64,000 nt of DNA from contig NZ_FXUE01000005.1 in the NCBI RefSeq assembly GCF_900182935.1, positions 211,782-275,781 of the forward strand, in the 5' to 3' direction. The stretch is from Fibrobacter sp. UWB10 (GTDB lineage: Bacteria; Fibrobacterota; Fibrobacteria; Fibrobacterales; Fibrobacteraceae). Of this stretch, positions 1 to 64,000 are shown one piece after another. Position 1 is the first letter of the stretch; every line of letters starts with the position of its first letter. The notes beneath the pieces are model-generated. The model was not told where the DNA came from. It made no database searches and worked only from the letters and a program-made list of their open reading frames with translations. A program made the position numbers and the translations under genes.

Positions 1-1
1 C

Positions 2-493
2 GACGAAGCTCGTTTTCAGGCAGCCCTGGAAGACGCCATCGCCCAAAAGAATTTTGACCAGGCGCTCCCGATGCTCGACGAAGCACTCGCCAAGACCCCC
101 GACGACAAGAAGCTGCAGCTCTTGTGGGCAAAGGCAAGCCTCGGCATGGGCGACACCGAAAAGGCAAAATCTGTACTCGCCAAGTTTACCGAAGCCGACG
201 ACCAGTACCGCGAAGCAAAATCGTTGCTGGAACTTCTCGATTTTCACGCCGAAGCCGCCAAGAAGGACATTCAGGGCAAAGAAGCGATCGTGTACCACGA
301 AGCATGCAAGCTCGCCTGCAGCGAAGATTTTGAAAGTGCCTTGCAGGCATTCTTGAACTTGTACGTAGAAGCTCCGGAATGGAACGACGGCGCCGCGAAG
401 AAGGCGATGCTTACTTTGTTCGGAGTTCTCGGCCCGAAGCACGAACTTACCTGGAAGTACCGCGCCAAACTCAACACGATGATGTTTATTTAA
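2..493 (+). CDS. C-terminal part of a thioredoxin-like co-chaperone (CnoX/YbbN type), truncated by window edge
   Basis: The reading frame is open from base 2, so the N-terminus lies outside the window. What is visible is TPR-like helical repeats (LLDEALAKTPDDKKLQLLWAKASLGMGD) and a final block with GLGP-type spacing ending in KYRAKLNTMMFI. This matches the C-terminal half of E. coli YbbN/CnoX, which ends in a similar SKYRRQLYALLY. Known members combine a degenerate thioredoxin fold with TPRs and protect proteins from aggregation under oxidative stress. The thioredoxin domain cannot be seen, so the assignment rests on the tail only. A gene of another TPR family remains possible. dusA follows 54 nt downstream on the same strand. 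Confidence 0.6.
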   Translation, partial: DEARFQAALEDAIAQKNFDQALPMLDEALAKTPDDKKLQLLWAKASLGMGDTEKAKSVLAKFTEADDQYREAKSLLELLDFHAEAAKKDIQGKEAIVYHEACKLACSEDFESALQAFLNLYVEAPEWNDGAAKKAMLTLFGVLGPKHELTWKYRAKLNTMMFI

Positions 494-547
494 ATCAGAC
501 GAGAGAACGGCTCTCCGAGCCTACAGACGAGAGACGAAAGATATTAT

Positions 548-1531
548 ATGGAATTAGACTTTAACCGCAGACTTTCGATTGCCCCGATGCTTGACTGCAC
601 CGACCGTCACGAACGATATTTTTTGCGGTTATTGTCCAAGCACATCTTGTTGTACAGCGAAATGGTCACGACCAACGCGCTGTTGCATACCGACCCGGAC
701 CAATTCTTGCGCCATCAGGAATTCGAATACCCCGCTGTTTTGCAGCTGGGCGGCAGCAATCCAGCCGATTTAGCCAAATGCAGCAAAATGGTCGAAGAAT
801 CCGGCTTTCAGGAAGTCAACCTGAATTGCGGCTGCCCTTCGGACCGAGTGCAGAACGGGAACTTTGGCGCATGCCTCATGAAAGACAAGAACCTAGTCGC
901 CGACTGTTTTAAGGCCATGCAAGACGCCGTGAGCATTCCCGTGTCTATCAAGTGCCGTATCGGTGTCGACGAATTCGATTCTTGGGAATTTTTCCGCGAC
1001 TTTATCGGCACCATTGCCGATGCCGGCTGCCGCGTGTTCATTGTTCACGCCCGCAAGGCATGGCTCAAAGGCCTGAGCCCCAAGGAAAACCGTGAAGTTC
1101 CGCCGCTGAACTACGATACGGTACACCGCCTCAAGGCAGAAATGCCGCAGTTGAACATTTCAATCAATGGCGGCATCAAGACGCTCGACCAGACGCTTGA
1201 ACTGCTCCAAGATTTGGACGGCGTGATGGTCGGTCGCGAAGCCTACGAAAATCCATGGTTCCTGCGCGATGCCGATGAACGTATTTTCAACGACGCAAGC
1301 GCCGCCAAGCCCGAAAGCCGCAAGGCATTGCTTGAAGCCTACCTCCCCTATGTAGAGATGGAAGCCGCCAGCGGAACGCCCGCCACCATTTTGGTGCGCC
1401 ACCTGTACGGCCTCTTTAACGGCAAGCCTGGCGCCCGCAAATACCGCCAGTACCTCGGCGAAAACGCCCCCAAAACAAAAAGCCCCGCGGAACTGATCCG
1501 CAGGGCAATGGACTTGGTTACTGAACCTTAG
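548..1531 (+). CDS. dusA: tRNA-dihydrouridine synthase DusA
   Basis: FMN-dependent enzyme reducing uridines in the tRNA D-loop (U20/U20a in E. coli DusA). The 327-residue length is normal for the family. Diagnostic stretches are APMLDCTDRHERYFLRLLS near residue 12, SEMVTTNAL, NLNCGCPSDRVQNG with the catalytic-loop cysteine of GACLM, the DusA-specific KAWLKGLSPKENRE, and the phosphate-binding INGGIK and VGREAYENPW. These separate it from DusB and DusC. The start ATG has only a weak upstream purine stretch. It runs tail to tail into the cobalamin-linked lipoprotein gene, with 21 nt between stop codons. A second Dus enzyme of the DusB type lies at 54155-55252. Confidence 0.93.
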   Translation: MELDFNRRLSIAPMLDCTDRHERYFLRLLSKHILLYSEMVTTNALLHTDPDQFLRHQEFEYPAVLQLGGSNPADLAKCSKMVEESGFQEVNLNCGCPSDRVQNGNFGACLMKDKNLVADCFKAMQDAVSIPVSIKCRIGVDEFDSWEFFRDFIGTIADAGCRVFIVHARKAWLKGLSPKENREVPPLNYDTVHRLKAEMPQLNISINGGIKTLDQTLELLQDLDGVMVGREAYENPWFLRDADERIFNDASAAKPESRKALLEAYLPYVEMEAASGTPATILVRHLYGLFNGKPGARKYRQYLGENAPKTKSPAELIRRAMDLVTEP

Positions 1532-1552
1532 TCTTTTTGATTATTCAGCCAC

Positions 1553-3052
1553 TTATTCGACAATCTTGGCGCTGAGTTCCTTCGTGTCGATGGAAGAAAT
1601 CGTCGAACCATTCGTGAGAGAAATCTTGCGGATTTCAGCAGCGTTATACATAGCAACCCAAGCGGTGCTACCGTCAATCGCCACGATATCGTAGGGGTTT
1701 TCAGATTCGATGGCCTTTTGCCAAGCAACCTTCTTTGCGCTGGTATTCACCTTCGTAATGCTGCCCTTGCCCTTGCGGTCCATTACATACAGGCCACCAT
1801 TGACTTCTACGATCTTCGTGTCGGTAGAGAACTGAATGCTTTCGTCGCTGATGTCTTCGCCATCAATCCAGTAAAGTTTACCGGCGTTAGCATAGTCGCT
1901 GATATAAACGAACACTTCGTGATTGATAACGGCAATACCAGCGGGCTGGTAACCCATTTCGTCGTCATAAAGGGCGGAGAGTTTCAGGCCGTTATAAGAA
2001 TACGCCACCATCGGGGTCATAGCAAACGTGGTATAGTCAATGGAACCACGGTCGCCGATATAGAAGAGTTCACCCTTGGTGTCATAGTAAATGCCACCGC
2101 TGGCATCGACAACACCATCTATCCTCTTCACCGACTTGTCATTCAAATCAACTTCGGCAGCGGGAACATTCTGGTAAGCCTTGTAAACGGCAACAACAGC
2201 CTTGCCAGAAATCGGATCAACATCCATCATGTACACGCCACCGCCAAGCAGCGTACCGCTCACCCAAAGTTCAGACTTTTTCTTCTTCAGGTCAACCTTT
2301 TCGATACCGCGGTTTTCATCGGCGTCAATACCCCAAGAGGCATTGTATTCACCCTGCGTACCCACGAACACATTGCCATTCACAACCTTCACAACCTGCG
2401 GGTTCTTGGTCACAAGAGTAATGGTATCGAGAAGGGTACCGTCGCTCAACTTGTACATAGCGAGAAGACCCGGATCGTTGAAGATAGCGGTATATCCATC
2501 ATCGCCAACTTCGTAGCGCTGGAACACGGCGAACAGCGTATCGCCAGAAACTTCCAGGTCGGCGGCAAACGGCGTATTAGCCAGGTAGGTCACCTTCGGT
2601 TCAACAGAGCTGCTGGATTCCGGTTCTGCAGAAGAACTAGATACCGGAGCTTCGGAACTGCTGGATTCTACCTTTTCGCTAGAACTGGACTTTTCGTCTT
2701 TCTTTTCGCTAGAGCTAGAGTTGTCATCCTTTGTGCTGGAGCTGGACTTGTCGTCCTTCTTTTCGCTGGAGCTGGACTTTTCATCCTTCTTTTCACTGGA
2801 GCTAGAAGTAGCCTTTTCAGAGCTGCTAGACTTTTCGTCTTTCTTGACAGAGCTGCTGGACTTGTTCTTGCTGGACTTGACAGAGCTAGAGCTCTTGGCG
2901 TCGTCAGAATCGCTGCTCAGGTCTTCGTCGTCCAGGCAGTTTTCGTTGTCCAAGCATTCAATGCCTGCCGAGGAACTGTTGTCGTCACCGCAAGCGCCCA
3001 AGTAGAACGCGAACGATAACGCCGCTAGTGTTGTGAGTATCTTTTTATTCAT
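1553..3052 (-). CDS. Surface lipoprotein with Ser-rich linker and beta-propeller domain; possible BtuG analogue
   Basis: The protein has 499 residues. A lipoprotein signal ends in LGAC with Cys21, followed by about 110 residues of SSSS blocks alternating with acidic and Lys residues, the linker type common in Fibrobacter surface proteins. The remaining ~345 residues look like a YncE-like beta-propeller with repeats such as NPYDIVAIDGSTAWVAMYN and KLSDGTLLDTITL. AGGAG lies 6 nt before the ATG. The gene is 40 nt downstream of a btuB-like receptor gene controlled by a cobalamin riboswitch. In Bacteroides, BtuG is a surface beta-propeller lipoprotein that binds B12 and caps BtuB. The same layout suggests a similar job here, but that is inference. 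A generic propeller lipoprotein cannot be excluded. Confidence 0.6.
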   Translation of the reverse strand: MNKKILTTLAALSFAFYLGACGDDNSSSAGIECLDNENCLDDEDLSSDSDDAKSSSSVKSSKNKSSSSVKKDEKSSSSEKATSSSSEKKDEKSSSSEKKDDKSSSSTKDDNSSSSEKKDEKSSSSEKVESSSSEAPVSSSSAEPESSSSVEPKVTYLANTPFAADLEVSGDTLFAVFQRYEVGDDGYTAIFNDPGLLAMYKLSDGTLLDTITLVTKNPQVVKVVNGNVFVGTQGEYNASWGIDADENRGIEKVDLKKKKSELWVSGTLLGGGVYMMDVDPISGKAVVAVYKAYQNVPAAEVDLNDKSVKRIDGVVDASGGIYYDTKGELFYIGDRGSIDYTTFAMTPMVAYSYNGLKLSALYDDEMGYQPAGIAVINHEVFVYISDYANAGKLYWIDGEDISDESIQFSTDTKIVEVNGGLYVMDRKGKGSITKVNTSAKKVAWQKAIESENPYDIVAIDGSTAWVAMYNAAEIRKISLTNGSTISSIDTKELSAKIVE

Positions 3053-3092
3053 TATTGCTCCTTTCTGGCTTTACGCTATTTTAGCGCGGGGG

Positions 3093-5147
3093 CTAGAACC
3101 CCTGTATGATTGTGAACTTGTATTCCCTACCCGGAGTCGGATAAGGGGTAAAAATGTTTCGATATGTTTCGTCTGATATATTGTTGACCGCAAAAACGAG
3201 GCGTGTCTTATTCCACGGTTGCCAAGCAAGCGACGCATTGTAATGCGCCACTGGAGGCTGTCTCGTAAAGTTCATGCGGTCACTATAAATTCTTGACCTG
3301 TAATCCATCGAGAACGTGCTACTCAAATGCAGAGGCAAGAACACTGTACCTTCGGCATAGTAGCTGTGCACCGGTTCTCCCGGCAAAAGATTCCCGTTAT
3401 AGGCCTTACTTAAGCCATCATCACGCGGGTCTTGAATGGTTGCTCGCAATACGGTCTGGAAAAAATCAACCGGACGACTATCCAATTCCAGTTCTACCCC
3501 GCGAATAACGGACTTGTCTACATTGAAAGCCTTCATCATATTGGTGCTAATCAACCAATAAATTCCGTTTTCGGCATGGGTTTCAAAGTATGTGGCACGG
3601 AATACAGAGCGCTGTTTCGGGGTAGACAGATAGAGCCCTGCCGCAAACTTCAACGCGGATTCATCTTTCAAAGTCGGATTCGAAAGCGTTCCCGGATACA
3701 TGCCATAAAGTTCCATCAATTGCGGCTGTCTGTAGAAACGTCCGAACGAAGCACTTCCGCCAATCCACGAATCTTTTTTGCCCAATTTCGCCTGCACCAT
3801 TCCGGCCCAGCTCAAATCACGCTCGGTCGCATCGCTTATCAGCGCCGCCCCTGTAGTCATCTGGAATCTGCCGCCATCAATATCATCAATCGACTTCAGC
3901 ACATTGCCCTCGGCCAAAAGCGAGAACCACTGCGTAAAGGAATATTCCACATTGCCCGCCACAGAACCCGTATAACGATTCAGGCTGAAATCTTGCGCCG
4001 GTCCGCGCGCTTCCCAGAGTTCAGCACTTCCTGCCAATCTAAGGAAAGCCTCAAGATTTCCGCGGTACAAAGTTGCAGAAACCTCGGGCATCGCCCTATA
4101 CCCTGCAAGGCCAAGTACCTTGAAATCTTGCGACAGGTAGCCGATTTTATCCAACGGATAATACGATTCCGACGAATTCTTTTCGAATCTTCCCGTAATG
4201 CCAGATTCAATCAGCAAGCAATCAAAATATTCGGGGAATTCCAAGCGGTACGAAAGTTGGCCCATGTCGCCCGTAAACTTTGCCACATTGGTCTGCAAGT
4301 CTTCGGTACCGGGATTGCCCGCTTCGGTGTGCATAATGTTTCCGGACAAAGTCGAGAAAAATCCACCGCTATGAAGCATGCGGTATTGAATGTTTCCGGA
4401 ATACTCCGTGAATTCCGCATTTTTTCTTCTGTCCTTAAAATCGTCTTCGTCATTATAAAGCGTGCCGTTACGATTGTCAAATTCGTAATCGTTGTCGCTG
4501 TGGCGCATCGAAGCGGTTGCCGAGAACTGCACGCTGTCGGTCACACTTGCACTCACCTGGGCAGAGCCTTCGAACGTATTGTGCGAGCCAAAACTTGCAA
4601 AAACGCGACCGGTCGGCACGCGAGACGCCTTAATCGCACTTTTAGTCACAAAGTTGATAACGCCGCCGACACCCGAACCTCCATACTTAGCCGGAGTCCG
4701 GTCTTTGTAGACTTCGATTTTTTCAATATTGTTGAGGTCAATGGCGCCAAGGTCAGCAGCACCGCCGCCCGCATCGTTGAGCGGCATGCCATCAATGCAA
4801 ATCAAGATGTTCCTTGCCGCAACGCCACGGATGCTCACCGTCTGAAAACTGCCCATGCCCCCCTGCGTATACCCCTGAATTCCCGAAAGCGACGACAGAA
4901 TTTCTGTGGCAGACAAGCCACGGCCTTCCCAAGCGGAAGGGCTAATTTCCATATAGTCAGTGCCAGAAACAGCAACACCAGATACCGAAGGTGCTGTCAC
5001 CTCGGTCGAACCAAGATCCTGTACAGGAGCGGACTCATCGACCGCCACGTCTTTTGACATGACCACGGTCTGTGCAAAGGGGGTTCCCCACGCACAACAC
5101 AAAAACACCGCAACCATAGCGGCTTTGTAGAATGACGTCGTTCGCAT
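3093..5147 (-). CDS. btuB: TonB-dependent outer-membrane receptor, probably for cobalamin (BtuB-like)
   Basis: The protein has 684 residues. A signal peptide ends near TPFAQ and is followed by a plug domain (residues ~45-170) with SATEILSSLSGIQGY, TVSIRGVAARNILICIDGMPLND and GGVINFVTKSA. A long 22-strand-type barrel then ends in aromatic Phe, as expected for BAM-dependent insertion. The receptor fold is clear. The substrate is inferred from a cobalamin-riboswitch-like leader directly upstream (about 5165-5345) and a BtuG-like lipoprotein immediately downstream. No TonB, ExbBD or BtuCDF genes are in the window. The gene is divergent from nadA. Specificity for another corrinoid is possible. Confidence 0.85.
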   Translation of the reverse strand: MRTTSFYKAAMVAVFLCCAWGTPFAQTVVMSKDVAVDESAPVQDLGSTEVTAPSVSGVAVSGTDYMEISPSAWEGRGLSATEILSSLSGIQGYTQGGMGSFQTVSIRGVAARNILICIDGMPLNDAGGGAADLGAIDLNNIEKIEVYKDRTPAKYGGSGVGGVINFVTKSAIKASRVPTGRVFASFGSHNTFEGSAQVSASVTDSVQFSATASMRHSDNDYEFDNRNGTLYNDEDDFKDRRKNAEFTEYSGNIQYRMLHSGGFFSTLSGNIMHTEAGNPGTEDLQTNVAKFTGDMGQLSYRLEFPEYFDCLLIESGITGRFEKNSSESYYPLDKIGYLSQDFKVLGLAGYRAMPEVSATLYRGNLEAFLRLAGSAELWEARGPAQDFSLNRYTGSVAGNVEYSFTQWFSLLAEGNVLKSIDDIDGGRFQMTTGAALISDATERDLSWAGMVQAKLGKKDSWIGGSASFGRFYRQPQLMELYGMYPGTLSNPTLKDESALKFAAGLYLSTPKQRSVFRATYFETHAENGIYWLISTNMMKAFNVDKSVIRGVELELDSRPVDFFQTVLRATIQDPRDDGLSKAYNGNLLPGEPVHSYYAEGTVFLPLHLSSTFSMDYRSRIYSDRMNFTRQPPVAHYNASLAWQPWNKTRLVFAVNNISDETYRNIFTPYPTPGREYKFTIIQGF

Positions 5148-5164
5148 CGTTCCTCAAAAAGCGT

Positions 5165-5345
5165 TTCCCACAGTTCTTCTGGCTCGGGGCTCAATCTACT
5201 TCCGGCTCCTTCACACCTTTGCAGGCATTGGTTCATGCCGGTTTCGTCCTCCCTTACAGCGGCGCGACCGCTCCCGGCTTTCACGGGATTCTCTCCTTGC
5301 AGGCCACCCAGTAGGGCTCCTGCATGGGCTTTTCAGGGCACAGGA
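5165..5345 (-). promoter_or_regulatory. Cobalamin riboswitch upstream of btuB-like gene
   Basis: Read on the minus strand, the leader holds the ordered B12-riboswitch landmarks: a CCTGTGCCC...GAAAAG segment, GGGAATCC-like AATCCCGTGAAAGCCGGGA, the conserved CGCGCCGCTGTAA box (plus-strand 5253-5268), a GGATGAA-like arm, and the distal GAGCCAGAAG box (plus-strand ~5179-5190). The element ends just before the btuB-like start codon, so translational control by occlusion of the start region is plausible. This was identified by eye. A covariance search with the Rfam cobalamin models would settle the limits. Confidence 0.75.
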
Positions 5346-5399
5346 AACTTTTCGCGTTCAAATATAGAAATATTTTTACAATTTGCTATATTTAGGCGT

Positions 5400-6416
5400 A
5401 TGACAGCAGAAGAACTCTATAAACGTCTTAGCTCTATCCAGCCGGGCGCTGTGCTTTGCACCTATTCCATGGAAAAATGCGAACAGATGCTCCCGCTCAT
5501 CAACGAAATCAACGAACTCAAGAAGGAACGCGACGCCGTGATTCTCGCCCACAGCTATGTGGCCCCCGAAATCATTTTGGGCGTTGCCGACTACGATGGC
5601 GACAGTTTCAAGCTGAGTCAAGACGCCACCAAGGTGAGCGCAAAGACAATCGTGTTCTCTGCCGTGCGCTTTATGGGCGAAACCGCCAAGATCTTGAACC
5701 CGACCAAGGACGTTCTGATTCCGGGCCCGCTTACGGGTTGCAGCCTCGCCGACTCCATTACCGGCGCAGAAGTCAAGGCTCTCCGCGAAAAGTATCCCGA
5801 CCACACCTTCGTGTGCTATATCAACACCACCGCCGACGTGAAGGCGAACTGCGATGTGTGCGTCACCAGCAGCAACGTGATGAAGATTGTCTCTAGCCTC
5901 GAAAACGACAAGATTGTGTTCGTACCCGATGGTCTCATGGGCCAGAACCTGATCGATGAAATGCAGAAGCGAGGCATCAAGAAAGAAATCGTGCTCCACA
6001 GCGGTTGCTGCTACGTGCACGAAACCTACGATTCCGAACTCATCAACTTCTTCCGCAGCCAGAATCCGGGCCTCAAGGTGGTGAGCCACCCCGAATGCCA
6101 CCCGGGCGTCGCCCTTTTGAGCGACTACGTGGGCAGCACCGGCCAGATGGTGAACTACATCAAGGAACAGCCCGAAGGCACCCCGTTCCTGCTGCTCACC
6201 GAATGCGGTCTGAACGCACGCATGCAGTACGAATTCCCGAAAAAGACCTTTATCGGCAGCTGCAGCATGTGCAAATACATGAAGTCGAACTCGCTCGAAA
6301 ACATTCTTGAAACGCTCCGCCACCCGGAAAAGGCCCAGCACGTGGAACTCGACGAAAGCGTGCGCGTTGCCGCCAAGAAGTGCATCGACGCGATGTTCTA
6401 CTACGCAGCCAAGTAG
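5400..6416 (+). CDS. nadA: Quinolinate synthase NadA
   Basis: Condenses iminoaspartate with dihydroxyacetone phosphate to quinolinate, the second step of de novo NAD synthesis. The protein has 338 residues. Conserved stretches include AHSYVAPEI, GVADYDGDSFKLS, CYINTTADVKANCDVCVTSSN, FVPDGLMGQNL, HPECHPGV and GSCSMCKYM. The three iron-sulfur cysteines fall in the KANCDVC, HPEC and GSCSMC segments. The frame is open far upstream through the riboswitch region, but the family N-terminus starts at MTAEELYKRLSS, so ATG 5400 is chosen. There is no Shine-Dalgarno; TATATTT at 5387-5393 ends 6 nt before the ATG, pointing to a leaderless transcript. No nadB or nadC is visible nearby. Confidence 0.95.
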   Translation: MTAEELYKRLSSIQPGAVLCTYSMEKCEQMLPLINEINELKKERDAVILAHSYVAPEIILGVADYDGDSFKLSQDATKVSAKTIVFSAVRFMGETAKILNPTKDVLIPGPLTGCSLADSITGAEVKALREKYPDHTFVCYINTTADVKANCDVCVTSSNVMKIVSSLENDKIVFVPDGLMGQNLIDEMQKRGIKKEIVLHSGCCYVHETYDSELINFFRSQNPGLKVVSHPECHPGVALLSDYVGSTGQMVNYIKEQPEGTPFLLLTECGLNARMQYEFPKKTFIGSCSMCKYMKSNSLENILETLRHPEKAQHVELDESVRVAAKKCIDAMFYYAAK

Positions 6417-6440
6417 GGGTTACTGGTTAGGGGTTAAAAA

Positions 6441-7112
6441 ATGAAAAAGCTGAAAGTCATTGCATTGTTAATTTGCCTTTGTGCCGGACTCACATTCGCC
6501 GACGAATATTACTGGCCGCGTAGCTACTACGCCACCGCAGGCTTTGGCGTCATGGTTTCCAAGGGTGACTTTAACGAGCATGCCATCAAGGGCAAAGATT
6601 CCGCAGGCGTTGTCGGACTCATTCACCCGCCTGCATTAGAATTCATCGCGACTCCGGACTTTATGCTCGGCGTAAACCTCGGTGCATTCTCTTTCGGAAT
6701 CGGATTCCAATACTGGACTTCGGATCAGGTTCTTGCCGACTTTCCCGACGAATCCTACGAACAGTCGACCCGCATTTGGCGCGCCAGTCTCGAAGTTACA
6801 TACAACTTATTCTATCCGGACTTTTTCCAGATTGGCCTTGGTCTCGGATATTCCTACAACAGCGTAAAATCCGAAAACGCCGCCATATTCAGCGACGGCA
6901 TATACGACGCCGAATTCATGGGTTCTGCAGTCGCATTCATCGCCAACCTGCATTACTATATTACCGAGCACATCGCCATGGTTCCCTCTATCAAAGTTTA
7001 CGAAAGCTGGTTTAAAAATGTACATTGCTCCAGAGTCGACAACAACGATTTAGACCCGTATCTGTGGCAAACCTTCATTTTAGCGGATCTTTCGATACAG
7101 TATCAGTTTTAA
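6441..7112 (+). CDS. Outer-membrane beta-barrel protein of unknown function
   Basis: The protein has 223 residues with a clear signal peptide (MKKLKVIALLICLCAGLTFA). Alternating aromatic and hydrophobic strands follow, such as YYATAGFGVMVSKG, FMLGVNLGAFSFGIGFQYW, RASLEVTYNLFYP and FQIGLGLGYSY, and the last residue is Phe preceded by SIQYQ. This is the pattern of a small outer-membrane barrel of about 8-10 strands. The function is not recognised. It starts 24 nt after nadA without an evident strong ribosome binding site, and it is followed by an intrinsic terminator at 7116-7143. The next gene encodes another barrel-like protein, so an envelope role is likely. Confidence 0.65.
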   Translation: MKKLKVIALLICLCAGLTFADEYYWPRSYYATAGFGVMVSKGDFNEHAIKGKDSAGVVGLIHPPALEFIATPDFMLGVNLGAFSFGIGFQYWTSDQVLADFPDESYEQSTRIWRASLEVTYNLFYPDFFQIGLGLGYSYNSVKSENAAIFSDGIYDAEFMGSAVAFIANLHYYITEHIAMVPSIKVYESWFKNVHCSRVDNNDLDPYLWQTFILADLSIQYQF

Positions 7113-7115
7113 CCC

Positions 7116-7143
7116 AAGGCGCCCACCCGGCGCCTTTTCTTTT
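7116..7143 (+). terminator. Rho-independent terminator after the 6441-7112 barrel gene
   Basis: AAGGCGCC and GGCGCCTT arms with a 5-nt loop are followed by TTTTCTTTTT. The next gene's TAnnTTTG box starts just downstream at 7146. Confidence 0.8.
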
Positions 7144-7160
7144 TCTATCTTTGGCCGCGT

Positions 7161-8291
7161 ATGAAAAAGCTCGCTTTAATCGCCACATTATTTTTAGGGG
7201 CCAGTTCCATTTTCGCCATGGACGCAGATGGCTGGGCCACCGAACGCGAAACCATGTCCGCTTTCGATAGCCGCTTTGGCGATCGTACCGGTTACGTCAA
7301 GCCCATTGTCGACAACCTGGGTAACGTGCTCAACAGCAACTGGTTCGTAAGCGCTTCTGTGCCGCAGAGCTTTACCTTCGAAGCGGGCCTCCCGATTTCG
7401 ATTATCCCTATTAATGACGACGACAGAACGTACACCCAAAACGGATTCGAACTTCCGACCATTTTTGGCGATCACGGCGACCCCACGAACATGCTGGACA
7501 GAACCACATACGGTAACGAAACCCTTAACGGTCTCGGCGTATTCACTTATCCCTACCTGCAGCTGGGCGCAAGTTTCTTCCATTTCCGCGCTGTTATCCG
7601 CGGAATGTACTTGCCTTCTATCAGCGAACTGCGAAAATTCAGCCTGTTCGGTTTCGGATTCCAGTACAGCTTCGGTCACTTTTTCCAGTACATGCTCCCG
7701 AGAGCAGCCCAACCGCTCGACATAAGCATCGTATACGGTCACAACTCCAGCGCCATCGGCTACAGCCCCGAAGATTTAGATGGCGAACTCAAGCTCGACA
7801 TTTCAACGAACAACTTTGCATTCGTTATCGGTTACAAGCCTTTCAACTTCTTTGAAGTCATGATGTCGCTCGGCTACCAGGGCGCCGAAATGAAAGCCTC
7901 TGGCGAATTCTATCAAACGGTAGGCCTCGCTGTCGAAGGCGCCGAACCTATCAAGATGACCGATATCGAGCCCGATGTCAAAGTGAAGGGCAACAATGGT
8001 TTCCGCTTTGGCATTGCCATCGCACTGCAGCTCGGCAAGTCGTTCCACCCGGTCGTGGGCTACGATTACGCCGGCAAGTCGAGCTACACAACGAACATTC
8101 TGTACTTCAGACAGCAATTTGGCACGGACAAGACTCCCGACGAAATCGCTAAGGATAAGGGTTATGTCCGCGGCGGGAACGTGAAAACGCAGTCCGACGA
8201 AACCGAGGCTCCGGCAGAAGAACCTGTAGAAGCTCCGGAAGTCCCCGCTGTTGAAGAATCGGAAGCTCCCGCAGCAGAAGAAGATTTTTAA
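7161..8291 (+). CDS. Outer-membrane beta-barrel protein (possibly DUF6588-like)
   Basis: The protein has 376 residues. The signal peptide MKKLALIATLFLGASSIFA is followed by many amphipathic strands (YPYLQLGASFFHFRAVIRGMYLP, FGFGFQYSFGHFFQYMLP, FFEVMMSLGYQGAEMKASGEFY). The last ~35 residues form an acidic Glu/Ala/Pro tail (EAPAEEPVEAPEVPAVEE) that should sit outside the barrel. Overall layout resembles bacterial proteins of the DUF6588 kind; that label is a guess. TATCTTTG at 7146-7153 ends 7 nt before the ATG and there is no Shine-Dalgarno, so the mRNA is probably leaderless. It precedes cstA by 33 nt and may be co-transcribed with it. Confidence 0.6.
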   Translation: MKKLALIATLFLGASSIFAMDADGWATERETMSAFDSRFGDRTGYVKPIVDNLGNVLNSNWFVSASVPQSFTFEAGLPISIIPINDDDRTYTQNGFELPTIFGDHGDPTNMLDRTTYGNETLNGLGVFTYPYLQLGASFFHFRAVIRGMYLPSISELRKFSLFGFGFQYSFGHFFQYMLPRAAQPLDISIVYGHNSSAIGYSPEDLDGELKLDISTNNFAFVIGYKPFNFFEVMMSLGYQGAEMKASGEFYQTVGLAVEGAEPIKMTDIEPDVKVKGNNGFRFGIAIALQLGKSFHPVVGYDYAGKSSYTTNILYFRQQFGTDKTPDEIAKDKGYVRGGNVKTQSDETEAPAEEPVEAPEVPAVEESEAPAAEEDF

Positions 8292-8324
8292 AATTAAGAA
8301 CAAACCTCAAAAAGAAGGCATAAC

Positions 8325-9860
8325 ATGATTACATTCCTGATTGGTATCGCGATTCTTGTCGGCGGATACTTCACTTACGGAAAATTCGTTGAACGTGTCT
8401 TCGGCCCCGATGACCGCAAGACTCCCGCCCTCGAAAACCCGGATGGCGTTGACCGCGTCCCCATGGCGCACTGGAAAAACGTCCTCATCCAGCTTTTGAA
8501 CATCGCAGGTATCGGTCCTGTGATTGGCGTGATTCTCGGCATCAAGTTCGGCGCCATCGTCTTCATTTTGCTGCCTATCGGCAACGTGCTTGGCGGTGCC
8601 GTGCATGACTACTTCAGCGGCATGATCAGCATGCGCAACAACGGCTACAACGTGCCGGCACTTTCCCGCAAGTTCCTGGGCAAAGGCCCGGCCAAAATCG
8701 TGATGACGCTAATCTCGGTCGCCCTGATTTTGGTGGGCGCCGTCTTCACCAACACGCCTGCAGCCCTCATCAACACCCCGATTCTTGCCGGTTCTGCGGT
8801 ATCGCCCACTTTGTTCTGGATTGCCGTCGCCTGCATTTTCGCCTACTACTTTGCAAGCACCTTCTTCCCCATCGACAAGATTATCGGCCGCATTTACCCG
8901 ATTTTCGGTGCGCTCTTGATTCTTGCATCTCTCGCTATTTTCGTGGGGATCATCCCGAACTTGAACGTTCTCGACAACTTCTGCTTCAACGACATCATGA
9001 GCAATTTCCACAAGCATCCGGGCGGACAGCCGATTATCCCGATGCTCTTTGTGACAATTGCCTGCGGTATCATTAGTGGTTTCCATAGCACGCAAAGTCC
9101 GCTTGTCGCCCGCACCGAAGTCACCGAAAAGACTGGTCGCCAGACTTTCTACGGCATGATGATTATCGAAGGTCTGATCGGTATGATTTGGGCCGCCGGT
9201 GGCATGTTCATTTACCACCAGATGCCGGAACTCTTAACCGGCGCTTCGGGCGTTAAGGTCTTGAGCATTCTCGTTTCTACCGTGATTCCCTGGGCTCCGA
9301 TTTCGATTCTCGTTGTCGTGGGCGTGATTGTTCTTGCTATCACTAGTGGCGACACCAGCCTTCGCAGCCTCCGTCTCACGATTGCAGAACTCACCGGAAT
9401 GGAACAGACCTCTGTCAAGAACCGTTTGCTCCTTACCGTGCCGATGTTTGCCATCTGCGCTGCCATCATTTTCTGGAGCAACCTGAACCCCGAAGGATTC
9501 AACATTCTGTGGAATTACTTCAGCTGGAGTAACCAGCTCATGGCCGTGTGCAGCCTTTGCGTGGCCACGGTTTACCTGCGCAGCAAAAAGAAGAACTTCT
9601 GGATTGCACTTATTCCGTGCATGTTCATGACCTTCATTACCTGCGACTACATTCTTTGGGTGAGCCCCGAAAACCTGAAGGGCGCTCCGCTCGGATTCGG
9701 TCTCGACTACAAAACCGCCCTTGTGATTGCCCTGCACGATGCAGCCATTCTCGGATTCCTGCTTTGCACTCGCGGCAAATACCTTACCAAGATGGAAGGT
9801 TTTGATCCTGACCGCTGGAACCCCGAACTGGACGAAGGTAAAGTTCCCAAGGCACGATAA
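8325..9860 (+). CDS. cstA: CstA-family carbon starvation transporter
   Basis: A multi-spanning inner-membrane protein of 511 residues, with about 13 hydrophobic segments. Family hallmarks are IGPVIGVILGIKFGAIVFILLPIGNVLGGAVHDYFSG near residues 65-100 (split here for length), GYNVPALSRKFLG, FHSTQSPLVARTE and ITSGDTSLRSLR. Known CstA/BtsT proteins import peptides or pyruvate during carbon limitation. This is a short form compared with the ~700-residue E. coli CstA, as in many anaerobes. GAAGG precedes the ATG. recD2 begins only 5 nt after the stop. Confidence 0.9.
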   Translation: MITFLIGIAILVGGYFTYGKFVERVFGPDDRKTPALENPDGVDRVPMAHWKNVLIQLLNIAGIGPVIGVILGIKFGAIVFILLPIGNVLGGAVHDYFSGMISMRNNGYNVPALSRKFLGKGPAKIVMTLISVALILVGAVFTNTPAALINTPILAGSAVSPTLFWIAVACIFAYYFASTFFPIDKIIGRIYPIFGALLILASLAIFVGIIPNLNVLDNFCFNDIMSNFHKHPGGQPIIPMLFVTIACGIISGFHSTQSPLVARTEVTEKTGRQTFYGMMIIEGLIGMIWAAGGMFIYHQMPELLTGASGVKVLSILVSTVIPWAPISILVVVGVIVLAITSGDTSLRSLRLTIAELTGMEQTSVKNRLLLTVPMFAICAAIIFWSNLNPEGFNILWNYFSWSNQLMAVCSLCVATVYLRSKKKNFWIALIPCMFMTFITCDYILWVSPENLKGAPLGFGLDYKTALVIALHDAAILGFLLCTRGKYLTKMEGFDPDRWNPELDEGKVPKAR

Positions 9861-9865
9861 ATCGC

Positions 9866-12007
9866 GTGATTCTCGAAGGAACCGTCAAGTCCATCACCTT
9901 TCACAGTCCGCAGAACGGATTCACCGTCCTGCGGATTATTGATAGTAGCACCAAGAAGGTAGTCGTCGTCACGGGAACCTTGCCCGAACTTTCCGTAGGC
10001 GAAAACCTACGCTTTGAAGGCGAATGGGGTCGCCACCCCAAATTCGGCGAACAGTTCCAAGCAAAGCATTTCGAAATCGTCGAAACCCAGAACAACAATT
10101 TAGCCGCCTACCTCGGCAGCGGCCTTTTTCCGGGAATCGGCCCCAAGACAGCCCAAGCCATCGTCGACGCTTTTGGCGAAGAATTGCGCGACATTCTCGA
10201 CTACGAACCCGACCGCTTTCGTGCCAAGAAAATCAAGGGTCTTTCAGCCGCCAAGGTAGAACAGTTCCTCGCCAGCTGGCAAGAAAATCGCCACAGCCGC
10301 GAAACCTTATTGTTCCTGTACAATCACGACATCACAGGCTCTGTCGCCAAGAAGCTGTGGATGAAATTCGGGCAGGACACCATCAGCAAAATCCGCGAAA
10401 ACCCCTACATTCTCTGCGAAGAAATCTGGGGAATCGGATTCTTGAAGGCCGACGAAATCGCGATGAAAGTCGGCATCCCGAAAGACAGCCCCATGCGCAT
10501 GCAAGAAGCACTTCTCTACTCGTTGCAAGAAGCATCGCTTTCGGACGGTCACTGCTATTTGCCAAGCAACGATTTAATCGGACGCACCCTCAAGAACTTG
10601 CGCATTGACGTCACCGACGACGATGCAATCCAGAATTTGCTGGAACAGTTCAAGCGAATTTGCGAAACGGGCCGCATCAAGCGCCACGGCGACGATTGTT
10701 TCTTTCCGCCGCTCGACAATGCGGAGCAGAAAATCGCCGAAATCATCAAGCGCAGACTCAACGAAAACGAATTGCCCACTTACGGCTTTGAGCGCGAACT
10801 CGTCGACTGGGAACGCGAACATAAATTCAGCTTTCACCCGGTGCAGCGCGAAGCGATTCGCCTTGCCACAGCACACAAGATTTGCATCATTACCGGCGGC
10901 CCAGGCACCGGCAAGACGACGATTCTCAAAGGAATCCTTCACCTTGCCCGCAAGATGGGCGAAAACATTCTGCTCGCCGCCCCGACGGGCCGCGCGGCCA
11001 AGCGCATGGGCGACTGTTGTGGCGACAAGACCTACACCATCCACCGTCTGCTTGAAGTCGACCCCGTCACCAAGAAATTCAACAAGAACGAGTTCAATAA
11101 GCTCGATTGCAATTTGCTCGTCGTCGACGAATTCAGTATGGTAGACACCTGGCTTGCGGCCTCGCTCCTCGACGCCGTTCCCGAAACAGCCCGCATCGTC
11201 TTTGTTGGCGACGCCGACCAGCTCCCGAGTGTCGGCCCCGGCAACGTACTCAACGATCTGCTGCAGTGTCCGCGCATCCCAAGCGTCCGCCTGCAGCACA
11301 TCTTTAGACAATCCGGCGATAACGACATCGCCGACAAGGCCGCTAAAATCAATCAGGGCATCACGCCCGCCCCGATCGAAGGTCCAAACTTCCACTTCGT
11401 TCCGTTCGAAACGCCCGAAGAAGCCAAGCAGCATTTACAGCGACTGATCGCGACCGGCGTGCGCAGCAAAATCGATATCGACCTCAAAACCGACTTGCAG
11501 ATTCTCGTTCCCATGCGCAAAGGTCCCCTCGGCATTATCGAGCTAAACCCGTTCCTGCAAGACCTGCTGAATCCAGGAGTTCCTCGCCACAAGATGGTCG
11601 GCATCGGCTGGAGCGTAGGCGACCGCGTCATGCAAATCAAGAACAACTACGACAAGAACGTGTTCAACGGCGACGTCGGAATCGTCTACAGCATCTACAA
11701 AGAGAAACGCAAAATCGCCGTCTTCTTCGACGAAAAGCTCATCACCTACCAAGATGACGAACTCGACGAACTGCAACTCGCCTACGCCTGCACCATCCAC
11801 AAGAGCCAGGGCAGCGAATACCCCGCTGTCATCGTAATTCTCGATTCCAGCCACTACGTGATGCTACAGCGCAACTTAATCTACACCGCCATCACCCGCG
11901 CGAAAGGCCACGTGTGGATTCTTTCTGCCCCCGGCGCCTTCCACCAGGCCGTCCGCAACAACCGCAGCACCCGCCGCTACACGCGCCTTAAAGAAAGACT
12001 CAATTAA
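9866..12007 (+). CDS. recD2: RecD2-type SF1B DNA helicase
   Basis: 5'-3' DNA helicase of 713 residues acting in DNA repair without RecBC. The N-terminal ~320 residues carry the OB-like and helix-hairpin-helix parts (LGSGLFPGIGPKTAQAIVDAFG; GIGFLKADEIAMKVGI). They are followed by motif I GGPGTGKTT near residue 345, motif Ia LLAAPTGRAAKRM, motif II LLVVDEFSMVD, motif III FVGDADQLPSVGPG and a C-terminal UvrD-like block with TIHKSQGSEYPAV and YTAITRAKG. The start is GTG at 9866, five bases after the cstA stop, so the pair looks translationally linked. Function is known for the family. Confidence 0.93.
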   Translation: MILEGTVKSITFHSPQNGFTVLRIIDSSTKKVVVVTGTLPELSVGENLRFEGEWGRHPKFGEQFQAKHFEIVETQNNNLAAYLGSGLFPGIGPKTAQAIVDAFGEELRDILDYEPDRFRAKKIKGLSAAKVEQFLASWQENRHSRETLLFLYNHDITGSVAKKLWMKFGQDTISKIRENPYILCEEIWGIGFLKADEIAMKVGIPKDSPMRMQEALLYSLQEASLSDGHCYLPSNDLIGRTLKNLRIDVTDDDAIQNLLEQFKRICETGRIKRHGDDCFFPPLDNAEQKIAEIIKRRLNENELPTYGFERELVDWEREHKFSFHPVQREAIRLATAHKICIITGGPGTGKTTILKGILHLARKMGENILLAAPTGRAAKRMGDCCGDKTYTIHRLLEVDPVTKKFNKNEFNKLDCNLLVVDEFSMVDTWLAASLLDAVPETARIVFVGDADQLPSVGPGNVLNDLLQCPRIPSVRLQHIFRQSGDNDIADKAAKINQGITPAPIEGPNFHFVPFETPEEAKQHLQRLIATGVRSKIDIDLKTDLQILVPMRKGPLGIIELNPFLQDLLNPGVPRHKMVGIGWSVGDRVMQIKNNYDKNVFNGDVGIVYSIYKEKRKIAVFFDEKLITYQDDELDELQLAYACTIHKSQGSEYPAVIVILDSSHYVMLQRNLIYTAITRAKGHVWILSAPGAFHQAVRNNRSTRRYTRLKERLN

Positions 12008-12038
12008 AAAAATCCCGCAGATTTCTCTGCGGAATTTT
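12006..12038. terminator. Bidirectional intrinsic terminator between recD2 and ilvE
   Basis: CCGCAGA and TCTGCGG arms with a TTTC loop are flanked by an A run on the left and AATTTT on the right. The two genes are convergent. Confidence 0.75.
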
Positions 12039-12059
12039 CAATACTATTTCTAACAGCGA

Positions 12060-13091
12060 TTACAAATCAACCACTTCAGTCCAGCCAAACGGGTCTTCCG
12101 CTTCACCGAACTGGATAGCAGTGTACTTCGTGAAGAGTTCCGTGCAGACCGGGCCCGGATTCTTGCCGTCACCGTAGGTGAATTCCTTGCCGGCAACCGG
12201 ATCCACAATCTTCTTGATCGGGGTAATCACGGCGGCGGTACCGCATTCGGCAGTTTCGGAGAATTCAGCGAGTTCTTCGAACGGAACCTGGCGGCGTTCC
12301 ACGGTGTAGCCGAGGTATTCAGCCAGCTGCTGCAAACTCTTGTTGGTGATAGACGGCAGAATGGATTCGGACTTCGGGGTCACGTAGGTCTTGCCCTTGA
12401 TACCGAAGAAGTTTGCCGGACCGCATTCGTCGATGTACTTCTTTTCCTTCGCATCCAGATAGATGGTGCTGGAGTAGCCGAGTTTCTTGGCTTCTGCAAG
12501 GGACTGGAGGCTAGCAGCGTAGTTACCGCCGACCTTCACCGTACCCGTACCCTGCGGAGCAGCGCGGTCATAGTTGCGGCTAATCATCATGTCCACCGGC
12601 TTGAACCCGTCCTTGAAGTACGGACCCACCGGAGTCACGAACATCATGAGCAGGTATTCGTCGGCAGGCTTCACACCCACTTCCGGGCTCATACCGATGA
12701 GGAGCGGACGGATGTAGAGCGTTGCACCGTAGCCATACGGCGGAACAAAGCGCTTGTTGGCCTTCACCACGGTGTGAACCATTTCGCGGAACAATTCAAC
12801 AGGCGGAACAGCCATGAGTACGCGGTTAGCCGTGTTCTGCATGCGCTTGGCGTTTTCGTCGACGCGGAAAATACGGACCTTGCCGTCCTTGCCCGTGTAA
12901 GCCTTGAGGCCTTCAAAACCTTCCTGGCCGTAGTGCAAGCAGGTGGCGGCCATGTGGATGCTGATGTCCTTGGAAGAAGAAAGTTCAACCTTGCCCCACT
13001 TGCCATCGCGGTAGTAGCAGCGGACATTGTAATCGGTATCGTAATAACCGAAGGGGAGCGTCTTCCAATCGACAGTGTTCAAATCAAGCAT
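12060..13091 (-). CDS. ilvE: Branched-chain amino acid aminotransferase IlvE
   Basis: PLP enzyme (fold type IV) for the last step of Val, Leu and Ile synthesis, 343 residues. Visible motifs are HYGQEGFEGLKAY, the basic arm LYIRPLLIGMSPEVGV, the PLP lysine in TVKVGGNYAASL, IDECGPANFFG, and the phosphate-binding GTAAVITPI. This is the larger branched-chain aminotransferase type with residues KNPGPVCTELFTKY near the end. The frame extends to 13172, but AAAAGGTG lies 6 nt before ATG 13091 and the family N-terminus starts there. TATTTTTC on the minus strand further upstream may be the promoter box. Confidence 0.93.
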   Translation of the reverse strand: MLDLNTVDWKTLPFGYYDTDYNVRCYYRDGKWGKVELSSSKDISIHMAATCLHYGQEGFEGLKAYTGKDGKVRIFRVDENAKRMQNTANRVLMAVPPVELFREMVHTVVKANKRFVPPYGYGATLYIRPLLIGMSPEVGVKPADEYLLMMFVTPVGPYFKDGFKPVDMMISRNYDRAAPQGTGTVKVGGNYAASLQSLAEAKKLGYSSTIYLDAKEKKYIDECGPANFFGIKGKTYVTPKSESILPSITNKSLQQLAEYLGYTVERRQVPFEELAEFSETAECGTAAVITPIKKIVDPVAGKEFTYGDGKNPGPVCTELFTKYTAIQFGEAEDPFGWTEVVDL

Positions 13092-13185
13092 ATATTCACC
13101 TTTTTGTGCAATTTGTGCATTTTTAAAGGTATCATTCGGTACCGCACAGAAAAATACAATTATCGGGGGCATTTTGGCTTGCTTT

Positions 13186-13272
13186 TTTATAAAAAAGGGG
13201 GAAGAATCCCCCTGGTTCGCACTACGTTGCTCTCCACCCTCTCTGCGGGCGCTCGCCGCCCCGCAACGCCCC
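13186..13272 (-). repeat. GGGCGTTGCGGG-type intergenic element ending in a terminator (copy 1)
   Basis: On the minus strand it reads GGGCGTTGCGGGGCGGCGAG, then CGCCCGCAGAGAGGG, and ends with hairpin GGGGG-ATTCTT-CCCCC followed by TTTTTTAT. The start matches copies at 15595 and 29329. It begins directly after the stop codon of the lipoprotein gene at 13275-14009 and would terminate its transcript. Confidence 0.65.
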
Positions 13273-13274
13273 GG

Positions 13275-14009
13275 CTAATTGTCCTTCACGCAACGGACAG
13301 AAAATCGCATATTCCATGTTTGACTATCAATGGCCGCGTAATCTTTATCATAAGACAAGCTTATATCAATTGCGAATTCGCTATAGGTCTGGGATTCAGA
13401 AGAACTCCAGAAATTAGCACTGTATCCCTCATTGCCATCAATAATTCCATTGTCATTCACATCTCCACTAGGGAGCGCCGCAAAGGAATAGGCATCCGAG
13501 CCATTTCCGTTGTCATACCAGCCGCTAGAAGATTTAAGCAATGCGCCTGCCGTTTCTTGGTCGCCAATTGTGGTAAATAAAATTTCAAATTCATCTCTTG
13601 TCGGCAGATGCCAGCCACTCGGGCAAGCATTTTTCGCAGCAGACCAGCTATAACCACGACCATATTCGGAACATTTGGTCGTGTCACGATAGGAGCAGCT
13701 ACTGTTCAATGTATTATAGTTCAAGTTTTCCGCCATCCAGGTCTGCGTACCGATGGTCACAGTCTTGTAGGTCTGCCCATCACGTTCGTCAGTCATAGTC
13801 CCCGTAACTACAGTCGAAGGATCTACATACCCCTCGGGAACACCGCTACTCGAGGAAGACTTCGTCGAACGGCTCGAACCATCGCAGTCCCCGCAAACAG
13901 ACGAAGAGGATTTTTCACTCGGGTCTGTGGCTGGCGCTGAACTATTAGAGTCATCGTCACAGGCAACAAACAAAACTGCCGAAAGCAACAACGCAAAGAT
14001 CTTTTTCAC
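13275..14009 (-). CDS. Fibrobacter-type paralogous lipoprotein domain protein
   Basis: The protein has 244 residues. Lipoprotein signal LFVAC places the lipid Cys at residue 16 (MKKIFALLLSAVLFVAC), followed by a Ser-rich spacer to about residue 55. A C-terminal domain follows with DGQTYKTVTIGTQTWMAENLNY, WSAAKNACPSGWHLPTRDEFE, NFWSSSES and SVRCVKDN. This is the ~175-residue Fib_succ_major paralogous domain that is expanded in Fibrobacter succinogenes, and its function is unknown. The start is GTG, with GGAGG 7 nt upstream. A TATATTTTG box lies about 40 nt further upstream. The copy is complete, and its terminator is part of a repeat element. Confidence 0.88.
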   Translation of the reverse strand: MKKIFALLLSAVLFVACDDDSNSSAPATDPSEKSSSSVCGDCDGSSRSTKSSSSSGVPEGYVDPSTVVTGTMTDERDGQTYKTVTIGTQTWMAENLNYNTLNSSCSYRDTTKCSEYGRGYSWSAAKNACPSGWHLPTRDEFEILFTTIGDQETAGALLKSSSGWYDNGNGSDAYSFAALPSGDVNDNGIIDGNEGYSANFWSSSESQTYSEFAIDISLSYDKDYAAIDSQTWNMRFSVRCVKDN

Positions 14010-14248
14010 AGAAAACCTCCGGTAACTTCAAATCAAATACTCGGACAAAATATAATTCTTTTACGGATTGAACAGGAGATGCCGTCCCCGTTCCGAGAAT
14101 CATATCCACTAAGCAGCAAAGCTGCAAGTGACTATTGTCATCAGTGCGGCAAAACAAATAGAGGTTTTTCTTCATATCTAGATTTTGCGTTGGCAAAATC
14201 GAATCCGTGTGGCAATGATAGGGCGAATAAATTCTATCTTACTCGTCG

Positions 14249-15283
14249 ATGAATTCCCTTTTGCAAAAAGCAATCGAAGGCAACCGCCTCTCCCCCGCCG
14301 AAGCACTCGACATTCTGAAGAACGCCCCGTGGACCGAGGTGACCGAGGCCGCCGATATCGTGCGCCACCGCATAAACCCCGGCAACAAGGTGGGCTACAC
14401 GGCTTTCCGCATCATCAACTACACGAATGTCTGCGAAATCACTTGCAGTTTTTGCAGCTTTTGCCGCCCGGCGCATAGCCCAGAAGCCTACGTGCTTAGT
14501 TTGGACGAAATCCGCCAGAAGACCCTTGAAGCAAAAGCCAAGGGCGCCGACCAGATTTTTCTGCAGGGCGGCGTGAATAAGGACATTCCGCTCAGCTACT
14601 ACACCGATGTCCTGAAAATGCTTACACAGGAAATGGGCGTAAAAGTTCGCGGTTTTTCGCCAGTGGAACTGGTGCGCATCGCCGAATTCAACGGAATTTC
14701 GCTCGACGAGCTGCTAGATATTCTTAAGGACGCAGGTCTCAGTTCCGTTCCGGGTGCCGGCGCCGAGATTCTCTCCGACCGCATGCGCCAAATCCTGAGC
14801 CCGAAAAAGTTGCCCGCCCAAGTCTGGTGCGACACGCTTGCCGCCTGCCACAAGAAAGGGCTCCCCGGCAGCGCAAACATCGTTTTCGGTAGCGTCGAGA
14901 CGCCCGAAGAAATCATCGAGCATCTGGATTACGTGCGCAAGACTCAAGATATTGCAAACGGGTTCAAGAGTTTTGTGGTCTGGACATTCCAGCCGCAAAC
15001 CGACAAGTTCCCGATCCGCCACGTGCGCGGCGACGAATACCTCAAGCTTCTGGCGCTTTCGCGCCTGTACCTCGACAACATCCCGCATATCGAAGTTTCG
15101 CTCCTCGGCATGGGGCTTTCTTTAGGTGAACTCGGGCTGCACTGCGGCGCCGACGACATCAACAGCATCGTCATCGAAGAAAACGTGCTCCAGAACCACG
15201 GCCTCACGACCATCGAACAAGCCGAAAATTTCATCAAAAACGCCGGTTTTACCCCCTACCGCCGCTCCCTTAACTTCGATTAA
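14249..15283 (+). CDS. mqnC: Cyclic dehypoxanthinyl futalosine synthase MqnC (radical SAM)
   Basis: A radical SAM enzyme of the futalosine menaquinone pathway, 344 residues. The cluster motif CxxxCxxC is in NVCEITCSFCSFC. Flanking INYTNVC, FLQGGVN, GFSPVELVRIAE, VPGAGAEILSDRMR and FVVWTFQPQTD are closer to MqnC than to MqnE, whose motif normally begins NPTNVC. TATCTTA ends 8 nt before ATG, so translation may be leaderless. Other mqn genes are not in the window. MqnE is the main alternative, less likely. The gene implies menaquinone use, in line with fumarate respiration in this lineage. Confidence 0.85.
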   Translation: MNSLLQKAIEGNRLSPAEALDILKNAPWTEVTEAADIVRHRINPGNKVGYTAFRIINYTNVCEITCSFCSFCRPAHSPEAYVLSLDEIRQKTLEAKAKGADQIFLQGGVNKDIPLSYYTDVLKMLTQEMGVKVRGFSPVELVRIAEFNGISLDELLDILKDAGLSSVPGAGAEILSDRMRQILSPKKLPAQVWCDTLAACHKKGLPGSANIVFGSVETPEEIIEHLDYVRKTQDIANGFKSFVVWTFQPQTDKFPIRHVRGDEYLKLLALSRLYLDNIPHIEVSLLGMGLSLGELGLHCGADDINSIVIEENVLQNHGLTTIEQAENFIKNAGFTPYRRSLNFD

Positions 15284-15306
15284 GGCAAATTTCGCCTCAA
15301 TTTGGG

Positions 15307-15344
15307 CAAAAAAAACACCGGTCAGCCATAGAAGCGTAACCGGT
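15307..15344 (-). terminator. Terminator downstream of the 20-codon gene
   Basis: Minus-strand arms AACCGGT and ACCGGT with a ~16-nt loop are followed by GTTTTTTTT. It lies about 50 nt past the stop of the small gene at 15391-15453. Confidence 0.55.
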
Positions 15345-15390
15345 TAATCACCAGAGAGAGAAAAACTAAAAAAAATAGCCAGGCGGCGAA

Positions 15391-15453
15391 TTAAGCGCGC
15401 TTGGCGTACTTCTTGAAGCTCTTGACCAGCAGGGCAGCGAGAATGCAGTACAT
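15391..15453 (-). CDS. 20-residue small protein gene
   Basis: The frame translates as MYCILAALLVKSFKKYAKRA: a short hydrophobic stretch followed by a strongly basic tail, as in small membrane-associated peptides. Three things support expression. GGAAGGAAAT sits directly before the ATG; a promoter with TTGACG, a 17-nt spacer and TAAATTTG lies at 15508-15538; and a hairpin plus T-run is found downstream. No homologue is recognised. Function is unknown; a membrane peptide, a leader peptide or a type I toxin-like peptide are all possible. The ~47-nt leader is otherwise short and AT-rich. Confidence 0.6.
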   Translation of the reverse strand: MYCILAALLVKSFKKYAKRA

Positions 15454-15507
15454 ATTTCCTTCCATCCTTTATTTTCGACGTTTTATCGCCATTTTTTAAC
15501 AGCGCGC

Positions 15508-15538
15508 CAAATTTAACAAAAATTTACTAACGCGTCAA
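15508..15538 (-). promoter_or_regulatory. Strong promoter for the 20-codon gene
   Basis: On the minus strand TTGACG (plus 15533-15538) and TAAATTTG (plus 15508-15515) are 17 nt apart. This fits both a classical -35/-10 pair and the TAnnTTTG type. The predicted start of transcription is near 15500. Confidence 0.65.
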
Positions 15539-15594
15539 GGGGAAAAAGTATATATTCAGCGACTTTTTTCCAAAAATTTCATTTCCTTCTTTCA

Positions 15595-15680
15595 GGGCGT
15601 TGCGGGATGTGCCCGCAGAGGGGGTAGCGAAAGACGAAGGCTGTAGCGAGGGGGAGACCTCCCCCCTTTTCTTTGTTTTT
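15595..15680 (+). repeat. GGGCGTTGCGGG-type intergenic element ending in a terminator (copy 2)
   Basis: It begins GGGCGTTGCGGG and continues with CCCGCAGAGGGGGTAGCG and AAAGACGAAGGC. It ends with GGGGGAGACCTCCCCCC followed by TTTTCTTTG. The batD promoter box TAAATTTG (15696-15703) lies just after it, so the element insulates batD from upstream transcription. Confidence 0.65.
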
Positions 15681-15707
15681 CAGGCTAAAATTTGGTAAAT
15701 TTGGGGC

Positions 15708-17516
15708 ATGAAACGAATTATCTTATTTTGCCTAGCCGCTGCCCTGTGCGTATCTGCACGGCCGTCCCTGCAAGTGGACCGGGAACGCGTGGAATCGGGC
15801 AAGACCTTTGGACTCCAGCTCGTATTCCCTTTAGCAGAACTTCCTGAAAACCGTAGCGATTTGCAGATGGAACCTGCAAACGGATTCACCCTCATGGGAA
15901 TCGACAGTACCGACCAGGTGATTCGCCCCAGCATGGAAGACATGTTCAATTCGTTTTTCAGTGGCGGAAGTCGCGGCGGTTACAAAGCCCGCGTTTACAC
16001 CTTTAAGCTGAAAGCCCCGAAAAAGACGGGCCGACTCAGCGTCGGACAGATTTTCTTGACCATCGACGGACAAAAACGCAACCTTACCGGCGATGTTCCT
16101 ATTACCATTCAGCGCGCCTACACCGACGACGCTCTGGCCGTTAGCCTGACTCCGAGCAAAAAGTCCATTTACGAAGGCGAACAGTTCAGCGTGACGCTCG
16201 GATTCCACACCTACGAACACTTTGAAGGCGGCCTGCAGGCCACCGACATGAACACGGGCGACGATTTTATTGTACACCGTAGCGATCTTTCGAACATGAA
16301 GTTCGAACCGGTCGAAGGCAGCCGCCGCGAAATGCAGGCAAGCGCCAAGTTCGCATGGCTCAGCCCCACCAAGAGCGGCAACCTGCAAATTCCGCCGTTC
16401 AAGTTCAAGTACACCAAGCGCGGCGAACCCAAGGTAGTCGAAGAGAAAAAGCAAATGGGCGGCATGTCGTTCCATGCTCAATCGATTCGTCAGGAATCTG
16501 TCGAAACCGAAACGCAAACCCCCACGGTGAACATTACGGTAAAGCCGCTGCCTACCGAAGGCAAGCCCGCCAACTTTAGCGGCATGGTCGGTAGCTACAC
16601 CTTTAACGCAGACTTCGACCGCACCAACCTCAAGGTCGGCGAAGCAATGACTCTCACCATCAACATCAAGGGTGACGGTCTGCCTGGATCCATTACCGAC
16701 CCCAAGCTCCCCGACTTCGGCGAGTTCCGCTCGGTGCCGCCCGAAAACGAAATCAACAAGAAGATTGTCGGCAACAAGGTAGTGACCACCAAAAACATTC
16801 GCGTGTTCCTGTACCCCAAAAAGAAGGGCGAATTCACCATTCCCGAAATTTCTTACTCTTGGTTCAACCCAAGCAAAAAGAAGTACGAAACCGCTAAGGC
16901 TGGCCCCTGGAACGTCGTCGTAGAAAAGGGTGAAGCCGCTGCCGAGGCTATCTTCCAAGCGCCGGTCGCCCAAGGCCCCGCTGCCGTGCAAAAACAAGAA
17001 ATTGAATCGCTGGGTTCCGACATTCGCTTTATTCACAAGGTGAACGACGCCAGCGACTCAACCGCCCCCTACAAGAGCTTTCTTTACTGGGTGATTTTTG
17101 CCGCCGCGATTCCGTTCTACTTGATTGTAACGTTTGCCGTGCGCAGCCGCCGCAAGCACAACAGCGATGCCGCCCTGGTGCGTAAGGGCAAGGCCGACAA
17201 GATGCTCAAGGCCCGTTTTGCAAACGCCCGCGAAGCCTTAAAGAAGGGCGACGCCAAGGCACTTTACGCCGCCCTCGAAAACGGTTTGATTGATTACCTA
17301 AGCGACAAGACCAACCTGGAATTCAAGGGCATGACCCGTCCGCAAATGAAGGAAGAACTGGCCAAGCTTGGTATTAAGGCCGAAACGATTGCCGCCATTG
17401 ACAGCTGGCTTGAAAAGTGCGCGTTCGCGCGTTTTGCTCCGGTGAATCCGACCAAGGACGAACAGGAACAAATGTTGAAAGATGTCGAAAAATTGTGCGA
17501 AGGATTGAAGGTATAA
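15708..17516 (+). CDS. batD: BatD-like membrane-anchored protein
   Basis: The protein has 602 residues. The signal peptide is followed by about 400 periplasmic residues in Ig-like beta domains (EGEQFSVTLGFHTYE; VGEAMTLTINIKGDG; KKGEFTIPEISYSWF). A transmembrane helix follows near residue 450 (FLYWVIFAAAIPFYLIVTFAV), then a cytoplasmic helical tail. This matches BatD of the Bacteroides aerotolerance (Bat) operon. batE follows after one base. batA, batB and the MoxR ATPase usually found upstream are absent here. TAAATTTG ends 4 nt before the ATG and no ribosome binding site is seen, which suggests a leaderless mRNA. Confidence 0.85.
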   Translation: MKRIILFCLAAALCVSARPSLQVDRERVESGKTFGLQLVFPLAELPENRSDLQMEPANGFTLMGIDSTDQVIRPSMEDMFNSFFSGGSRGGYKARVYTFKLKAPKKTGRLSVGQIFLTIDGQKRNLTGDVPITIQRAYTDDALAVSLTPSKKSIYEGEQFSVTLGFHTYEHFEGGLQATDMNTGDDFIVHRSDLSNMKFEPVEGSRREMQASAKFAWLSPTKSGNLQIPPFKFKYTKRGEPKVVEEKKQMGGMSFHAQSIRQESVETETQTPTVNITVKPLPTEGKPANFSGMVGSYTFNADFDRTNLKVGEAMTLTINIKGDGLPGSITDPKLPDFGEFRSVPPENEINKKIVGNKVVTTKNIRVFLYPKKKGEFTIPEISYSWFNPSKKKYETAKAGPWNVVVEKGEAAAEAIFQAPVAQGPAAVQKQEIESLGSDIRFIHKVNDASDSTAPYKSFLYWVIFAAAIPFYLIVTFAVRSRRKHNSDAALVRKGKADKMLKARFANAREALKKGDAKALYAALENGLIDYLSDKTNLEFKGMTRPQMKEELAKLGIKAETIAAIDSWLEKCAFARFAPVNPTKDEQEQMLKDVEKLCEGLKV

Positions 17517-17517
17517 T

Positions 17518-18285
17518 ATGAAAATGAAAGTATTTATCTTTTTCGCCATGATGGTCGCTTTGGCGACAGCAGGTTTTGCGGCAGATCATTGCAACGGAAT
17601 TGAATCCGGCGTCGTCTATTATAACGAAGGCGAATTCGAGCGAGCCATTGACGAATGGCGCACCTGCGTTGACAACGGCACCGAAAATTCGGACCTCTAC
17701 TACAACTTGGGCAACGCCTACTTTAGAGAAGGCAAGATCGGTTTCGCCATTTACTATTACAAGTCGGCTCTGCGCCTCGCCCCCAATAACGACGACATTA
17801 TTCACAACCTCAAGTACGCGCAGGCCATGACCCGCGACAAGGTTGAAGAAGACGGCGAAGAAAACCCGCTTTTGGCAGGACTTTTCAAAGCCCACCATGC
17901 GCTTTCTTTAAGGACGCAAATGTGGGTATTGCTCGGGATTTTCTGGGCAATTGCACTCGCCGCAATCGCAAGACGCATCAGTCGTAGCGGTAGGGCAAAG
18001 AACGTGCTGATTGGCGCCATGTTTGCGCTGTCTAGCATTTTCTGCATTATCGCCATGAGTGCCGGCTACAAGATTTTTGTTGCCGAAACCGACATCGAAG
18101 GCGTCGTAACCGCCAAGGATGCCGACGTGACCAGCGCCCCGAACAACAAATCGCAAACGCTGAACACGCTTTCTGAAGGTACCACATTCGAAGTGCTTTC
18201 GGAACAGGGCGGTTTCGTCGAAATCCGCCTCGGTGAAAAAATCCGCGGTTTTGTCAAAACGAGCGACGTCGGAATCGTAAAGTAG
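17518..18285 (+). CDS. batE: BatE-like TPR and SH3 domain protein
   Basis: The protein has 255 residues. A signal peptide is followed by TPR units (ESGVVYYNEGEFERAIDEWR; DLYYNLGNAYFREGKIGFAIYYYKSAL), two transmembrane helices around residues 135-190 (WVLLGIFWAIALAAIA; VLIGAMFALSSIFCIIAMSAG) and a C-terminal bacterial SH3 domain (VTSAPNNKSQTLNTLSEGTTF). This is the BatE layout. The ATG is one base after the batD stop, so coupled translation is likely. The known family role is membrane-associated and linked to oxygen tolerance or cell envelope assembly; the mechanism is unclear. Confidence 0.85.
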   Translation: MKMKVFIFFAMMVALATAGFAADHCNGIESGVVYYNEGEFERAIDEWRTCVDNGTENSDLYYNLGNAYFREGKIGFAIYYYKSALRLAPNNDDIIHNLKYAQAMTRDKVEEDGEENPLLAGLFKAHHALSLRTQMWVLLGIFWAIALAAIARRISRSGRAKNVLIGAMFALSSIFCIIAMSAGYKIFVAETDIEGVVTAKDADVTSAPNNKSQTLNTLSEGTTFEVLSEQGGFVEIRLGEKIRGFVKTSDVGIVK

Positions 18286-18371
18286 AAGAAACGTTTATTC
18301 GTTTGCACAAAAAATTCTAACACGCTTTTGCCGAATAGTCCCTAATTTCGGCGTTTAAATCGGTACAACGC

Positions 18372-18387
18372 AAATAACTTGTTATTT
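18372..18387. promoter_or_regulatory. Palindrome upstream of GH8 gene
   Basis: AAATAAC-TT-GTTATTT has perfect 7-bp arms. It ends 24 nt upstream of the TATTTTTC box (18412-18419) that should drive the glycosidase gene, so it could be an operator. No regulator is identified. Confidence 0.35.
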
Positions 18388-18424
18388 ATTGCGCCACGGC
18401 CAACGGGCAGGTATTTTTCTTAGT

Positions 18425-20014
18425 ATGAAAAACACTTCTCTTTCGGCCATCATCTCTGTCTTGACTTTGGGCTTTTTTGCGGCATCAAACGCGCAAGACA
18501 AAGTCACTCCCGTAAAATTCTTCGACGAAAACGGCGCCTACTACGGCCCGGATTGCGACGATAAAAATTACACGGGCGCCTACTACACCGGCGATTACAC
18601 AAGCCCCTTCAAGACGGTTCTCGGTAAGACCGACCAAGACATCAAAGATAAGCTAGATGAACTCTGGAACCATTATTTTGGCGGCCAGAACGATAAGACC
18701 GTGTATTACGAAGATTACGACGGTGGCTACATCGTCGACATCAACAACAACGATATTCGTTCCGAAGGCATGAGCTACGGCATGATGATTGCCGTGCAGA
18801 CCAATCACAGAGAACAATTCGACAAACTCTGGAATTGGGCCAAGAAACACATGTGGAAAGACCCTGCTACAGGGGGCTCCGGCTATTTCGCTTGGCAGGC
18901 AAACCGCGACGGTTCCGTGCGCGACTGGGGTAACGCTCCCGACGGAGAAATCTATTTCATGATGTCGCTCCTGTTTGCTGCCAACCGCTGGGACGACGCC
19001 AACTACATGAAGGACGCACAGAGCATTCTGAAAGCCTGCTGGAAAGGCAATGGTCAATCTTTGTACAGCGAGCAATCCTACATTGCGACCTTCCAGCCGT
19101 CTGACGGCAACAACACCTGGGGAGACGCCTCTTACAGCTTGCCCGCATTCGTAGATTTGTTCAGCCGTTGGTCCGACACCAACAAAGACAAATGGCAAAA
19201 GGCCACGAAGGCCACCAGAGACCACATCTATAATTCCGCCAATTCGCAGTCGGGCTTGTGCAGCGACTACAGCAACTTCGACGGCACTCCGCATTACGCA
19301 TTCAGCGAAAATTCCACAAGATACGCCTTTGACGCTATTCGTTGCCCCATGAACTATGGCATGGATTACTACCTGTTCGGCGCCGATGCAGAACGCCAGA
19401 CAAAGATTGCGAAGGTCATCACCGACTTTTTCGAGAGGGACGGCTACAAGCACGGACACTTTAACTGGGACGGCACCAACGGTTATGGCGATTTCACAAT
19501 TGGTCAGGCCGGCGCAAACGCTGTAGCAACTTACGCTTTGCTGAAAGAAGATAGCTACAAGGATTTGGTCAAGAAGGTATTGCAGAAGGCATGGGACGCA
19601 AAGCCCATTGTAGGCAGCCAACGTTACTATGACGGCTTGGTGCATTACCTGGCCATGCTCCACTTGACCGGAAACTTCAAGATTTGGAAACCCAAGCCGA
19701 AGGTCATTAAAGACAAGGAAATGGAAGCCCAAGAAATCAACGGAGTCGCATACAAAGAAGGTGATACCATCGACTGGTTCGAAGATTGCCAGCTTTATAA
19801 AGTCACGTTCCTTAAGGCCGCCGAACAGCCCGCAGACAGCGTGGTTACTGGCGACACGACCGTCACCGATTCTACAGAAGCCATTCACCGCAGCATCGCA
19901 CGCACCGCCGAATACAAGATGCAACGTAACTACGACTTGAAGGGTTGCAAGGTCAACAATTCGAGCAAAGCCCGTCACGGCATGTACTACGGCAGAAAAG
20001 TGCTAGCAAAATAA
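18425..20014 (+). CDS. Secreted GH8 glycosidase (xylanase or reducing-end oligoxylanase type)
   Basis: The protein has 529 residues from ATG 18425; a longer frame from 18389 would bury the signal peptide MKNTSLSAIISVLTLGFFAASNA. GH8 features are the proton donor in RSEGMSYGMMIAVQ (Glu114), APDGEIYFMMSLLFA (Asp173) and GDASYSLPAFVDLF (Asp234, candidate base). After about residue 425 there is a ~100-residue extension rich in basic residues, consistent with the basic C-terminal domains described for Fibrobacter glycosidases. The closest style is reducing-end xylose-releasing exo-oligoxylanase or endoxylanase; endoglucanase is possible. TATTTTTC ends 5 nt before the ATG. A terminator follows at 20050. 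Confidence 0.85.
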   Translation: MKNTSLSAIISVLTLGFFAASNAQDKVTPVKFFDENGAYYGPDCDDKNYTGAYYTGDYTSPFKTVLGKTDQDIKDKLDELWNHYFGGQNDKTVYYEDYDGGYIVDINNNDIRSEGMSYGMMIAVQTNHREQFDKLWNWAKKHMWKDPATGGSGYFAWQANRDGSVRDWGNAPDGEIYFMMSLLFAANRWDDANYMKDAQSILKACWKGNGQSLYSEQSYIATFQPSDGNNTWGDASYSLPAFVDLFSRWSDTNKDKWQKATKATRDHIYNSANSQSGLCSDYSNFDGTPHYAFSENSTRYAFDAIRCPMNYGMDYYLFGADAERQTKIAKVITDFFERDGYKHGHFNWDGTNGYGDFTIGQAGANAVATYALLKEDSYKDLVKKVLQKAWDAKPIVGSQRYYDGLVHYLAMLHLTGNFKIWKPKPKVIKDKEMEAQEINGVAYKEGDTIDWFEDCQLYKVTFLKAAEQPADSVVTGDTTVTDSTEAIHRSIARTAEYKMQRNYDLKGCKVNNSSKARHGMYYGRKVLAK

Positions 20015-20049
20015 ACGCGGTCACAAGAGCCTACAAGCAAAAAAGCAAA

Positions 20050-20074
20050 GGCGGGAGTTTCTCCCGCCTTTTTT
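20050..20074 (+). terminator. Terminator after the GH8 gene
   Basis: GGCGGGAG-TTT-CTCCCGCC is followed by TTTTTT. The perfect 8-bp GC-rich stem is typical of intrinsic termination. Confidence 0.85.
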
Positions 20075-20110
20075 ATATTATAAACATGGAGACAGACAAG
20101 GAAATTTGTA

Positions 20111-20551
20111 ATGGCTAATCGCCAAAAAAAGCGCGCACCCATGAACCGCTCGCAAATGATGCAGGCGGTCCATTCGGAAGATACCAAGCCAGAAATTTTG
20201 GTACGCCGGGCGCTTTTTAAAGCGGGCCTGCGTTACAGACTCCACCGCCGCGATTTGCCGGGCACGCCCGACCTGTATATTCTTAAATACGGCGTGGTCA
20301 TCTTTATCAACGGTTGTTTCTGGCACCAACACGGCTGCAAGTTCACGAGTCGCCCCAAAAGCAATCCCGAATTTTGGAACGAAAAGTTCACGAACAACAC
20401 CGTTCGCGACATCAAAACGAACTGGAAACTTTCGCTACAAGGCTACCGCGTCGCCACCGTTTGGGAATGTTCTATCAAGAACGATTTTGACCACACCATT
20501 GAACGGCTCAAAGCATTCATCACAAGCGACGAAGAAACTATTGAGATTTGA
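20111..20551 (+). CDS. vsr: Very short patch repair endonuclease Vsr
   Basis: Nicks 5' of T in T:G mismatches that arise by deamination of 5-methylcytosine. The protein has 146 residues, the usual length. Motifs are MNRSQMMQAVHSEDTKPEILVRRAL, the catalytic PGTPDLYILKYGVVIFINGCFWHQHGC region (Asp in GTPDLY, and FINGCFWHQHGC with zinc-binding residues), and VRDIKTNW with VATVWECSI. AAGGAAA precedes the ATG. Vsr normally sits with a C5-cytosine methyltransferase; none is found in this window, so the methylating partner is elsewhere or lost. Confidence 0.93.
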   Translation: MANRQKKRAPMNRSQMMQAVHSEDTKPEILVRRALFKAGLRYRLHRRDLPGTPDLYILKYGVVIFINGCFWHQHGCKFTSRPKSNPEFWNEKFTNNTVRDIKTNWKLSLQGYRVATVWECSIKNDFDHTIERLKAFITSDEETIEI

Positions 20552-20604
20552 AACGTGGGCAGGAAATTAGATTATCTTTTTTGTTGATTTAAGAAGGTTT
20601 TAAA

Positions 20605-21537
20605 ATGCACATTCTCGAAAAGATCAGTGAATTCGTTGGAAAGTGGATGGCCGTTGCCGTCTTGGCCATTGCGGCGCTCTCGTTGTTCATCCCGAAATCG
20701 ACGCTTTGGATTGAGCTCTCGTGGGTGAATTACCTGCTGATGGTCGTGATGTTCGGCATGGGGCTTACGCTAAAGTTGAGCGACTTTGCACTTGTATTTG
20801 CTCGGCCGAAAGAAATTTCCATCGGGTGTGCAGCGCAGTTTATCGTGATGCCAGCCCTTGCATTTTTGCTTTCCAAGGCGTTCGGACTTGACGCCGCATT
20901 GATGGCGGGCGTTGTTCTCGTAGGCACATGCCCGGGCGGCACCTCCAGTAACGTCATCACTTATCTTTCGAAAGGCGACGTGGCGCTCTCCGTGGGCATG
21001 ACTAGCGTAAACACGTTGCTTGCGCCTGTGCTGACGCCGGCAATCACCTACCTGCTTTTGCGCACCACCGTGAACGTGGATGTGATGGCGATGTTCCTTT
21101 CTATCGTGAAGGTCGTGATTGTGCCGATTGCGCTTGGGTTCGTCATCAACAAATTTTTCAGCAAGTGGACAGCCCGCGCTGTGAAGGTGTTACCGCTCGT
21201 TTCCGTGATTGCGATTGCGATGATTGTGGCTGCAGTTGTCTCGCACAATGCTTCGAAGATTCTCTCTACCGGCGCAATCGTATTCGCCGTGGTAATTCTC
21301 CACAACCTGCTCGGCTACGGCTGCGGTTTTGGCCTCGGCAAGTTGCTAAAATTCTCAACACCCAAGACGAAGGCGCTTTCCATCGAAATCGGCATGCAGA
21401 ATTCCGGACTTGCTACAAGCCTTGCGAGCACCGCATTCTCGTCACTTGCGATGGCGACTGTTCCCGGCGCCATCTTCTCCGTGTGGCATAACATCTCCGG
21501 CGCGATTCTCGCGAACGTTTATCGCCGAAAGGAATAA
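20605..21537 (+). CDS. BASS-family (bile acid:sodium symporter type) transporter
   Basis: An inner-membrane protein of 310 residues with about 9-10 hydrophobic helices. Family motifs are FGMGLTLKLSDFALVFARPKE, VGTCPGGTSSNVITYLSKGDVALSV and EIGMQNSGLATSLAS, which carry the conserved sodium-site regions of ASBT-like proteins. Bacterial members move organic anions such as pantoate or 2-keto acids with sodium; the substrate here cannot be told. AAGG lies before the ATG. It is not obviously linked in function to vsr upstream or to the unknown gene 20 nt downstream. Confidence 0.9.
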   Translation: MHILEKISEFVGKWMAVAVLAIAALSLFIPKSTLWIELSWVNYLLMVVMFGMGLTLKLSDFALVFARPKEISIGCAAQFIVMPALAFLLSKAFGLDAALMAGVVLVGTCPGGTSSNVITYLSKGDVALSVGMTSVNTLLAPVLTPAITYLLLRTTVNVDVMAMFLSIVKVVIVPIALGFVINKFFSKWTARAVKVLPLVSVIAIAMIVAAVVSHNASKILSTGAIVFAVVILHNLLGYGCGFGLGKLLKFSTPKTKALSIEIGMQNSGLATSLASTAFSSLAMATVPGAIFSVWHNISGAILANVYRRKE

Positions 21538-21557
21538 AAAGATTTCGCAGAGGACAA

Positions 21558-22397
21558 ATGTCGCAAAAAATTTCTCTAAAAAAGACTCTCGACAAATGGA
21601 AGAAGACGGGTATAGAAACAACCCGTCTAATACTGAATAGCCATATTTACGAATACTACTGTTACGACAAAATCATAAGCGACAATCCCGACATTCACAT
21701 CATCCTTTCAAAAACACAAAAGTCAAAACTTATAAACGGATTTGTATACAGGAACAACGGATCCATATACTACACCCAACACGACATTGACCTTGCCGAA
21801 TTCGACATTCTGGGGTTGGACGACCACGGAACCCTTTATTGGTGGGAAGTCACGACAGCCAAAACAAACGAGCCCAAGGTTAAAAAGAAACTAAACAAGA
21901 AGATTGAGCTAGTCTACAAACTTTTTGACAAGGTCAATTTCAGCCTAATCGTTCCCGAAGAGATTGATTTTCTCAACACATATCCCAAAACCATCATCCC
22001 TCCCCCTGTTTACGAAGACTACTACAGGGATTACTACGAACTATCTAGCGACATGGGGAATTGCTGGCCTCTAAAGAAGCTCATTGACCTAGCAAAACCA
22101 TATGACTACATAGCGGAGATTATAGGCATTTCTAGGAAGTTTTTCTCTCACAAAATGTCCGAATACAACTCTCACCTCATCGAGCATCTTTACGACATTG
22201 AACACATAAACGAGAACCGTTTTCAATATTTTGATGTAAGAAAACAAACGCTCAAAGAGATTCTTATTGAGAATCACAAGATGTATAAGGTAGAAGGCGG
22301 GAAAAAGGAACTTGTCGACCAGAAAAAAGCGACCGCGATTGAGATTCGTCTCATCAGGAAACAATTAAGACAATATCACACCTCTAGTAAAATATGA
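21558..22397 (+). CDS. Unknown protein, possibly with a PD-(D/E)xK-like nuclease fold
   Basis: The protein has 279 residues, cytosolic and not recognised. Around residues 80-102 the order LAEFDILGLDDHGTLYWWEVTTAK places an Asp (D83) one strand before Glu97 with a nearby Lys102. This resembles the core of PD-(D/E)xK nucleases, although the spacing ExT...K is not canonical. The C-terminal half is helical and charged. Codon use is AT-rich compared with housekeeping genes in the window, and the gene lies among vsr and AlbA_2-type genes, so horizontal acquisition is likely. GAGGAC precedes the ATG. The GNAT gene overlaps its stop by 4 nt (ATGA). Confidence 0.5.
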   Translation: MSQKISLKKTLDKWKKTGIETTRLILNSHIYEYYCYDKIISDNPDIHIILSKTQKSKLINGFVYRNNGSIYYTQHDIDLAEFDILGLDDHGTLYWWEVTTAKTNEPKVKKKLNKKIELVYKLFDKVNFSLIVPEEIDFLNTYPKTIIPPPVYEDYYRDYYELSSDMGNCWPLKKLIDLAKPYDYIAEIIGISRKFFSHKMSEYNSHLIEHLYDIEHINENRFQYFDVRKQTLKEILIENHKMYKVEGGKKELVDQKKATAIEIRLIRKQLRQYHTSSKI

Positions 22398-22798
22398 ACA
22401 TCGAATACAAAGACATACACGATTTTTCAGAACAGGATTTAAAGAATCTTTTCCTCTCTGTCGAATGGTCCTCGGGACATTTCCCCGACAAGCTCGTCAT
22501 TGCGATGAAGAACTTCAAGACCGTCATTTCGGCCTGGGACGGCGATAAGCTTGTCGGCATGATCTGCGCCATGGACGATGGTATCATGAATGCCTACGTG
22601 CATTACCTGCTCGTACGCCCCGAATACCAGGGCCAAAGCATCGGCAAGGAACTTGTGGAACGCGTCAAGGAAATCTACAAGGATTACCTGCGCGTAGTCG
22701 TTGTCGCCTACAACGAAGAACTCGCCTTCTACGAGCATTGCGGCTTCAAGAAAGCCGACGATGCGAGTGCCATGTTTATTACCAGCTTGTGGACGTAG
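22394..22798 (+). CDS. GNAT-family N-acetyltransferase
   Basis: The protein has 134 residues in a GNAT fold. It has DGDKLVGMICAMDDG in beta 2-3, VHYLLVRPEYQGQSIGKELVERV as the acetyl-CoA-binding motif A (RPEYQGQSIG), and the terminal AFYEHCGFKKADD. The acceptor substrate is unknown. The start codon overlaps the stop of the upstream unknown gene (ATGA), so the two are translationally coupled. Base composition is closer to the chromosomal average than its upstream partner. The gene's last 20 nt overlap the 3' end of the convergent chimeric gene at 22779-23336. Confidence 0.88.
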   Translation: MNIEYKDIHDFSEQDLKNLFLSVEWSSGHFPDKLVIAMKNFKTVISAWDGDKLVGMICAMDDGIMNAYVHYLLVRPEYQGQSIGKELVERVKEIYKDYLRVVVVAYNEELAFYEHCGFKKADDASAMFITSLWT

Positions 22799-23336
22799 GG
22801 GTCTTTTTCACCCAATAGCCGCCAGTCTTTTTAGAACCACGGCGTTCAACAATCTTCTTTTCAAACAAAGAGCGAATGATTTTATTGAAGGTATCTCTTG
22901 GCATGTCAAGGGCTCCTGTGATTTCCTTTCCCATACAGCCAGGATTTCTCATAATAAAATCAAAGACCTTTGATTGAGATGCGTTAAGCGATTCTTTTAT
23001 ATTCTTGATTAATGTGCCATTTAATGTGCCGTTTAATGTGCCGTTTACAGGGACATTTAATCCGCCACTTAATCCGCCACTTAATCCGCCATTTAATCCG
23101 CCAACATTGCTCTTTTCTGGCACATGATCAAGAGGCCGTTTCTTCGTTTTTCGAGCAAAAGACCCAAATTGAATATTTACATCAGGATACAACCTAAAGA
23201 AACCTCGACAATTGAGTTCACCAATATTTTCCAGCAAATTATCCCTGCTATATCTCGCTATTACAACATCTTTGGGGTCCAAATCTACCGAATTTTGCAT
23301 AAATTCAGAAAAAGCTTCATTTATTGTTTTAGCCAT
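22779..23336 (-). CDS. Chimeric protein: CD-NTase-like N-terminus joined to repeat linker and winged helix of an AlbA_2-type regulator
   Basis: The protein has 185 residues. Residues 1-72 (MAKTINEAFSEFMQNSVDLD..., LYPDVNIQFGSFARKTKKRP) resemble the start of SMODS/CD-NTase nucleotidyltransferases, with the GSF motif at 58-60. The sequence leaves that family at LDHV, where the catalytic DxD should follow. Residues 79-109 are GGLNGGLSGGLSGGLN and NGTLNGTLNGTL repeats, and residues ~112-180 are a winged helix (ALDMPRDTFNKIIRSLFEKK) as in AlbA_2-type regulators. It therefore cannot be an active nucleotidyltransferase. AAGGAGGATAT gives a very good ribosome binding site. It may be a fusion scar or an expressed regulator. 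Confidence 0.6.
   Translation of the reverse strand: MAKTINEAFSEFMQNSVDLDPKDVVIARYSRDNLLENIGELNCRGFFRLYPDVNIQFGSFARKTKKRPLDHVPEKSNVGGLNGGLSGGLSGGLNVPVNGTLNGTLNGTLIKNIKESLNASQSKVFDFIMRNPGCMGKEITGALDMPRDTFNKIIRSLFEKKIVERRGSKKTGGYWVKKTPTSTSW
23011..23103. repeat. 12-nt tandem repeats inside the chimeric gene
   Basis: Plus-strand units alternate AATGTGCCGTTT-like (3 copies) and AATCCGCCACTT-like (4 copies), with one divergent unit between. Each unit codes four residues (NGTL or GGLN-type). Unit length and in-frame periodicity match the repeats in the neighbouring AlbA_2 gene, which code a different tetrapeptide pair. Confidence 0.8.
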
Positions 23337-23349
23337 ATATCCTCCTTAT

Positions 23350-23577
23350 CATTTTGTTGATGCCAACAAAATGATCCGTAGAATCAGCCAAAAATTTCAA
23401 CTTTCGATTAAAGGTATCGAATTCGTTACGTTTAGAGTTCCAGTCAAATGGAAATAGGAGATTCCCGGTCAAGACGGGAATGACATCTGGTGAAGTCACA
23501 AATTGTGACTTCATGACCACCATATTGCCAATGCCGGCAAAATGGTCAATCAGCGTTTTGTTCGCACCAACAAGATG
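23350..23577. repeat. Cluster of five hairpin-forming palindromes in the 250-nt spacer
   Basis: There are five hairpins. They are CATTTTGTTG-ATGC-CAACAAAATG (23350-23373, perfect), ATTCCCG-7 nt-CGGGAAT (23461-23481), GAAGTCACAA-A-TTGTGACTTC (23492-23512, perfect), CCATATTGCC-6 nt-GGCAAAATGG (23520-23545, one mismatch) and CGTTTTGTTC-4 nt-CAACAAGATG (23554-23577, imperfect). The first, fourth and fifth share one pattern. They lie between two AlbA_2-type genes on the same strand. Confidence 0.7.
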
Positions 23578-23586
23578 TCCCATTCC

Positions 23587-25242
23587 TTACCCCCTATCTT
23601 TTTTCACCCAGCGACCATTTTTCGATGCACCTTCCCAAGCATAGCCAAGCTTCTTGAGGTCACGTAAAATTGTCTTAGTACTTACTCCAAACATCTTCGC
23701 CAAAAACTCTTTTGTTTTCATTGAGTCTACTAAGATAATCTGTTCAACCTTCTGCACTCTAGGGGAGTCGTCTATGTCTTGGGTGACATTTTGGGCGACA
23801 TTTTGAGTGACATTTTGGGTGACATTTTGGGTGACATTTCGGGTTTTCCAGTGTCCGTTTTTAGCGGTTCCTTCCCAAACATATCCAAGGTCTTTTAAAT
23901 CGCGCAAAATAGTTCTTTTCGTTACCCCAAACATTGTTGCTAAAGCATCTGTCGATATTATGGAGTTTGCAGAAACGACCTGTTCCACCTTCTGCCTTCT
24001 AGGGACATCATCATCTTTTTGAGCGACATTTTGGGTGACATTTTGAGGGACATTTTGAAGGACATTTCTGCCGTTTAATCTAGCCAGCGGGAACGTCACC
24101 ACGGTATAGCCACCCTCTTCACTCCAAAAGGGTTGTGGAGAACCTTCAGCTTTGCAAGCATCCATTATGCGCTTTATTCCCGAGCCCCATTTTTCTAAGT
24201 ATGTTATTTGATAGAGAACCGTCGCAACAATCTCGTTTCGTGGGTACGACTTATGCGACCGCTTAATAGTCTTGGGTGTCAATTCGCGAGGCAACAGACC
24301 TGGGCTTTCAATTTCTATACGGTCGTCATATATGGCAATGCCGATAGAGCACTGGTGTATGTCATAATCCCTATGGCAAAGGGCGTTAATCAGTGCCTCG
24401 CGCAATGCTGTTGCAGGAACATCAAGGTGTTCTTCCCTTTTAAACCCCTTGATTTCTCCGCTAAGAGAAAGATGCTTGAAAAAGAACGACATGCCCGCAT
24501 CAAGCAGTTCAAAGAAATTGCCATGAGCCTGCTGGTTGTCGATAAAGTAATTTTTGTCCGTTCCTCTAAAACGAGCCATTCGAATTTCATAATCATACGA
24601 AAATCTCTTAGAAAAAAGAAACACAGCGGCGTTCCGCAAATTGTCGCCATCCAACAGGTTCCATTTTTTCAATATTACTTTAATTGACTCATTGAGTGAC
24701 CCCACCGGAATTCGTTTTTCTTCGACTCCGAGACGGACTACGCCACGAATTGTGCTGACATCAAGGTCTTTTATAGAATACCCCTCAGCCACCCTCATTT
24801 CCCACGAATATTTGTGCGGCATGTTGATCCGAATTCTAGCATCAAACATATCCCTAGGCATTGCTTTAGTGACACTTTCCAGTCTATAGTATGGTCTTCC
24901 ATGAAATGTGTACGGGTCATTCCCATAGACCCACGGATTGAACCTCAGTACGATTACTTGATGGTTGTCCTTGTCGGGAATGTCTACATATTCAATAACA
25001 GGGGTGACCGCAGGTTCTATTCCCGCTAACGCTTGCGCGATATCGCGACGGGTAGATTCAGAAACGATTTGCCCAACAATACTCAAGGAAGGCGTGACAC
25101 CGAAAACGAGAACGCCGCCATCGGAATTCAGGAAGGCGCATGCCGTATGCATGCCTTCTCGAAGTTCGCCGGTAGATTTTTTCAGTTCAATATTCTTCGT
25201 TTCATCTTTAGAAATCAGTTTTTTGAGTTCTTCCAAAGTCAT
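23587..25242 (-). CDS. AlbA_2 (Schlafen-type) DNA-binding regulator with HATPase-like domain and two repeat-plus-HTH units
   Basis: The protein has 551 residues. The AlbA_2 domain covers residues ~1-130 (NIELKKSTGELREGMHTACA, NSDGGVLVFGVT). A RecG-like/HATPase_c_4 part follows at ~280-380 (ALREALINALCHRDYDIHQC, YDDRIEIESPGLLP). A repeat NVLQNVPQNVTQNVAQ and a ~55-residue HTH (MFGVTKRTILRDLKDLGYVWEG) come next, then a second repeat NVTQNVTQNVTQNVAQNVTQ and a second HTH (MFGVSTKTILRDLKKLGYAWEG). The two HTH units are clear duplicates. Start ATG 25242 is preferred over the TTG at 25245. The 57-residue gene just upstream is probably co-transcribed. The role is likely transcriptional control; targets are unknown. 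Confidence 0.75.
   Translation of the reverse strand: MTLEELKKLISKDETKNIELKKSTGELREGMHTACAFLNSDGGVLVFGVTPSLSIVGQIVSESTRRDIAQALAGIEPAVTPVIEYVDIPDKDNHQVIVLRFNPWVYGNDPYTFHGRPYYRLESVTKAMPRDMFDARIRINMPHKYSWEMRVAEGYSIKDLDVSTIRGVVRLGVEEKRIPVGSLNESIKVILKKWNLLDGDNLRNAAVFLFSKRFSYDYEIRMARFRGTDKNYFIDNQQAHGNFFELLDAGMSFFFKHLSLSGEIKGFKREEHLDVPATALREALINALCHRDYDIHQCSIGIAIYDDRIEIESPGLLPRELTPKTIKRSHKSYPRNEIVATVLYQITYLEKWGSGIKRIMDACKAEGSPQPFWSEEGGYTVVTFPLARLNGRNVLQNVPQNVTQNVAQKDDDVPRRQKVEQVVSANSIISTDALATMFGVTKRTILRDLKDLGYVWEGTAKNGHWKTRNVTQNVTQNVTQNVAQNVTQDIDDSPRVQKVEQIILVDSMKTKEFLAKMFGVSTKTILRDLKKLGYAWEGASKNGRWVKKDRG
23781..24068. repeat. Two blocks of 12-nt tandem repeats in the AlbA_2 gene
   Basis: Units of the GTGACATTTTGG type repeat about 5 times at 23781-23843 and about 4 times at 24021-24068. 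The 177-nt DNA between the blocks encodes one HTH copy. The pattern shows duplication of a repeat-plus-HTH cassette. Spacing and size exclude a CRISPR array. Confidence 0.85.
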
Positions 25243-25277
25243 CAAATAGCCTCGCTATTAAAGTTTTTCATCTCCTT

Positions 25278-25451
25278 TTATCCTCTCGGGTAACGCAGTT
25301 TAGCGCCGCATTTAGGGCAACGCAGAATCAGTTCCTTAAGCCGTTTGATTTCGGCATCTTTTTCTTCTAGCACCTTGGCAAAATCCCCGATGGCGTTGTT
25401 AGCACCGCGATTCGGGCCTCCGTTGAATTTTCCGAAAATTTCATCGAACAT
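25278..25451 (-). CDS. Small 57-residue protein with a single CxxC knuckle
   Basis: The frame reads MFDEIFGKFNGGPNRGANNA, then a short coiled-coil-prone helix (VLEEKDAEIKRLKELIL) and RCPKCGAKLRYPRG. One CxxC pair could bind zinc as a dimer, like half of a zinc ribbon. AAGGAG lies 5 nt before the ATG. It is 35 nt upstream of the AlbA_2 regulator on the same strand, so the two probably form an operon. No family is recognised. The excellent ribosome binding site and coherent residues make it a real gene rather than chance. Confidence 0.7.
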   Translation of the reverse strand: MFDEIFGKFNGGPNRGANNAIGDFAKVLEEKDAEIKRLKELILRCPKCGAKLRYPRG

Positions 25452-25774
25452 GATATCTCCTTAAAAAATGATTTAACAACACGCAAAAAATGCGTATTGA
25501 GCAGTTGTCGCATTTTTTGCGACAACTATGGCATTGTTTTCTTTTTTATGGGATGGTCTTGCGATTCTGTTGGCGGGGGCTTTCCCCGGCGTTACTTGGC
25601 ACCCGCCTTAGCGAGCGCACTCGAGTAGGTCGTGTTCCTACCAGCTATCCAACAGCATCAACAAGAAGGTGGATGCGCCTCGCCGCGAATGCACGTACGG
25701 ACCCGAAGGTCTATGTCGACTGTCACGAGGATTATCGAATATCAGCTACAATATATACAAATAGATTGTCGATG
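25452..25774. other. Intergenic region with two hairpins; no gene seen
   Basis: There are two adjacent hairpins, ACGCA-AAAAA-TGCGT (25481-25495) and AGTTGTCGCA-TTTTT-TGCGACAACT (25503-25527, perfect 10-bp arms). The rest includes a GC-rich stretch near 25565-25640 that resembles the other intergenic GGCG-rich elements but lacks the shared GGGCGTTGCGGG core. No tRNA fold and no barstar-like frame was found. Confidence 0.5.
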
Positions 25775-26287
25775 TCAATGGACATCCAGTTTATTAAATG
25801 TCTCGTAGTGGTCTGCGGTATAATAGATTACGCAATCAGACTGATAAATCAAGCGTTTTGTTCCGCGGTTCTTGGCAGAGTAATCGACATCCGCTTCGTG
25901 GTAACTTCCGCTCGGCAACAGACCTTCGCGATTCTCAAAGACATCACCGCCGATCATCACGCCAAGCGTTGTCCACGGATTAAAATTCCACTTCGAGAAG
26001 GTGTTCCCCGTCTTTGTTTCGTAAAGCGAAATGCCTTCATTTTTGCCAACATAGTTGCCCGGCAATTTATCGAACTTGCAGAGGTACGCGGCCACAGAAT
26101 CCTTCGTGGTATACAAACCGGATTCTTCCACCGCTTCGTAAATCGATTTTGTTGCAACGCTAGAGGAAGATGGATTCTTTGTAGGTCTAACCCACTCTTC
26201 GGAATCATCGCTAGAAATTGTCGGCGTAGAACACGCAACATAGAATGCAGAAAAAAGAAGAGCGATGGATAGCGATAAGGTTTTCAT
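25775..26287 (-). CDS. Barnase-type ribonuclease anchored as a lipoprotein
   Basis: The protein has 170 residues. The lipobox YVAC gives lipid Cys19, followed by a Ser-rich spacer (residues ~36-47) and a barnase-like domain from ~64 to 168. Landmarks matching Bacillus barnase are VAAYLCKFDKLPGNYV, IGGDVFENREGLLP, HEADVDY and YYTADHYETFNKL. Catalytic equivalents are all present: Lys82 (K27), Glu131 (E73), Arg141 and Arg145 (R83, R87), and His160 (H102). An active guanyl-preferring RNase on the outside of the cell or in the periplasm is expected, for nucleic-acid scavenging or attack on neighbours. No barstar-like inhibitor gene is adjacent, as expected if the enzyme never acts in the cytoplasm. 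Confidence 0.85.
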   Translation of the reverse strand: MKTLSLSIALLFSAFYVACSTPTISSDDSEEWVRPTKNPSSSSVATKSIYEAVEESGLYTTKDSVAAYLCKFDKLPGNYVGKNEGISLYETKTGNTFSKWNFNPWTTLGVMIGGDVFENREGLLPSGSYHEADVDYSAKNRGTKRLIYQSDCVIYYTADHYETFNKLDVH

Positions 26288-26324
26288 ATTTCAAAATTTA
26301 ATAAATAAGCAGGGCTTTTAAATT

Positions 26325-28658
26325 TTACTTCTCTTCCACAAAGCACGGCGGAATTTCAAGTTTAACGACCTGCGATATCGGGAGATTATACCGAGAATCA
26401 TATACGTCATGACGCTTGTTAAAATACTCATTATTATAGCGAGGGACAACTCTTTCACTAGCCCCCACTTTTTTATTGTATTCTATACATTCATAGCGAA
26501 CAACACCGCCAGTCGCAAGGTCTTTCGAGAACTTAATTTCACTGCAAAGGTTCTTCTTCGCTGATGGCGTTCCGACAATATCGACTGAATCTTTGGCTTC
26601 CAGCCCATTCTGTTTGCAGAGCATATGGTAATCTCTTGTAAAAGCAAGATGTATCTTGACGAAATCCACAATTCCTTGAGCAATTTCGTCATTGCCGACA
26701 TCCGTACGAACTTTCGGAGGCATATAACCGTAATGTAGCACATCCCTCAATTCCATTTTAAAATTTCTATTGGAATCAGGCGTCAAAGACAAAGCAACAT
26801 AATCATCCACACGCCCTTTTTCTTTATAGCCCATTCCTGCATCTGCGGATAAATTAAAATCATCTTTATAATAGCGATACAACAATCTCTTGAGTCGCCA
26901 ACCCATAGAACTATTCAAGGCTCGGATTATCCCAGTTTTAAATTCACTCATTTCTAGACCAATCCTAAGAGTTGTTCCTTCTTTAAGGGCAACCGAATCC
27001 ACAAGAATATCAAAATTCAATTTCGGGAGGGATTTTTCATTTTCAAATTCCTTAACCTCGCCATCAGTGGCGATATTTCGTTCCTTAAAGAAGGATTCAA
27101 TACGCTTTTTGTCTTTAATTTCAACCACCCCTTGGAGGGTAAGAATCCCGCTAGCATTCACTTCAGGAACAACGAAATACTGTATGTGATCCAACAACTT
27201 TCCATCTTTAAACAAGTTGACCGACAAAATCGTTTTATATTTTCCTTCAAAATTGGATTGTATAGAAGGATCTATATATTCTTGTTCGTAGTTCGATGAC
27301 TTTATAAAATTTTCGATTTCTTTGCGATCATGCGTTGCAAACGCCAACCCGTTCTTGTCATAGACATTCATTGAATCCGAAATAGCCAACATCTCCAGCA
27401 AACGATACAGCTTTCCAGGAATGTAAGTCAATGTATCCGCAACATTCTTTATATTACACCAGCCACATCGCGAGCGCAACGCGTATCCTCTTGCAGCTTT
27501 CAGCATTTTCGAAGCCGTATCCACTTGAATTCCGACAAATCCTGTATAAAGTTTTAAGGGAATATCTTGGCCCAAATATTTCCATTCAACATCAACAGAA
27601 GTAACAACATTTGGCAAATCTTCAAAATCGACATCACGCTCCCAATCCGTGCGTTTTTTAAATTCCATTTTATCAGATAATTCCATCAAATACGGATAGA
27701 ATTTGGAAAACCATCCACTGAACTTAGGATTTCCACAGCCTTCAGGATCATATAGTTTATAGATACCCTTCCAAAAAGAGACCGAACTTTGCCCATCGAA
27801 AGCTTTAACAAATTCATCGAGAATTGGATTTAACTGTTGTGACCACCATTCCATATCAAGGCGAGTCGCAAGCTTATTAAAGGAATCCCTTAATAAGAGC
27901 CAGTCCTCTTTCGTGCCATTTATCTTTATTTTCGGAATGCCGCATAAAGTAAAAGCAGAATACGTATAATATTCAGACGCTATGGCCATAACCATGGAAC
28001 GGGAAATATTGTAATCGACCGGGCTTGTCGTCGAAAATTTCGTCCGCAACGGAGCACCCGTTTCTGCAGGCAATTTTTCTTGAAGATTGTCAAAAAAATC
28101 CGTAATGACGCCAAACCATTCTTCGTGCGTAGATTCCTGTGTCAGCCAATCTGCCTGAACTTTAATATTCGTATCAACATCAGCCCCTACAAAACGGTCT
28201 TTCAAAGCATCTCTATTACTCTTTACATGTAATCGAAATCCATCTAGAATCAGCAGCCAAATATCATCTGGACTGATTTCCATTTCATAATGCCTAGCAT
28301 AGGCCAAAGCGATTAAATCTATAAAAGTCGGCTTTTCGGAATGATCCTTTACAAACGGACTTATAGAATCTGAATAGGCATAGAAAATCTTAGTTTCAGA
28401 AGAACTCTCTTGATGCATGCTTGCAAAATATTCCGAAAAGCCCCCTTGCTCTGCAGGGACCGTCTCTTCGCGGAATGCGCTATCATGCACGGTTGTATCG
28501 ACAATCATTGCGTAAGCACTCGTGTCACGGACAAAACCATAAATTTGATGCGAAAAAATCGTCGGTTTATCCGCTTGTTTACTATCGCAAGAGAGCAGAA
28601 CGCTTGCGACGAGGAATGTAGAGAGTAAAAACGTGAACGAAAGCAAAAAGTTTTTCAT
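26325..28658 (-). CDS. Large DUF4419-like lipoprotein of unknown function
   Basis: The protein has 777 residues from ATG 28658. The lipoprotein signal ends in VLLSC (lipid Cys near residue 24). Residues ~100-330 resemble the DUF4419 family, with ISPDDIWLLILDGFRLHVKS, an IPKIKINGTKEDWLLLRDSF region and a GCGNPKFSGWFSKFYPY motif. The last third is not recognised. A TATATTC box ends 6 nt before the ATG. The longer frame from 28700 would place extra residues before the signal peptide and is rejected. The gene shows AT-rich codon use. DUF4419 proteins have no firm function. The neighbouring genes also encode exported proteins. Confidence 0.65.
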   Translation of the reverse strand: MKNFLLSFTFLLSTFLVASVLLSCDSKQADKPTIFSHQIYGFVRDTSAYAMIVDTTVHDSAFREETVPAEQGGFSEYFASMHQESSSETKIFYAYSDSISPFVKDHSEKPTFIDLIALAYARHYEMEISPDDIWLLILDGFRLHVKSNRDALKDRFVGADVDTNIKVQADWLTQESTHEEWFGVITDFFDNLQEKLPAETGAPLRTKFSTTSPVDYNISRSMVMAIASEYYTYSAFTLCGIPKIKINGTKEDWLLLRDSFNKLATRLDMEWWSQQLNPILDEFVKAFDGQSSVSFWKGIYKLYDPEGCGNPKFSGWFSKFYPYLMELSDKMEFKKRTDWERDVDFEDLPNVVTSVDVEWKYLGQDIPLKLYTGFVGIQVDTASKMLKAARGYALRSRCGWCNIKNVADTLTYIPGKLYRLLEMLAISDSMNVYDKNGLAFATHDRKEIENFIKSSNYEQEYIDPSIQSNFEGKYKTILSVNLFKDGKLLDHIQYFVVPEVNASGILTLQGVVEIKDKKRIESFFKERNIATDGEVKEFENEKSLPKLNFDILVDSVALKEGTTLRIGLEMSEFKTGIIRALNSSMGWRLKRLLYRYYKDDFNLSADAGMGYKEKGRVDDYVALSLTPDSNRNFKMELRDVLHYGYMPPKVRTDVGNDEIAQGIVDFVKIHLAFTRDYHMLCKQNGLEAKDSVDIVGTPSAKKNLCSEIKFSKDLATGGVVRYECIEYNKKVGASERVVPRYNNEYFNKRHDVYDSRYNLPISQVVKLEIPPCFVEEK

Positions 28659-28759
28659 AAAAATGAATATAGAAAAAGGTATTGACGGCTGCAGCGGCAA
28701 AATTTATCTTTAAAGTATTAGGGTCAATTTAGAAATTGACTTACAACCAAGGTGTCAAA

Positions 28760-29260
28760 ATGATGAAAGCAATTTTTATTCGAGCACTGCTTGCCATAAC
28801 CATATTGGTATGTTTTGATTCTTGTTCTGTAACTACAGCTAATACACAATCGTCAGATTCATCCTCAACCAAGCCCGCATCTATTTCCAACAAAGTACAA
28901 TCAAGATATATCGGAGATGCCCCAAGGAATAGGATTCTTCTTTTAGGCAACGAACAGATTTCAGAAAGTGACTTTGGAGGCGTTGAACGATGGTATGCGG
29001 TAGACAATTATGGCGATTTTTATGTGCGTTTTCAAGTAGGCTATTTCATAGACAATCAAATCGGTTTTGTTCTATATGAAGGCGGTTCACAAGGGGTAGT
29101 AGCAAAGTATTACCGCCAAGGGCTAGACCGCAGATGGGATTGGGACAATTACTCAATCGTCATAAATTCCGATGGAATAGGCTTATATTATGATTTTTCA
29201 ATATCGGATGATGACGGAAAGGCAAAACCAAGAACTATGTTTAGAATGAGAAAATTCTAA
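28760..29260 (+). CDS. Small lipoprotein of unknown function
   Basis: The protein has 166 residues. Signal peptide MMKAIFIRALLAITILVCFDSC gives a lipid Cys at residue 22, followed by a Ser/Thr-rich spacer. A compact beta-rich domain follows (RYIGDAPRNRILLLGNEQ, VERWYAVDNYGDFYVRFQVGYFI, NQIGFVLYEGG) ending with MFRMRKF. AAGGTG lies 6 nt before the ATG; a longer frame from 28736 is not needed. It is divergent from the DUF4419 lipoprotein gene. No family is recognised. AT-rich composition is shared with its neighbours. Confidence 0.6.
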   Translation: MMKAIFIRALLAITILVCFDSCSVTTANTQSSDSSSTKPASISNKVQSRYIGDAPRNRILLLGNEQISESDFGGVERWYAVDNYGDFYVRFQVGYFIDNQIGFVLYEGGSQGVVAKYYRQGLDRRWDWDNYSIVINSDGIGLYYDFSISDDDGKAKPRTMFRMRKF

Positions 29261-29328
29261 TATTTCACATTCTATACTACATCGTAACGAAGGAAACGAA
29301 TTATTTATTATAACAATAACTGAGAGAA

Positions 29329-29518
29329 GGGCGTTGCGGGCGCGGCGACTGAGCGTCCGCTAGAAGGGGTAGCGGAAAACGCCGAAGGCGGTTGAAGCGA
29401 GGGGACAACTGTCCAAGGCGAGTGTCGCGACAGGTTGCTTGCAAACTGGCATGACCGAGCCGAACAGTTGGGGATTGAGCGCAGCGAAAGACCATGGCTT
29501 TCCCCTCCCTTTTTGTAT
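29329..29518 (+). repeat. GGGCGTTGCGGG-type intergenic element, long variant (copy 3)
   Basis: It starts GGGCGTTGCGGGCGCGGCGA, has GTCCGCTAGAAGGGGTAGCGG and AAAACGCCGAAGGCG, then GCGAGGGGACA. An extra ~75 nt follow before TTTCCCCTCCCTTTTT closes the terminator-like end. The rest of the spacer up to 29626 holds a CAACCACCAACCACTAGCCAC stretch with no gene. Confidence 0.6.
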
Positions 29519-29626
29519 GGATTGCTTCGTCATTTCATTCCTCGCAATGACGTTTTTCGGGTCAATTTCCGATTACATTCCCTAACCACCAACCACCAAC
29601 CACTAGCCACATCTTATACCATATTC

Positions 29627-29690
29627 TATCTTTGCGCGCACCGCCAGATGTCGTATTTCTGGGGAACCGGGCGAGAACCGCCCACAAAAA
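29627..29690 (+). promoter_or_regulatory. thrS promoter box and leader hairpin
   Basis: TATCTTTG at 29627-29634 matches TAnnTTTG. The predicted leader is about 60 nt and contains GGGCG-AGAAC-CGCCC (29669-29683) just before the AAAGGA ribosome binding site. Unlike many genes here, thrS is thus not leaderless. The hairpin could be an autoregulatory operator, as known for E. coli thrS; this is inference. Confidence 0.5.
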
Positions 29691-29699
29691 GGATTATTT

Positions 29700-31637
29700 A
29701 TGTCTCAAATCGAACTCACCTTCCCCGATGGCTCCGTACGTTCCGTAGCATCGGGCACCACCGGCCTCGAAATTGCAAAGGGCATTTCCGAAGGTCTTGC
29801 ACGCAAGGCGCTTGGCGTCAAACTCGGCGATAAGGTCCTCGACCTCACGCGCCCGCTCACCGAGAGCGGCACCATCAAGATTATCACGCCGAGCAACGAC
29901 GACCCGGATGCTCTGATGCTCCTGCGTCACAGCTGCAGCCACGTGCTTGCCGAAGCCATCTGCGACCTGTTCCCGGGCACCAAGCTCGCCTACGGTCCGG
30001 CTATCGAAAAGGGTTTCTACTACGATTTGATGACACCGACCCCGATCCAGCAGTCGGATTTCGAGCGCATCGAAAAGCGCATGAAGGAAATCATCAAGGA
30101 AGATCGTCCGTTTACCCGTTGCGAAGTCAGCGCCGCCGATGGCCTGAAGCGCACCGAAGGCGACAAGTACAAGACGGACAACGCTGAACGCGCTCTCGCC
30201 CGCGAAGGTAGCGACGGTACGCTCAGCTTCTACGTGACTGGCGAACCGGGCAAGAACTTTGAAGACCTTTGTGCCGGTCCTCACGTGCCCTCCACTGGCA
30301 AGCTCAAGAATTTCAAGGTGCTCTCCATGTCCGGTGCATACTGGCATGGCGACCAGAACAGCGACCAGCTGACCCGCGTGTACGGCACCTGCTTTGCCGA
30401 CAAGGAAGGCCTTGAAACTTACCTGAAGTTCCTGGAAGAAGCCGAAAAGCGCGACCACCGCAAGATCGGTAAGGAAATGGACCTCTACCACATCGAAGAC
30501 CATTCTCCGGGCATGGTGTTCTGGCACCCGAAGGGCACCAAGATGGTGAACGCCCTCAAGGACTACATCCGCGGTAAGATTGACCGTCGCGGCTACCTCG
30601 AAGTGATCACGCCGGAAATCGTGAACAAGACTTTGTGGATCAAGTCCGGCCACGCCGACAAGTACAACGAGAACATGTTCAAGACGCTGGCTGGCGACGT
30701 GGAAATGGCCGTGAAGCCGATGAACTGCCCCTGCCACATCCAGATTTTCAACACGGGTCTCCGCAGCTGGCGTGACTTGCCGATGCGTCTTGCCGAATTC
30801 GGTAAGTGCCACCGTTACGAACCTGCCGGTACCATGCACGGCCTGATGCGCGTGCGCGGCTTTGTGCAGGATGACGCCCACATCTTCTGTACCGAAGACC
30901 AGATTGCAAGCGAAGTGGCTGACTTCTGCGCCCTCGTCAAGGAAATCTACCACGACTTCGGTTTCGACGATATCGTGGTGAAGTTCTCCACCCGCCCCGA
31001 AAAGCGCGTGGGTTCCGACGAAATCTGGGACAAGGCTGAAGCCGCCCTCGCCGAAGCCACGAAGCTCGCTGGCCTCGACTACATCCTGAACCCGGGTGAA
31101 GGTGCCTTCTACGGCCCGAAGCTCGAATTCACGCTGAAAGATTCCCTCGGACGTGACTGGCAGTGCGGTACCATCCAGGTGGACTTCAACCTCCCGCAGC
31201 GTCTGGGTGCCGAGTATGTCGGTAAGGACAACCAGAAGCACATTCCGGTGATGTTGCACCGCGCCGCCGTGGGTTCCATCGAACGCTTCCTCGGCATTTT
31301 GATTGAAGAATTCATGGGCGATTTCCCGCTGTGGCTCGCTCCGGTTCAGGCTCGCGTGCTCCCGATTTCCGAGAAGTTCGTTGACTACGCGAAGCAGGTC
31401 GAGAAGGAACTCGTGAACGCCGGCGTCCGCGTTGAAGTGGATGAGTCCAACGAAAAGCTCGGCTACAAGATCCGCCAGTGCGAATTGCAGAAGATTCCGT
31501 ACAAGATTATTGTAGGCGAAAAGGAACAGGCTGAAGGTCTCATCGCTGTCAACAAGAGAAAGGAAGGGGATAAGGGTCAGATGACCGTCGCTGACTTCCT
31601 CAAGATGACGGAAGAAGACCGCAAGGTTGTGCGGTAA
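29700..31637 (+). CDS. thrS: Threonyl-tRNA synthetase
   Basis: Class II synthetase charging tRNA-Thr, 645 residues, the normal length. Domains are TGS (residues ~1-60, TFPDGSVRSVASGTTGLEIA), the editing domain with HSCSHVLAEAI near residue 78 and the distal CAGPHVPSTG cysteine site, and a catalytic core with FWHPKGTKMVNALKDYIR, PMNCPCHIQIF, GLMRVRGFVQDDAHIFC and GAFYGPKLEF. The anticodon-binding domain contains RVLPISEKFVDYAKQV. Zinc ligands Cys and His are seen in MNCPCH and in HIPVMLHRA. AAAGGA precedes the ATG. High codon bias agrees with strong expression. Confidence 0.97.
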   Translation: MSQIELTFPDGSVRSVASGTTGLEIAKGISEGLARKALGVKLGDKVLDLTRPLTESGTIKIITPSNDDPDALMLLRHSCSHVLAEAICDLFPGTKLAYGPAIEKGFYYDLMTPTPIQQSDFERIEKRMKEIIKEDRPFTRCEVSAADGLKRTEGDKYKTDNAERALAREGSDGTLSFYVTGEPGKNFEDLCAGPHVPSTGKLKNFKVLSMSGAYWHGDQNSDQLTRVYGTCFADKEGLETYLKFLEEAEKRDHRKIGKEMDLYHIEDHSPGMVFWHPKGTKMVNALKDYIRGKIDRRGYLEVITPEIVNKTLWIKSGHADKYNENMFKTLAGDVEMAVKPMNCPCHIQIFNTGLRSWRDLPMRLAEFGKCHRYEPAGTMHGLMRVRGFVQDDAHIFCTEDQIASEVADFCALVKEIYHDFGFDDIVVKFSTRPEKRVGSDEIWDKAEAALAEATKLAGLDYILNPGEGAFYGPKLEFTLKDSLGRDWQCGTIQVDFNLPQRLGAEYVGKDNQKHIPVMLHRAAVGSIERFLGILIEEFMGDFPLWLAPVQARVLPISEKFVDYAKQVEKELVNAGVRVEVDESNEKLGYKIRQCELQKIPYKIIVGEKEQAEGLIAVNKRKEGDKGQMTVADFLKMTEEDRKVVR

Positions 31638-31639
31638 AG

Positions 31640-31737
31640 TTCACTGAGCTTGCCGAAGAGAGCGCCGATTCGGTCGGTTCGACAGGCTCACCGACCTTAA
31701 ATTTTAAAACGCAGACTTGATTGAGCCTGCGTTTTTT
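31640..31737 (+). terminator. Inverted TTCGACAGGCTCA-type pair and terminator after thrS
   Basis: TTCACTGAGCTTGCCGAAG (31640-31658) and GGTTCGACAGGCTCACCGACC (31676-31696) are inverted versions of one motif and can pair. GGTCGGT/ACCGACC also forms a local hairpin at 31672-31696. A clear terminator follows: AAAACGCAG, a 12-nt loop and CTGCGTTTTTT at 31706-31737. Confidence 0.75.
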
Positions 31738-31763
31738 CATATTCCTCAATCAAGTAAGCGGGT

Positions 31764-32525
31764 TTACTTTTTCCCGGCTTTCGTTGCGGCAGGTTTCCCG
31801 GAAGCGGCCTTCAGCTTCTTGAATTCGGCCTGGGCCTTGCGCATGTCGGCCATAAAAATTTCGTTTGTATGCAAGCTCGGGTAGGCGCCCGAGACAAGCA
31901 CCTTGGAGGCATCCACGTCGCTTTGCCAGTGGAAGCCTGCGATCACGCGGCTCTGTCCCCATTCGTAGGCGTATTTCAGCAGGGCATCCTGAGCAGCCGG
32001 GTTCACTTCAATCAGCAACAGAGCCATCGCCCATGCACGAATAGTATGTCCTGACGGATAGGATCCATTTGTTCTTAGTCTTTCTTCTTCGGCGGGGACA
32101 AGCGTCGGTTCGTTAAAGCGGTCGTAAGGACGGCGCCTCATGTAGTGCCTTTTGGCCTTGCTTCCCACCTGTTTGAGCGTCCGGATTCCGCGTTCAAGCA
32201 GGTTCATGATGGCAGGCGTCTTCTTTGCCGATATTTCCATCCCGAAAGGTTCACTGAACATTGCGGCCATCTCTTCGACGGTTTCTGCCGCCTGTGCCAC
32301 CGCAAGGGCTGCACGGGCAGAGTCTAGACGCATCGTTTTACCCCACATGTACTGCGAAATGTCGTACATGAACTGCGGCGACATGGTATCGGGAGGTGCA
32401 GGGTAATAGTTCAGCGCGTCCGGAAGCGCATCGGCTTCCACATAGGGTTTGACATCGGCAGCAAAACTGCACAGGACAGTCCCACACAAGGCAATCGCGA
32501 CTAAGGTTTTCTTGATAATGTTCAT
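31764..32525 (-). CDS. Class A-type acid phosphatase (PAP2 superfamily), exported
   Basis: The protein has 253 residues from ATG 32525 (TTG 32534 is less likely). The signal peptide ends near CSFA-AD. The vanadium-dependent phosphatase signature is complete: K-x6-RP in KRHYMRRRP, PSGH in SYPSGHTIRAWAM, and SR-x5-H-x3-D in SRVIAGFHWQSD. This pattern defines bacterial nonspecific acid phosphatases (PhoN-like), which act in the periplasm on phosphate esters. The C-terminus is rich in Lys and Ala (KKLKAASGKPAATKAGKK). It is divergent from the NlpC/P60 gene with a 30-nt gap, so promoters overlap. Confidence 0.9.
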   Translation of the reverse strand: MNIIKKTLVAIALCGTVLCSFAADVKPYVEADALPDALNYYPAPPDTMSPQFMYDISQYMWGKTMRLDSARAALAVAQAAETVEEMAAMFSEPFGMEISAKKTPAIMNLLERGIRTLKQVGSKAKRHYMRRRPYDRFNEPTLVPAEEERLRTNGSYPSGHTIRAWAMALLLIEVNPAAQDALLKYAYEWGQSRVIAGFHWQSDVDASKVLVSGAYPSLHTNEIFMADMRKAQAEFKKLKAASGKPAATKAGKK

Positions 32526-32555
32526 ACATTTCAAATATTAACTATTTTTCACTTG

Positions 32556-33245
32556 ATGTTTTCTCATTTCAGAACCGTAGTTCCCTTACTAGCCCTACTC
32601 TGTTTAGGACTTACGTGTTGCTCTTTCCCGGTGCGCACGGGCTACGACCGAAGCATTGGCGACTACAAGAGCGTTCCCGCAAGCGAAACCGCTTCAACCC
32701 TACCTAAAGAAGAAACTCCTGACGAGGCAGAGCTGCAAACGGCCCAAGTCGAATCTCCGGATTCCACAAAACAGGACTCTACGCAACAAGACTCTACAAA
32801 GCATCTGAATTCCGTAGAAAAGGCGCGCGCCGCAATCAATAAGAAAGAGGCTGCCAAGGCCGCTAAAAAGGCAACGCCCAAAAGCGACCTAGAAACCTAC
32901 GCCAGAAAATGGATGGGAGCCAAGTACGTTTACGGCAAGGCAACCCGAACCAAAACGGACTGCTCTGGATACGTGATGCAAGTTTACAAGGGCTACTACA
33001 ATATCGCCCTCGACCATAGCGCCTCTAAGATGTACAAAGACAGCCGTGGGAAATCGGTGAGCCGCGGCGGCCTGAAAGAAGGCGACCTCGTATTTTTCGG
33101 AAGCCTCTGGAAAATCGACCACGTGGGCATTTACCTGAGCGGAGGCCGATTTATTCACGCAAGCACCAAACATGGCGTGATGATTTCGCCCATGCAGGAC
33201 AAGTACTGGGGCCACAAGTATCAAGGCGCCAGAAGATTTAAATAG
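32556..33245 (+). CDS. NlpC/P60 peptidoglycan hydrolase lipoprotein
   Basis: The protein has 229 residues. The signal ends in LTCCS with the lipid Cys near residue 21, followed by a Thr/Gln/Ser spacer with QDSTQQDSTK repeats and a Lys/Ala helix. A C40 endopeptidase domain occupies residues ~115-229. The catalytic triad is visible as Cys in KTDCSGYV, His in KIDHVGIYL and a third His in IHASTKHGV. These enzymes cleave the D-Glu-diaminopimelate bond in stem peptides. ATG 32556 is preferred over TTG 32553. TATTTTTC ends 5 nt before it with no Shine-Dalgarno, pointing to a leaderless mRNA. Confidence 0.9.
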   Translation: MFSHFRTVVPLLALLCLGLTCCSFPVRTGYDRSIGDYKSVPASETASTLPKEETPDEAELQTAQVESPDSTKQDSTQQDSTKHLNSVEKARAAINKKEAAKAAKKATPKSDLETYARKWMGAKYVYGKATRTKTDCSGYVMQVYKGYYNIALDHSASKMYKDSRGKSVSRGGLKEGDLVFFGSLWKIDHVGIYLSGGRFIHASTKHGVMISPMQDKYWGHKYQGARRFK

Positions 33246-33259
33246 TTATATTTCTACCT

Positions 33260-34111
33260 ATGAAAAAGATTGCATTCCAGGGCCGTAAAGGCGCCTACAG
33301 CGACTGTGCCGCGCATTATCTGTTTGGTGAAGACATCGAAACGCTCCCGATGGACACTTTCGAAGAAATCTACCAAGCAATCGAAACAGGCGAAGCCGAC
33401 GGCGGTGCCATTCCTATCGAAAACTCGACAGCAGGCTCCATCGAGGCAAACTACGATTTGCTGTACAAGTGGCGCCACCGCATTGTGGGCGAAGTCATGC
33501 TTCGCATCGAGCACACCTTGTGCGTGATGCCTGGTGTCAAGCTTGGCGACCTGAAGCGCGTTTACAGCCACCCGCAGGCTCTTGCGCAGTGTTCCAAATT
33601 CTTTGCCGAAAACCCGCAGATTAAGGCGGTTCCGGCTTTCGATACCGCAGGCTCTGCCGAAGAACTTGCCGCTCGCAAGGCTAAAGACGAAGGCGCCATC
33701 GCAAGCGCCTACGCCGCAAAGATTTACAACTTGGACATTCTGAAAGCAGGCCTTGAAAACTTGAAGGGCACGAACTTCACGCGTTTCTACGGGATTCAAA
33801 AAATTCCCGCAGCCTTCGATACCATTGAAGGCGCCAAGACGACCATGCTATTCGAACTGGCTGACAATAACGCCGTGGGCGCACTCTACAATGCGCTGGG
33901 TTGCTTTGCCAAGCGCGGCATCAACTTGACCCGTTGCGAAAGCCGCCCGCACCCGGACAAACCGTGGGAATACATTTTCCACGTTTCGTTCGAAGCAAAC
34001 GTGAACGAAGACCGAGCAAAAGAAGCCCTTGTAGAACTCAAGAATTACACGAGCCAGATGTACATTCTGGGCACCTTCAAGAAAGGCGTAATCGAGACTT
34101 TGAAATACTAA
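33260..34111 (+). CDS. pheA: Prephenate dehydratase
   Basis: Converts prephenate to phenylpyruvate in Phe synthesis, 283 residues. It is a monofunctional form without chorismate mutase. The catalytic domain has AFQGRKGAYSDCAA, AIPIENSTAGSI, VYSHPQALAQC and the TRF motif in GTNFTRFYGIQ. The ACT regulatory domain has GALYNALGCFAKRGINLTRCESRP, with the ESRP residues that bind Phe. TATATTT ends 6 nt before the ATG. rph begins 11 nt downstream and looks co-transcribed. Confidence 0.95.
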   Translation: MKKIAFQGRKGAYSDCAAHYLFGEDIETLPMDTFEEIYQAIETGEADGGAIPIENSTAGSIEANYDLLYKWRHRIVGEVMLRIEHTLCVMPGVKLGDLKRVYSHPQALAQCSKFFAENPQIKAVPAFDTAGSAEELAARKAKDEGAIASAYAAKIYNLDILKAGLENLKGTNFTRFYGIQKIPAAFDTIEGAKTTMLFELADNNAVGALYNALGCFAKRGINLTRCESRPHPDKPWEYIFHVSFEANVNEDRAKEALVELKNYTSQMYILGTFKKGVIETLKY

Positions 34112-34122
34112 GAGGTAGAATT

Positions 34123-34848
34123 ATGGCTTACGAACGTACCGACAGAAAGTTTGACGAATACCGCAACCTTAAAATGACCACGGGCTTTATTTCAAGCGCC
34201 GACGGTTCTGTTCTGATTGAAATGGGTCGTACCCGCGTTATCTGTAACGCGACTCTCCTCCCTAAGGTTCCGGATTGGCTTGCCGGCAAAGGCACGGGCT
34301 GGATTACGGCTGAATACAGTCTGCTCCCGCAGAGTACGGGTAAGCGTGTGGAACGCGAGCGCAAGGGCGCGAGCGGCCGTACGCAAGAAATCCAGCGCCT
34401 GGTGGGCCGCTCGCTGCGCGGCGCAGCCGACCTGGCCGCCCTCGGTGAAAACGCCATCGTGGTCGACTGCGACGTGATCGAAGCCGACGGTGGCACTCGC
34501 ACCGCGAGCATTATCGGCGGCTTCGTAGCCCTTGCGCTCGCTCTCAAGAAAATCAAAGAACGCCTCGGCATTACCGCACAAATCCTGCAGCACGGCATTA
34601 CGGCAATTTCTGTCGGCGTTGTTGCGGGCAAACCGCTTTGCGACCTCTGCTATGTAGAAGATTCCGCAGCCGATGTCGACATGAACGTGGTCATGCAAGA
34701 CGCCAAGAACTTCATCGAAGTGCAGGGCACTGGCGAACACGCCAGCTTTGACCGCAACATGCTCAACACGCTCCTTGACCTCGGCGAAAACGCTTGCAAG
34801 GACATCTACAAAAAGCAGATGGAATTGATCGGCGGCGAACTGCCGTAA
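34123..34848 (+). CDS. rph: Ribonuclease PH
   Basis: Phosphorolytic 3'-5' exoribonuclease that trims tRNA 3' ends, 241 residues. Motifs include ERTDRKFDEYRNL, TGWITAEYSLLPQSTG, the basic phosphate-binding RERKGASGRTQEIQRLVGRSLR, VDCDVIEADGGTRTASI, and DLCYVEDSAADVDMN. The frame is open much further upstream within pheA, but AGAGGT lies 8 nt before ATG 34123 and the family starts there. A hairpin GAGTCGCTTGCGACTC and a strong terminator follow. Confidence 0.96.
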   Translation: MAYERTDRKFDEYRNLKMTTGFISSADGSVLIEMGRTRVICNATLLPKVPDWLAGKGTGWITAEYSLLPQSTGKRVERERKGASGRTQEIQRLVGRSLRGAADLAALGENAIVVDCDVIEADGGTRTASIIGGFVALALALKKIKERLGITAQILQHGITAISVGVVAGKPLCDLCYVEDSAADVDMNVVMQDAKNFIEVQGTGEHASFDRNMLNTLLDLGENACKDIYKKQMELIGGELP

Positions 34849-34916
34849 AAGGCAACGACTCATTAAGATGAGTCGCTTGCGACTCACAAGAGACCGCTCG
34901 GCTCTATCGCATTCAT

Positions 34917-34948
34917 AAAAAAGCCTGGTTTTTACACCAGGCTTTTTT
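34917..34948. terminator. Bidirectional terminator between rph and rfbA
   Basis: GCCTGGT and ACCAGGC arms with a 6-nt loop are flanked by AAAAAA and TTTTTT. It serves the two convergent genes. Confidence 0.85.
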
Positions 34949-34966
34949 CAATAGCTCACAATTGAA

Positions 34967-35854
34967 TTAGTAACGGATCTTGCCTTCGGCAACCTTGCGC
35001 AGGTGCTGGCCGTAAGGCGACTTTCCGTACTTGGCCGCAGACTCCAAGAGCTTATCCTTGGTAATCCAGCCGTTAATGTAGGCGATTTCTTCAACTGCAG
35101 AAATCTGAATTCCCTGGCGGTTTTCCACCATCTTCACGAACTCGCCCGCTTCAATCAGGCTGTCCATAGTACCGGTATCGAGCCAAGCAAAGCCGCGACC
35201 CAAGAGTTTCACGTCGAGTTCGCCTTGTTCCAAGTACACGCGATTCAGGTCGGTAATTTCAAGTTCGCCACGAGCACTCGGCTTCTGAGCCTTTGCGTAT
35301 GCAGACACGCGATTGTCATAGAAATAAAGACCCGTAATCGCATAGTTGCTCTTGGGTTCCTTCGGTTTTTCTTCAACCGAAATCACCTTACCCGACTCAT
35401 CGAATTCCACCACGCCAAAGCGTTCCGGATCTTCGACATAGTAGCCAAACACACTTGCGCGGCCATTTTCTTCGGCATTCTTCACTGCAGCTTTCAAAAG
35501 CGGGCTAAAGCCGTTACCGTAGAAAATGTTATCACCCAGCACCATGGCGCAGCAGTCATTACCGATAAATTCTTCACCCAGAATAAATGCCTGGGCAAGG
35601 CCATCGGGACTCGGCTGCACCTTGTAGCTCAAGTTCAGGCCCATCGAGGAACCGTCGCCCAACAAGCGTTCAAAGTTGGGCAAGTCCGTCGGAGTCGAGA
35701 TAATCAGGATATCGCGAATACCCGCAAGCATCAAAGTCGACAGCGGGTAATAAATCATGGGTTTGTCGTAAACAGGCAAAAGCTGTTTAGACGTCACCAT
35801 GGTCAGCGGGTAAAGCCTGGTACCGGAGCCTCCGGCGAGAACAATTCCTTTCAT
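34967..35854 (-). CDS. rfbA: Glucose-1-phosphate thymidylyltransferase RfbA/RmlA
   Basis: Makes dTDP-glucose, the first step to dTDP-rhamnose, 295 residues. The nucleotide-binding loop is [20 protein letters not shown] at the N-terminus. Further motifs are [64 protein letters not shown] and [13 protein letters not shown]. The start codon shares one base with the stop of the upstream tyrosine kinase gene (TAATG), so they form an operon, linking sugar-nucleotide supply to polysaccharide export control. rfbB-D are not present here. Confidence 0.95.
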
Positions 35855-37950
35855 TAGTATTTCCCGTACTTGTAGCCATACCCTTCGGTGCGACTGTGTT
35901 CGTATTTGTTAATAACGATAGAGGCGTGAGCCTGCGGGTTACCCTTAAGAATCTGGGCCATGCCATCCTTAATCGCTTCAATCGAATGCTTGTTGTATTC
36001 AATGACCATCACAATCTGGGCAGCAACGCGGCAAGCCAAGGCTGCGTCAGTCACCAACATAATCGGCGGCGTATCGACAATCACCAAATCATAATCATTC
36101 TTGAACTGTTCAATCAATTCTGCATAGTGCTTAGAACCAAGCAGTTCGGCCGGGTTTGCAGGCACATTGCCGCACGGCATTACATACAGGTTTTCAACTT
36201 CGGTCTTAAAGACAACTTCTTCGACCTTCACTTCGCGGAGCAGCACCTGCGAAAGACCGTTACTGCGCTTGATACCGAATTCCTTGTGGAGTCTACCCTT
36301 ACGCAAGTCCGCATCAATCAGCAAGACCTTCTTGCCAAGGCCAGCAAACAGAGCTGCCAGGTTCACCGAGACAAAGCTCTTGCCCACACCCGGAATAAGG
36401 CCGCTCACGCCAACCACAGAACCACCTTCGTCCATCATCGAGAATTCCAACGAAGAACGGAGAGCACGCAACGATTCCACAGCAACGTCGTCGGGTTCCA
36501 CCACAGCCAAAGGCCTTGTTCCCTTTGTTCCCTTGGGGTTGCCCTTCGGCACCTTGGCGTAAACAGTATAGCCCGTTTCCTTTTCAATGAACGAAGCGCT
36601 CTTTACGCCACTGCTAAACTTGGACTTGATCGAAACAATCGTTGCTCCGAGCAAGAATCCAAGGAACAGGGCAATGCAAAGTATCACGCGCTTCTTAGGC
36701 TTGGTCGGTTTGGTCACCTGTTCTGCAAAGTCCACAATACGCACAGAACCCACTTCGCCAGCAGACACCAGACGCAACTGCTGGATATTGTTCAAAAGCG
36801 AGGTGTACATGACCTTGGTGAGTTCCACCTGGTTCTGGAGTTTCAGCACTTCTTGCTGGGTAGCGGGGAGTTTCTTGACTTCGCTAGACGTTCCGGCAAG
36901 TTCACGCTTCAAGGCGTTTTCTTGATCTTCGAGAGTCTTGACCGTCGGGTGTTCAGAATGGAACAAGCGAATCGCTTCTTGCTTTTTCTGCTGCAGCGAC
37001 AAAATATCCTGTTGCAACTTCATGCGGCGTTGCAGCACCAACTGCGTTTCGGCATTAATGTCGACAGAGCCCACCTGATTGCGGTAAGTATTGAGATTCA
37101 ACAGCGAAGAATCCATCTGGGCCTTGACATCCGGCAACTGCTTTTCAAGGAATTCCAACGTTTTCTGAGCTTCGGCATTGCGTTCTTCCACATTCTGGCG
37201 CAAGTAAGAAGAAGCAACCTCATTCAAGATTTCCACGCCGCGGTCTGGATAAATATCCTGGTACGAAAATTCAAGAATTCCGGTCTTTTTACCTTTTTCC
37301 TTGACATCGAATGCGGAACGGAACTTGGCGATTGCATCGAGACGCTTAAACTTGGATATTGCAAAGCGCTGTCCTTCACGCACATCAGCCTTGAAAATGC
37401 CAAACGTAGCCGAATCACCCGCATAGACAAAGTGATACGTCTGACCAACCGTACCAGAAAGCACCAGGCTATCCTTATAGTCATAAAGGTCAAAATTGCC
37501 CAAAGAATCCTTCGTTTCAAGAATCCAAGGTTCTTCGCGCAAATCGGCCGGCAAGCGTTCCTTGTTATAGCTAAAGTTCATCAAGTCGACACGGCCTTCC
37601 TTATGCAGCAAGCGGTCCAACTTGTTCAACGGTTCGGCAACCAAGTCCAAACGCATCTTTTCTACAGCAGAACCCATCACCTGACGGCTCTTGATGAGTT
37701 CCATTTCCGTTTCGGCAGGGCTGCTCGTTGCGAACAGATTTCCAAGACCACCAACCAGGCCCGCGCTCTTGTTGCTCTTCGATTCAATCTGCAGCAAGGC
37801 ATCAACCTGATAAACAGGCCTAATCCACATGGCAACAAACACGCCGACAAACGCCGCAAGGAGAATGCTGGGCACCATAATCGCCCAATTCTTCGCAAGT
37901 TCCTTTAAATATTCACCGACATCGGTTTCTTCTTTTTTCTTTGTTGCCAT
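35854..37950 (-). CDS. Polysaccharide co-polymerase with tyrosine autokinase (Wzc-like BY-kinase)
   Basis: An inner-membrane protein of 698 residues. It has an N-terminal Wzz domain (TM helix near residue 25, [19 protein letters not shown]), a long periplasmic coiled coil (~230-400) and a second TM helix near 430 ([19 protein letters not shown]). The cytoplasmic kinase carries Walker [15 protein letters not shown] near residue 515, Walker A' [17 protein letters not shown] and Walker [11 protein letters not shown]. The C-terminal tyrosine cluster is [16 protein letters not shown], with five Tyr. Such proteins set chain length and export of capsule or exopolysaccharide. rfbA overlaps its stop. 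GGAAA precedes the ATG. Confidence 0.93.
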
Positions 37951-38027
37951 AACTGGTTTCCTTCAAACTCAATACAAGGCAAAATTTAGCAAAACCGAAC
38001 TATTTTCAAAAAGCTATCTTTGGCATT

Positions 38028-40628
38028 ATGAGTGAAAACACCCGCAAAACATTGAAAGACTTCTTGCCCCAAACCCCTTTTAACGCTGGCGAAGGCGCCG
38101 AAACCATATTGGAATCGTTTATGGAATGGGCTGAGTCTCGCGGGACATCACTCTACCCCGCTCAAGAAGAAGCCATCTTGGAGCTTTTGGACGGCAAGAA
38201 CGTCATTCTCAATACGCCCACGGGTTCCGGAAAATCGATGGTCGCCTTGGCCCTCCATTTCGACAGTTTGGCCCACGGCAGGCGTAGCGTTTACACTTGC
38301 CCCATCAAGGCCCTGGTCAACGAAAAATGGATGGCACTCAGCAAAGAATTCGGCGCCGAGAATGTAGGGCTCTCGACAGGAGATGCGACCGTCAACCATG
38401 ACGCTCCTATCCTTTGTTGTACCGCAGAAATCTTAAGTAACATGGCGCTAAGTGAAGGCGGAATGCTCACGATTACCGACGTGGTCATGGACGAATTCCA
38501 TTACTATTCCGACAAGGAACGCGGTGTCGCTTGGCAAGTACCGCTGTTGACCCTTCCGCAGGCACGATTCCTGCTCATGAGCGCAACCGTCGGCGCTACC
38601 GAATTTTTCGAACGCGACATGACAAAACATACGGGCCGCGAATCCGTCACGGTGCGTTCCAGCCAAAGGCCCGTACCGCTCGATTTCAGCTACAGCACCA
38701 CAGAAATTTCGACGGCTGTACAAAAACTTGTAAACGACGGCAAGGCCCCCGTTTACGTAGTACACTTTACGCAGGCACAAGCCGCCATGAACGCCCAAAA
38801 CTTCATGAGTTTGGACCTGTGCAATAAAGAAGAAAAGCAAGCCATTAACGAAGCAATCAAAGAAGTCCGATTCAGCAGTCCCTACGGCCCCGAAGTCAAA
38901 CGCTGGCTCAAGCAGGGCATCGGTTTGCACCACGCCGGACTTTTGCCCAAGTACCGCATTCTCTGCGAAAAACTCGCCCAAAAAGGGTTGCTCAAAGTCA
39001 TTTGCGGCACCGACACGCTTGGCGTGGGCGTAAACGTTCCGATTCGAACGGTTCTTTTCACACAACTTTGCAAGTACAGCGGCGACAAAACGGCGATTCT
39101 GACCGCCCGTGATTTTCACCAGATTGCAGGCCGCGCGGGCCGCAAGGGTTTCGATGACATCGGCTATGTGGTCGCGCAGGCGCCCGAACACGTGATTGAA
39201 AATCTAAAACTCGAAGCCAAGACCAAAACGACTGGCAAAAAATTCCAGAAAAAGAAACCGCCTGAACACGGCTACGTTCCTTTTGACGAAAGCACCTTCA
39301 AGCGTTTGATTGCCGCATCGCCAGAACCGCTGACTTCTAGTTTCCAGGTGAGCCACGGAATGCTCTTGAACATTCTGAGCCGCCCTACCGATGGTTGCCT
39401 TGCCATGCGCAACCTGCTCAAGGATTGCCACGAAAGCGCCGCCAGCAAAAAGCAATTGCAGCACCGCGCCTTCCAACTCTTCAAGAGCCTCGTCAAAAAG
39501 AATATCATCGAATTTATTACACCAATTGCGCCCGGCTACAGTAAGCTCCGCGTGAATATGGACTTGCAAGACGACTTTTCAATGAACCAGCCGCTTTCGC
39601 TGTATTTGGTCGATACCTTGCCCAAATTGGACCGCGAAAGCCCGGAATACGCCCTCGACGTGATTACTTTATGCGAAAGCATCGTCGAAAATCCAGACGC
39701 CATCTTGCGCATTCAGCAGAATAAGGCGCGCAACGCCAAACTCGACGAACTCAAAGCGCAAGGCATGGAATTTAACCAGCGCATGGAAGAACTCGAAAAA
39801 GTCGAGTACCCCAAGCCGCTCCGCGATTTCATTTACGACACGTACAATGCCTTCGCCGAAGAACACCCCTGGGTCGATGTGAATATTGAGCCCAAGAGCA
39901 TTGTGCGCGAAATGTTCGAAAACTTCAGCACCTTCAGCGGGTACGTCAAACAATACGGCCTGCAACGCATGGAAGCCATTTTGCTTAGACACTTGAATAG
40001 CGTTTACAAGGTGCTTTCGCAGACCGTTCCCGACGGCTACAAGAACGAAGAACTCCTCGACATGCAAGATTATCTCGGCGACATGATTCGCCGCACCGAC
40101 TCAAGCTTGCTCGAAGAATGGGAAAAGATGGCCCACCCCGAAGACTACCAGAAACGCATGGAAGCCGCAGGCGCCACGGAACTCGAAACCGCCTTCGGGG
40201 CCGACAAGGTGGCCGCCGACATTACCTACGACAAGAAGCGCTTTATTGTCATGGTACGCCAGCGCATATTCCAGCTTATGTCAGCACTCCAGAAACAAGC
40301 CTATGGCGATGTGCTCGATATGCTCGCCGACGACCTCGCCGAAGGCCAAATGCTCGTGGACGGCGAAGGCAAGCCCTGGACCGAATCGATGCTCATGGAA
40401 ATCATGGCCGCCTACACCGCAGAACATCACAAGTTCCGCCTCGATGTCGAAGGCCGCTCGCTACACCATACGATTATCACCTACGAAGGCGAAATCATGC
40501 ACGTTCAGCAAATGCTGCAAGACGAAGAAGATTTCAACGACTGGAGCATCGATTTCGACGTGAATCTTGCCGAATGCCGCGACGCCGGCATGCCGCTCCT
40601 CAAAATGACTCGCATCGGCGAGGTTTAG
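38028..40628 (+). CDS. Ski2-like DEAD/DEAH-box helicase with DUF3516-like C-terminus
   Basis: The protein has 866 residues. Helicase motifs are Q-like [20 protein letters not shown] (near residue 64), Ia [19 protein letters not shown] (DExH variant), [26 protein letters not shown] and [12 protein letters not shown]. The C-terminal ~430 residues are helical and include [19 protein letters not shown], as in bacterial Ski2-like proteins with DUF3516. The role is probably RNA or DNA unwinding; the substrate is unknown. A perfect TATCTTTG ends 5 nt before the ATG, without a ribosome binding site, so the mRNA is probably leaderless. Confidence 0.88.
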
Positions 40629-40629
40629 C

Positions 40630-40655
40630 AAAAACGCACCCCCGAAGGGGTGCGC
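40630..40655 (-). terminator. Terminator for the 40683-41627 lipoprotein gene
   Basis: CGCACCCC and GGGGTGCG arms with a 4-nt loop. The T-run (GTTTTT) is on the minus strand. Confidence 0.7.
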
Positions 40656-40682
40656 TAATCATTCCAAGGAGCTAGGTGATGA

Positions 40683-41627
40683 TTAATCTTTTTTTCCTGG
40701 TTTCAGCGTATACACATATTCCATGTGGTTTCCAAAAACCATATACTTTGCATCGGCATAAACACCTTCATTCTTGAGCTTAAACGCAGCTCGTGTCATA
40801 CAGGAACAACTTTCGCCCGGATCTAATTTCACGGAATCTAGTTTCGTCATTTCGGGCTTTACGTACAGTGTATCGCCCGAAGGGAACACATTAGCACTTG
40901 CAACTTTTTCATCGCAATTAAACCCCTTTTCAAAAACCAATACGACATCATCTCCGTCATAATGCGTTCTTGCAAACGGCGCACCTACCCCATTAGAATC
41001 CCTTTCCGAAAAATCATTCCAGGCGTCTACATAGAGATACTTGTTACTCAAGAGATCTTCATTTTCATCGAGCATTGCATCGCAATGACCTATCACATCC
41101 GTCACTTCTTGATGCGGCTCCGATTCATCAAATTCCGGTGCATCGGGAATAAAGGGGACTTCGATTTCGGGCCTTACAGGCGCAGGTTCAGAAGTCACTG
41201 CAAAAACTTCACCAGAATATTTGAAATACTTGGCATCGGCATCGCTTGACTTAATACTGAACAGGTGATCCTTGATGCACATGCAGCTTGTCACGGCGGC
41301 ATCTTCCAGATTGAACCAGATTTCCAAGGTATCGCCCAATCGCTTAGACTTGAAATCGGCCATAATGCCGCAGTAATCATTCAATTCAGGAACCAAGATT
41401 TGATTGTTTCCCGTTGAATCTTCAACTAGGTACGCTTTATCCAATTCATCGGAGCCCGCTTTTTTGTATAAAACGCCCAAGCCGTTATCAAGGCATTGGC
41501 CCAACATCAGTTCGACTTTATTGGACCCTGCCGAAGCATGATTACCGTTAGAATTCGACGAAGAATCATCGCTACACGCCAAGAGCGCAAGCGAAAGCGC
41601 GGCACAACAAACCCAAACTTTTTTCAT
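40683..41627 (-). CDS. Lipoprotein with two related Cys-containing domains, unknown function
   Basis: The protein has 314 residues. The lipobox LLAC gives Cys18, followed by a Ser/Asn spacer. Two similar domains can be seen. The first (residues ~38-145) ends with SCMCIKDHLFSIKSSDADAKYFKYSG; the second (~180-305) ends with SCSCMTRAAFKLKNEGVYADAKYMVFG. Each domain has an earlier GQC or GHC cysteine, an internal Cys and a CxC pair, so two copies of a disulfide-containing fold are likely. A Pro/Glu-rich hinge separates them (PVRPEIEVPFIPDAPEFDE). No known family is recognised. Confidence 0.65.
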   Translation of the reverse strand: MKKVWVCCAALSLALLACSDDSSSNSNGNHASAGSNKVELMLGQCLDNGLGVLYKKAGSDELDKAYLVEDSTGNNQILVPELNDYCGIMADFKSKRLGDTLEIWFNLEDAAVTSCMCIKDHLFSIKSSDADAKYFKYSGEVFAVTSEPAPVRPEIEVPFIPDAPEFDESEPHQEVTDVIGHCDAMLDENEDLLSNKYLYVDAWNDFSERDSNGVGAPFARTHYDGDDVVLVFEKGFNCDEKVASANVFPSGDTLYVKPEMTKLDSVKLDPGESCSCMTRAAFKLKNEGVYADAKYMVFGNHMEYVYTLKPGKKD

Positions 41628-41842
41628 AAAAGCCTCCTAAGACGCCTTTCAATATAAATTAATCCACTACTCTGCACAAGGGACTTTACAGTTTTTGCAA
41701 TATCCAGTGTTTTTCGTCACGGGAAACAGGCAAATCTGTAATTACTGTTTTCAAAAAATATTTTTTTGCTTATTTAGCCGTTAGAACAGGTTATTCCCGG
41801 CTAAGCAAGGGCGAACAGGGTGGGAAATATCCCAAATTTTTC

Positions 41843-41850
41843 TATTTTTG
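41843..41850 (+). promoter_or_regulatory. TAnnTTTG promoter box for the aminotransferase-gltA pair
   Basis: TATTTTTG lies 30 nt upstream of the ATG at 41880, giving a ~23-nt leader with AAAAGGA. The preceding spacer 41628-41842 has no gene; it holds an AT-rich stretch and GGGAAATATCCC. Confidence 0.5.
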
Positions 41851-41879
41851 CACCCGCAAAAATTTAAAAGGACTCCACT

Positions 41880-43172
41880 ATGAACTACAATCCTTTAGCA
41901 CAGGCTCTCAACGCCGAACTTTCAACCAACGGCTGCAAAGTTCTCGACATGCTCTCTGAACAGGGCAAGGCAATCTTCTTCCCCCGCAAGGGTATCCTCG
42001 GCCAGGGTGCCGAAGCCAAGGGCTCCGAAATCAACGCTACGATCGGTACCGCCCTCGAAGACGATGGCAGCCCGTTGGTGCTGGATTGCGTTCTCAAGTC
42101 CCTGAACCTCCCCAAGACTTCTTTCCTGTATGCCCCGAGCTTCGGTAACCCGGACCTCCGCAAGGCCTGGAAGGAACAGGTCATCATCAAGAACCCGACC
42201 CTCAAGCAGAAGAACTTCAGCAACCCGGTCGTGACCTGCGCCCTCACCCACGCCATCAGCTGCGCCGGCTACATGTTCCTCGACGCTGGCGACGAAGTGA
42301 TCATTCCGGACCTGTACTGGGACAACTACGAACTCGTGTTCGAAAACGCCCGCGGCGCCAAGATCAAGACCTTTAACACCTTCAAGAACGGCGGCTTCGA
42401 CACTGAAGCCCTCAAGGCCGCTCTCGAAGCCAGCAAGGGCGACAAGAAGGTCGTTCTCCTGAACTTCCCAAACAACCCGACCGGTTACACCGCTACTGAA
42501 AAGGAAGCCGTCGAAATCGCCAAGATCCTCACCGAATGCGCCGCCAAGGGCAACAAGGTGGTGGCCCTCCTCGACGACGCTTACTTCGGACTGGTGTACG
42601 AAGAAGGCGTGACCAAGGAATCCCTTTTCGTGAAGCTCGTTGACGCTCACGAAAACCTCCTCGCCGTCAAGCTCGACGGTCCGACCAAGGAAGACTACGT
42701 ATGGGGATTCCGCGTGGGCTTCATGAGTTTCGGCTTCAAGGGTGCAAGCGAAGCACAGCTCAAGGCTCTCGAAGACAAAGCCGCCGGTACCGTCCGTGGC
42801 AACATCTCCAACGCCCCGAGCATCAGCCAGAAGATCCTGCTCGCCGCTTACCAGAGCGAAGAATACGCCAAGCAGAAGGCTGAAAAGTACGCTACCCTCA
42901 AGAAGCGCTACGACATCATCAAGGAAGTCTTGGCCGCCCATCCGGAATACAAGGACGCCTTTGACCCGATGCCGTGCAACAGCGGTTACTTTATGTGCAT
43001 CAAGCCGAAGGGCGTTGACGCAGAACAGCTCCGCGAAAAGCTCATCAAGGACTACAGCACCGGTACGATCACGCTTTCCGGCCTGATTCGCCTCGCATTC
43101 TCTGCCGTGCCGACCGAAAAGCTTCCCAAGCTGTTCGACAATATCTATAATTGCATTTTGAAGATGAAGTAA
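41880..43172 (+). CDS. Class I/II PLP aminotransferase (aromatic/aspartate type)
   Basis: The protein has 430 residues in fold type I. Visible are SEINATIGTALEDDG, YAPSFGNPDLRKAW, THAISCAGYMFLDAGDEVIIPDLYWDNY, the Asn/Pro loop VLLNFPNNPTGYT, LLDDAYFGL with the pyridine-binding Asp, and the Schiff-base lysine region LLAVKLDGPTKEDYVWGFRVGF. The arginine for the substrate carboxylate lies in GLIRLAFSAVP. Exact amino donor unclear: aromatic or aspartate aminotransferase. It sits 31 nt before gltA with a hairpin between them, so glutamate or oxaloacetate metabolism is a sensible link. Codon bias suggests high expression. Confidence 0.85.
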   Translation: MNYNPLAQALNAELSTNGCKVLDMLSEQGKAIFFPRKGILGQGAEAKGSEINATIGTALEDDGSPLVLDCVLKSLNLPKTSFLYAPSFGNPDLRKAWKEQVIIKNPTLKQKNFSNPVVTCALTHAISCAGYMFLDAGDEVIIPDLYWDNYELVFENARGAKIKTFNTFKNGGFDTEALKAALEASKGDKKVVLLNFPNNPTGYTATEKEAVEIAKILTECAAKGNKVVALLDDAYFGLVYEEGVTKESLFVKLVDAHENLLAVKLDGPTKEDYVWGFRVGFMSFGFKGASEAQLKALEDKAAGTVRGNISNAPSISQKILLAAYQSEEYAKQKAEKYATLKKRYDIIKEVLAAHPEYKDAFDPMPCNSGYFMCIKPKGVDAEQLREKLIKDYSTGTITLSGLIRLAFSAVPTEKLPKLFDNIYNCILKMK

Positions 43173-43190
43173 GGTACGGGAACCCGTACC
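43173..43190 (+). promoter_or_regulatory. Hairpin between aminotransferase gene and gltA
   Basis: GGTACGGG-AA-CCCGTACC is a perfect 8-bp inverted repeat directly before TCCTGGAGGA, the gltA ribosome binding site. There is no T-run, so it is not a terminator. An mRNA-stability or processing hairpin is possible. Confidence 0.55.
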
Positions 43191-43203
43191 TCCTGGAGGA
43201 ATA

Positions 43204-44493
43204 ATGTCCGACAACGCCATTTTAAGTTACAACGGAAAGAGCATCGAGCTCCCTGTTGTTGAAGGTGCTGAAAACGAACACGGTCTCGACATCTGCAAAC
43301 TCCGCAAGGAAACCGGCCTGGTGACCTTGGATTACGGCTACCTGAACACTGGTAGCACCCGAAGCGCCATCACTTACGTGGACGGCGAACACGGAATCCT
43401 GCGTTATCGCGGCTACAGTATCGAAGACCTAGCCGAAAAGGCAACCTTCCCCGAAACCGCTTGGCTTCTGATTTACGGCGAACTGCCGACTCAGCAGCAG
43501 CTGGCGCGTTTCCGCACGTTGTTGACCGAGAACTCGCTCCTCCACGAAAACCTTCTGCACTTCTTTAGGCAGATGCCGCCGAGTGCCCACCCCATGGGCA
43601 TTCTGAGCTCCATCGTGAACGCCATCGGTCTGTTTACGCCGCGTTTCTACGACGACGAAAACATCGCCGACGTGTTCGACCTGACGACCGCAAGCCTGAT
43701 TTCGAAGATCCGCACGATTGCCGCCTTCTCTTACAAGGCAAGCATCGGCGAACCGTTCGTGTACCCCGAAGCAGAACGCAGCTACTGCAGCAACTTCTTG
43801 AACATGATGTTCAGCAGTAAGGCCCGTTCTTACCACCCCGATCCGATTATGGAAAAGGCACTGAACACGCTTCTGATTGTACACGCCGACCACGAACAGA
43901 ACTGCTCTACGTCTACGGTGCGTATGGTGGGTAGCTCTCACGCTAACTTGTACGCAAGTATCTGTGCAGGCATTTGCGCCCTGTGGGGCCCGCTCCATGG
44001 CGGTGCAAACCAGGCCGTGCTCGAAACGCTTCTCCGCATTCAGCAGAGCGGCATGACCATCGAACAGGTCATGGCAAAGGCCAAGGACAAGAACGATCCG
44101 TTCCGCCTTTCCGGCTTCGGTCACCGCGTGTACAAGAGCTACGACCCGCGCGCCAAAGTGCTCAAGAAGCTCATGTACCAGGTATTCGAACGTGAACATT
44201 TCCACGATCCGCTGCTGGACATTGCGCTCAAGCTCGAAGAAGCTGCACTCAAGGACGACTACTTTGTCGAACGCAAGCTCTACCCGAACGTGGACTTCTA
44301 CTCGGGCATTCTCTACCGTGCCATGGGCATTCCGACGAACATGCTCACCGTGATGTTCGCTATCGGCCGCTTGCCCGGCTGGATTGCCCACTGGAAGGAA
44401 ATGCACGACGATCCGAATTCCAAGATTAACCGTCCGCGCCAGATTTACACGGGCCACACGGCTCGCGCCTGGGTCGACCGCGATAAACGCTAA
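43204..44493 (+). CDS. gltA: Citrate synthase
   Basis: Condenses acetyl-CoA and oxaloacetate, 429 residues, the hexameric Gram-negative (type II) length. Motifs include LNTGSTRSAITYVDGEHGIL, RYRGYSIEDLAE, SMVGSSHANLYASICAGICALWGPLHGGAN (split: catalytic His in SSHANLY and in GPLHGGAN), SGFGHRVYKSYDPRAK, and VDFYSGILYRAMGIPTNMLT with the catalytic Asp. GGAGG lies 5 nt before the ATG. The strong terminator after it ends the transcript. It is likely co-transcribed with the upstream aminotransferase. Confidence 0.97.
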   Translation: MSDNAILSYNGKSIELPVVEGAENEHGLDICKLRKETGLVTLDYGYLNTGSTRSAITYVDGEHGILRYRGYSIEDLAEKATFPETAWLLIYGELPTQQQLARFRTLLTENSLLHENLLHFFRQMPPSAHPMGILSSIVNAIGLFTPRFYDDENIADVFDLTTASLISKIRTIAAFSYKASIGEPFVYPEAERSYCSNFLNMMFSSKARSYHPDPIMEKALNTLLIVHADHEQNCSTSTVRMVGSSHANLYASICAGICALWGPLHGGANQAVLETLLRIQQSGMTIEQVMAKAKDKNDPFRLSGFGHRVYKSYDPRAKVLKKLMYQVFEREHFHDPLLDIALKLEEAALKDDYFVERKLYPNVDFYSGILYRAMGIPTNMLTVMFAIGRLPGWIAHWKEMHDDPNSKINRPRQIYTGHTARAWVDRDKR

Positions 44494-44514
44494 TTATCAA
44501 AGAAGCAATTAAAA

Positions 44515-44544
44515 AGCCGTCGGATTTGTTCCGGCGGCTTTTTT
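44515..44544. terminator. Terminator after gltA, convergent with the signalling gene
   Basis: AGCCGTCGGA and TCCGGCGGCT arms (one G-T pair) are followed by TTTTTT and preceded by AAAAA. Confidence 0.85.
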
Positions 44545-44554
44545 CGCTATAAGA

Positions 44555-46954
44555 TTATTTGGTGCGATCAATGACTTTCGGACGACCGCTCTGCAGTTTC
44601 ATCAGCAAGTCGGCAACCTCGTTCCAATGATCCAACACCACCTTACCAATGGCCGGATCGTACATCACGCCCAAGTTCTTCTCGATTTCCTGGCGACAGT
44701 AATCCAGCGACAAGGCATCGCGGTAAACACGTTTACTCGTCATTGCATCAACAGAGTCTGCGATAGCGATGATACGGGCTCCAATAGGAATATCTTCACC
44801 CTTCAAGCCTTCCGGATAACCGCGACCATCGTAACGTTCATGGTGATGCAACACAATCTGCACCAATTCATGGGTGTAGTTGGACTGCATCAAAATCTTG
44901 GCACCAATCACCGGATGCTGCTTAATAATCGAGAATTCATCATCCGTAAGCTTACCGGGCTTGCCGAGCACGTTATCGCTAATGCCCATCTTACCAATAT
45001 CATGCAAATGTGCAGCATGGGTAATCAGCGAAACAGAACCTTCCGAAAGGCCCAGCAACCTAGCAATCTGTTCTGAGAAAGCCTTCACACGATCGGAGTG
45101 ATGCGCCGTATAAGAATCCTTTGCTTCTTCCACCGTAATCAAGCAAGAAATCAAGTCCTTCAGGTTCTGGTTTTCGTTGTTTTCCACCGGCTTGTGGTAA
45201 CGCACCTTGTCGCGGTACATATTCAAGTCAGCTTCCATTTTCCAGTCACTAATAGACTTGCGAATGCCCGAATCACTGCGCAAACGGCTTTCGCCCACCG
45301 CAATAGACAAGTGATACAAAGCGCCCTTGTTGTATTCTTCAATGCACTTTTTCAAGTTGCTATACAGCACAAACAGAGAATCCAGCGGAGCATGTGTCAC
45401 CACGGCAAATTCGTCACCACCGATTCTAAAGCAGTTTCCGGCCGCGCCGTAAGCATTCTTAATCGCTTCGCCCGCAGCCACAATCAAGGCATCACCCGCC
45501 TGGTGACCGAAGGTGTCGTTTGCGTACTTCAAGCCGTTCACATCCATCAGCACCATAGTCCAAGTGCCCGAAGCATCGGCGTCCTCTTGGCTAATCTTCC
45601 TCAGGATTTCATCAAAAGCAAGCCTGTTTTCAAGCCCCGTCAACGAATCCGTTGTCGCGACATCTTGCAGGTGTTCGTTCATCACACGAAGCTTGCTGTT
45701 AATCTGCTCCAATTCGAACGAAGTTTCGCGAATGAACGTTGCCATACGGGCCGCAAGCGGAAGCCTCGTCGACATACCTTCTTGAATATCTTCAACCTTG
45801 ACATGTTCTTGCTTTACCGCAGGACCTTCACGCATCGAGGCAAATACAAGCGTAATGTTGTGCTGGTTCAAATGACCCTTTTCACGCAAGAATTCACCAT
45901 GCGAGAAAAATCCGGTACTAGAAGCCAAGCCCTTGAACGGAGAAATTTCGTAAGTCGGTTCACGCTGCGACCAGAAAGCCTTTCGAGCCGCACAAGAGAA
46001 AATATGCTGAACTTCAGGCGCAAACTTTACGCACTTTTCGCTTTCTTCCTTAATGCGTTGCACAATCAGCTGCGGTTCACCATACGACAAGCGCACAATA
46101 GAGCCTTCGTCAATATCAGACGACATCGTTAGCGAACCATCCGGGTTACTAGCACCCGCCGCACGCACAATCGAAACCCCGTTATGTTCATAAAGCATCG
46201 GGAATTCAAGCGCGTTATAGAAGAAGTTCTTGTCATTCTTAATATTCAAGTACTTATTGTAGACTTCGTATGCCGGAACACCACCCAATTCATAAAGAAT
46301 GTTGCCCTCGGAACGCGTCACGTGGAAATTACGGCCAATCGGTTTCCAGCCGCTAATCTTACGGGAATCCACATGCAAGTCCGCACCACCATAAAAAACA
46401 ACCAACAGGCCCGATTTAGAGAACCCACCCACCGACGAAAACACGCAGGAATTCGGGCTCGTAATATCAGGCGAACAGACAATACCACCGAAAACCTGGA
46501 TATCAGGAGCTAAAGCGTCAAGCCCCTCGCAAAGAGCCGTAGTCGAGAACGGTGAAATGCAGTGGTAAATTTCGACCGCCTTCACCCACGGATTGCGGTC
46601 CGCCTCTTTTACGATTTCATTCGCAATGCCGCCAACCGATTCCTTAGAAAAGTCATACTGGAAAACCCGGAACTTGCTCGCCGGCTTTTCGAAAATAATT
46701 GCAGACACCGAAATATCGACCGTCTGTTCGCAATCAACAATATTTCCGCTAGTGGAATTGCCAAACCAAGGGACATCGGGGAACACCCGTTCAATAACAT
46801 CCCAGATCAGCTTCAGCTTTTCGGGATCCAATATGGCCGTGTGGATTTGGAAGCACATGAGAGGATTCCCATGTTCCTTGTACCACTTGCTAAACAGGAA
46901 AAGTTCATTTTCGAACTCCACCGCATTTTTATAGGCGAAAATTTTGTTCTTCAT
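44555..46954 (-). CDS. FIST sensor - GGDEF - HD-GYP signalling protein
   Basis: The protein has 799 residues from ATG 46954, with GGGAAAAT upstream; the longer frame from 46975 is not needed. Residues ~20-370 form FIST_N and FIST_C sensor domains (PWFGNSTSGNI, FGGIVCSPD, PIGRNFHVTRSEGNILYELGG). A GGDEF cyclase domain (~430-590) has LTGLENRLAFDEIL and the intact IGGDEFAVV. An HD-GYP phosphodiesterase (~605-790) has the metal-binding HDIGKMG and HHERYDGRGYPEGLKGEDIP. All catalytic motifs look intact, so it may both make and degrade cyclic di-GMP. FIST domains are thought to sense small ligands such as amino acids. No TM helix is present, so it is cytosolic. Confidence 0.92.
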   Translation of the reverse strand: MKNKIFAYKNAVEFENELFLFSKWYKEHGNPLMCFQIHTAILDPEKLKLIWDVIERVFPDVPWFGNSTSGNIVDCEQTVDISVSAIIFEKPASKFRVFQYDFSKESVGGIANEIVKEADRNPWVKAVEIYHCISPFSTTALCEGLDALAPDIQVFGGIVCSPDITSPNSCVFSSVGGFSKSGLLVVFYGGADLHVDSRKISGWKPIGRNFHVTRSEGNILYELGGVPAYEVYNKYLNIKNDKNFFYNALEFPMLYEHNGVSIVRAAGASNPDGSLTMSSDIDEGSIVRLSYGEPQLIVQRIKEESEKCVKFAPEVQHIFSCAARKAFWSQREPTYEISPFKGLASSTGFFSHGEFLREKGHLNQHNITLVFASMREGPAVKQEHVKVEDIQEGMSTRLPLAARMATFIRETSFELEQINSKLRVMNEHLQDVATTDSLTGLENRLAFDEILRKISQEDADASGTWTMVLMDVNGLKYANDTFGHQAGDALIVAAGEAIKNAYGAAGNCFRIGGDEFAVVTHAPLDSLFVLYSNLKKCIEEYNKGALYHLSIAVGESRLRSDSGIRKSISDWKMEADLNMYRDKVRYHKPVENNENQNLKDLISCLITVEEAKDSYTAHHSDRVKAFSEQIARLLGLSEGSVSLITHAAHLHDIGKMGISDNVLGKPGKLTDDEFSIIKQHPVIGAKILMQSNYTHELVQIVLHHHERYDGRGYPEGLKGEDIPIGARIIAIADSVDAMTSKRVYRDALSLDYCRQEIEKNLGVMYDPAIGKVVLDHWNEVADLLMKLQSGRPKVIDRTK

Positions 46955-47097
46955 ATTTTCCCTTCTTAAGGACAATAGATGACTTTAATATATATAAGAA
47001 AATAGGGGTGTTGCAACAGCTCCCCCTTCAAAAAGCCCCCAAAAATCGCCTATAAATTAGTCCAAATTGGAATAATTGGGGGTTAGAAATAGATAAA

Positions 47098-47121
47098 GGG
47101 AGCCTCGCGGCTCCCTATTTT
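47098..47121. terminator. Terminator at the end of the calpain-like gene 1
   Basis: GGGAGCC-TCGC-GGCTCCC, with CTTTATCT on the minus side and TATTTTTT on the plus side. It can act both ways; the gene at 47128 is the likely user. Confidence 0.7.
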
Positions 47122-47127
47122 TTGCAG

Positions 47128-48963
47128 CTATTCACGCAAACCACTAGATGAATATTTGAAATTGAGTGTTTTAGAGGCTCTATTATGATAGTAGAAGTAC
47201 CTAGAATAAGAATACCTACCGCCAACATAAACAACAACTCTCACTTTAGAGCGATCCTTGATATTTTTCGTTGACAAATCAATCGTAGCAGAACCGTTTC
47301 GCGCCAACGAGCCATACGTCCATGTAGATGTAGATCCCGTATCCGGATCCTGATATTGTACCCTTACAGACACAGAACTGCTATAATTGTTGGTTACTTT
47401 TACGTTATGAGTCGGTTCTTCTGACACCAAATTTGTAGATCCATAGCTCAACGACGGTCCGTCATAGTAGCAAATGTCATCAAAAAGACGTTTAAACTCG
47501 TTAATTTCCAACAGGAAAACGCCATTAGATTTATACGGATCATCATTACCACTAACACCCCTATAAATATCGTATCGGCCACGATAGGTATCCATGATAT
47601 TATACCCGAAATTATACCCCCAACATCCATGATAAACTTTAGGATTGTTTTTGAGAGTCAGAGGATTATATCCATGCGGGTTACGAAGAACGACATACTT
47701 TGTATTGCCCGAACTATAGACATCCAAAAGCGAATAGGCATGCCAAATATAGAGTCCCAAATTCAAGTAATCCTGTTCCGTGCCGGCTTTGCCATAGTTA
47801 ACTGAAACTCCATTTTCAATTCGTACCCTACGGTAAATCATGGCACACGCAGGACAATTACGACCAGACATTGCCCTACTCCAAATATCGCTTTCCGTCA
47901 TCGCAGAAAGGCTTTTGGTGGTAACATTTTCTGTATGCAGAAGTTCCTTCAAAGCCGCATCTGCGTTACCACCATGAATAATACCTACAGATGTTCCATT
48001 TCTTGCAGCATCATTCGACGACAACATATTCGGATAATCGGAAGTACACTTTTCCAAGAACTTTGCATAAGCCTTTTCATAAACAGCAGGCCAACAAGAA
48101 TCCATATCAGCCTTAGATGTCGGAAGCGTCCCTCCATTAATGCGATAATTCTTTTCCTTAGGGCCACAAACGCCATAATTCAAGCCATTGTTATATACAA
48201 GCACCTCTTCTGAGGCAACGATTGTCTGTACCGTTTTCTTTTTGTCACTCCAAGCTACCGACGATTCATAGTACGTGCTATCGGGGACATAGAAATCAAT
48301 AGCATGCCAAGGAGCATACTTCTCAGTACCGCCAGCTCCATTATTCCACTTACCTCTAAGTGCAGTCACATTTTTTATCAAGAACGGATTAACATAGACT
48401 ATAGAACATAGTGCCGAAAGAAAATAGCAGTCTCCGATACCATTTTGGCAGATATCACGCCAATCAACAATTTCATTAAAGAAATATCCTTTGTCTTGCC
48501 ATTTCATTCCTGTTGGCATATACACATCATCATTGCTTCCAACACCGGAAACTTCACCATTATCAATCATTTGATTTTTGACTTTATCAGACACCTGCTT
48601 ATGCAGCAACAGATTGATGATATTTTTACGTCGTTGCGCAGCCGACAATGTTTTAGTCGAGGTCGCCTTTTTGGACGTTTTAGCAGCCACTTGAGGTCTT
48701 GCATGCTTTTTCAGCAGCGCATCCAAATTTTTCTCAGCATCTTCTTCTGAAACAGCCTTGAGTTTGCCATTTGCATCAGCAGTCACTAGCGGATTCAAAA
48801 GAGATGTTGCATTTTGCATAAAGCCCTCTTTTGTAACGCCAAAGCATTCTGCTACAGCATCAAAGCCATCCTTTTGCTTTGACCAATTAATGCGTTCGCC
48901 CTTAATAAGTTCTGCAACACTAAACGGGTCAGGACAACCACCAATATAATTTTTATTAGCCAT
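47128..48963 (-). CDS. Calpain-family (C2) cysteine peptidase 1
   Basis: The protein has 611 residues. The N-terminal ~90 residues carry GCPDPFSVAELIKGERINWS and FGVTKEGFMQNATSLLNP, then a Lys/Thr linker. The calpain core (~150-505) has oxyanion Gln173 and Cys179 in CQNGIGDCYFLSAL, the Trp-containing DSCWPAVYEKAYAKF, His408 in YIWHAYSLLDV and Asn428 in VVLRNPHG, so all catalytic residues are present. A C-terminal beta-sandwich follows from ~515. There is no signal peptide and no calcium-binding EF hands. It is AT-rich. A paralogue lies directly upstream with its own similar promoter. Substrate unknown; a role with the radical SAM protein is inference. Confidence 0.88.
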   Translation of the reverse strand: MANKNYIGGCPDPFSVAELIKGERINWSKQKDGFDAVAECFGVTKEGFMQNATSLLNPLVTADANGKLKAVSEEDAEKNLDALLKKHARPQVAAKTSKKATSTKTLSAAQRRKNIINLLLHKQVSDKVKNQMIDNGEVSGVGSNDDVYMPTGMKWQDKGYFFNEIVDWRDICQNGIGDCYFLSALCSIVYVNPFLIKNVTALRGKWNNGAGGTEKYAPWHAIDFYVPDSTYYESSVAWSDKKKTVQTIVASEEVLVYNNGLNYGVCGPKEKNYRINGGTLPTSKADMDSCWPAVYEKAYAKFLEKCTSDYPNMLSSNDAARNGTSVGIIHGGNADAALKELLHTENVTTKSLSAMTESDIWSRAMSGRNCPACAMIYRRVRIENGVSVNYGKAGTEQDYLNLGLYIWHAYSLLDVYSSGNTKYVVLRNPHGYNPLTLKNNPKVYHGCWGYNFGYNIMDTYRGRYDIYRGVSGNDDPYKSNGVFLLEINEFKRLFDDICYYDGPSLSYGSTNLVSEEPTHNVKVTNNYSSSVSVRVQYQDPDTGSTSTWTYGSLARNGSATIDLSTKNIKDRSKVRVVVYVGGRYSYSRYFYYHNRASKTLNFKYSSSGLRE

Positions 48964-49017
48964 TTACGATTTTCCTTTTTAAGGTTTTGGGTTAGGAGTT
49001 AAATGTTGATTGCAAAC

Positions 49018-49055
49018 AACATTGCTAATATAATGTTTTTGTAATCAAAAAGTAA
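49018..49055 (-). promoter_or_regulatory. Promoter and palindrome upstream of calpain-like gene 1
   Basis: On the minus strand TTACTT (plus 49050-49055), a 17-nt spacer and TATATT (plus 49027-49032). The palindrome AACATT-N8-AATGTT (49018-49037) covers the -10 region. The same arrangement is found upstream of the second calpain gene. The rest of the 48964-49143 spacer is AT-rich and empty. Confidence 0.5.
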
Positions 49056-49143
49056 ATTATTTCAATAATTTTACTACTTTGTTTACAATGTATTATTTTG
49101 TACAACATTCAATATTCTTTGAAATGCAACAGAGTTCTATCTA

Positions 49144-49175
49144 TAAAAAAACTCCTCTCGTAAACACAAGAGGAG
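49144..49175 (-). terminator. Terminator after calpain-like gene 2
   Basis: CTCCTCT and AGAGGAG arms with a 10-nt loop; TTTTTTT follows on the minus strand. The two calpain genes therefore have separate transcripts. Confidence 0.8.
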
Positions 49176-49205
49176 CTTTAATCTACCAAAACAATCTTAA
49201 ATAGT

Positions 49206-51077
49206 CTACAGCTCTATTATTGAACCTGAAGTACATTCATAATGGATCGTTTTAGACGCACTTTTATGATAATAGAAATATCTAGAATAATACGTACGAC
49301 TCTGCAGTACATTCCCGCTTGACAAAACAACGACTCTTACTTTAGAACGATCCTTTATTTTCTTTTGCGACAAATCAATCGTAGTCTTTCCATTAGCCCT
49401 CAAAATCAAAGATGCAGGTAGAGAGACAATCTCGGCACTGCCTGGCTCAATACATTCCAATTTCACCGATACTCTCTTGGCAAAATCCATTAACATAATT
49501 TTATTGGTCAACTCAACAAATCGAACCGGCTCTTCCGACACCAAATTGGTATAGCCATAGGTCAAAGACGGTCCACTATAATACGAAACATCGTGGAACA
49601 ATCGCTTGAATTCTGCTATTTCCAACAAGAATACTCCATTAGAATTATATGGGTCATCATTACCTTCAACTTCCTTGTAAATATCCAACAATCCTCGATA
49701 AGAATCCATCACGTTGTAGCCAGTGCTATACTTCCAATTCCCATGATAGACTTTAGAGTTATTTTTAAGATTGCTATTATTTTTTCCATGTGGATTACGG
49801 AGAACTACATATTTTTTCCCATTACAAGCATACCCATTTAACACTGAATACACATGTGAAATGTGAAGTCCTCGCTCCAAGTAATATTCTTCGGTTCCAG
49901 CTTTGCCATAGCTTACTTTGGTACCATTTTCTTCCTTCGTTTCACCATGAATCGACGCACAAGACGGATTTTCGGAAGCGGACACCGCCCATTGCCAAAT
50001 TTGACTTTCCGACATAGAATCAAGTTTCTTTACAGTCACCTGCTCTGTGTGAAGAAGGATTTTTAAAGCATTACTTGCACTACCACCATGTATCAAAGCA
50101 CCCTCTTTTCCATTTTTCCTAGCATCTCCAACAGAGAGCATATTTGGACAATCTGATGTACTTTTCTCTAAAAATTTGGAAAAAGCCTTCTCATAAACAG
50201 CGGCCCAGCACGAATCCTTATCTGCTTTAGCCGTTGGAAGCGGATTACGATTCAACATGCAAGACTTTTCTTTTTGACCGCACACTCCATAATTAAGTCC
50301 ATCACTTTTAACAAGCACCTCTTCTGAAGTTACAACTGTTTGCACGGTTTTCTTTTTATCATTCCATGCTAAAGAAGCTTCACTTGTTCCATCAGGAACA
50401 TAGAAATCAATCGCATGCCACGGAGATTCACGTTCAACACATCCAGCACCTTCATTCCATTTTCCACGAAAAGCTGTCACATTTTTTATCAAGAAAGGAT
50501 TAACATAGGCAACAGAACAAAGCGCCGCAAGAAAATAGCAGTCTCCAATACCATTTTGGCAAACATCTCGCCAATCAACAATTTCATTAAAGAAGTAGCC
50601 CTTGTCTTGCCATTTCATGCCAGAAGGCAGGAACACCTCATCATTACTACCAACCTTTTCTTCAAAAATTTCAACATTCTGTTTCAGTTTTGACACATCA
50701 ATTTCTTTTTTTAGCAACGAATCAACAATCTTTTCACGTTTCTGATCAATGATCAATACATTTTTTGCGTTATTTTTTCTTGAAATATTTTTTGTAGACT
50801 TCAGCGGTCTTGCATTTTTTTTCAAAATTTCATCAAGTTTTTGTCGAGCATTCTCTTCTGAAAGAACCAACTTTTTACCTTTTGCATCTACAGTAACCTG
50901 AGGATTCAAAAGCGCCGTTGCATTTCGCATAAAGCCCTGTTTAGTAACTCCAAAACACTTTGCAACTGTATCAAGGTCATCTTTTTCCTTTGACCAATTA
51001 ATACTTTTTCCACTGACGAATTCCGCAACACTAAACGGATCTGGGCAACCACAAACGAAGTCATTATTATTTGCCAT
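49206..51077 (-). CDS. Calpain-family (C2) cysteine peptidase 2, paralogue of peptidase 1
   Basis: The protein has 623 residues with the same layout as the gene at 47128. The N-terminal block has GCPDPFSVAEFVSGKSINWS and FGVTKQGFMRNATALLNP. The core has Gln174 and Cys180 in CQNGIGDCYFLAAL, His408 in HISHVYSVLNG and Asn428 in VVLRNPHG. A C-terminal beta-sandwich follows, somewhat longer than in paralogue 1. The linker after residue 90 differs strongly, while the first 90 residues are well kept, so the N-terminal block matters for function (targeting, recognition or self-inhibition). No signal peptide is visible. Intact active sites suggest both copies work. Confidence 0.88.
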   Translation of the reverse strand: MANNNDFVCGCPDPFSVAEFVSGKSINWSKEKDDLDTVAKCFGVTKQGFMRNATALLNPQVTVDAKGKKLVLSEENARQKLDEILKKNARPLKSTKNISRKNNAKNVLIIDQKREKIVDSLLKKEIDVSKLKQNVEIFEEKVGSNDEVFLPSGMKWQDKGYFFNEIVDWRDVCQNGIGDCYFLAALCSVAYVNPFLIKNVTAFRGKWNEGAGCVERESPWHAIDFYVPDGTSEASLAWNDKKKTVQTVVTSEEVLVKSDGLNYGVCGQKEKSCMLNRNPLPTAKADKDSCWAAVYEKAFSKFLEKSTSDCPNMLSVGDARKNGKEGALIHGGSASNALKILLHTEQVTVKKLDSMSESQIWQWAVSASENPSCASIHGETKEENGTKVSYGKAGTEEYYLERGLHISHVYSVLNGYACNGKKYVVLRNPHGKNNSNLKNNSKVYHGNWKYSTGYNVMDSYRGLLDIYKEVEGNDDPYNSNGVFLLEIAEFKRLFHDVSYYSGPSLTYGYTNLVSEEPVRFVELTNKIMLMDFAKRVSVKLECIEPGSAEIVSLPASLILRANGKTTIDLSQKKIKDRSKVRVVVLSSGNVLQSRTYYSRYFYYHKSASKTIHYECTSGSIIEL

Positions 51078-51146
51078 ATTATTTGTTTCCTTTATAATAA
51101 GTTGAGTGTTAAGGGCAAGAGATTTACGTTGTTATAGATTTCAAAC

Positions 51147-51184
51147 AACATTATCAATATAATGTTATCATAACAATAAAGTAC
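51147..51184 (-). promoter_or_regulatory. Promoter and palindrome upstream of calpain-like gene 2
   Basis: On the minus strand GTACTT (plus 51179-51184), a 17-nt spacer and TATATT (plus 51156-51161). The palindrome AACATT-N8-AATGTT lies at 51147-51166, placed relative to the -10 box exactly as in the paralogous promoter. Confidence 0.5.
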
Positions 51185-51273
51185 ATTTTTTATTTATTTT
51201 TACAACTTTATCCAAAATATATTACTTCATAAAACTATTTTATCTCATTTGTATTACATCCTCTACACAAAAG

Positions 51274-51309
51274 AAAGTCTAGTTTGCGTAGCAAACTAGA
51301 CTTTCGCTT
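51274..51309. terminator. Strong bidirectional terminator below the small Lys/Ala protein gene
   Basis: AAAGTCTAGTTTGC-GTA-GCAAACTAGACTTT is a perfect 14-bp stem. CGCTTTTT follows on plus and CTTTTGTG on minus. It separates the radical SAM operon from the calpain genes. Confidence 0.8.
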
Positions 51310-51327
51310 TTTCACAACAAGGAAAAA

Positions 51328-51627
51328 TTACTTTTTCTTGGCCACAGCTTTGGCCTTCACAGCAGAGGTTGCAACCTTAGTATCAGCAGCCTTTGCAAGA
51401 GTTACAGCCTTTTCCACCTGCTTAAAGTCTGCAGCTCTAAACAGATCGCGGTCCATAATGTAACCCACAAGAGAACCACCACGTCTTACAGGTCTGAGAT
51501 GTTCAAAGGCCCATCTTTCAACGATAATGCCTTTTGTTCCATCATAAGCAAGAACCTTATTGCTTTTGGTGGCAGCTTTAGCGGTAGACTTTGCAGCAAC
51601 TGCTTTGGTTTCGATTTTTGTAGCCAT
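51328..51627 (-). CDS. Small protein with Lys/Ala-rich tails next to a radical SAM maturase
   Basis: The protein has 99 residues from ATG 51627, with AAAGGAT upstream; the longer frame to 51903 overlaps the maturase gene and is rejected. Both ends are low-complexity Lys/Ala/Thr (MATKIETKAVAAKSTAKAATK; SAVKAKAVAKKK), like histone-H1-type tails. The centre has KGIIVERWAFEHLRPVRRGG and VGYIMDRDLFRAADF. It contains no Cys. It starts 28 nt after the radical SAM stop and ends at a strong terminator, so the two form an operon. It is the natural candidate for the maturase substrate, but a nucleic-acid-binding role is equally possible. No family is recognised. Confidence 0.6.
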   Translation of the reverse strand: MATKIETKAVAAKSTAKAATKSNKVLAYDGTKGIIVERWAFEHLRPVRRGGSLVGYIMDRDLFRAADFKQVEKAVTLAKAADTKVATSAVKAKAVAKKK

Positions 51628-51655
51628 TGTTTTATCCTTTTTTAGGGTTAGTGAG

Positions 51656-52768
51656 TTAAAAAAATTCGCCTTGAGCCCGACGCTTTTCGAGGACTTCATC
51701 ACAAATAGCAACCAGTATTCGCTCATGAGTGCACACTTCAGGGGACACCCCATAAATCGAGCCGGTCGTGTAAAAAGACGTACAACTGCATTCATGCGCA
51801 GAACAGCGATATTTAATCGCACAACCTTTACATTCCGGTTTATCAGATTCATAAAAATGACATAAATCTTTTGCCACCGGACCAGAAAACATTTCAAGAC
51901 CATCGCTCAAAACATTTCCCAAAACATACTTTGCACCAGGAGCACTCGTTACAAAACGACTGCATGGGAAAACATTTCCATTCGCAGCAACACCAAAACC
52001 ACCTTTAGAAACAGAACACGATTGATCCTTCAATCTGGTATTCAAAACGGCATAGGTAATTTTATCTTGTATCGTCCCTAAATAAAGATCCTTTCCCGCA
52101 TTTCTGAAATCAAACCAAAGCATGGCCATTTTTTGATATTCCAAAGCAAGCGCATCTAAATCTTCACCAGTCCACTTACCATCATAATTCAAAGCCGTAG
52201 ACATCCCACGAAAGCCTTGTCCAAACACCCATTTAACAGAGTCAGCCAAGCCTCGCACATGTTCGCGAGTCACCACCGACAACACGGTCGCATCCATATT
52301 AACCAATCTCGGAATAAACGGAGCAATATCTTTAAAGCAGCCTGACCCATCAATTTTCACTCTAGCAATATCGTGTTTATTCTCAGGCCCATCTAAAGAC
52401 AGATATATTTGAACTTTTTCCTTTTCAAAATAGTCCAAAATTTCATCGCTAAAGAGGGTTCCATTCGTATTCACGGCAAACCGCAATTCAAAGCGTTCAG
52501 GAAGCTCCGAGCGTCTAAATTCAACCAACGATCTAGCAAGATTCACACCCTTTTGAATAGCATCCATTCGTAAAAGAGGTTCGCCACCAAAAAAAGTGAT
52601 ATTGAAAAATTCGTGCTTTAATTTAATCACTCTTTCCAAGCCAAGTTTTATCGCCTTTCCAAGAATTTCATCATTCATTTCAAGCTTGCGATCAACTTGG
52701 CTCGTTTTATAATAACAATACTTACAGCGTAAATTGCACTTTTCTGTTAAACTTAATAGCAAATTCAT
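51656..52768 (-). CDS. Radical SAM/SPASM peptide- or protein-maturase
   Basis: The protein has 370 residues. The [4Fe-4S]-SAM motif is CNLRCKYC (Cys11, 15, 18), followed by FFGGEPLLR, VNTNGTL and YLSLDGP, the order seen in peptide-modifying and anSME-type enzymes. The C-terminal SPASM region carries a Cys set: QSCSVSKGG, VFPCSRF, then ECKGC, YRCSAHECSC and VCTHER, enough for two auxiliary clusters. Known relatives modify ribosomal peptides or sulfatases; no sulfatase is nearby. It may belong to one of the radical SAM maturase families first defined in Fibrobacter and Ruminococcus, which needs a profile search. Promoter box TATATTTG lies at plus 52805-52812. Confidence 0.85.
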   Translation of the reverse strand: MNLLLSLTEKCNLRCKYCYYKTSQVDRKLEMNDEILGKAIKLGLERVIKLKHEFFNITFFGGEPLLRMDAIQKGVNLARSLVEFRRSELPERFELRFAVNTNGTLFSDEILDYFEKEKVQIYLSLDGPENKHDIARVKIDGSGCFKDIAPFIPRLVNMDATVLSVVTREHVRGLADSVKWVFGQGFRGMSTALNYDGKWTGEDLDALALEYQKMAMLWFDFRNAGKDLYLGTIQDKITYAVLNTRLKDQSCSVSKGGFGVAANGNVFPCSRFVTSAPGAKYVLGNVLSDGLEMFSGPVAKDLCHFYESDKPECKGCAIKYRCSAHECSCTSFYTTGSIYGVSPEVCTHERILVAICDEVLEKRRAQGEFF

Positions 52769-52804
52769 AATCTATTTCCATCAACAATATATAATAAATC
52801 AAAC

Positions 52805-52812
52805 AAATATAG
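52805..52812 (-). promoter_or_regulatory. TAnnTTTG box upstream of radical SAM gene
   Basis: On the minus strand TATATTTG lies 36 nt before the ATG, giving a ~30-nt leader with GGAAA. The remaining divergent spacer to 52990 is very AT-rich with no gene seen. Confidence 0.5.
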
Positions 52813-53047
52813 ACAAAATATTTACAGAAATTTCTAACAAAGTATAGATTTTACAAATAAGCAAAACAACGACTACACAACACATTACATTGCATTACAA
52901 ACGAAACAATGTTAATTCCTACACAAAAATTTTACATTCCAAATAATACATTTTATATAATTTTACACAACAAACTACAAACAAAATAACAAAAGGAGTA
53001 TTATATTAAAGAAGCCTAACGCCGTAAAAAATCTAAAATGCGTCGCA

Positions 53048-53614
53048 ATGGATCTCGTAAAAGGATTTGTTGTTACATGGGATTGTTCCAACGGAGCCAC
53101 TTCATATATAATCGAACGAAAAAGAGTAACCACTGGAATAGACAAAACAGAACAGACCTTCAACATTTCAGCTGACGAATATCAAAAAGGGAACAAAATT
53201 ATATTCAACGATACAAGCACTAAAATTTCAGCAACCAGCGAGTATAGGTATGTCATCACGGCTATGAACTCTCGTGGAAGCAGCGGTTCAAGAACAACAA
53301 AAGACACAAAACCAGGAACGTGCCCACAAGGTTCAATTACAAAGTTAGTAGCAGATGTTGCGAAAACAGCCGAAATCAATTTGTCATGGGAAGCCGTTTC
53401 AAGAGCCAACCAATATTATGTATACTATCAGAAAACATCATCCAAAACAACGCTCATTACAAAAGTCGCATCAACTTCTGTAATCCTGAAAAGAGCCTCT
53501 ATTGAAGGCGGCTTCGTATACGTCGAACCTGCAAACGGTTGGGGAGAATCTAAAGGTGCAATCCGTCTGTGGCTAGCCATTGACGGGAAAAAAGTATCCG
53601 CATTCACGAAATAA
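53048..53614 (+). CDS. Two-domain fibronectin type III-like protein; true start probably upstream
   Basis: The protein has 188 residues from the first ATG. Two FN3-like domains are visible: FVVTWDCSNGATSYIIERKR with YRYVITAMNSRGSS (residues ~1-85), and EINLSWEAVSRANQYYVYYQK with GGFVYVEPANGWGES (~90-180). There is no signal peptide. The ATG at 53048 cuts into the first FN3 strand. The frame is open upstream to 53003 and adds LKKPNAVKNLKCVA, which looks like a proper FN3 start. A strong AAAAGGAG lies at 52991-52998, but at the right distance there is only ATA or TTA, not a normal start codon. It is divergent from the radical SAM gene. Confidence 0.6.
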   Translation: MDLVKGFVVTWDCSNGATSYIIERKRVTTGIDKTEQTFNISADEYQKGNKIIFNDTSTKISATSEYRYVITAMNSRGSSGSRTTKDTKPGTCPQGSITKLVADVAKTAEINLSWEAVSRANQYYVYYQKTSSKTTLITKVASTSVILKRASIEGGFVYVEPANGWGESKGAIRLWLAIDGKKVSAFTK

Positions 53615-53650
53615 AAGAGCAATTCAACAAACACCTCTTTCTCACAAAAC

Positions 53651-53681
53651 AAAACGGGCCTCTATTTCGAGACCCGTTTTA
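53651..53681. terminator. Terminator between the FN3 gene and relB-like gene
   Basis: AAAACGGGCCTC and GAGACCCGTTTT arms with one bulge; T-run on both strands. It serves the convergent pair. Confidence 0.75.
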
Positions 53682-53712
53682 CTTTCACAATGAATTAAGC
53701 AAGAAAAAAAAT

Positions 53713-53913
53713 CTAGCCAACATCCTTTGCTTGAACCACTTTTCCCAGCGGTTCAAAAGAATGCCCTTTGACATCAAAAGGCAGACGATCTTCACGAATC
53801 GTCATCTTCACGAACATGTTTACTGCCGCAGAAACAGTGATTCCCACGGAATCACAGAAGGTTTCGAACTTCTTTTTTGTTTCGTCTTCCATTCTTACAC
53901 TTACTATTGCCAT
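53713..53913 (-). CDS. RelB/DinJ-family antitoxin without adjacent toxin
   Basis: The protein has 66 residues. The ribbon-helix-helix N-terminus is typical of the family: MAIVSVRMEDETKKKFETFC and GITVSAAVNMFVKMTIREDRLPF, ending with a short toxin-binding tail. Family members bind RelE/YafQ mRNA-cleaving toxins and repress their own operon. Here the gene is followed after 30 nt by a terminator and the convergent FN3 gene. No RelE-like frame is present on either side, so it is an orphan, either a relic or a partner for a toxin elsewhere. GTAGGAAC precedes the ATG. Confidence 0.88.
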   Translation of the reverse strand: MAIVSVRMEDETKKKFETFCDSVGITVSAAVNMFVKMTIREDRLPFDVKGHSFEPLGKVVQAKDVG

Positions 53914-54154
53914 AGTTCCTACCCTTAAAAAAGCTCTTTAACTATAGCTTATTTTCTATCTGTTGTCAAATTTACAATTTATTTACAATAATCATTTTCC
54001 GCACAAAATAACAATTGTTTCATCGGAGTTTTATAAAACCGTAAACAACAGTAATACATTTGCAATACAGCAATCTTTCATTTTAAGACAAACTCAAAAA
54101 ACTCGAACAAATATTCGACGCAGTTTATCTAAAAAAAATCAGATAAAAAAATGT

Positions 54155-55252
54155 TTACCTTCCGACAAATTGGTCACCAAACTTCAATTCGGTCTCTTTA
54201 GCTCCATTCAGGTTCACCAAACGGTCCGGCGAGAACAACATATCGCGGGCAACACCCTCTTTGAGCGACTGCAATCGGCTAAAGAATTCATCGGCATTCT
54301 GTGCGGTAAGCAGGGTTTGGCGCACGTGCATTTCAGGATCATCAAATCCCTTACAAAGCCTTGCCGCAAGCTGTTTAAGGCGGCCTAGCGCCCCCATTTC
54401 GGTAGAGCCATCTTCTAGCTTAAACTTGTAGTAAAGCGGGAAAACATCCAGCGCTTCGATAGCAGTCATCTGCCGTTCCGGCTTACCTTCCCAGGCGTCG
54501 GCAATTTGTCCGAAAATCCACGGATTGTGCATGGCGCCGCGGCCAATAGACACGCCCGACACGCCATAGGTTTCAAGTCTTTCACGGGCGGTCGCGACGC
54601 TGTTCACGTCGCCATTCCCGATGACGGGAATCTTGGCCGCGGCCGCGACCTTGCCAATCCATTCCCAGTTGGCAAGGCCGTTGTACCCCTGCAGGCGGGT
54701 ACGGCCATGCACCGTGAGCATTTCCACGCCTTCGCCCTCGGCGATCGCAAGCGTTTCCATCACGTTAATGCTCTGGTCATCCCAGCCGATTCGGCACTTG
54801 AGCGTCAGCGGGATATCGACACTCGAAGAATCTAGCGCAGCACGGACATCGTGCAAAATCTCTTGCAGGCGCGGCAGGTCACGCAAAAGGCCAGAACCGC
54901 TCCCCTTTCCCGCCACCTTCGGTGCCGGGCAACCCGCATTCACCTCGATAAACTCCGGGTGAAGGTTTTCAGCAATCTTTTTAGCGGCAGCGGCCATTCT
55001 GTCAGGGAACCGCCCGAAAATTTGGACTCCAAACGGGCGTTCTTCGGGGAAAAACTTAAGTTGCTTGTGGCCATCCAGGCAAAAAACGGCATCTCCGTCG
55101 GTCGGAACGAATTCCGACACCAAAAGACCCATGCGATTGCCCGAAAGAACGCGACAAAGTCTACGGAACGGAGCATCCGTCACCCCGTCCATGGGGCTAA
55201 GAATTGTGTTCGGAAAAACATCCAAATTCCTGAGCTTGAAACTTTTCAACAT
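54155..55252 (-). CDS. dusB: tRNA-dihydrouridine synthase, DusB type
   Basis: The protein has 365 residues from ATG 55252 (GTG 55261 also possible). Motifs are NTILSPMDGVTDAPFRRLCR, the active-site Cys in VNAGCPAPKVAGKGSGSGLLRD, LKCRIGWDD, TVHGRTRLQGYNGLANW, VIGNGDVNS and SIGRGAMHNPWIF. The GxGSxLLRD segment and VHGRTR point to the DusB branch, differing from the DusA at 548-1531. The family reduces U17 in tRNA in E. coli. The C-terminal helical domain is present. The ~240-nt spacer to relB is AT-rich without a gene. Confidence 0.92.
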   Translation of the reverse strand: MLKSFKLRNLDVFPNTILSPMDGVTDAPFRRLCRVLSGNRMGLLVSEFVPTDGDAVFCLDGHKQLKFFPEERPFGVQIFGRFPDRMAAAAKKIAENLHPEFIEVNAGCPAPKVAGKGSGSGLLRDLPRLQEILHDVRAALDSSSVDIPLTLKCRIGWDDQSINVMETLAIAEGEGVEMLTVHGRTRLQGYNGLANWEWIGKVAAAAKIPVIGNGDVNSVATARERLETYGVSGVSIGRGAMHNPWIFGQIADAWEGKPERQMTAIEALDVFPLYYKFKLEDGSTEMGALGRLKQLAARLCKGFDDPEMHVRQTLLTAQNADEFFSRLQSLKEGVARDMLFSPDRLVNLNGAKETELKFGDQFVGR

Positions 55253-55357
55253 TTTAACCACAATTATTCACAAATATTCCGCAACTAGAGCCCGAAAAAA
55301 TTATTTAATTTCAGCGGGACCGGTACGCTAACTCATTGATAAACCTATATTTAAGCC

Positions 55358-55744
55358 GTGGCAAATATAACTAAACAAGCACTGATTCAAGAAATCGCCA
55401 AGTCCACAGGATTTGTGCGCAACGATATTAAGACCGTTATCGAACAGTTCCTCGACCTTTTGGGCGAAAAACTGATCGAAGGCAACACCATCGAGATTCG
55501 TGGTTTCGGCACTTTCAGCTGCAAGCCGCGTAAGGCTCGCCCGGCCCGCAACCCCCGCACCGGCGAAACAGTCCTTATCGAAGAACGCATGGTTCCCTCC
55601 TTCAAGTTCAGTAACGATATCAAGGACAAGATCAACAGTCTCGAAGCTCTGGTCGAAGGCGTGAACGCCAAACTCGAAGCCGAAGACCGCGACGTCATGA
55701 TTTCTGCCCAGCCGCAAGAAATTCAGGCCGAAGAAGAAGCCTAA
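55358..55744 (+). CDS. HU/IHF-family DNA-binding protein with acidic tail
   Basis: The protein has 128 residues with a GTG start. The core (residues 1-93) has ITKQALIQEIAKSTGF, the beta-arm region IEIRGFGTFSCKPRKARPARNPRTGE with its conserved Arg-Asn-Pro tip, and VPSFKFSNDIKDKIN. A C-terminal extension of ~35 residues is rich in Glu and is unusual compared with ~90-residue HU. It binds and bends DNA as a dimer. TATATTT ends 5 nt before the GTG without a ribosome binding site, so the transcript is probably leaderless. It is followed by its own terminator. Confidence 0.93.
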   Translation: MANITKQALIQEIAKSTGFVRNDIKTVIEQFLDLLGEKLIEGNTIEIRGFGTFSCKPRKARPARNPRTGETVLIEERMVPSFKFSNDIKDKINSLEALVEGVNAKLEAEDRDVMISAQPQEIQAEEEA

Positions 55745-55767
55745 TTCACTTTGTCACAAAAGTTTTA

Positions 55768-55794
55768 AAGCCTCGACATTGTCGAGGCTTTTTG
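55768..55794 (+). terminator. Terminator after the HU gene
   Basis: AAGCCTCGAC-ATT-GTCGAGGCTT followed by TTT. The perfect 10-bp stem can also serve the convergent rsuA operon. Confidence 0.85.
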
Positions 55795-55816
55795 CTTTAA
55801 TCTTAATGGGTTTATC

Positions 55817-56521
55817 TTAGGTCAGCGAGGCAACTTCTTCAGCCGTCAGATAACGCCAGCCGCCCTTGCCAAGCGTTTGATCCAGCACCACCGGGCCAAT
55901 TGCTTCGCGCTTCAGGGTTTCCACATGGTTGCCTACGGCGGCAAACATACGGCGGACCTGGTGGTACAGTCCTTCGCCAATCGAAATCAACACAGAGTCA
56001 CCATCGACCGAAAGTTCGCGAGCCAGCACAGGGCGACGCTCGTCTTTAAGCATCACGCCGCGCAACAGCTCCGCCTTCTGTTCTTCGGTAAACGGGCGCG
56101 CTAGCGTCACGCGGTACTGCTTCAGGTAGCCCTTCTTGGGGCTTTCCACCTTGTGGATAAAATCGCCCTGATTCGAAAACAGCAAAAGTCCCGAAGAATC
56201 TGCATCCAGGCGTCCCACCGTCTGGATTCCCATCGCGGTAAAACGGTCCGGCAGCAGTTCGAACACCGACTGGTGGTCGCGGGCGTTGTGACTGCATTCT
56301 ACATCGAGCGGTTTGTCCATCATGATATAGAGCTTTTCAATCGTCGGGACTTCTTCGCCATTCACCGTAATCGATTCCGGGCGTTCCTTGAATTCGATAA
56401 ACGGGTCGTCAAGAACCTTGCCATCCATTTCTACCATGCCCATACGCACCAGCGCACGCGCTTCCTTACGCGAACCAAATCCGATAGAGGCAAGCAGTCT
56501 ATCCAAAGTCAAAGCAGGCAT
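55817..56521 (-). CDS. rsuA: 16S rRNA pseudouridine synthase RsuA
   Basis: The protein has 234 residues. The N-terminal S4 RNA-binding domain is LDRLLASIGFGSRKEARALVRMG. The catalytic domain has YIMMDKPLDVECSHN, the catalytic Asp in VGRLDADSSGLLLFSNQG, KQYRVTLARPF and EGLYHQVRRMFAAVGNHVETLKRE. The last block closely follows E. coli RsuA, which makes pseudouridine 516 in 16S rRNA; RluB or RluE are less likely. Its ATG shares one base with the stop of the upstream membrane protein gene (TGATG), so translation is coupled. It is the last gene of the run. Confidence 0.9.
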   Translation of the reverse strand: MPALTLDRLLASIGFGSRKEARALVRMGMVEMDGKVLDDPFIEFKERPESITVNGEEVPTIEKLYIMMDKPLDVECSHNARDHQSVFELLPDRFTAMGIQTVGRLDADSSGLLLFSNQGDFIHKVESPKKGYLKQYRVTLARPFTEEQKAELLRGVMLKDERRPVLARELSVDGDSVLISIGEGLYHQVRRMFAAVGNHVETLKREAIGPVVLDQTLGKGGWRYLTAEEVASLT

Positions 56522-57489
56522 CAGTCATCCTCCGACATCATTTTCACAATCTTGTTGCGGACAAAGCCCAGTTCCGGGAGTTCTCCCGTCTTAAGAATCT
56601 TAGCGCGGCGACGCCAGAATGTAAACGCCACAATGCCACCATAGAACAGGGTTGTTATAATCAAGCCCAGCACACGGCAAACATTAATCGATGCTCGCAT
56701 GTGACCTTCGGCATGCAGTTCGTGGTCGCGCGTCCAGTCCATACGGAAATCCCAAGCTCCAATGTAAGGATAGCTCTTGAAGATTCCGTTCAACGCCGCG
56801 CCATAGCCCATGTTTTCGTATTCCTGCAAGCGGATTCCTTCTACAAAGCAATTCACAAATCGAATTCTGAACAACTTAAACAAAGCGGACAAAGCATGAC
56901 GCACCGCCCACCAAGCACGTGTATCAAATTCCGGTGTCAGCAAGAGCGTCCAAAATTCCTGATCGGTCAGCGAACGCTTTTCTTCTTTTTCATCGTCCGA
57001 TGTTTTCTCTTCCGAAGTTTTTTCTTTCTGCTTCGGTTCATCATCTGATTTCGATTTTTCAACCGGCTTCGGTTCGCTCTTTTTTTCGACCGGTTTCGGC
57101 TCGTCTTTCTTCTCTGCAGGTTTCTTTTCAGGTTCCGGTTCTATTTTCTTCTCTGGTTCCGGTTTGCTTTCCGGCTCAGCCGGTTTTTCAGGTTTAGACT
57201 CTTGCTCAACCTTCGGAGCAGCCTTCGATTCCACAGGCTTTTCTGGAGCCTTTGCAACCTCTTCATTTACAGCAACGGAACCGCCCTCATCGTCAGACAG
57301 CGCACTGTCCTCGTCATCAAGCGGTTCCTTCTTGCCAAACTTCTTTTCGTAGGTATAAACGACCTTCTTGAAAAAACGAACGCGGACTATTATTTCACAA
57401 AAGTCCGCAGAAAAATCAACCCAGAATATAAACGGGAAGAACAGGGCGACAAGCGCCAAAGCACAAAGTACGCCCAGAACCCAAATCAA
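56521..57489 (-). CDS. Membrane protein with long charged linker (DUF2953-like)
   Basis: The protein has 322 residues. An N-terminal TM helix (LGVLCALALVALFFPFIFWV) is followed by a short beta segment (CEIIVRVRFFKKVVYTYEKKFG). About 115 residues of Glu/Lys/Pro-rich low complexity follow (residues ~60-175), then a globular part with WWAVRHALSALFKLFRIRFVNCFVEGI and a second TM helix near 290 (LGLIITTLFYGGIVAFTFW). The two-part layout recalls DUF2953 proteins, in which a similar linker splits the domain; the match is tentative. It is located between mlaC and rsuA with 4-nt and overlapping junctions. Function unknown. Confidence 0.55.
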   Translation of the reverse strand: MIWVLGVLCALALVALFFPFIFWVDFSADFCEIIVRVRFFKKVVYTYEKKFGKKEPLDDEDSALSDDEGGSVAVNEEVAKAPEKPVESKAAPKVEQESKPEKPAEPESKPEPEKKIEPEPEKKPAEKKDEPKPVEKKSEPKPVEKSKSDDEPKQKEKTSEEKTSDDEKEEKRSLTDQEFWTLLLTPEFDTRAWWAVRHALSALFKLFRIRFVNCFVEGIRLQEYENMGYGAALNGIFKSYPYIGAWDFRMDWTRDHELHAEGHMRASINVCRVLGLIITTLFYGGIVAFTFWRRRAKILKTGELPELGFVRNKIVKMMSEDD

Positions 57490-57493
57490 AAGG

Positions 57494-58072
57494 TTACTTC
57501 TCCGATTCGTCAGCCTTCTTGCTGATGATATCGATCAGTTCGGCAAAGCTCTTGTTCTTGAGGATTTGCGAGAACTGGTCCTTGTAATTGCGGGCGGTAG
57601 AAAGATCGTCAATCACCAAGTCCCAAGCCTTCCACTTGCCGTCGACCAGGCTCATCTTGTATTCCAGCACCGATTCCTTGCCCTTGTTCCAAAGGTGAGC
57701 AACCACGCGGGCTTCGCTATCCTTCTTCATCTTGGCGGGTTCATAAATCGTAGAATCAGCGCGGTAAAGTTCCAAGCGCTTGGCGCTAGAATTACGGACC
57801 ATGCGCTGGAATTCCGTCACAAACTTTTCCTGCGAAGCGGCGTCCTGAGCATCCCAATCCTTGCTAGACAAGGACTTCTTTGCAAGCAAGGCAAAATCAA
57901 AGGAATCGCTGAGCAAGCTCTTGACACGTTCCGTTTCCTTGGCATTGCGGCTAGACTTTTTCAAAAGAGTCTGAAGTTCAGCATCTTTTTTCTTGATGGC
58001 GGCAACCGGGTCTTCGGCAGCAAAAGCAACCAAAGAGGCACAGGCGATTGCAATTAAAATTTTCTTGACCAT
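57494..58072 (-). CDS. mlaC: MlaC/Ttg2D-family periplasmic phospholipid-binding protein
   Basis: The protein has 192 residues. Signal peptide MVKKILIAIACASLVAFA is followed by the MlaC fold: LLSDSFDFALLAKKSLSSKDW, KFVTEFQRMVRNSSAKRLELY, ARVVAHLWNKGKESVLEYKM and GKWKAWDLVIDDLSTARNYKDQFSQIL. Known MlaC proteins carry phospholipids between the inner-membrane MlaFEDB complex and the outer membrane. Those ABC genes are absent here. Instead the gene follows a TolC-family gene by 16 nt. A link with an envelope transport route is plausible but unproven. Confidence 0.85.
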   Translation of the reverse strand: MVKKILIAIACASLVAFAAEDPVAAIKKKDAELQTLLKKSSRNAKETERVKSLLSDSFDFALLAKKSLSSKDWDAQDAASQEKFVTEFQRMVRNSSAKRLELYRADSTIYEPAKMKKDSEARVVAHLWNKGKESVLEYKMSLVDGKWKAWDLVIDDLSTARNYKDQFSQILKNKSFAELIDIISKKADESEK

Positions 58073-58088
58073 ATCTTCTCCCTTATGC

Positions 58089-59450
58089 TCACTGATTCAT
58101 ATAAATGGTGTGGAAATCCTTCAGAGACATACCCATCTTGGCAATCAACTGGGCAAATTCCACATTATACGAGCATACCGCAAAATAGTAATCTTTCTGC
58201 ATTGTGATGTTTTGTGTATAAGCCGAAACCAGGTCTCCCGTCTTGGATTTGTCCAAATCGTACTGCATTGCCGCCCCTTTCAGAATGCCTTCAGATGCTC
58301 GCAGGCTTTCTTTCATGGCATCCAGTTTTTCCTTAGCGGCAACCACCTGGTAATACTGTTCTTCGGCCTTGGCCATCAAGCCTTCCGAAGCGTAAGATTC
58401 TTTAAGTTGAAGACTACGCATATCCGTACGGGCAGAACGGTAGCCTTCCCAATTTTTCCAGAAATTCAAATTATAGCGAACGCCCACGCCAAGCACACCA
58501 TCGAGCTTGTTCACAGCATCTTCGGCAAAAGCGCTCTTTTGCAAAACATTTCTGTTACCAGCCCAGCTCTTGACATATTCCACTTCACCCATGATAAAGA
58601 ATTCAGGAGCAAGCTTTGCTTCAGCCAAATCCATCTGGATTCTTCTGGCGCGAATTCCTGCCGAAAGCTGGCGCAGTTCCGGGTGGTATTTCAAAGTCAT
58701 ATTGCGAACTTCGTCCAAAGACGGCAATGGTTCCGTTCGCGGCACCAACACGGAATCGTCGGCCACAAAGGAATCGTTTTCATTCATTCTCAGCGAAAAA
58801 CGGATAGCAAGCATCACGCGCTTCATGCCCAAATTGGCTTCGGTAACGCCTTCCTTGACCGTATGCATTTTCGCCTTCAGGTTCAAAAGATCCATCTGCG
58901 ATACATTCGGGTCATCATCGTCCAAAGCCTCTTCCAACTTTTCGTAGGCTTCATCGACCTTCGACTGCGCATCACCCGCAATGCGAATCATTTCTTTCGC
59001 CAAAAGGTAGTTGTAATAGTAGGTCTGCAGTTCCACATCTTTCTTGTGGACTTGGTTTTCAATATCGAAACTTTTTTGCTGCAAGTCGGCTTCCAAAGCC
59101 ATTTTGCCAGCACGATACTGTCCCAAATTCAAAGGCTGAACAAATCTTGCCTGCACCCCCCAAAACGGGCCCATTTTGGTAAAATCATAGACTTCGACCG
59201 TATCGCCATTTTGGAGTTCATCTTTTAGACCCGGAGCAGGCCCCACCATCATGCCCACATAAAAAGTCGGTAAAATGGCTTCGGCCTGCAATTTTCGAAT
59301 CTGGTCTTTCTTGGCTTCGGTCCCGAATTTGAGTTCAGCCACCTGCGGATCAGCAGCAAGTCCTTCTTCCACAAACTGCTCCAAGCTATACCGGATTTCG
59401 CCGGCAAGCGCACATGTGGCCAAGAACAAAACTGCTAATACACGAAACAT
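58089..59450 (-). CDS. TolC-family outer-membrane efflux protein
   Basis: The protein has 453 residues. The signal peptide MFRVLAVLFLATCALA is followed by long helices in two repeats: YSLEQFVEEGLAADPQVAELKFG and the second-half LPSLDEVRNMTLKYHPELRQLSAG, each with the typical NP or HPEL motif. Strands such as FYVGMMVGPAPG and VGVRYNLNFW form the barrel part. It builds the outer-membrane channel for an efflux or secretion machine whose inner-membrane parts are not here. A perfect TAAATTTG on the minus strand (plus 59456-59463) ends 5 nt before the ATG, suggesting a leaderless mRNA and a new transcription unit. Confidence 0.9.
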   Translation of the reverse strand: MFRVLAVLFLATCALAGEIRYSLEQFVEEGLAADPQVAELKFGTEAKKDQIRKLQAEAILPTFYVGMMVGPAPGLKDELQNGDTVEVYDFTKMGPFWGVQARFVQPLNLGQYRAGKMALEADLQQKSFDIENQVHKKDVELQTYYYNYLLAKEMIRIAGDAQSKVDEAYEKLEEALDDDDPNVSQMDLLNLKAKMHTVKEGVTEANLGMKRVMLAIRFSLRMNENDSFVADDSVLVPRTEPLPSLDEVRNMTLKYHPELRQLSAGIRARRIQMDLAEAKLAPEFFIMGEVEYVKSWAGNRNVLQKSAFAEDAVNKLDGVLGVGVRYNLNFWKNWEGYRSARTDMRSLQLKESYASEGLMAKAEEQYYQVVAAKEKLDAMKESLRASEGILKGAAMQYDLDKSKTGDLVSAYTQNITMQKDYYFAVCSYNVEFAQLIAKMGMSLKDFHTIYMNQ

Positions 59451-59518
59451 ATGCTCAAATTTAGCAAATTTGCAAAAAATTCACCTACAACTTGTCCCCT
59501 GTTATCGGCTTCTTGTCT

Positions 59519-60202
59519 CTAAAATTCAAGGCTCAAGAGATTTCTGTATTTAGAAATCACGTGCTCGTAATACTTAGTCGGCAAAGGTTTGCCCGATTCT
59601 AGCATTCTGTCAACTGCCGAATGCCCTAAGTTATACGCAATTAGAGCGTCCTTCCAATTGCCATATTTAGAAATCAAGCGAATCAAGTAAGCGGTTCCCA
59701 CCGTCACGTTGATTTCTGGCTTGAGCAAGTCCTCTTCGGTTTCGACATTGAGTCCGAAGTGGGCCCCCATCTTCTTAGCCGTCTCAAGTTTGATTTGCAT
59801 CAGGCCCAAAGCTCCCGAAAAAGCACCGGACTGTTTACGGCCGCGGGCATTGGGGTTTCCTCGGCTTTCTTGGGCTACCACCGCCAAAATAAGCAATGGG
59901 TCAGTCGCATACGACCTCGAAATCTGCCAAATCTGTTCCGTCAGCATTTCACGCTGTTCTTCGGTCAAGCGCCCCTGAGAAAGGTAATCCAACGCCCTAC
60001 TGATTTTGACATAGTCAATAGTCCACTTGCCCCAAGCGCTAAGCTGTTCAAGTTCGCCTCGCAAAACAGACTCTTTTACAGCCAACTCCTTGATTTCAGC
60101 TTGACGCGCATACCAGTAAGACACAAAAAGCCCTAAAGCCCCAAAGCATAACACCAGGGCAATCGCAAACGTGAGCTTGGATATGCGAACGTTACTTTTC
60201 AC
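59519..60202 (-). CDS. Membrane-anchored lytic transglycosylase (SLT domain)
   Basis: The protein has 227 residues. An N-terminal TM helix (LTFAIALVLCFGALGLFVSYW) is followed by a helix and an SLT catalytic domain (~95-220). Catalytic Glu is in LAVVAQESRGNPNARG, then SGALGLMQIKLETAKKMG, TAYLIRLISKYGNWKDALIAYNLG. This is the Slt70/MltC-type GLMQ and AYN signature. It cleaves the MurNAc-GlcNAc bond to anhydro-muropeptides in the periplasm. It overlaps the upstream STAS-like gene by 11 nt, implying coupled translation. Confidence 0.92.
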   Translation of the reverse strand: MKSNVRISKLTFAIALVLCFGALGLFVSYWYARQAEIKELAVKESVLRGELEQLSAWGKWTIDYVKISRALDYLSQGRLTEEQREMLTEQIWQISRSYATDPLLILAVVAQESRGNPNARGRKQSGAFSGALGLMQIKLETAKKMGAHFGLNVETEEDLLKPEINVTVGTAYLIRLISKYGNWKDALIAYNLGHSAVDRMLESGKPLPTKYYEHVISKYRNLLSLEF

Positions 60203-60881
60203 GCCTTGTATTCTCTAGATATTCCAGGTAGCTCACCCAATCCTGAATGAGTCCGAAGGAACTGAGCCTTGTCGTATCTTGCACCACTCCTAGCTTACGG
60301 AGCGGGCCAATCGAAGATTCCAGCTTGTCAATTTCCTTGATGTAGCGGTCCTTCTGGTTCTGGAGCGCAATAATTTGAGCCTGTTTGTCAGAGATTTCGT
60401 GCCCCTGCGAAGAAATAATTACAAACAAGGTAATCATCCAGCCGAGAATCAACGAAATCAGCGCAACAGCGACACCCGAACTCACGGTAATGCCCGAGCG
60501 AAGCCCGTAATGCAGGCCAATTTGCTGCAATTGCTTTTTCGTACCCGACTTCTTGTAAGCCTTACGGTTCTCGTAAACCTCAAAAATGTTCAGATACTTC
60601 GAGAAATAATCGTACTGTTCCGCCGATTCAAAAATCAAAATCAAAGCCGACTTTTGCGCCTTGACGCGGTTCAAGAGTTCCAAGAAAACATCAAGATAGC
60701 GGTCACTCGTAAAGTGAGCGTTCTGCAAATTCAAGAAGAAAAAGCAGCCCGGCCCATCGACAAGCATATCCAGCTTTTCTTTTACGGCAGAAAGCTGAGG
60801 CAGGCCAAGTGAGCCCGACAAAGAAAGTTCGACGTCGTTTCCGCGAGATTCCACCTGAATATCAATCAAATCTGATTTCAT
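60192..60881 (-). CDS. STAS-like domain protein with membrane helix and coiled coil
   Basis: The protein has 229 residues. Residues 1-100 resemble a STAS domain (VELSLSGSLGLPQLSAVKEKLDMLV, GCFFFLNLQNAHFTSDRYLDVFLELLNRVKAQKSALILIF). A TM helix lies near 133-153 (VAVALISLILGWMITLFVIIS), and a coiled coil follows at ~155-195 (DKQAQIIALQNQKDRYIKEIDKLESS) before a short C-terminal tail. STAS proteins act as anti-anti-sigma factors or docking modules. The phospho-acceptor Ser is not certain. It starts 3 nt after the GH57-like gene and overlaps the transglycosylase gene, so it could localise or control that enzyme. Confidence 0.65.
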   Translation of the reverse strand: MKSDLIDIQVESRGNDVELSLSGSLGLPQLSAVKEKLDMLVDGPGCFFFLNLQNAHFTSDRYLDVFLELLNRVKAQKSALILIFESAEQYDYFSKYLNIFEVYENRKAYKKSGTKKQLQQIGLHYGLRSGITVSSGVAVALISLILGWMITLFVIISSQGHEISDKQAQIIALQNQKDRYIKEIDKLESSIGPLRKLGVVQDTTRLSSFGLIQDWVSYLEYLENTRREK

Positions 60882-60884
60882 CGT

Positions 60885-62744
60885 TTACCTCTTGGAAATT
60901 TTAGCCGTCATCAACAATTCAAATTCCGTCTGGCTTGCAAGATTGATCTTCCAGAACGGGAACACGCGAATACCCTGCAAGGCTTCCGGAGCAGCAAGCG
61001 ACGACGCACCGAAAATAGGCGACACCAAAACGGCGGCCTTTTTCTTGAACACAAGCTCAATTCTGGAACTAGTCGTCTTGTCCGCAATTTCAAGAGAGCA
61101 TGCATCCGGGAAAATGAGCGGGTCTCGGAAATTGAACTTGAGCGGGACGCCATCTATCAAAATGTCCCTGTCTGTATGGCCGCAAGCGAGGAGCCCCGTA
61201 TCCAACAAGGTCCCGAAGAATCCCTTAATTGCGTCAGCGGAATTGTTCAAAAGCTTGTACTCAACCGAGAATTCAGAACCCGTAGACGAAAGTTCGAAAT
61301 TCTTTTCGGCATGCAAATCGAACGTCTGGTTTTCAAATACCGGCTGCATATCCGACAAGAGTGCGATATCAGTGCCGGCATCGTGGCGCTTGATTTGGTA
61401 ATCGTATGCGGCAGACAGCATGCCCTCGCGATCAGAAAGAATCTGGTCCAGTTTCTCGGCCTTCAGTTCCACATTGGGAATCAAGAAATCAAGGAACCCG
61501 ACAGCCGGATTTCCGTCGTCACGCCATGCCCCCAGAACATTATTTTCGGCATCCTTCGCATTCAAGATATTCAGAATACCGCCTTCCAGGTAGTCCAGCA
61601 AGAATGAATACGAGTGGTTTTCGGCCCAGATGCTCTTGCTGCCTTCGAGCATGAAGTCGGCAATATCCAGGCGGATTCCGTCAAAGGACACGAGGTCGGT
61701 CAAGCGATTCGCGGCCTGCAGCAAAAAGCGAGTACCCCACCAGCGGACCATCGGGGTGCGCATGCCTTCAGAGTCCTGCATGTCGCGGTAATAGATAGGC
61801 GACATCGCAGGCAAAAGCATTTCAAAAAAGTCGTCACGTTCGTGACCTTTGAGCAACGCCGCAGCACGGTGGAATTCAGCCAAAAGCGTTTTATGGAGCA
61901 GGTTGACTTCGGGCCTACGAATCAGGAGCTCGCGGCAAGTCTTCGCCGTTGCCGGCAAGCCAATCTTTCGACCCGCCGAAAGCAAGAAACTCACGCGGCC
62001 TTCGGTATTCTGCTCGGTCACAGCGCTCGCAACCGTCTTCGTCGAAATCTCGTTCATCTCGACAAATTCAATCAAGCGTTCAAAGAACGGGATAATGTCA
62101 CCCGGCTGAGGCGGAATGTCCAGGCCCACAACGGCGGCCTTTCCGCCACGGCAATAGGGTTCTGCAATCTGTTCCCACTGGAAGTCATCGTTCGAAATCG
62201 CTTCGGAAAGTTTTTGCGAAACAGGAACCACGCGCATGATAGAACCCTTGTCTTCGACCGTATACCAACCCGAAACGGGAGTCGTGCGGCCTAGAGCATC
62301 CTGAAGCGAAGCCTCTTGTACAAGCGCGTATTCAAAGCGGTGTTTCTCGAGGAGTTCGGTCATCTCCATTTCCCACACCATCGAGGAATTGAAATAGCCC
62401 GAAGGTTCGATGCCGAAATGTTTCCACAGAAGCTTGCTATGCTTCTTGAGTTGCATGGACTGCAGTTCCGTCGGGAAAAGCGGGAGCATCGGGTCGTAAT
62501 AACCACCGCCCAAAAGTTCAAGCGAACCGTCTTCAATCGCGCGACGCAACTTGCCAAATACAAGCGGGCGCGGGGACTTGGCCGCCACCTCAATCGTCGG
62601 ACCATCCAGGAACAGCGAAAACTTCACCTTACCCGAATCGAGCATCATGCAGACGCCCTTCAGCAAATTCTCTACAACAGATTCAAGCTTTGCATACGCC
62701 GTCGATGGCGGCAACTGCAACACAAACGATAACGTCGGTTTCAT
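60885..62744 (-). CDS. GH57-like alpha-glucan enzyme homologue lacking the usual nucleophile
   Basis: The protein has 619 residues from ATG 62744; the longer frame to 62813 lacks family similarity. It looks like the 4-alpha-glucanotransferase/alpha-amylase branch of GH57: FSLFLDGPTIEVAAKSPRPL, LELLGGGYYDPMLPLFP, then DUF1925/1926-like C-terminal beta domains (WAENHSYSFLLDYLEGG; FGTLLDTGLLACGHTDRDILIDG). In active enzymes the nucleophile Glu lies in a GxWLxERVWEP motif; here residues 116-125 read GYFNSSMVWE, with Ser121 at that place. The later acidic DDGExFG-type site also appears as VGLDIPPQPGD. It may be non-catalytic or have changed chemistry. It heads the STAS-transglycosylase operon. Confidence 0.75.
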   Translation of the reverse strand: MKPTLSFVLQLPPSTAYAKLESVVENLLKGVCMMLDSGKVKFSLFLDGPTIEVAAKSPRPLVFGKLRRAIEDGSLELLGGGYYDPMLPLFPTELQSMQLKKHSKLLWKHFGIEPSGYFNSSMVWEMEMTELLEKHRFEYALVQEASLQDALGRTTPVSGWYTVEDKGSIMRVVPVSQKLSEAISNDDFQWEQIAEPYCRGGKAAVVGLDIPPQPGDIIPFFERLIEFVEMNEISTKTVASAVTEQNTEGRVSFLLSAGRKIGLPATAKTCRELLIRRPEVNLLHKTLLAEFHRAAALLKGHERDDFFEMLLPAMSPIYYRDMQDSEGMRTPMVRWWGTRFLLQAANRLTDLVSFDGIRLDIADFMLEGSKSIWAENHSYSFLLDYLEGGILNILNAKDAENNVLGAWRDDGNPAVGFLDFLIPNVELKAEKLDQILSDREGMLSAAYDYQIKRHDAGTDIALLSDMQPVFENQTFDLHAEKNFELSSTGSEFSVEYKLLNNSADAIKGFFGTLLDTGLLACGHTDRDILIDGVPLKFNFRDPLIFPDACSLEIADKTTSSRIELVFKKKAAVLVSPIFGASSLAAPEALQGIRVFPFWKINLASQTEFELLMTAKISKR

Positions 62745-62777
62745 ATGGTAAAGGATAGAAATTTTTCGTAAATCTAT

Positions 62778-62800
62778 GAAAAAAGGGAGAAGAGTCTCCC
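62778..62800 (-). terminator. Terminator for the 62936-63778 lipoprotein gene
   Basis: Minus strand GGGAGA-CTCT-TCTCCC followed by TTTTTTC. The 135 nt between it and the stop codon contain GGGGTTTTAGGGGTGGAACCCC, which loosely resembles the GGGCGTT-type terminator elements. Confidence 0.7.
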
Positions 62801-62935
62801 TACTTTCAGCCACAACTCAGCCTGCTCCGCACGCAAACAGGGATTCGGCCTACGGCCTCTAATGTTTGCTTAGCGGACAGGCTATCGCCGTGGCTTACAG
62901 TACCCACTCGCCTAGGGGTTCCACCCCTAAAACCC

Positions 62936-63778
62936 CTAATTACCTAAAGCGGCAAATTTTATTTGATAACCGTAGCTATTTAACTTTTTGATGATTGGGG
63001 CAAAATCCTTCACCAAAATATCATTTTGGACTCGTAACGTCAAATGAGAATAACCCGTCTTCTTTTCTATAAACTCCCACAAGCACTTCTCTTCCTTAAA
63101 AACATCTATTCTAAATCCATCGGTCCGTCCTGTTTCATTCGAACTAACCACGTAAACCAGGTTCCCATCTTTTTTGCCCAAAGCCAATGATAGCAGAGCT
63201 GCGCACAATTGTAAATCATCACCACTGAGATCCAGATTTGCAAGCGTCTTAGGAAAACGATTTGTCCCAAAAAGAACATCCGATAATTTTGCATTATTCA
63301 GTTGCTCGCACCAAAAAGAATAAAGTAGACAAGTACGCTCATGGGGTTCATGCAACCAGCAAATTTCTTTATAATTGGATCCAAAAGCTAATTGATATGA
63401 ATCAAAATTGAATAAAACCGTCATATAGGATTTATAGAAGACATCATAGGGAACATTGCTGTCATAATGAATTTTGACTAAAGGATAATCATTACGGATT
63501 TGCGTTCGTTTTACAGAATCATTCTCAGTCGTGAGCATCTGCAGGACTTCATCCCCCAAGTTTTCCCGCATTTTTTTCAATTCAATATTAAAGGAATCTA
63601 CCAACACATCGTCATCAGAGAAATCGGTAGCAGTCTTTCCGAGAATCTTACCGTTCAACGAGTATTCATCAACCCCTACATCCAAAACAACTTCACCCTG
63701 TTTTGGAGTCATAAATTCCTTTTCCTCGTTGCAAGCAACAAGAAGAAATAGGAGTGCAAATAAACTAATCAGACGCAT
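62936..63778 (-). CDS. Lipoprotein with possible ExbD/TolR-like domains
   Basis: The protein has 280 residues. The lipobox FLLVAC gives Cys16. Residues ~28-125 (GEVVLDVGVDEYSLNGKILG, ELKKMRENLGDEVL, VKIHYDSNVPYDVFYKSYMTVLF) follow the order of the ExbD/TolR periplasmic fold. That order is a beta strand with YxLNG, a helix, a strand ending in a D-x-NVPY turn and a helix. The C-terminal VQNDILVKDFAPIIKKLNSYGYQIKFAAL resembles the same strand-helix-strand end again. It lacks the ExbD N-terminal TM helix. The match is by eye and tentative. AT-rich; not linked to neighbours. Confidence 0.5.
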   Translation of the reverse strand: MRLISLFALLFLLVACNEEKEFMTPKQGEVVLDVGVDEYSLNGKILGKTATDFSDDDVLVDSFNIELKKMRENLGDEVLQMLTTENDSVKRTQIRNDYPLVKIHYDSNVPYDVFYKSYMTVLFNFDSYQLAFGSNYKEICWLHEPHERTCLLYSFWCEQLNNAKLSDVLFGTNRFPKTLANLDLSGDDLQLCAALLSLALGKKDGNLVYVVSSNETGRTDGFRIDVFKEEKCLWEFIEKKTGYSHLTLRVQNDILVKDFAPIIKKLNSYGYQIKFAALGN

Positions 63779-63882
63779 GTAAGATCAAATATAATCAACA
63801 ACAACCCCTAGCAGGCACGAGAAGCCGATGCTGACCTTCGTCAGCATGACGCGGGCGGGAAATTCGGTATAAAAACAAAAAA

Positions 63883-63912
63883 GCCCCTTCCACTGTTTAC
63901 AGTGGAAGGGGC
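63883..63912 (-). terminator. rRNA operon terminator
   Basis: Minus strand GCCCCTTCCACTG-TAAA-CAGTGGAAGGGGC followed by TTTTTTGTTTTT. The perfect 13-bp stem sits right after the 5S rRNA 3' end. Confidence 0.92.
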
Positions 63913-63913
63913 G

Positions 63914-64000
63914 TGAATCCAGCGGCGACCTACTCTCCCGGGCCCGTAGGCCAGGTACCATCGGCGATGAGGGGCTTGACTTCCGTGTTCGGAAAGGGAA
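63914..64000 (-). rRNA. rrf: 5S rRNA, 3' part (runs past the window edge)
   Basis: On the minus strand the sequence reads CCTTTCCGAACACGGAAGTC, AAGCCCCTCATCGCCGATGG, TACCTGG and GGGAGAGTAGGTCGCCGCTGG, the conserved 3' two thirds of bacterial 5S rRNA (CCGAACACGGAAGT, CGCCGATGGTA and GAGAGTAGGTCGCCGC). The 5' end and the rest of the rRNA operon lie beyond base 64000. The mature 3' end is estimated to within a few bases. Confidence 0.95.

What the first reader, a model, noticed from the sequence alone, without database searches (positions are those of the whole stretch)
47128..53614. Radical SAM/SPASM maturase locus with a small Lys/Ala protein, twin calpain peptidases and an FN3 protein
Within an AT-rich 6.5-kb island a SPASM maturase (51656-52768) is followed 28 nt later by a 99-residue protein. 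After that come two complete calpain-family cysteine peptidases sharing a conserved N-terminal block (GCPDPFSVAE...) and a divergent two-domain FN3 protein. Known peptide-maturation systems pair a radical SAM enzyme with a substrate and a protease; calpain-family enzymes are not, as far as I know, standard partners. Either the 99-residue protein or the conserved N-terminal block of the peptidases could be what the maturase modifies. The functional linkage is inferred from proximity, composition and shared promoter design.
Basis: partly seen in the sequence, partly recalled or inferred. Interest (0 to 1): 0.78.

Follow-up and report, generated by a model that had tools for sequence, protein, structure and literature searches.

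The report
Radical-SAM maturase with cysteine-free partner
In Fibrobacter bacteria, this radical-SAM enzyme gene and its closest kin each sit just before a gene for a small, lysine-rich, mostly cysteine-free protein that the enzyme likely modifies, whereas the two protease genes beside it are probably unrelated passengers at an insertion hot spot.

Summary
The genes described are present. The maturase (51656-52768) and the 99-residue gene (51328-51627) look like one unit, closed by a strong predicted terminator before the calpains. Of 10 relatives whose same chromosomal site was resolved, two carry maturase plus 99-residue gene without calpains or FN3, three carry a calpain-like gene without maturase, and three are empty or nearly empty.

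The maturase-small protein pair is general. Of 113 full-length family members examined in the order, 34 form one clade (class A), each followed within about 40 nt by a small basic protein. The other 79 (class B) are preceded by a Ser-rich, mostly lipoprotein-like protein, usually overlapping by 4 or 1 nt. Class A partners are hypervariable; 23 of 34 lack cysteine and 3 lack aromatics and His, so neither a thioether nor an aromatic cross-link can be their shared product. Outside Fibrobacter, 21 of the 32 nearest relatives adjoin an ORF with Tyr-Pro near its N-terminus. No NCBIfam cut-off among the rows shown was reached by the 11 enzymes scanned from this group. Best reading: an unnamed branch of PapB-like SPASM maturases acting on cysteine-free proteins; modification itself is inferred.

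The parts
51656..52768 (-). Radical SAM/SPASM maturase (370 aa), class A; cluster cysteines C11/C15/C18 and C251/C269/C313/C316/C322/C327/C329/C346
   Evidence: C15, C18 and the eight SPASM-region cysteines are kept in 113 of 113 family members and C11 in 112 of 113; residue 3 aligns with residue 99 of CteB chain 5wgg_A, so no room for an N-terminal RRE domain (inference)
51328..51627 (-). 99-aa basic, cysteine-free partner protein, likely substrate
   Evidence: starts 28 nt after the maturase stop; dN/dS 0.14; 6 entries in the protein database at 74-99% identity
51496..51543 (-). conserved core of the partner, residues 29-44 DGTKGIIVERWAFEHL, candidate modification region
   Evidence: residues 31-44 invariant in 8 of 8 aligned sequences; holds the G-I-I match of the motif enriched in class A partners
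51273..51305 (-). predicted intrinsic terminator that would end the maturase-partner unit
   Evidence: 15-bp stem then TTTTGTG; -21.9 kcal/mol, z -5.5
49206..51077 (-). calpain-like peptidase A: independent cargo of the same hot spot, not part of the pair
   Evidence: own predicted hairpin
47128..48963 (-). calpain-like peptidase B: independent cargo, not part of the pair
   Evidence: predicted terminator at 47097-47116
53048..53614 (+). FN3-like ORF without a clear start: independent cargo, opposite strand
   Evidence: no match at this site in the 10 resolved relatives
54155..55261 (-). dus-like gene, one border of the insertion hot spot (name from the sequence, recalled; not run against a family library)
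   Evidence: matched in 75 of 80 genomes of the genus at E up to 1e-100; used as the border
44555..46975 (-). GGDEF/HD-GYP-type gene, other border of the hot spot (name from the sequence, recalled)

Best explanation
The maturase gene and the 99-residue gene lie 28 nt apart as what looks like one two-gene unit, in which the radical SAM/SPASM enzyme likely modifies the 99-residue protein, probably within its invariant Gly-Ile-Ile-Val region and by a chemistry that needs no cysteine. Shown: the gene order, a strong predicted terminator behind it, a small basic partner behind all 34 members of this enzyme clade, selection on both genes, and absence of calpains and FN3 from the same site in relatives that carry the pair. 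Inferred: that the partner is the substrate (by analogy with maturase-precursor pairs and from hypervariable partners beside a conserved enzyme), and that the motif Gly-[Ile/Val/Leu/Met]-[Pro/Ile/Val] marks the modified site. A [4Fe-4S] cluster would cleave SAM, and the 5'-deoxyadenosyl radical would take hydrogen from a side chain in or near that motif. Because 23 of 34 class A partners lack cysteine and 3 others lack Phe/Trp/Tyr/His, a product shared by all of them cannot be a Cys thioether or an aromatic cross-link; an epimerised or cross-linked aliphatic or acidic residue is the best remaining guess. The calpains and the FN3 gene are most likely separate cargo of the dus-GGDEF insertion hot spot.
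For: Family survey: 117 rows of matches in 64 of 113 genomes; 113 full-length copies examined, 4 fragmentary rows left out. 34 have a small ORF right after the enzyme gene (33 by rule, starting 11-40 nt downstream, and 1 with its start chosen by hand) and 79 have a Ser-rich protein ending at or near the enzyme start (47 overlap by 4 nt, 11 by 1 nt). Class A is defined by the partner, but the enzyme tree, which does not know it, separates A from B at one branch (support 99, 0 of 500 shuffles as low), and only 2 of 79 class B loci have any ORF of 69 aa or more starting 5-45 nt downstream. Class A enzymes share a median 56% identity, their partners 18%; 34 of 561 partner pairs are detectable by BLASTP. 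Motif G[IVLM][PIV]: 18 in 21 clusters (35 proteins, a second one at L017 included) against 7.5 in ordinary proteins of the window (11 of 5000 draws), and 14 of 21 clusters against 5.8 (0 of 5000). Hot spot. Terminators. Outside the genus, 21 of the 32 nearest relatives adjoin an ORF with Tyr-Pro in its first 40 residues; 22 of 43 adjacent ORFs against 44 of 490 other ORFs of the same loci.
Against: No modification has been seen; all functional steps are inferred. The motif is not universal (14 of 21 clusters) and was chosen after looking at the sequences. The de novo motif search beats sets of real protein segments only narrowly: five runs scored 144.9-158.5 against 131.1 +/- 6.6 in 60 control sets, of which 1 reached the lowest and none the highest run. 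The class A matrix transfers only weakly to class B (7 of 41 over the 95% level of shuffles; ordinary proteins 8.2%). The 3 partners without aromatics each have one Cys, so two different chemistries are not excluded. No protease or exporter was recognised in the two-gene unit, so this is not a complete peptide-natural-product cluster. The partner's fold is predicted with low confidence (mean pLDDT 48.5). The window's partner does not carry the Tyr-Pro element.
Confidence: 0.66

Rival explanations
1. The small basic protein is not modified; it is a separate recognition partner (a stand-in for the missing RRE domain) that brings another, unlinked substrate to the maturase.
For: The enzyme seems to have no N-terminal RRE; the partner is adjacent in all 34 members of the clade.
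Against: A recognition partner of a well-conserved enzyme should itself be conserved, but partners share a median 18% identity. Class B has a quite different kind of partner in the same role.
Confidence: 0.13
2. The small protein is a nucleoid- or RNA-binding basic protein, co-transcribed with the maturase by chance or for regulation.
For: Lys/Ala-rich tails, net charge +4 to +24, low-confidence fold.
Against: A partner behind all 34 members of the clade, beside several different flanking genes; the enzyme phylogeny predicts the partner type.
Confidence: 0.1
3. One reading: the calpains, or their GCPDPF block, are processing partners or substrates of this maturase.
For: Proximity only.
Against: Of 113 genomes only the window's has both the 99-aa gene and a calpain match; separate predicted terminators; the block persists in four genomes whose only family maturases are class B; in G058 and G096 the calpain lies near the end of a different gene cluster.
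Confidence: 0.04
4. A PapB-type ranthipeptide maturase making Cys-Asp/Glu thioethers.
For: Best NCBIfam match is PapB (182.9 bits); many class B partners of the MKIEKK type have a Cys near the C-terminus (by eye).
Against: Cut-off 340 not reached, while a Paenibacillus protein scores 431; the window's partner has no cysteine at all.
Confidence: 0.04

Closest known systems
PapB family ranthipeptide maturases (NCBIfam NF047865; PapA/PapB of Paenibacillus)
   Same: Stand-alone radical SAM + SPASM enzyme, aligned over residues 3-338; maturase acting on a ribosomal substrate.
   Different: Scores 182.9 against cut-off 340. PapA is cross-linked at CX3D motifs (PMC9413430, passages seen); the window's partner has no Cys. 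The Paenibacillus protein that passes the PapB cut-off branches elsewhere in the tree, although the deep branches are weakly supported.
CteB, SCIFF thioether maturase (PDB 5wgg; TIGR03974)
   Same: Nearest solved structure by sequence, 5.1e-31, residues 3-338 (the PDB calls it a radical SAM domain protein, the name CteB is recalled).
   Different: It has about 98 further N-terminal residues (its RRE, recalled); TIGR03974 cut-off 425 not reached (132.6 bits); no Cys in the partner.
Anaerobic sulfatase maturases (PDB 4k37; TIGR03942)
   Same: SPASM enzyme that acts on a protein rather than a short peptide (recalled); 2.1e-13.
   Different: 97.4 bits against cut-off 349; no sulfatase in the unit.
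FibroRumin radical SAM system (TIGR04136)
   Same: Radical SAM peptide maturase whose model name points to Fibrobacter and Ruminococcus (recalled).
   Different: 57.9 bits against cut-off 400: a different family.

Membership tests
Radical SAM/SPASM enzymes | CX3CX2C motif and a SPASM domain above Pfam cut-off | tested here: met
   PF04055 55.8 bits and PF13186 27 bits, both above cut-off; C15 and C18 in 113 of 113, C11 in 112 of 113
PapB ranthipeptide maturases (NF047865) | score at or above the curated cut-off of 340 bits | tested here: not met
   182.9; seven other Fibrobacterales copies 182-230; Paenibacillus L215 431
PapB ranthipeptide maturases (NF047865) | cysteine-containing precursor, CX3D/E | tested here: not met
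   the window's partner has no Cys; 23 of 34 class A partners have none, 11 have one
Sactipeptide or other thioether systems | cysteine in the core | tested here: not met
   the window's partner and 22 further class A partners have no Cys
Cyclophane-forming maturases | aromatic residue in every core | tested here: inconclusive
   3 of 34 class A partners have no F/W/Y/H, which argues against it for the class; the window's own partner has aromatics
RiPP-type maturase/precursor system | small hypervariable protein gene beside a conserved maturase gene | tested here: met
   34 of 34 members of the class A clade
RiPP-type maturase/precursor system | dedicated protease or exporter in the unit | tested here: not met
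   two-gene unit closed by a predicted terminator; the calpains are unlinked
RiPP-type maturase/precursor system | RRE recognition domain (present in many, not all, such systems) | tested here: not met
   alignment to 5wgg_A starts at residue 3 of the enzyme and residue 99 of the chain; no RRE model was run
RiPP-type maturase/precursor system | covalent modification of the partner | not testable with these tools
   needs mass spectrometry

The most novel reading that the evidence does not exclude
An unnamed, multi-phylum branch of radical SAM/SPASM enzymes modifies whole, largely cysteine-free proteins instead of short peptides: lysine-rich proteins and Ser-rich surface lipoproteins in Fibrobacter, and Tyr-Pro-led membrane-anchored proteins elsewhere. 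It would do so with a new cysteine- and aromatic-independent chemistry at short Gly-aliphatic-Pro/aliphatic motifs.
Probability: 0.33. Interest if true: 0.82.

Novelty: new variant of a known kind. Interest (0 to 1): 0.6.

Why it matters
If true, it adds a substrate class to a well-studied enzyme superfamily: proteins without the cysteine or aromatic residue that most known peptide-modifying SPASM chemistries use (general knowledge, recalled). It would also mean that Fibrobacter, a major rumen cellulose degrader, chemically modifies lipoproteins likely to face its surface. The two partner classes and the Tyr-Pro element give testable substrate sets in several phyla. It also shows how an insertion hot spot can mimic a functional gene cluster.

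Tried and rejected
Calpain or FN3 as partner: rejected by synteny and co-occurrence. Placement in a named maturase family: for the window enzyme none of the 25 NCBIfam rows shown (of 80) reaches its cut-off, nor does any row shown for ten other enzymes, seven from Fibrobacterales and one each from Saprospiraceae, Kiritimatiellae and Akkermansia. Naming the partner: no Pfam or NCBIfam match for the window's partner and no NCBIfam match for four other class A and three class B partners. Defence-system models: the calpains match none; the maturase matches only viperin models over the generic radical SAM core. Class A motif matrix carried over to class B: only weak transfer, so I do not claim one common motif for both classes. 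The shuffled-sequence control for the de novo motif was too generous; real protein segments (where the controls had fewer seeds than the real set, and with equal seeds) shrink the effect greatly. Partner fold: low confidence, so no fold search was run and the second structure job was not used. Literature: nine searches listed no title or abstract that describes these Fibrobacter pairs; the library holds open-licence papers only, and I read passages of three papers (PMC4289311, PMC5442110, PMC9413430) and otherwise only listings. PMC5442110 reports expression changes of six radical SAM genes in F. succinogenes S85; I did not map them to this family.

Limits of the counts: class B was assigned first (upstream ORF with at least three SS pairs); class A then needed a downstream ORF at 5-45 nt with at least 22% K+A+R, which is close to ordinary composition, so adjacency and the tree rather than composition carry the claim. 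One class A partner (L020) failed the rule because an upstream in-frame ATG was picked, and I re-chose its start by hand. The survey uses one genome per species and several are incomplete. The Tyr-Pro element was noticed before it was counted; in the tree I labelled 23 of the 27 loci as Tyr-Pro, leaving out four by eye, and used 9 of 34 class A, 10 of 79 class B and 61 of 64 other enzymes.
Full report
WHAT IS THERE. GC falls to 35-41%. The window lies in an assembly of 3.48 Mb. Its genus is Fibrobacter: same-genus contigs G040:C27 (63508 bases) and G083:C18 (55796 bases) agree in length and in the place of the match with records titled Fibrobacter sp. and Fibrobacter succinogenes.

TRANSCRIPTION UNITS. 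A 15-bp hairpin with a T-rich tail follows the 99-aa gene (51273-51305; -21.9 kcal/mol, z -5.5), another follows calpain A (folded from 49140-49185; -18.9, z -5.9), and a third follows calpain B (47097-47116; -16.6, z -4.1). Terminator-like sites exceed chance in the region (14 against 4.7 +/- 2.3), promoter-like sites do not (22 against 21.5). The maturase and the 99-aa gene therefore look like one unit and each calpain like its own; this is predicted, not measured.

THE SITE IS A HOT SPOT. I fetched the stretch downstream of the dus-like gene in 15 relatives and found the GGDEF border in 10 of them; in G021, G056, G085, G088 and G068 it was not found in the fetched stretch. Content between the borders: G035 and G078 empty (203 and 147 bases); G064 only the RelB-like gene (698); G059 and G061 RelB, maturase and 99-aa gene (about 2.4 kb), no calpain, no FN3; G023 RelB and a distant calpain-like gene (25% identity, opposite strand); G058 and G096 RelB and a calpain inside long unrelated inserts; G098 and G094 RelB and other genes. 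None of the 10 has both calpain and maturase here, and none has the FN3 ORF. In G058 and G096 the calpain lies near the end of another cluster (in G058: DUF4332, coiled coil, TPR, DUF6765 with a weak zinc-phospholipase-C match, calpain, DUF285). Across the order the 99-aa gene is in 3 of 113 genomes and a calpain match in 10 of 113, and only the window's genome has both.

THE PAIR IS GENERAL. The maturase matches 117 places in 64 of 113 genomes of the order. I took flanks for 113 full-length copies; one partial row in G095 and three in G097 were left out. Every one of the 113 has one of two partners. Class A (34, the window included): a small ORF of 69-183 codons right behind the enzyme gene (11-40 nt in the 33 found by rule), net charge +4 to +24. 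Class B (79): a Ser-rich protein, usually with a lipoprotein-like N-terminus (69 of 79 by a crude pattern), ending at or near the enzyme start, with a 4-nt overlap in 47 and a 1-nt overlap in 11. The window's own genome holds one of each. The classes are defined by the partner; the enzyme tree, built without it, puts all A on one side of a single branch (support 99; 0 of 500 shuffles as low). Only 2 of 79 class B loci have an ORF of 69 codons or more where class A has its partner. Class A pairs stand beside several different gene neighbourhoods. So the enzyme lineage predicts the partner type. This is the main reason to call the partner the substrate.

PARTNER AGAINST ENZYME. Class A enzymes share a median 56% identity; their partners 18%, with 34 of 561 partner pairs detectable by BLASTP. 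The window pair is under purifying selection (maturase dN 0.097, dS 1.11; partner 0.148, 1.03). In 8 aligned close homologues residues 31-44 (TKGIIVERWAFEHL) are invariant. For motif work I clustered 35 class A proteins (the 34 partners and a second one at L017) into 21 and the 79 class B proteins, without their first 45 residues, into 41. Gly-[IVLM]-[PIV] is enriched in class A (18 against 7.5 in ordinary proteins of the window, 11 of 5000 draws; 14 of 21 clusters against 5.8, 0 of 5000) and less so in class B (33 against 21.9, 135 of 5000; 23 of 41 clusters against 15.4, 55 of 5000). A de novo motif search scored 144.9-158.5 in five runs against 131.1 +/- 6.6 and a maximum of 151.1 in 60 sets of real protein segments with equal effort: above nearly all of them, but narrowly. 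Transfer of the class A matrix to class B is weak (7 of 41 over the shuffle 95% level and 4 of 41 over the 99% level; 8.2% and 2.2% for ordinary protein segments). The motif is a lead, not a result.

CHEMISTRY. The radical SAM cysteines C15 and C18 are kept in 113 of 113 copies and C11 in 112 of 113, and the eight SPASM-region cysteines in 113 of 113. The enzyme seems to lack an N-terminal RRE: residue 3 aligns with residue 99 of PDB chain 5wgg_A. Of 34 class A partners 23 have no cysteine, 11 have one, and 3 have no Phe, Trp, Tyr or His; those 3 are among the 11 with one Cys. A Cys thioether as in PapA (CX3D; PMC9413430, passages seen) or an aromatic cross-link therefore cannot be a product shared by all of class A, though two different chemistries are not excluded. 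Epimerisation, or a cross-link of aliphatic or acidic residues, is what I think most likely; this step is inference.

BEYOND FIBROBACTER. A capped scan of named genomes kept 80 loci of 434, 64 of them outside the genus-level group examined above, at 23-35% identity, from several phyla. Among the 32 nearest of these, 21 adjoin an ORF with Tyr-Pro in its first 40 residues (27 of all 64). Counted per ORF with the same handling of starts, that is 22 of 43 adjacent ORFs against 44 of 490 other ORFs in the same 32 loci. A frequent form is R-Y-x-x-P-x-Y-P. I noticed this motif before I counted it. Two deep class B proteins (L125, L126) carry Ala-Tyr-Pro near their N-termini. In a tree of 80 enzymes the Fibrobacter enzymes and the group that holds all 23 rows labelled Tyr-Pro fall on one side and the Paenibacillus protein that passes the PapB cut-off on the other, but the deep branches are weak and several rows are long. 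Seven partners from outside Fibrobacter (some cut at 230 residues) match no NCBIfam family apart from one chance-level hit; four such partners and L125 match no Pfam family.

VERDICT. The pair belongs to an unnamed branch near PapB and fails the tested PapB features, so I file it as a new variant of radical SAM maturase/substrate systems; that the partner is modified is likely but unshown.

Noticed in passing
G000:C3:190206-191285 (L002): Second member of the maturase family in the same genome, class B, with a Ser-rich lipoprotein-like gene overlapping its start by 4 nt.
   Followed up: yes
L162-L193 and others outside Fibrobacter: Proteins with an N-terminal Tyr-Pro element, often R-Y-x-x-P-x-Y-P, beside related maturases in several phyla; the seven outside partners scanned, most of them Tyr-Pro-led, are unnamed in NCBIfam.
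   Followed up: partly
window 53048-53614: The FN3-like ORF has no ATG/GTG/TTG start found before 53048; its frame stays open upstream past an AAAGGAG with ATT/ATA/TTA codons behind it. Either a rare start or a damaged gene.
   Followed up: partly
window 53713-53913: RelB-like antitoxin ORF, 73-100% identical at the same site in 8 of the 10 relatives whose site was resolved; I did not look for a toxin gene.
   Followed up: partly
L136 and L130 (G058, G096): In these genomes the calpain lies near the end of a long cluster with (in G058) DUF4332, two similar proteins that both begin near SIGQ, TPR, DUF6765 and DUF285: possibly the calpain's real system.
   Followed up: partly
L041, L046 (G080, G024): Tandem calpains whose last copy ends in a Pro/Ile/Lys-rich tail; one G024 match has two in-frame stops.
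   Followed up: no
L017, L028, L033: Some maturases have two tandem partners (two basic proteins downstream in L017, two lipoprotein-like genes upstream in L028 and L033).
   Followed up: no
L012, L015, L016: These class A pairs stand beside small peptide-like genes on the opposite strand, with a second radical SAM-like ORF in L012 and L015.
   Followed up: no
class B partners, MKIEKK type: Similar C-terminus (S-M-V-T/S-T-F/Y-E..D) preceded in many by a Cys; a possible second recognition or cross-link site.
   Followed up: no
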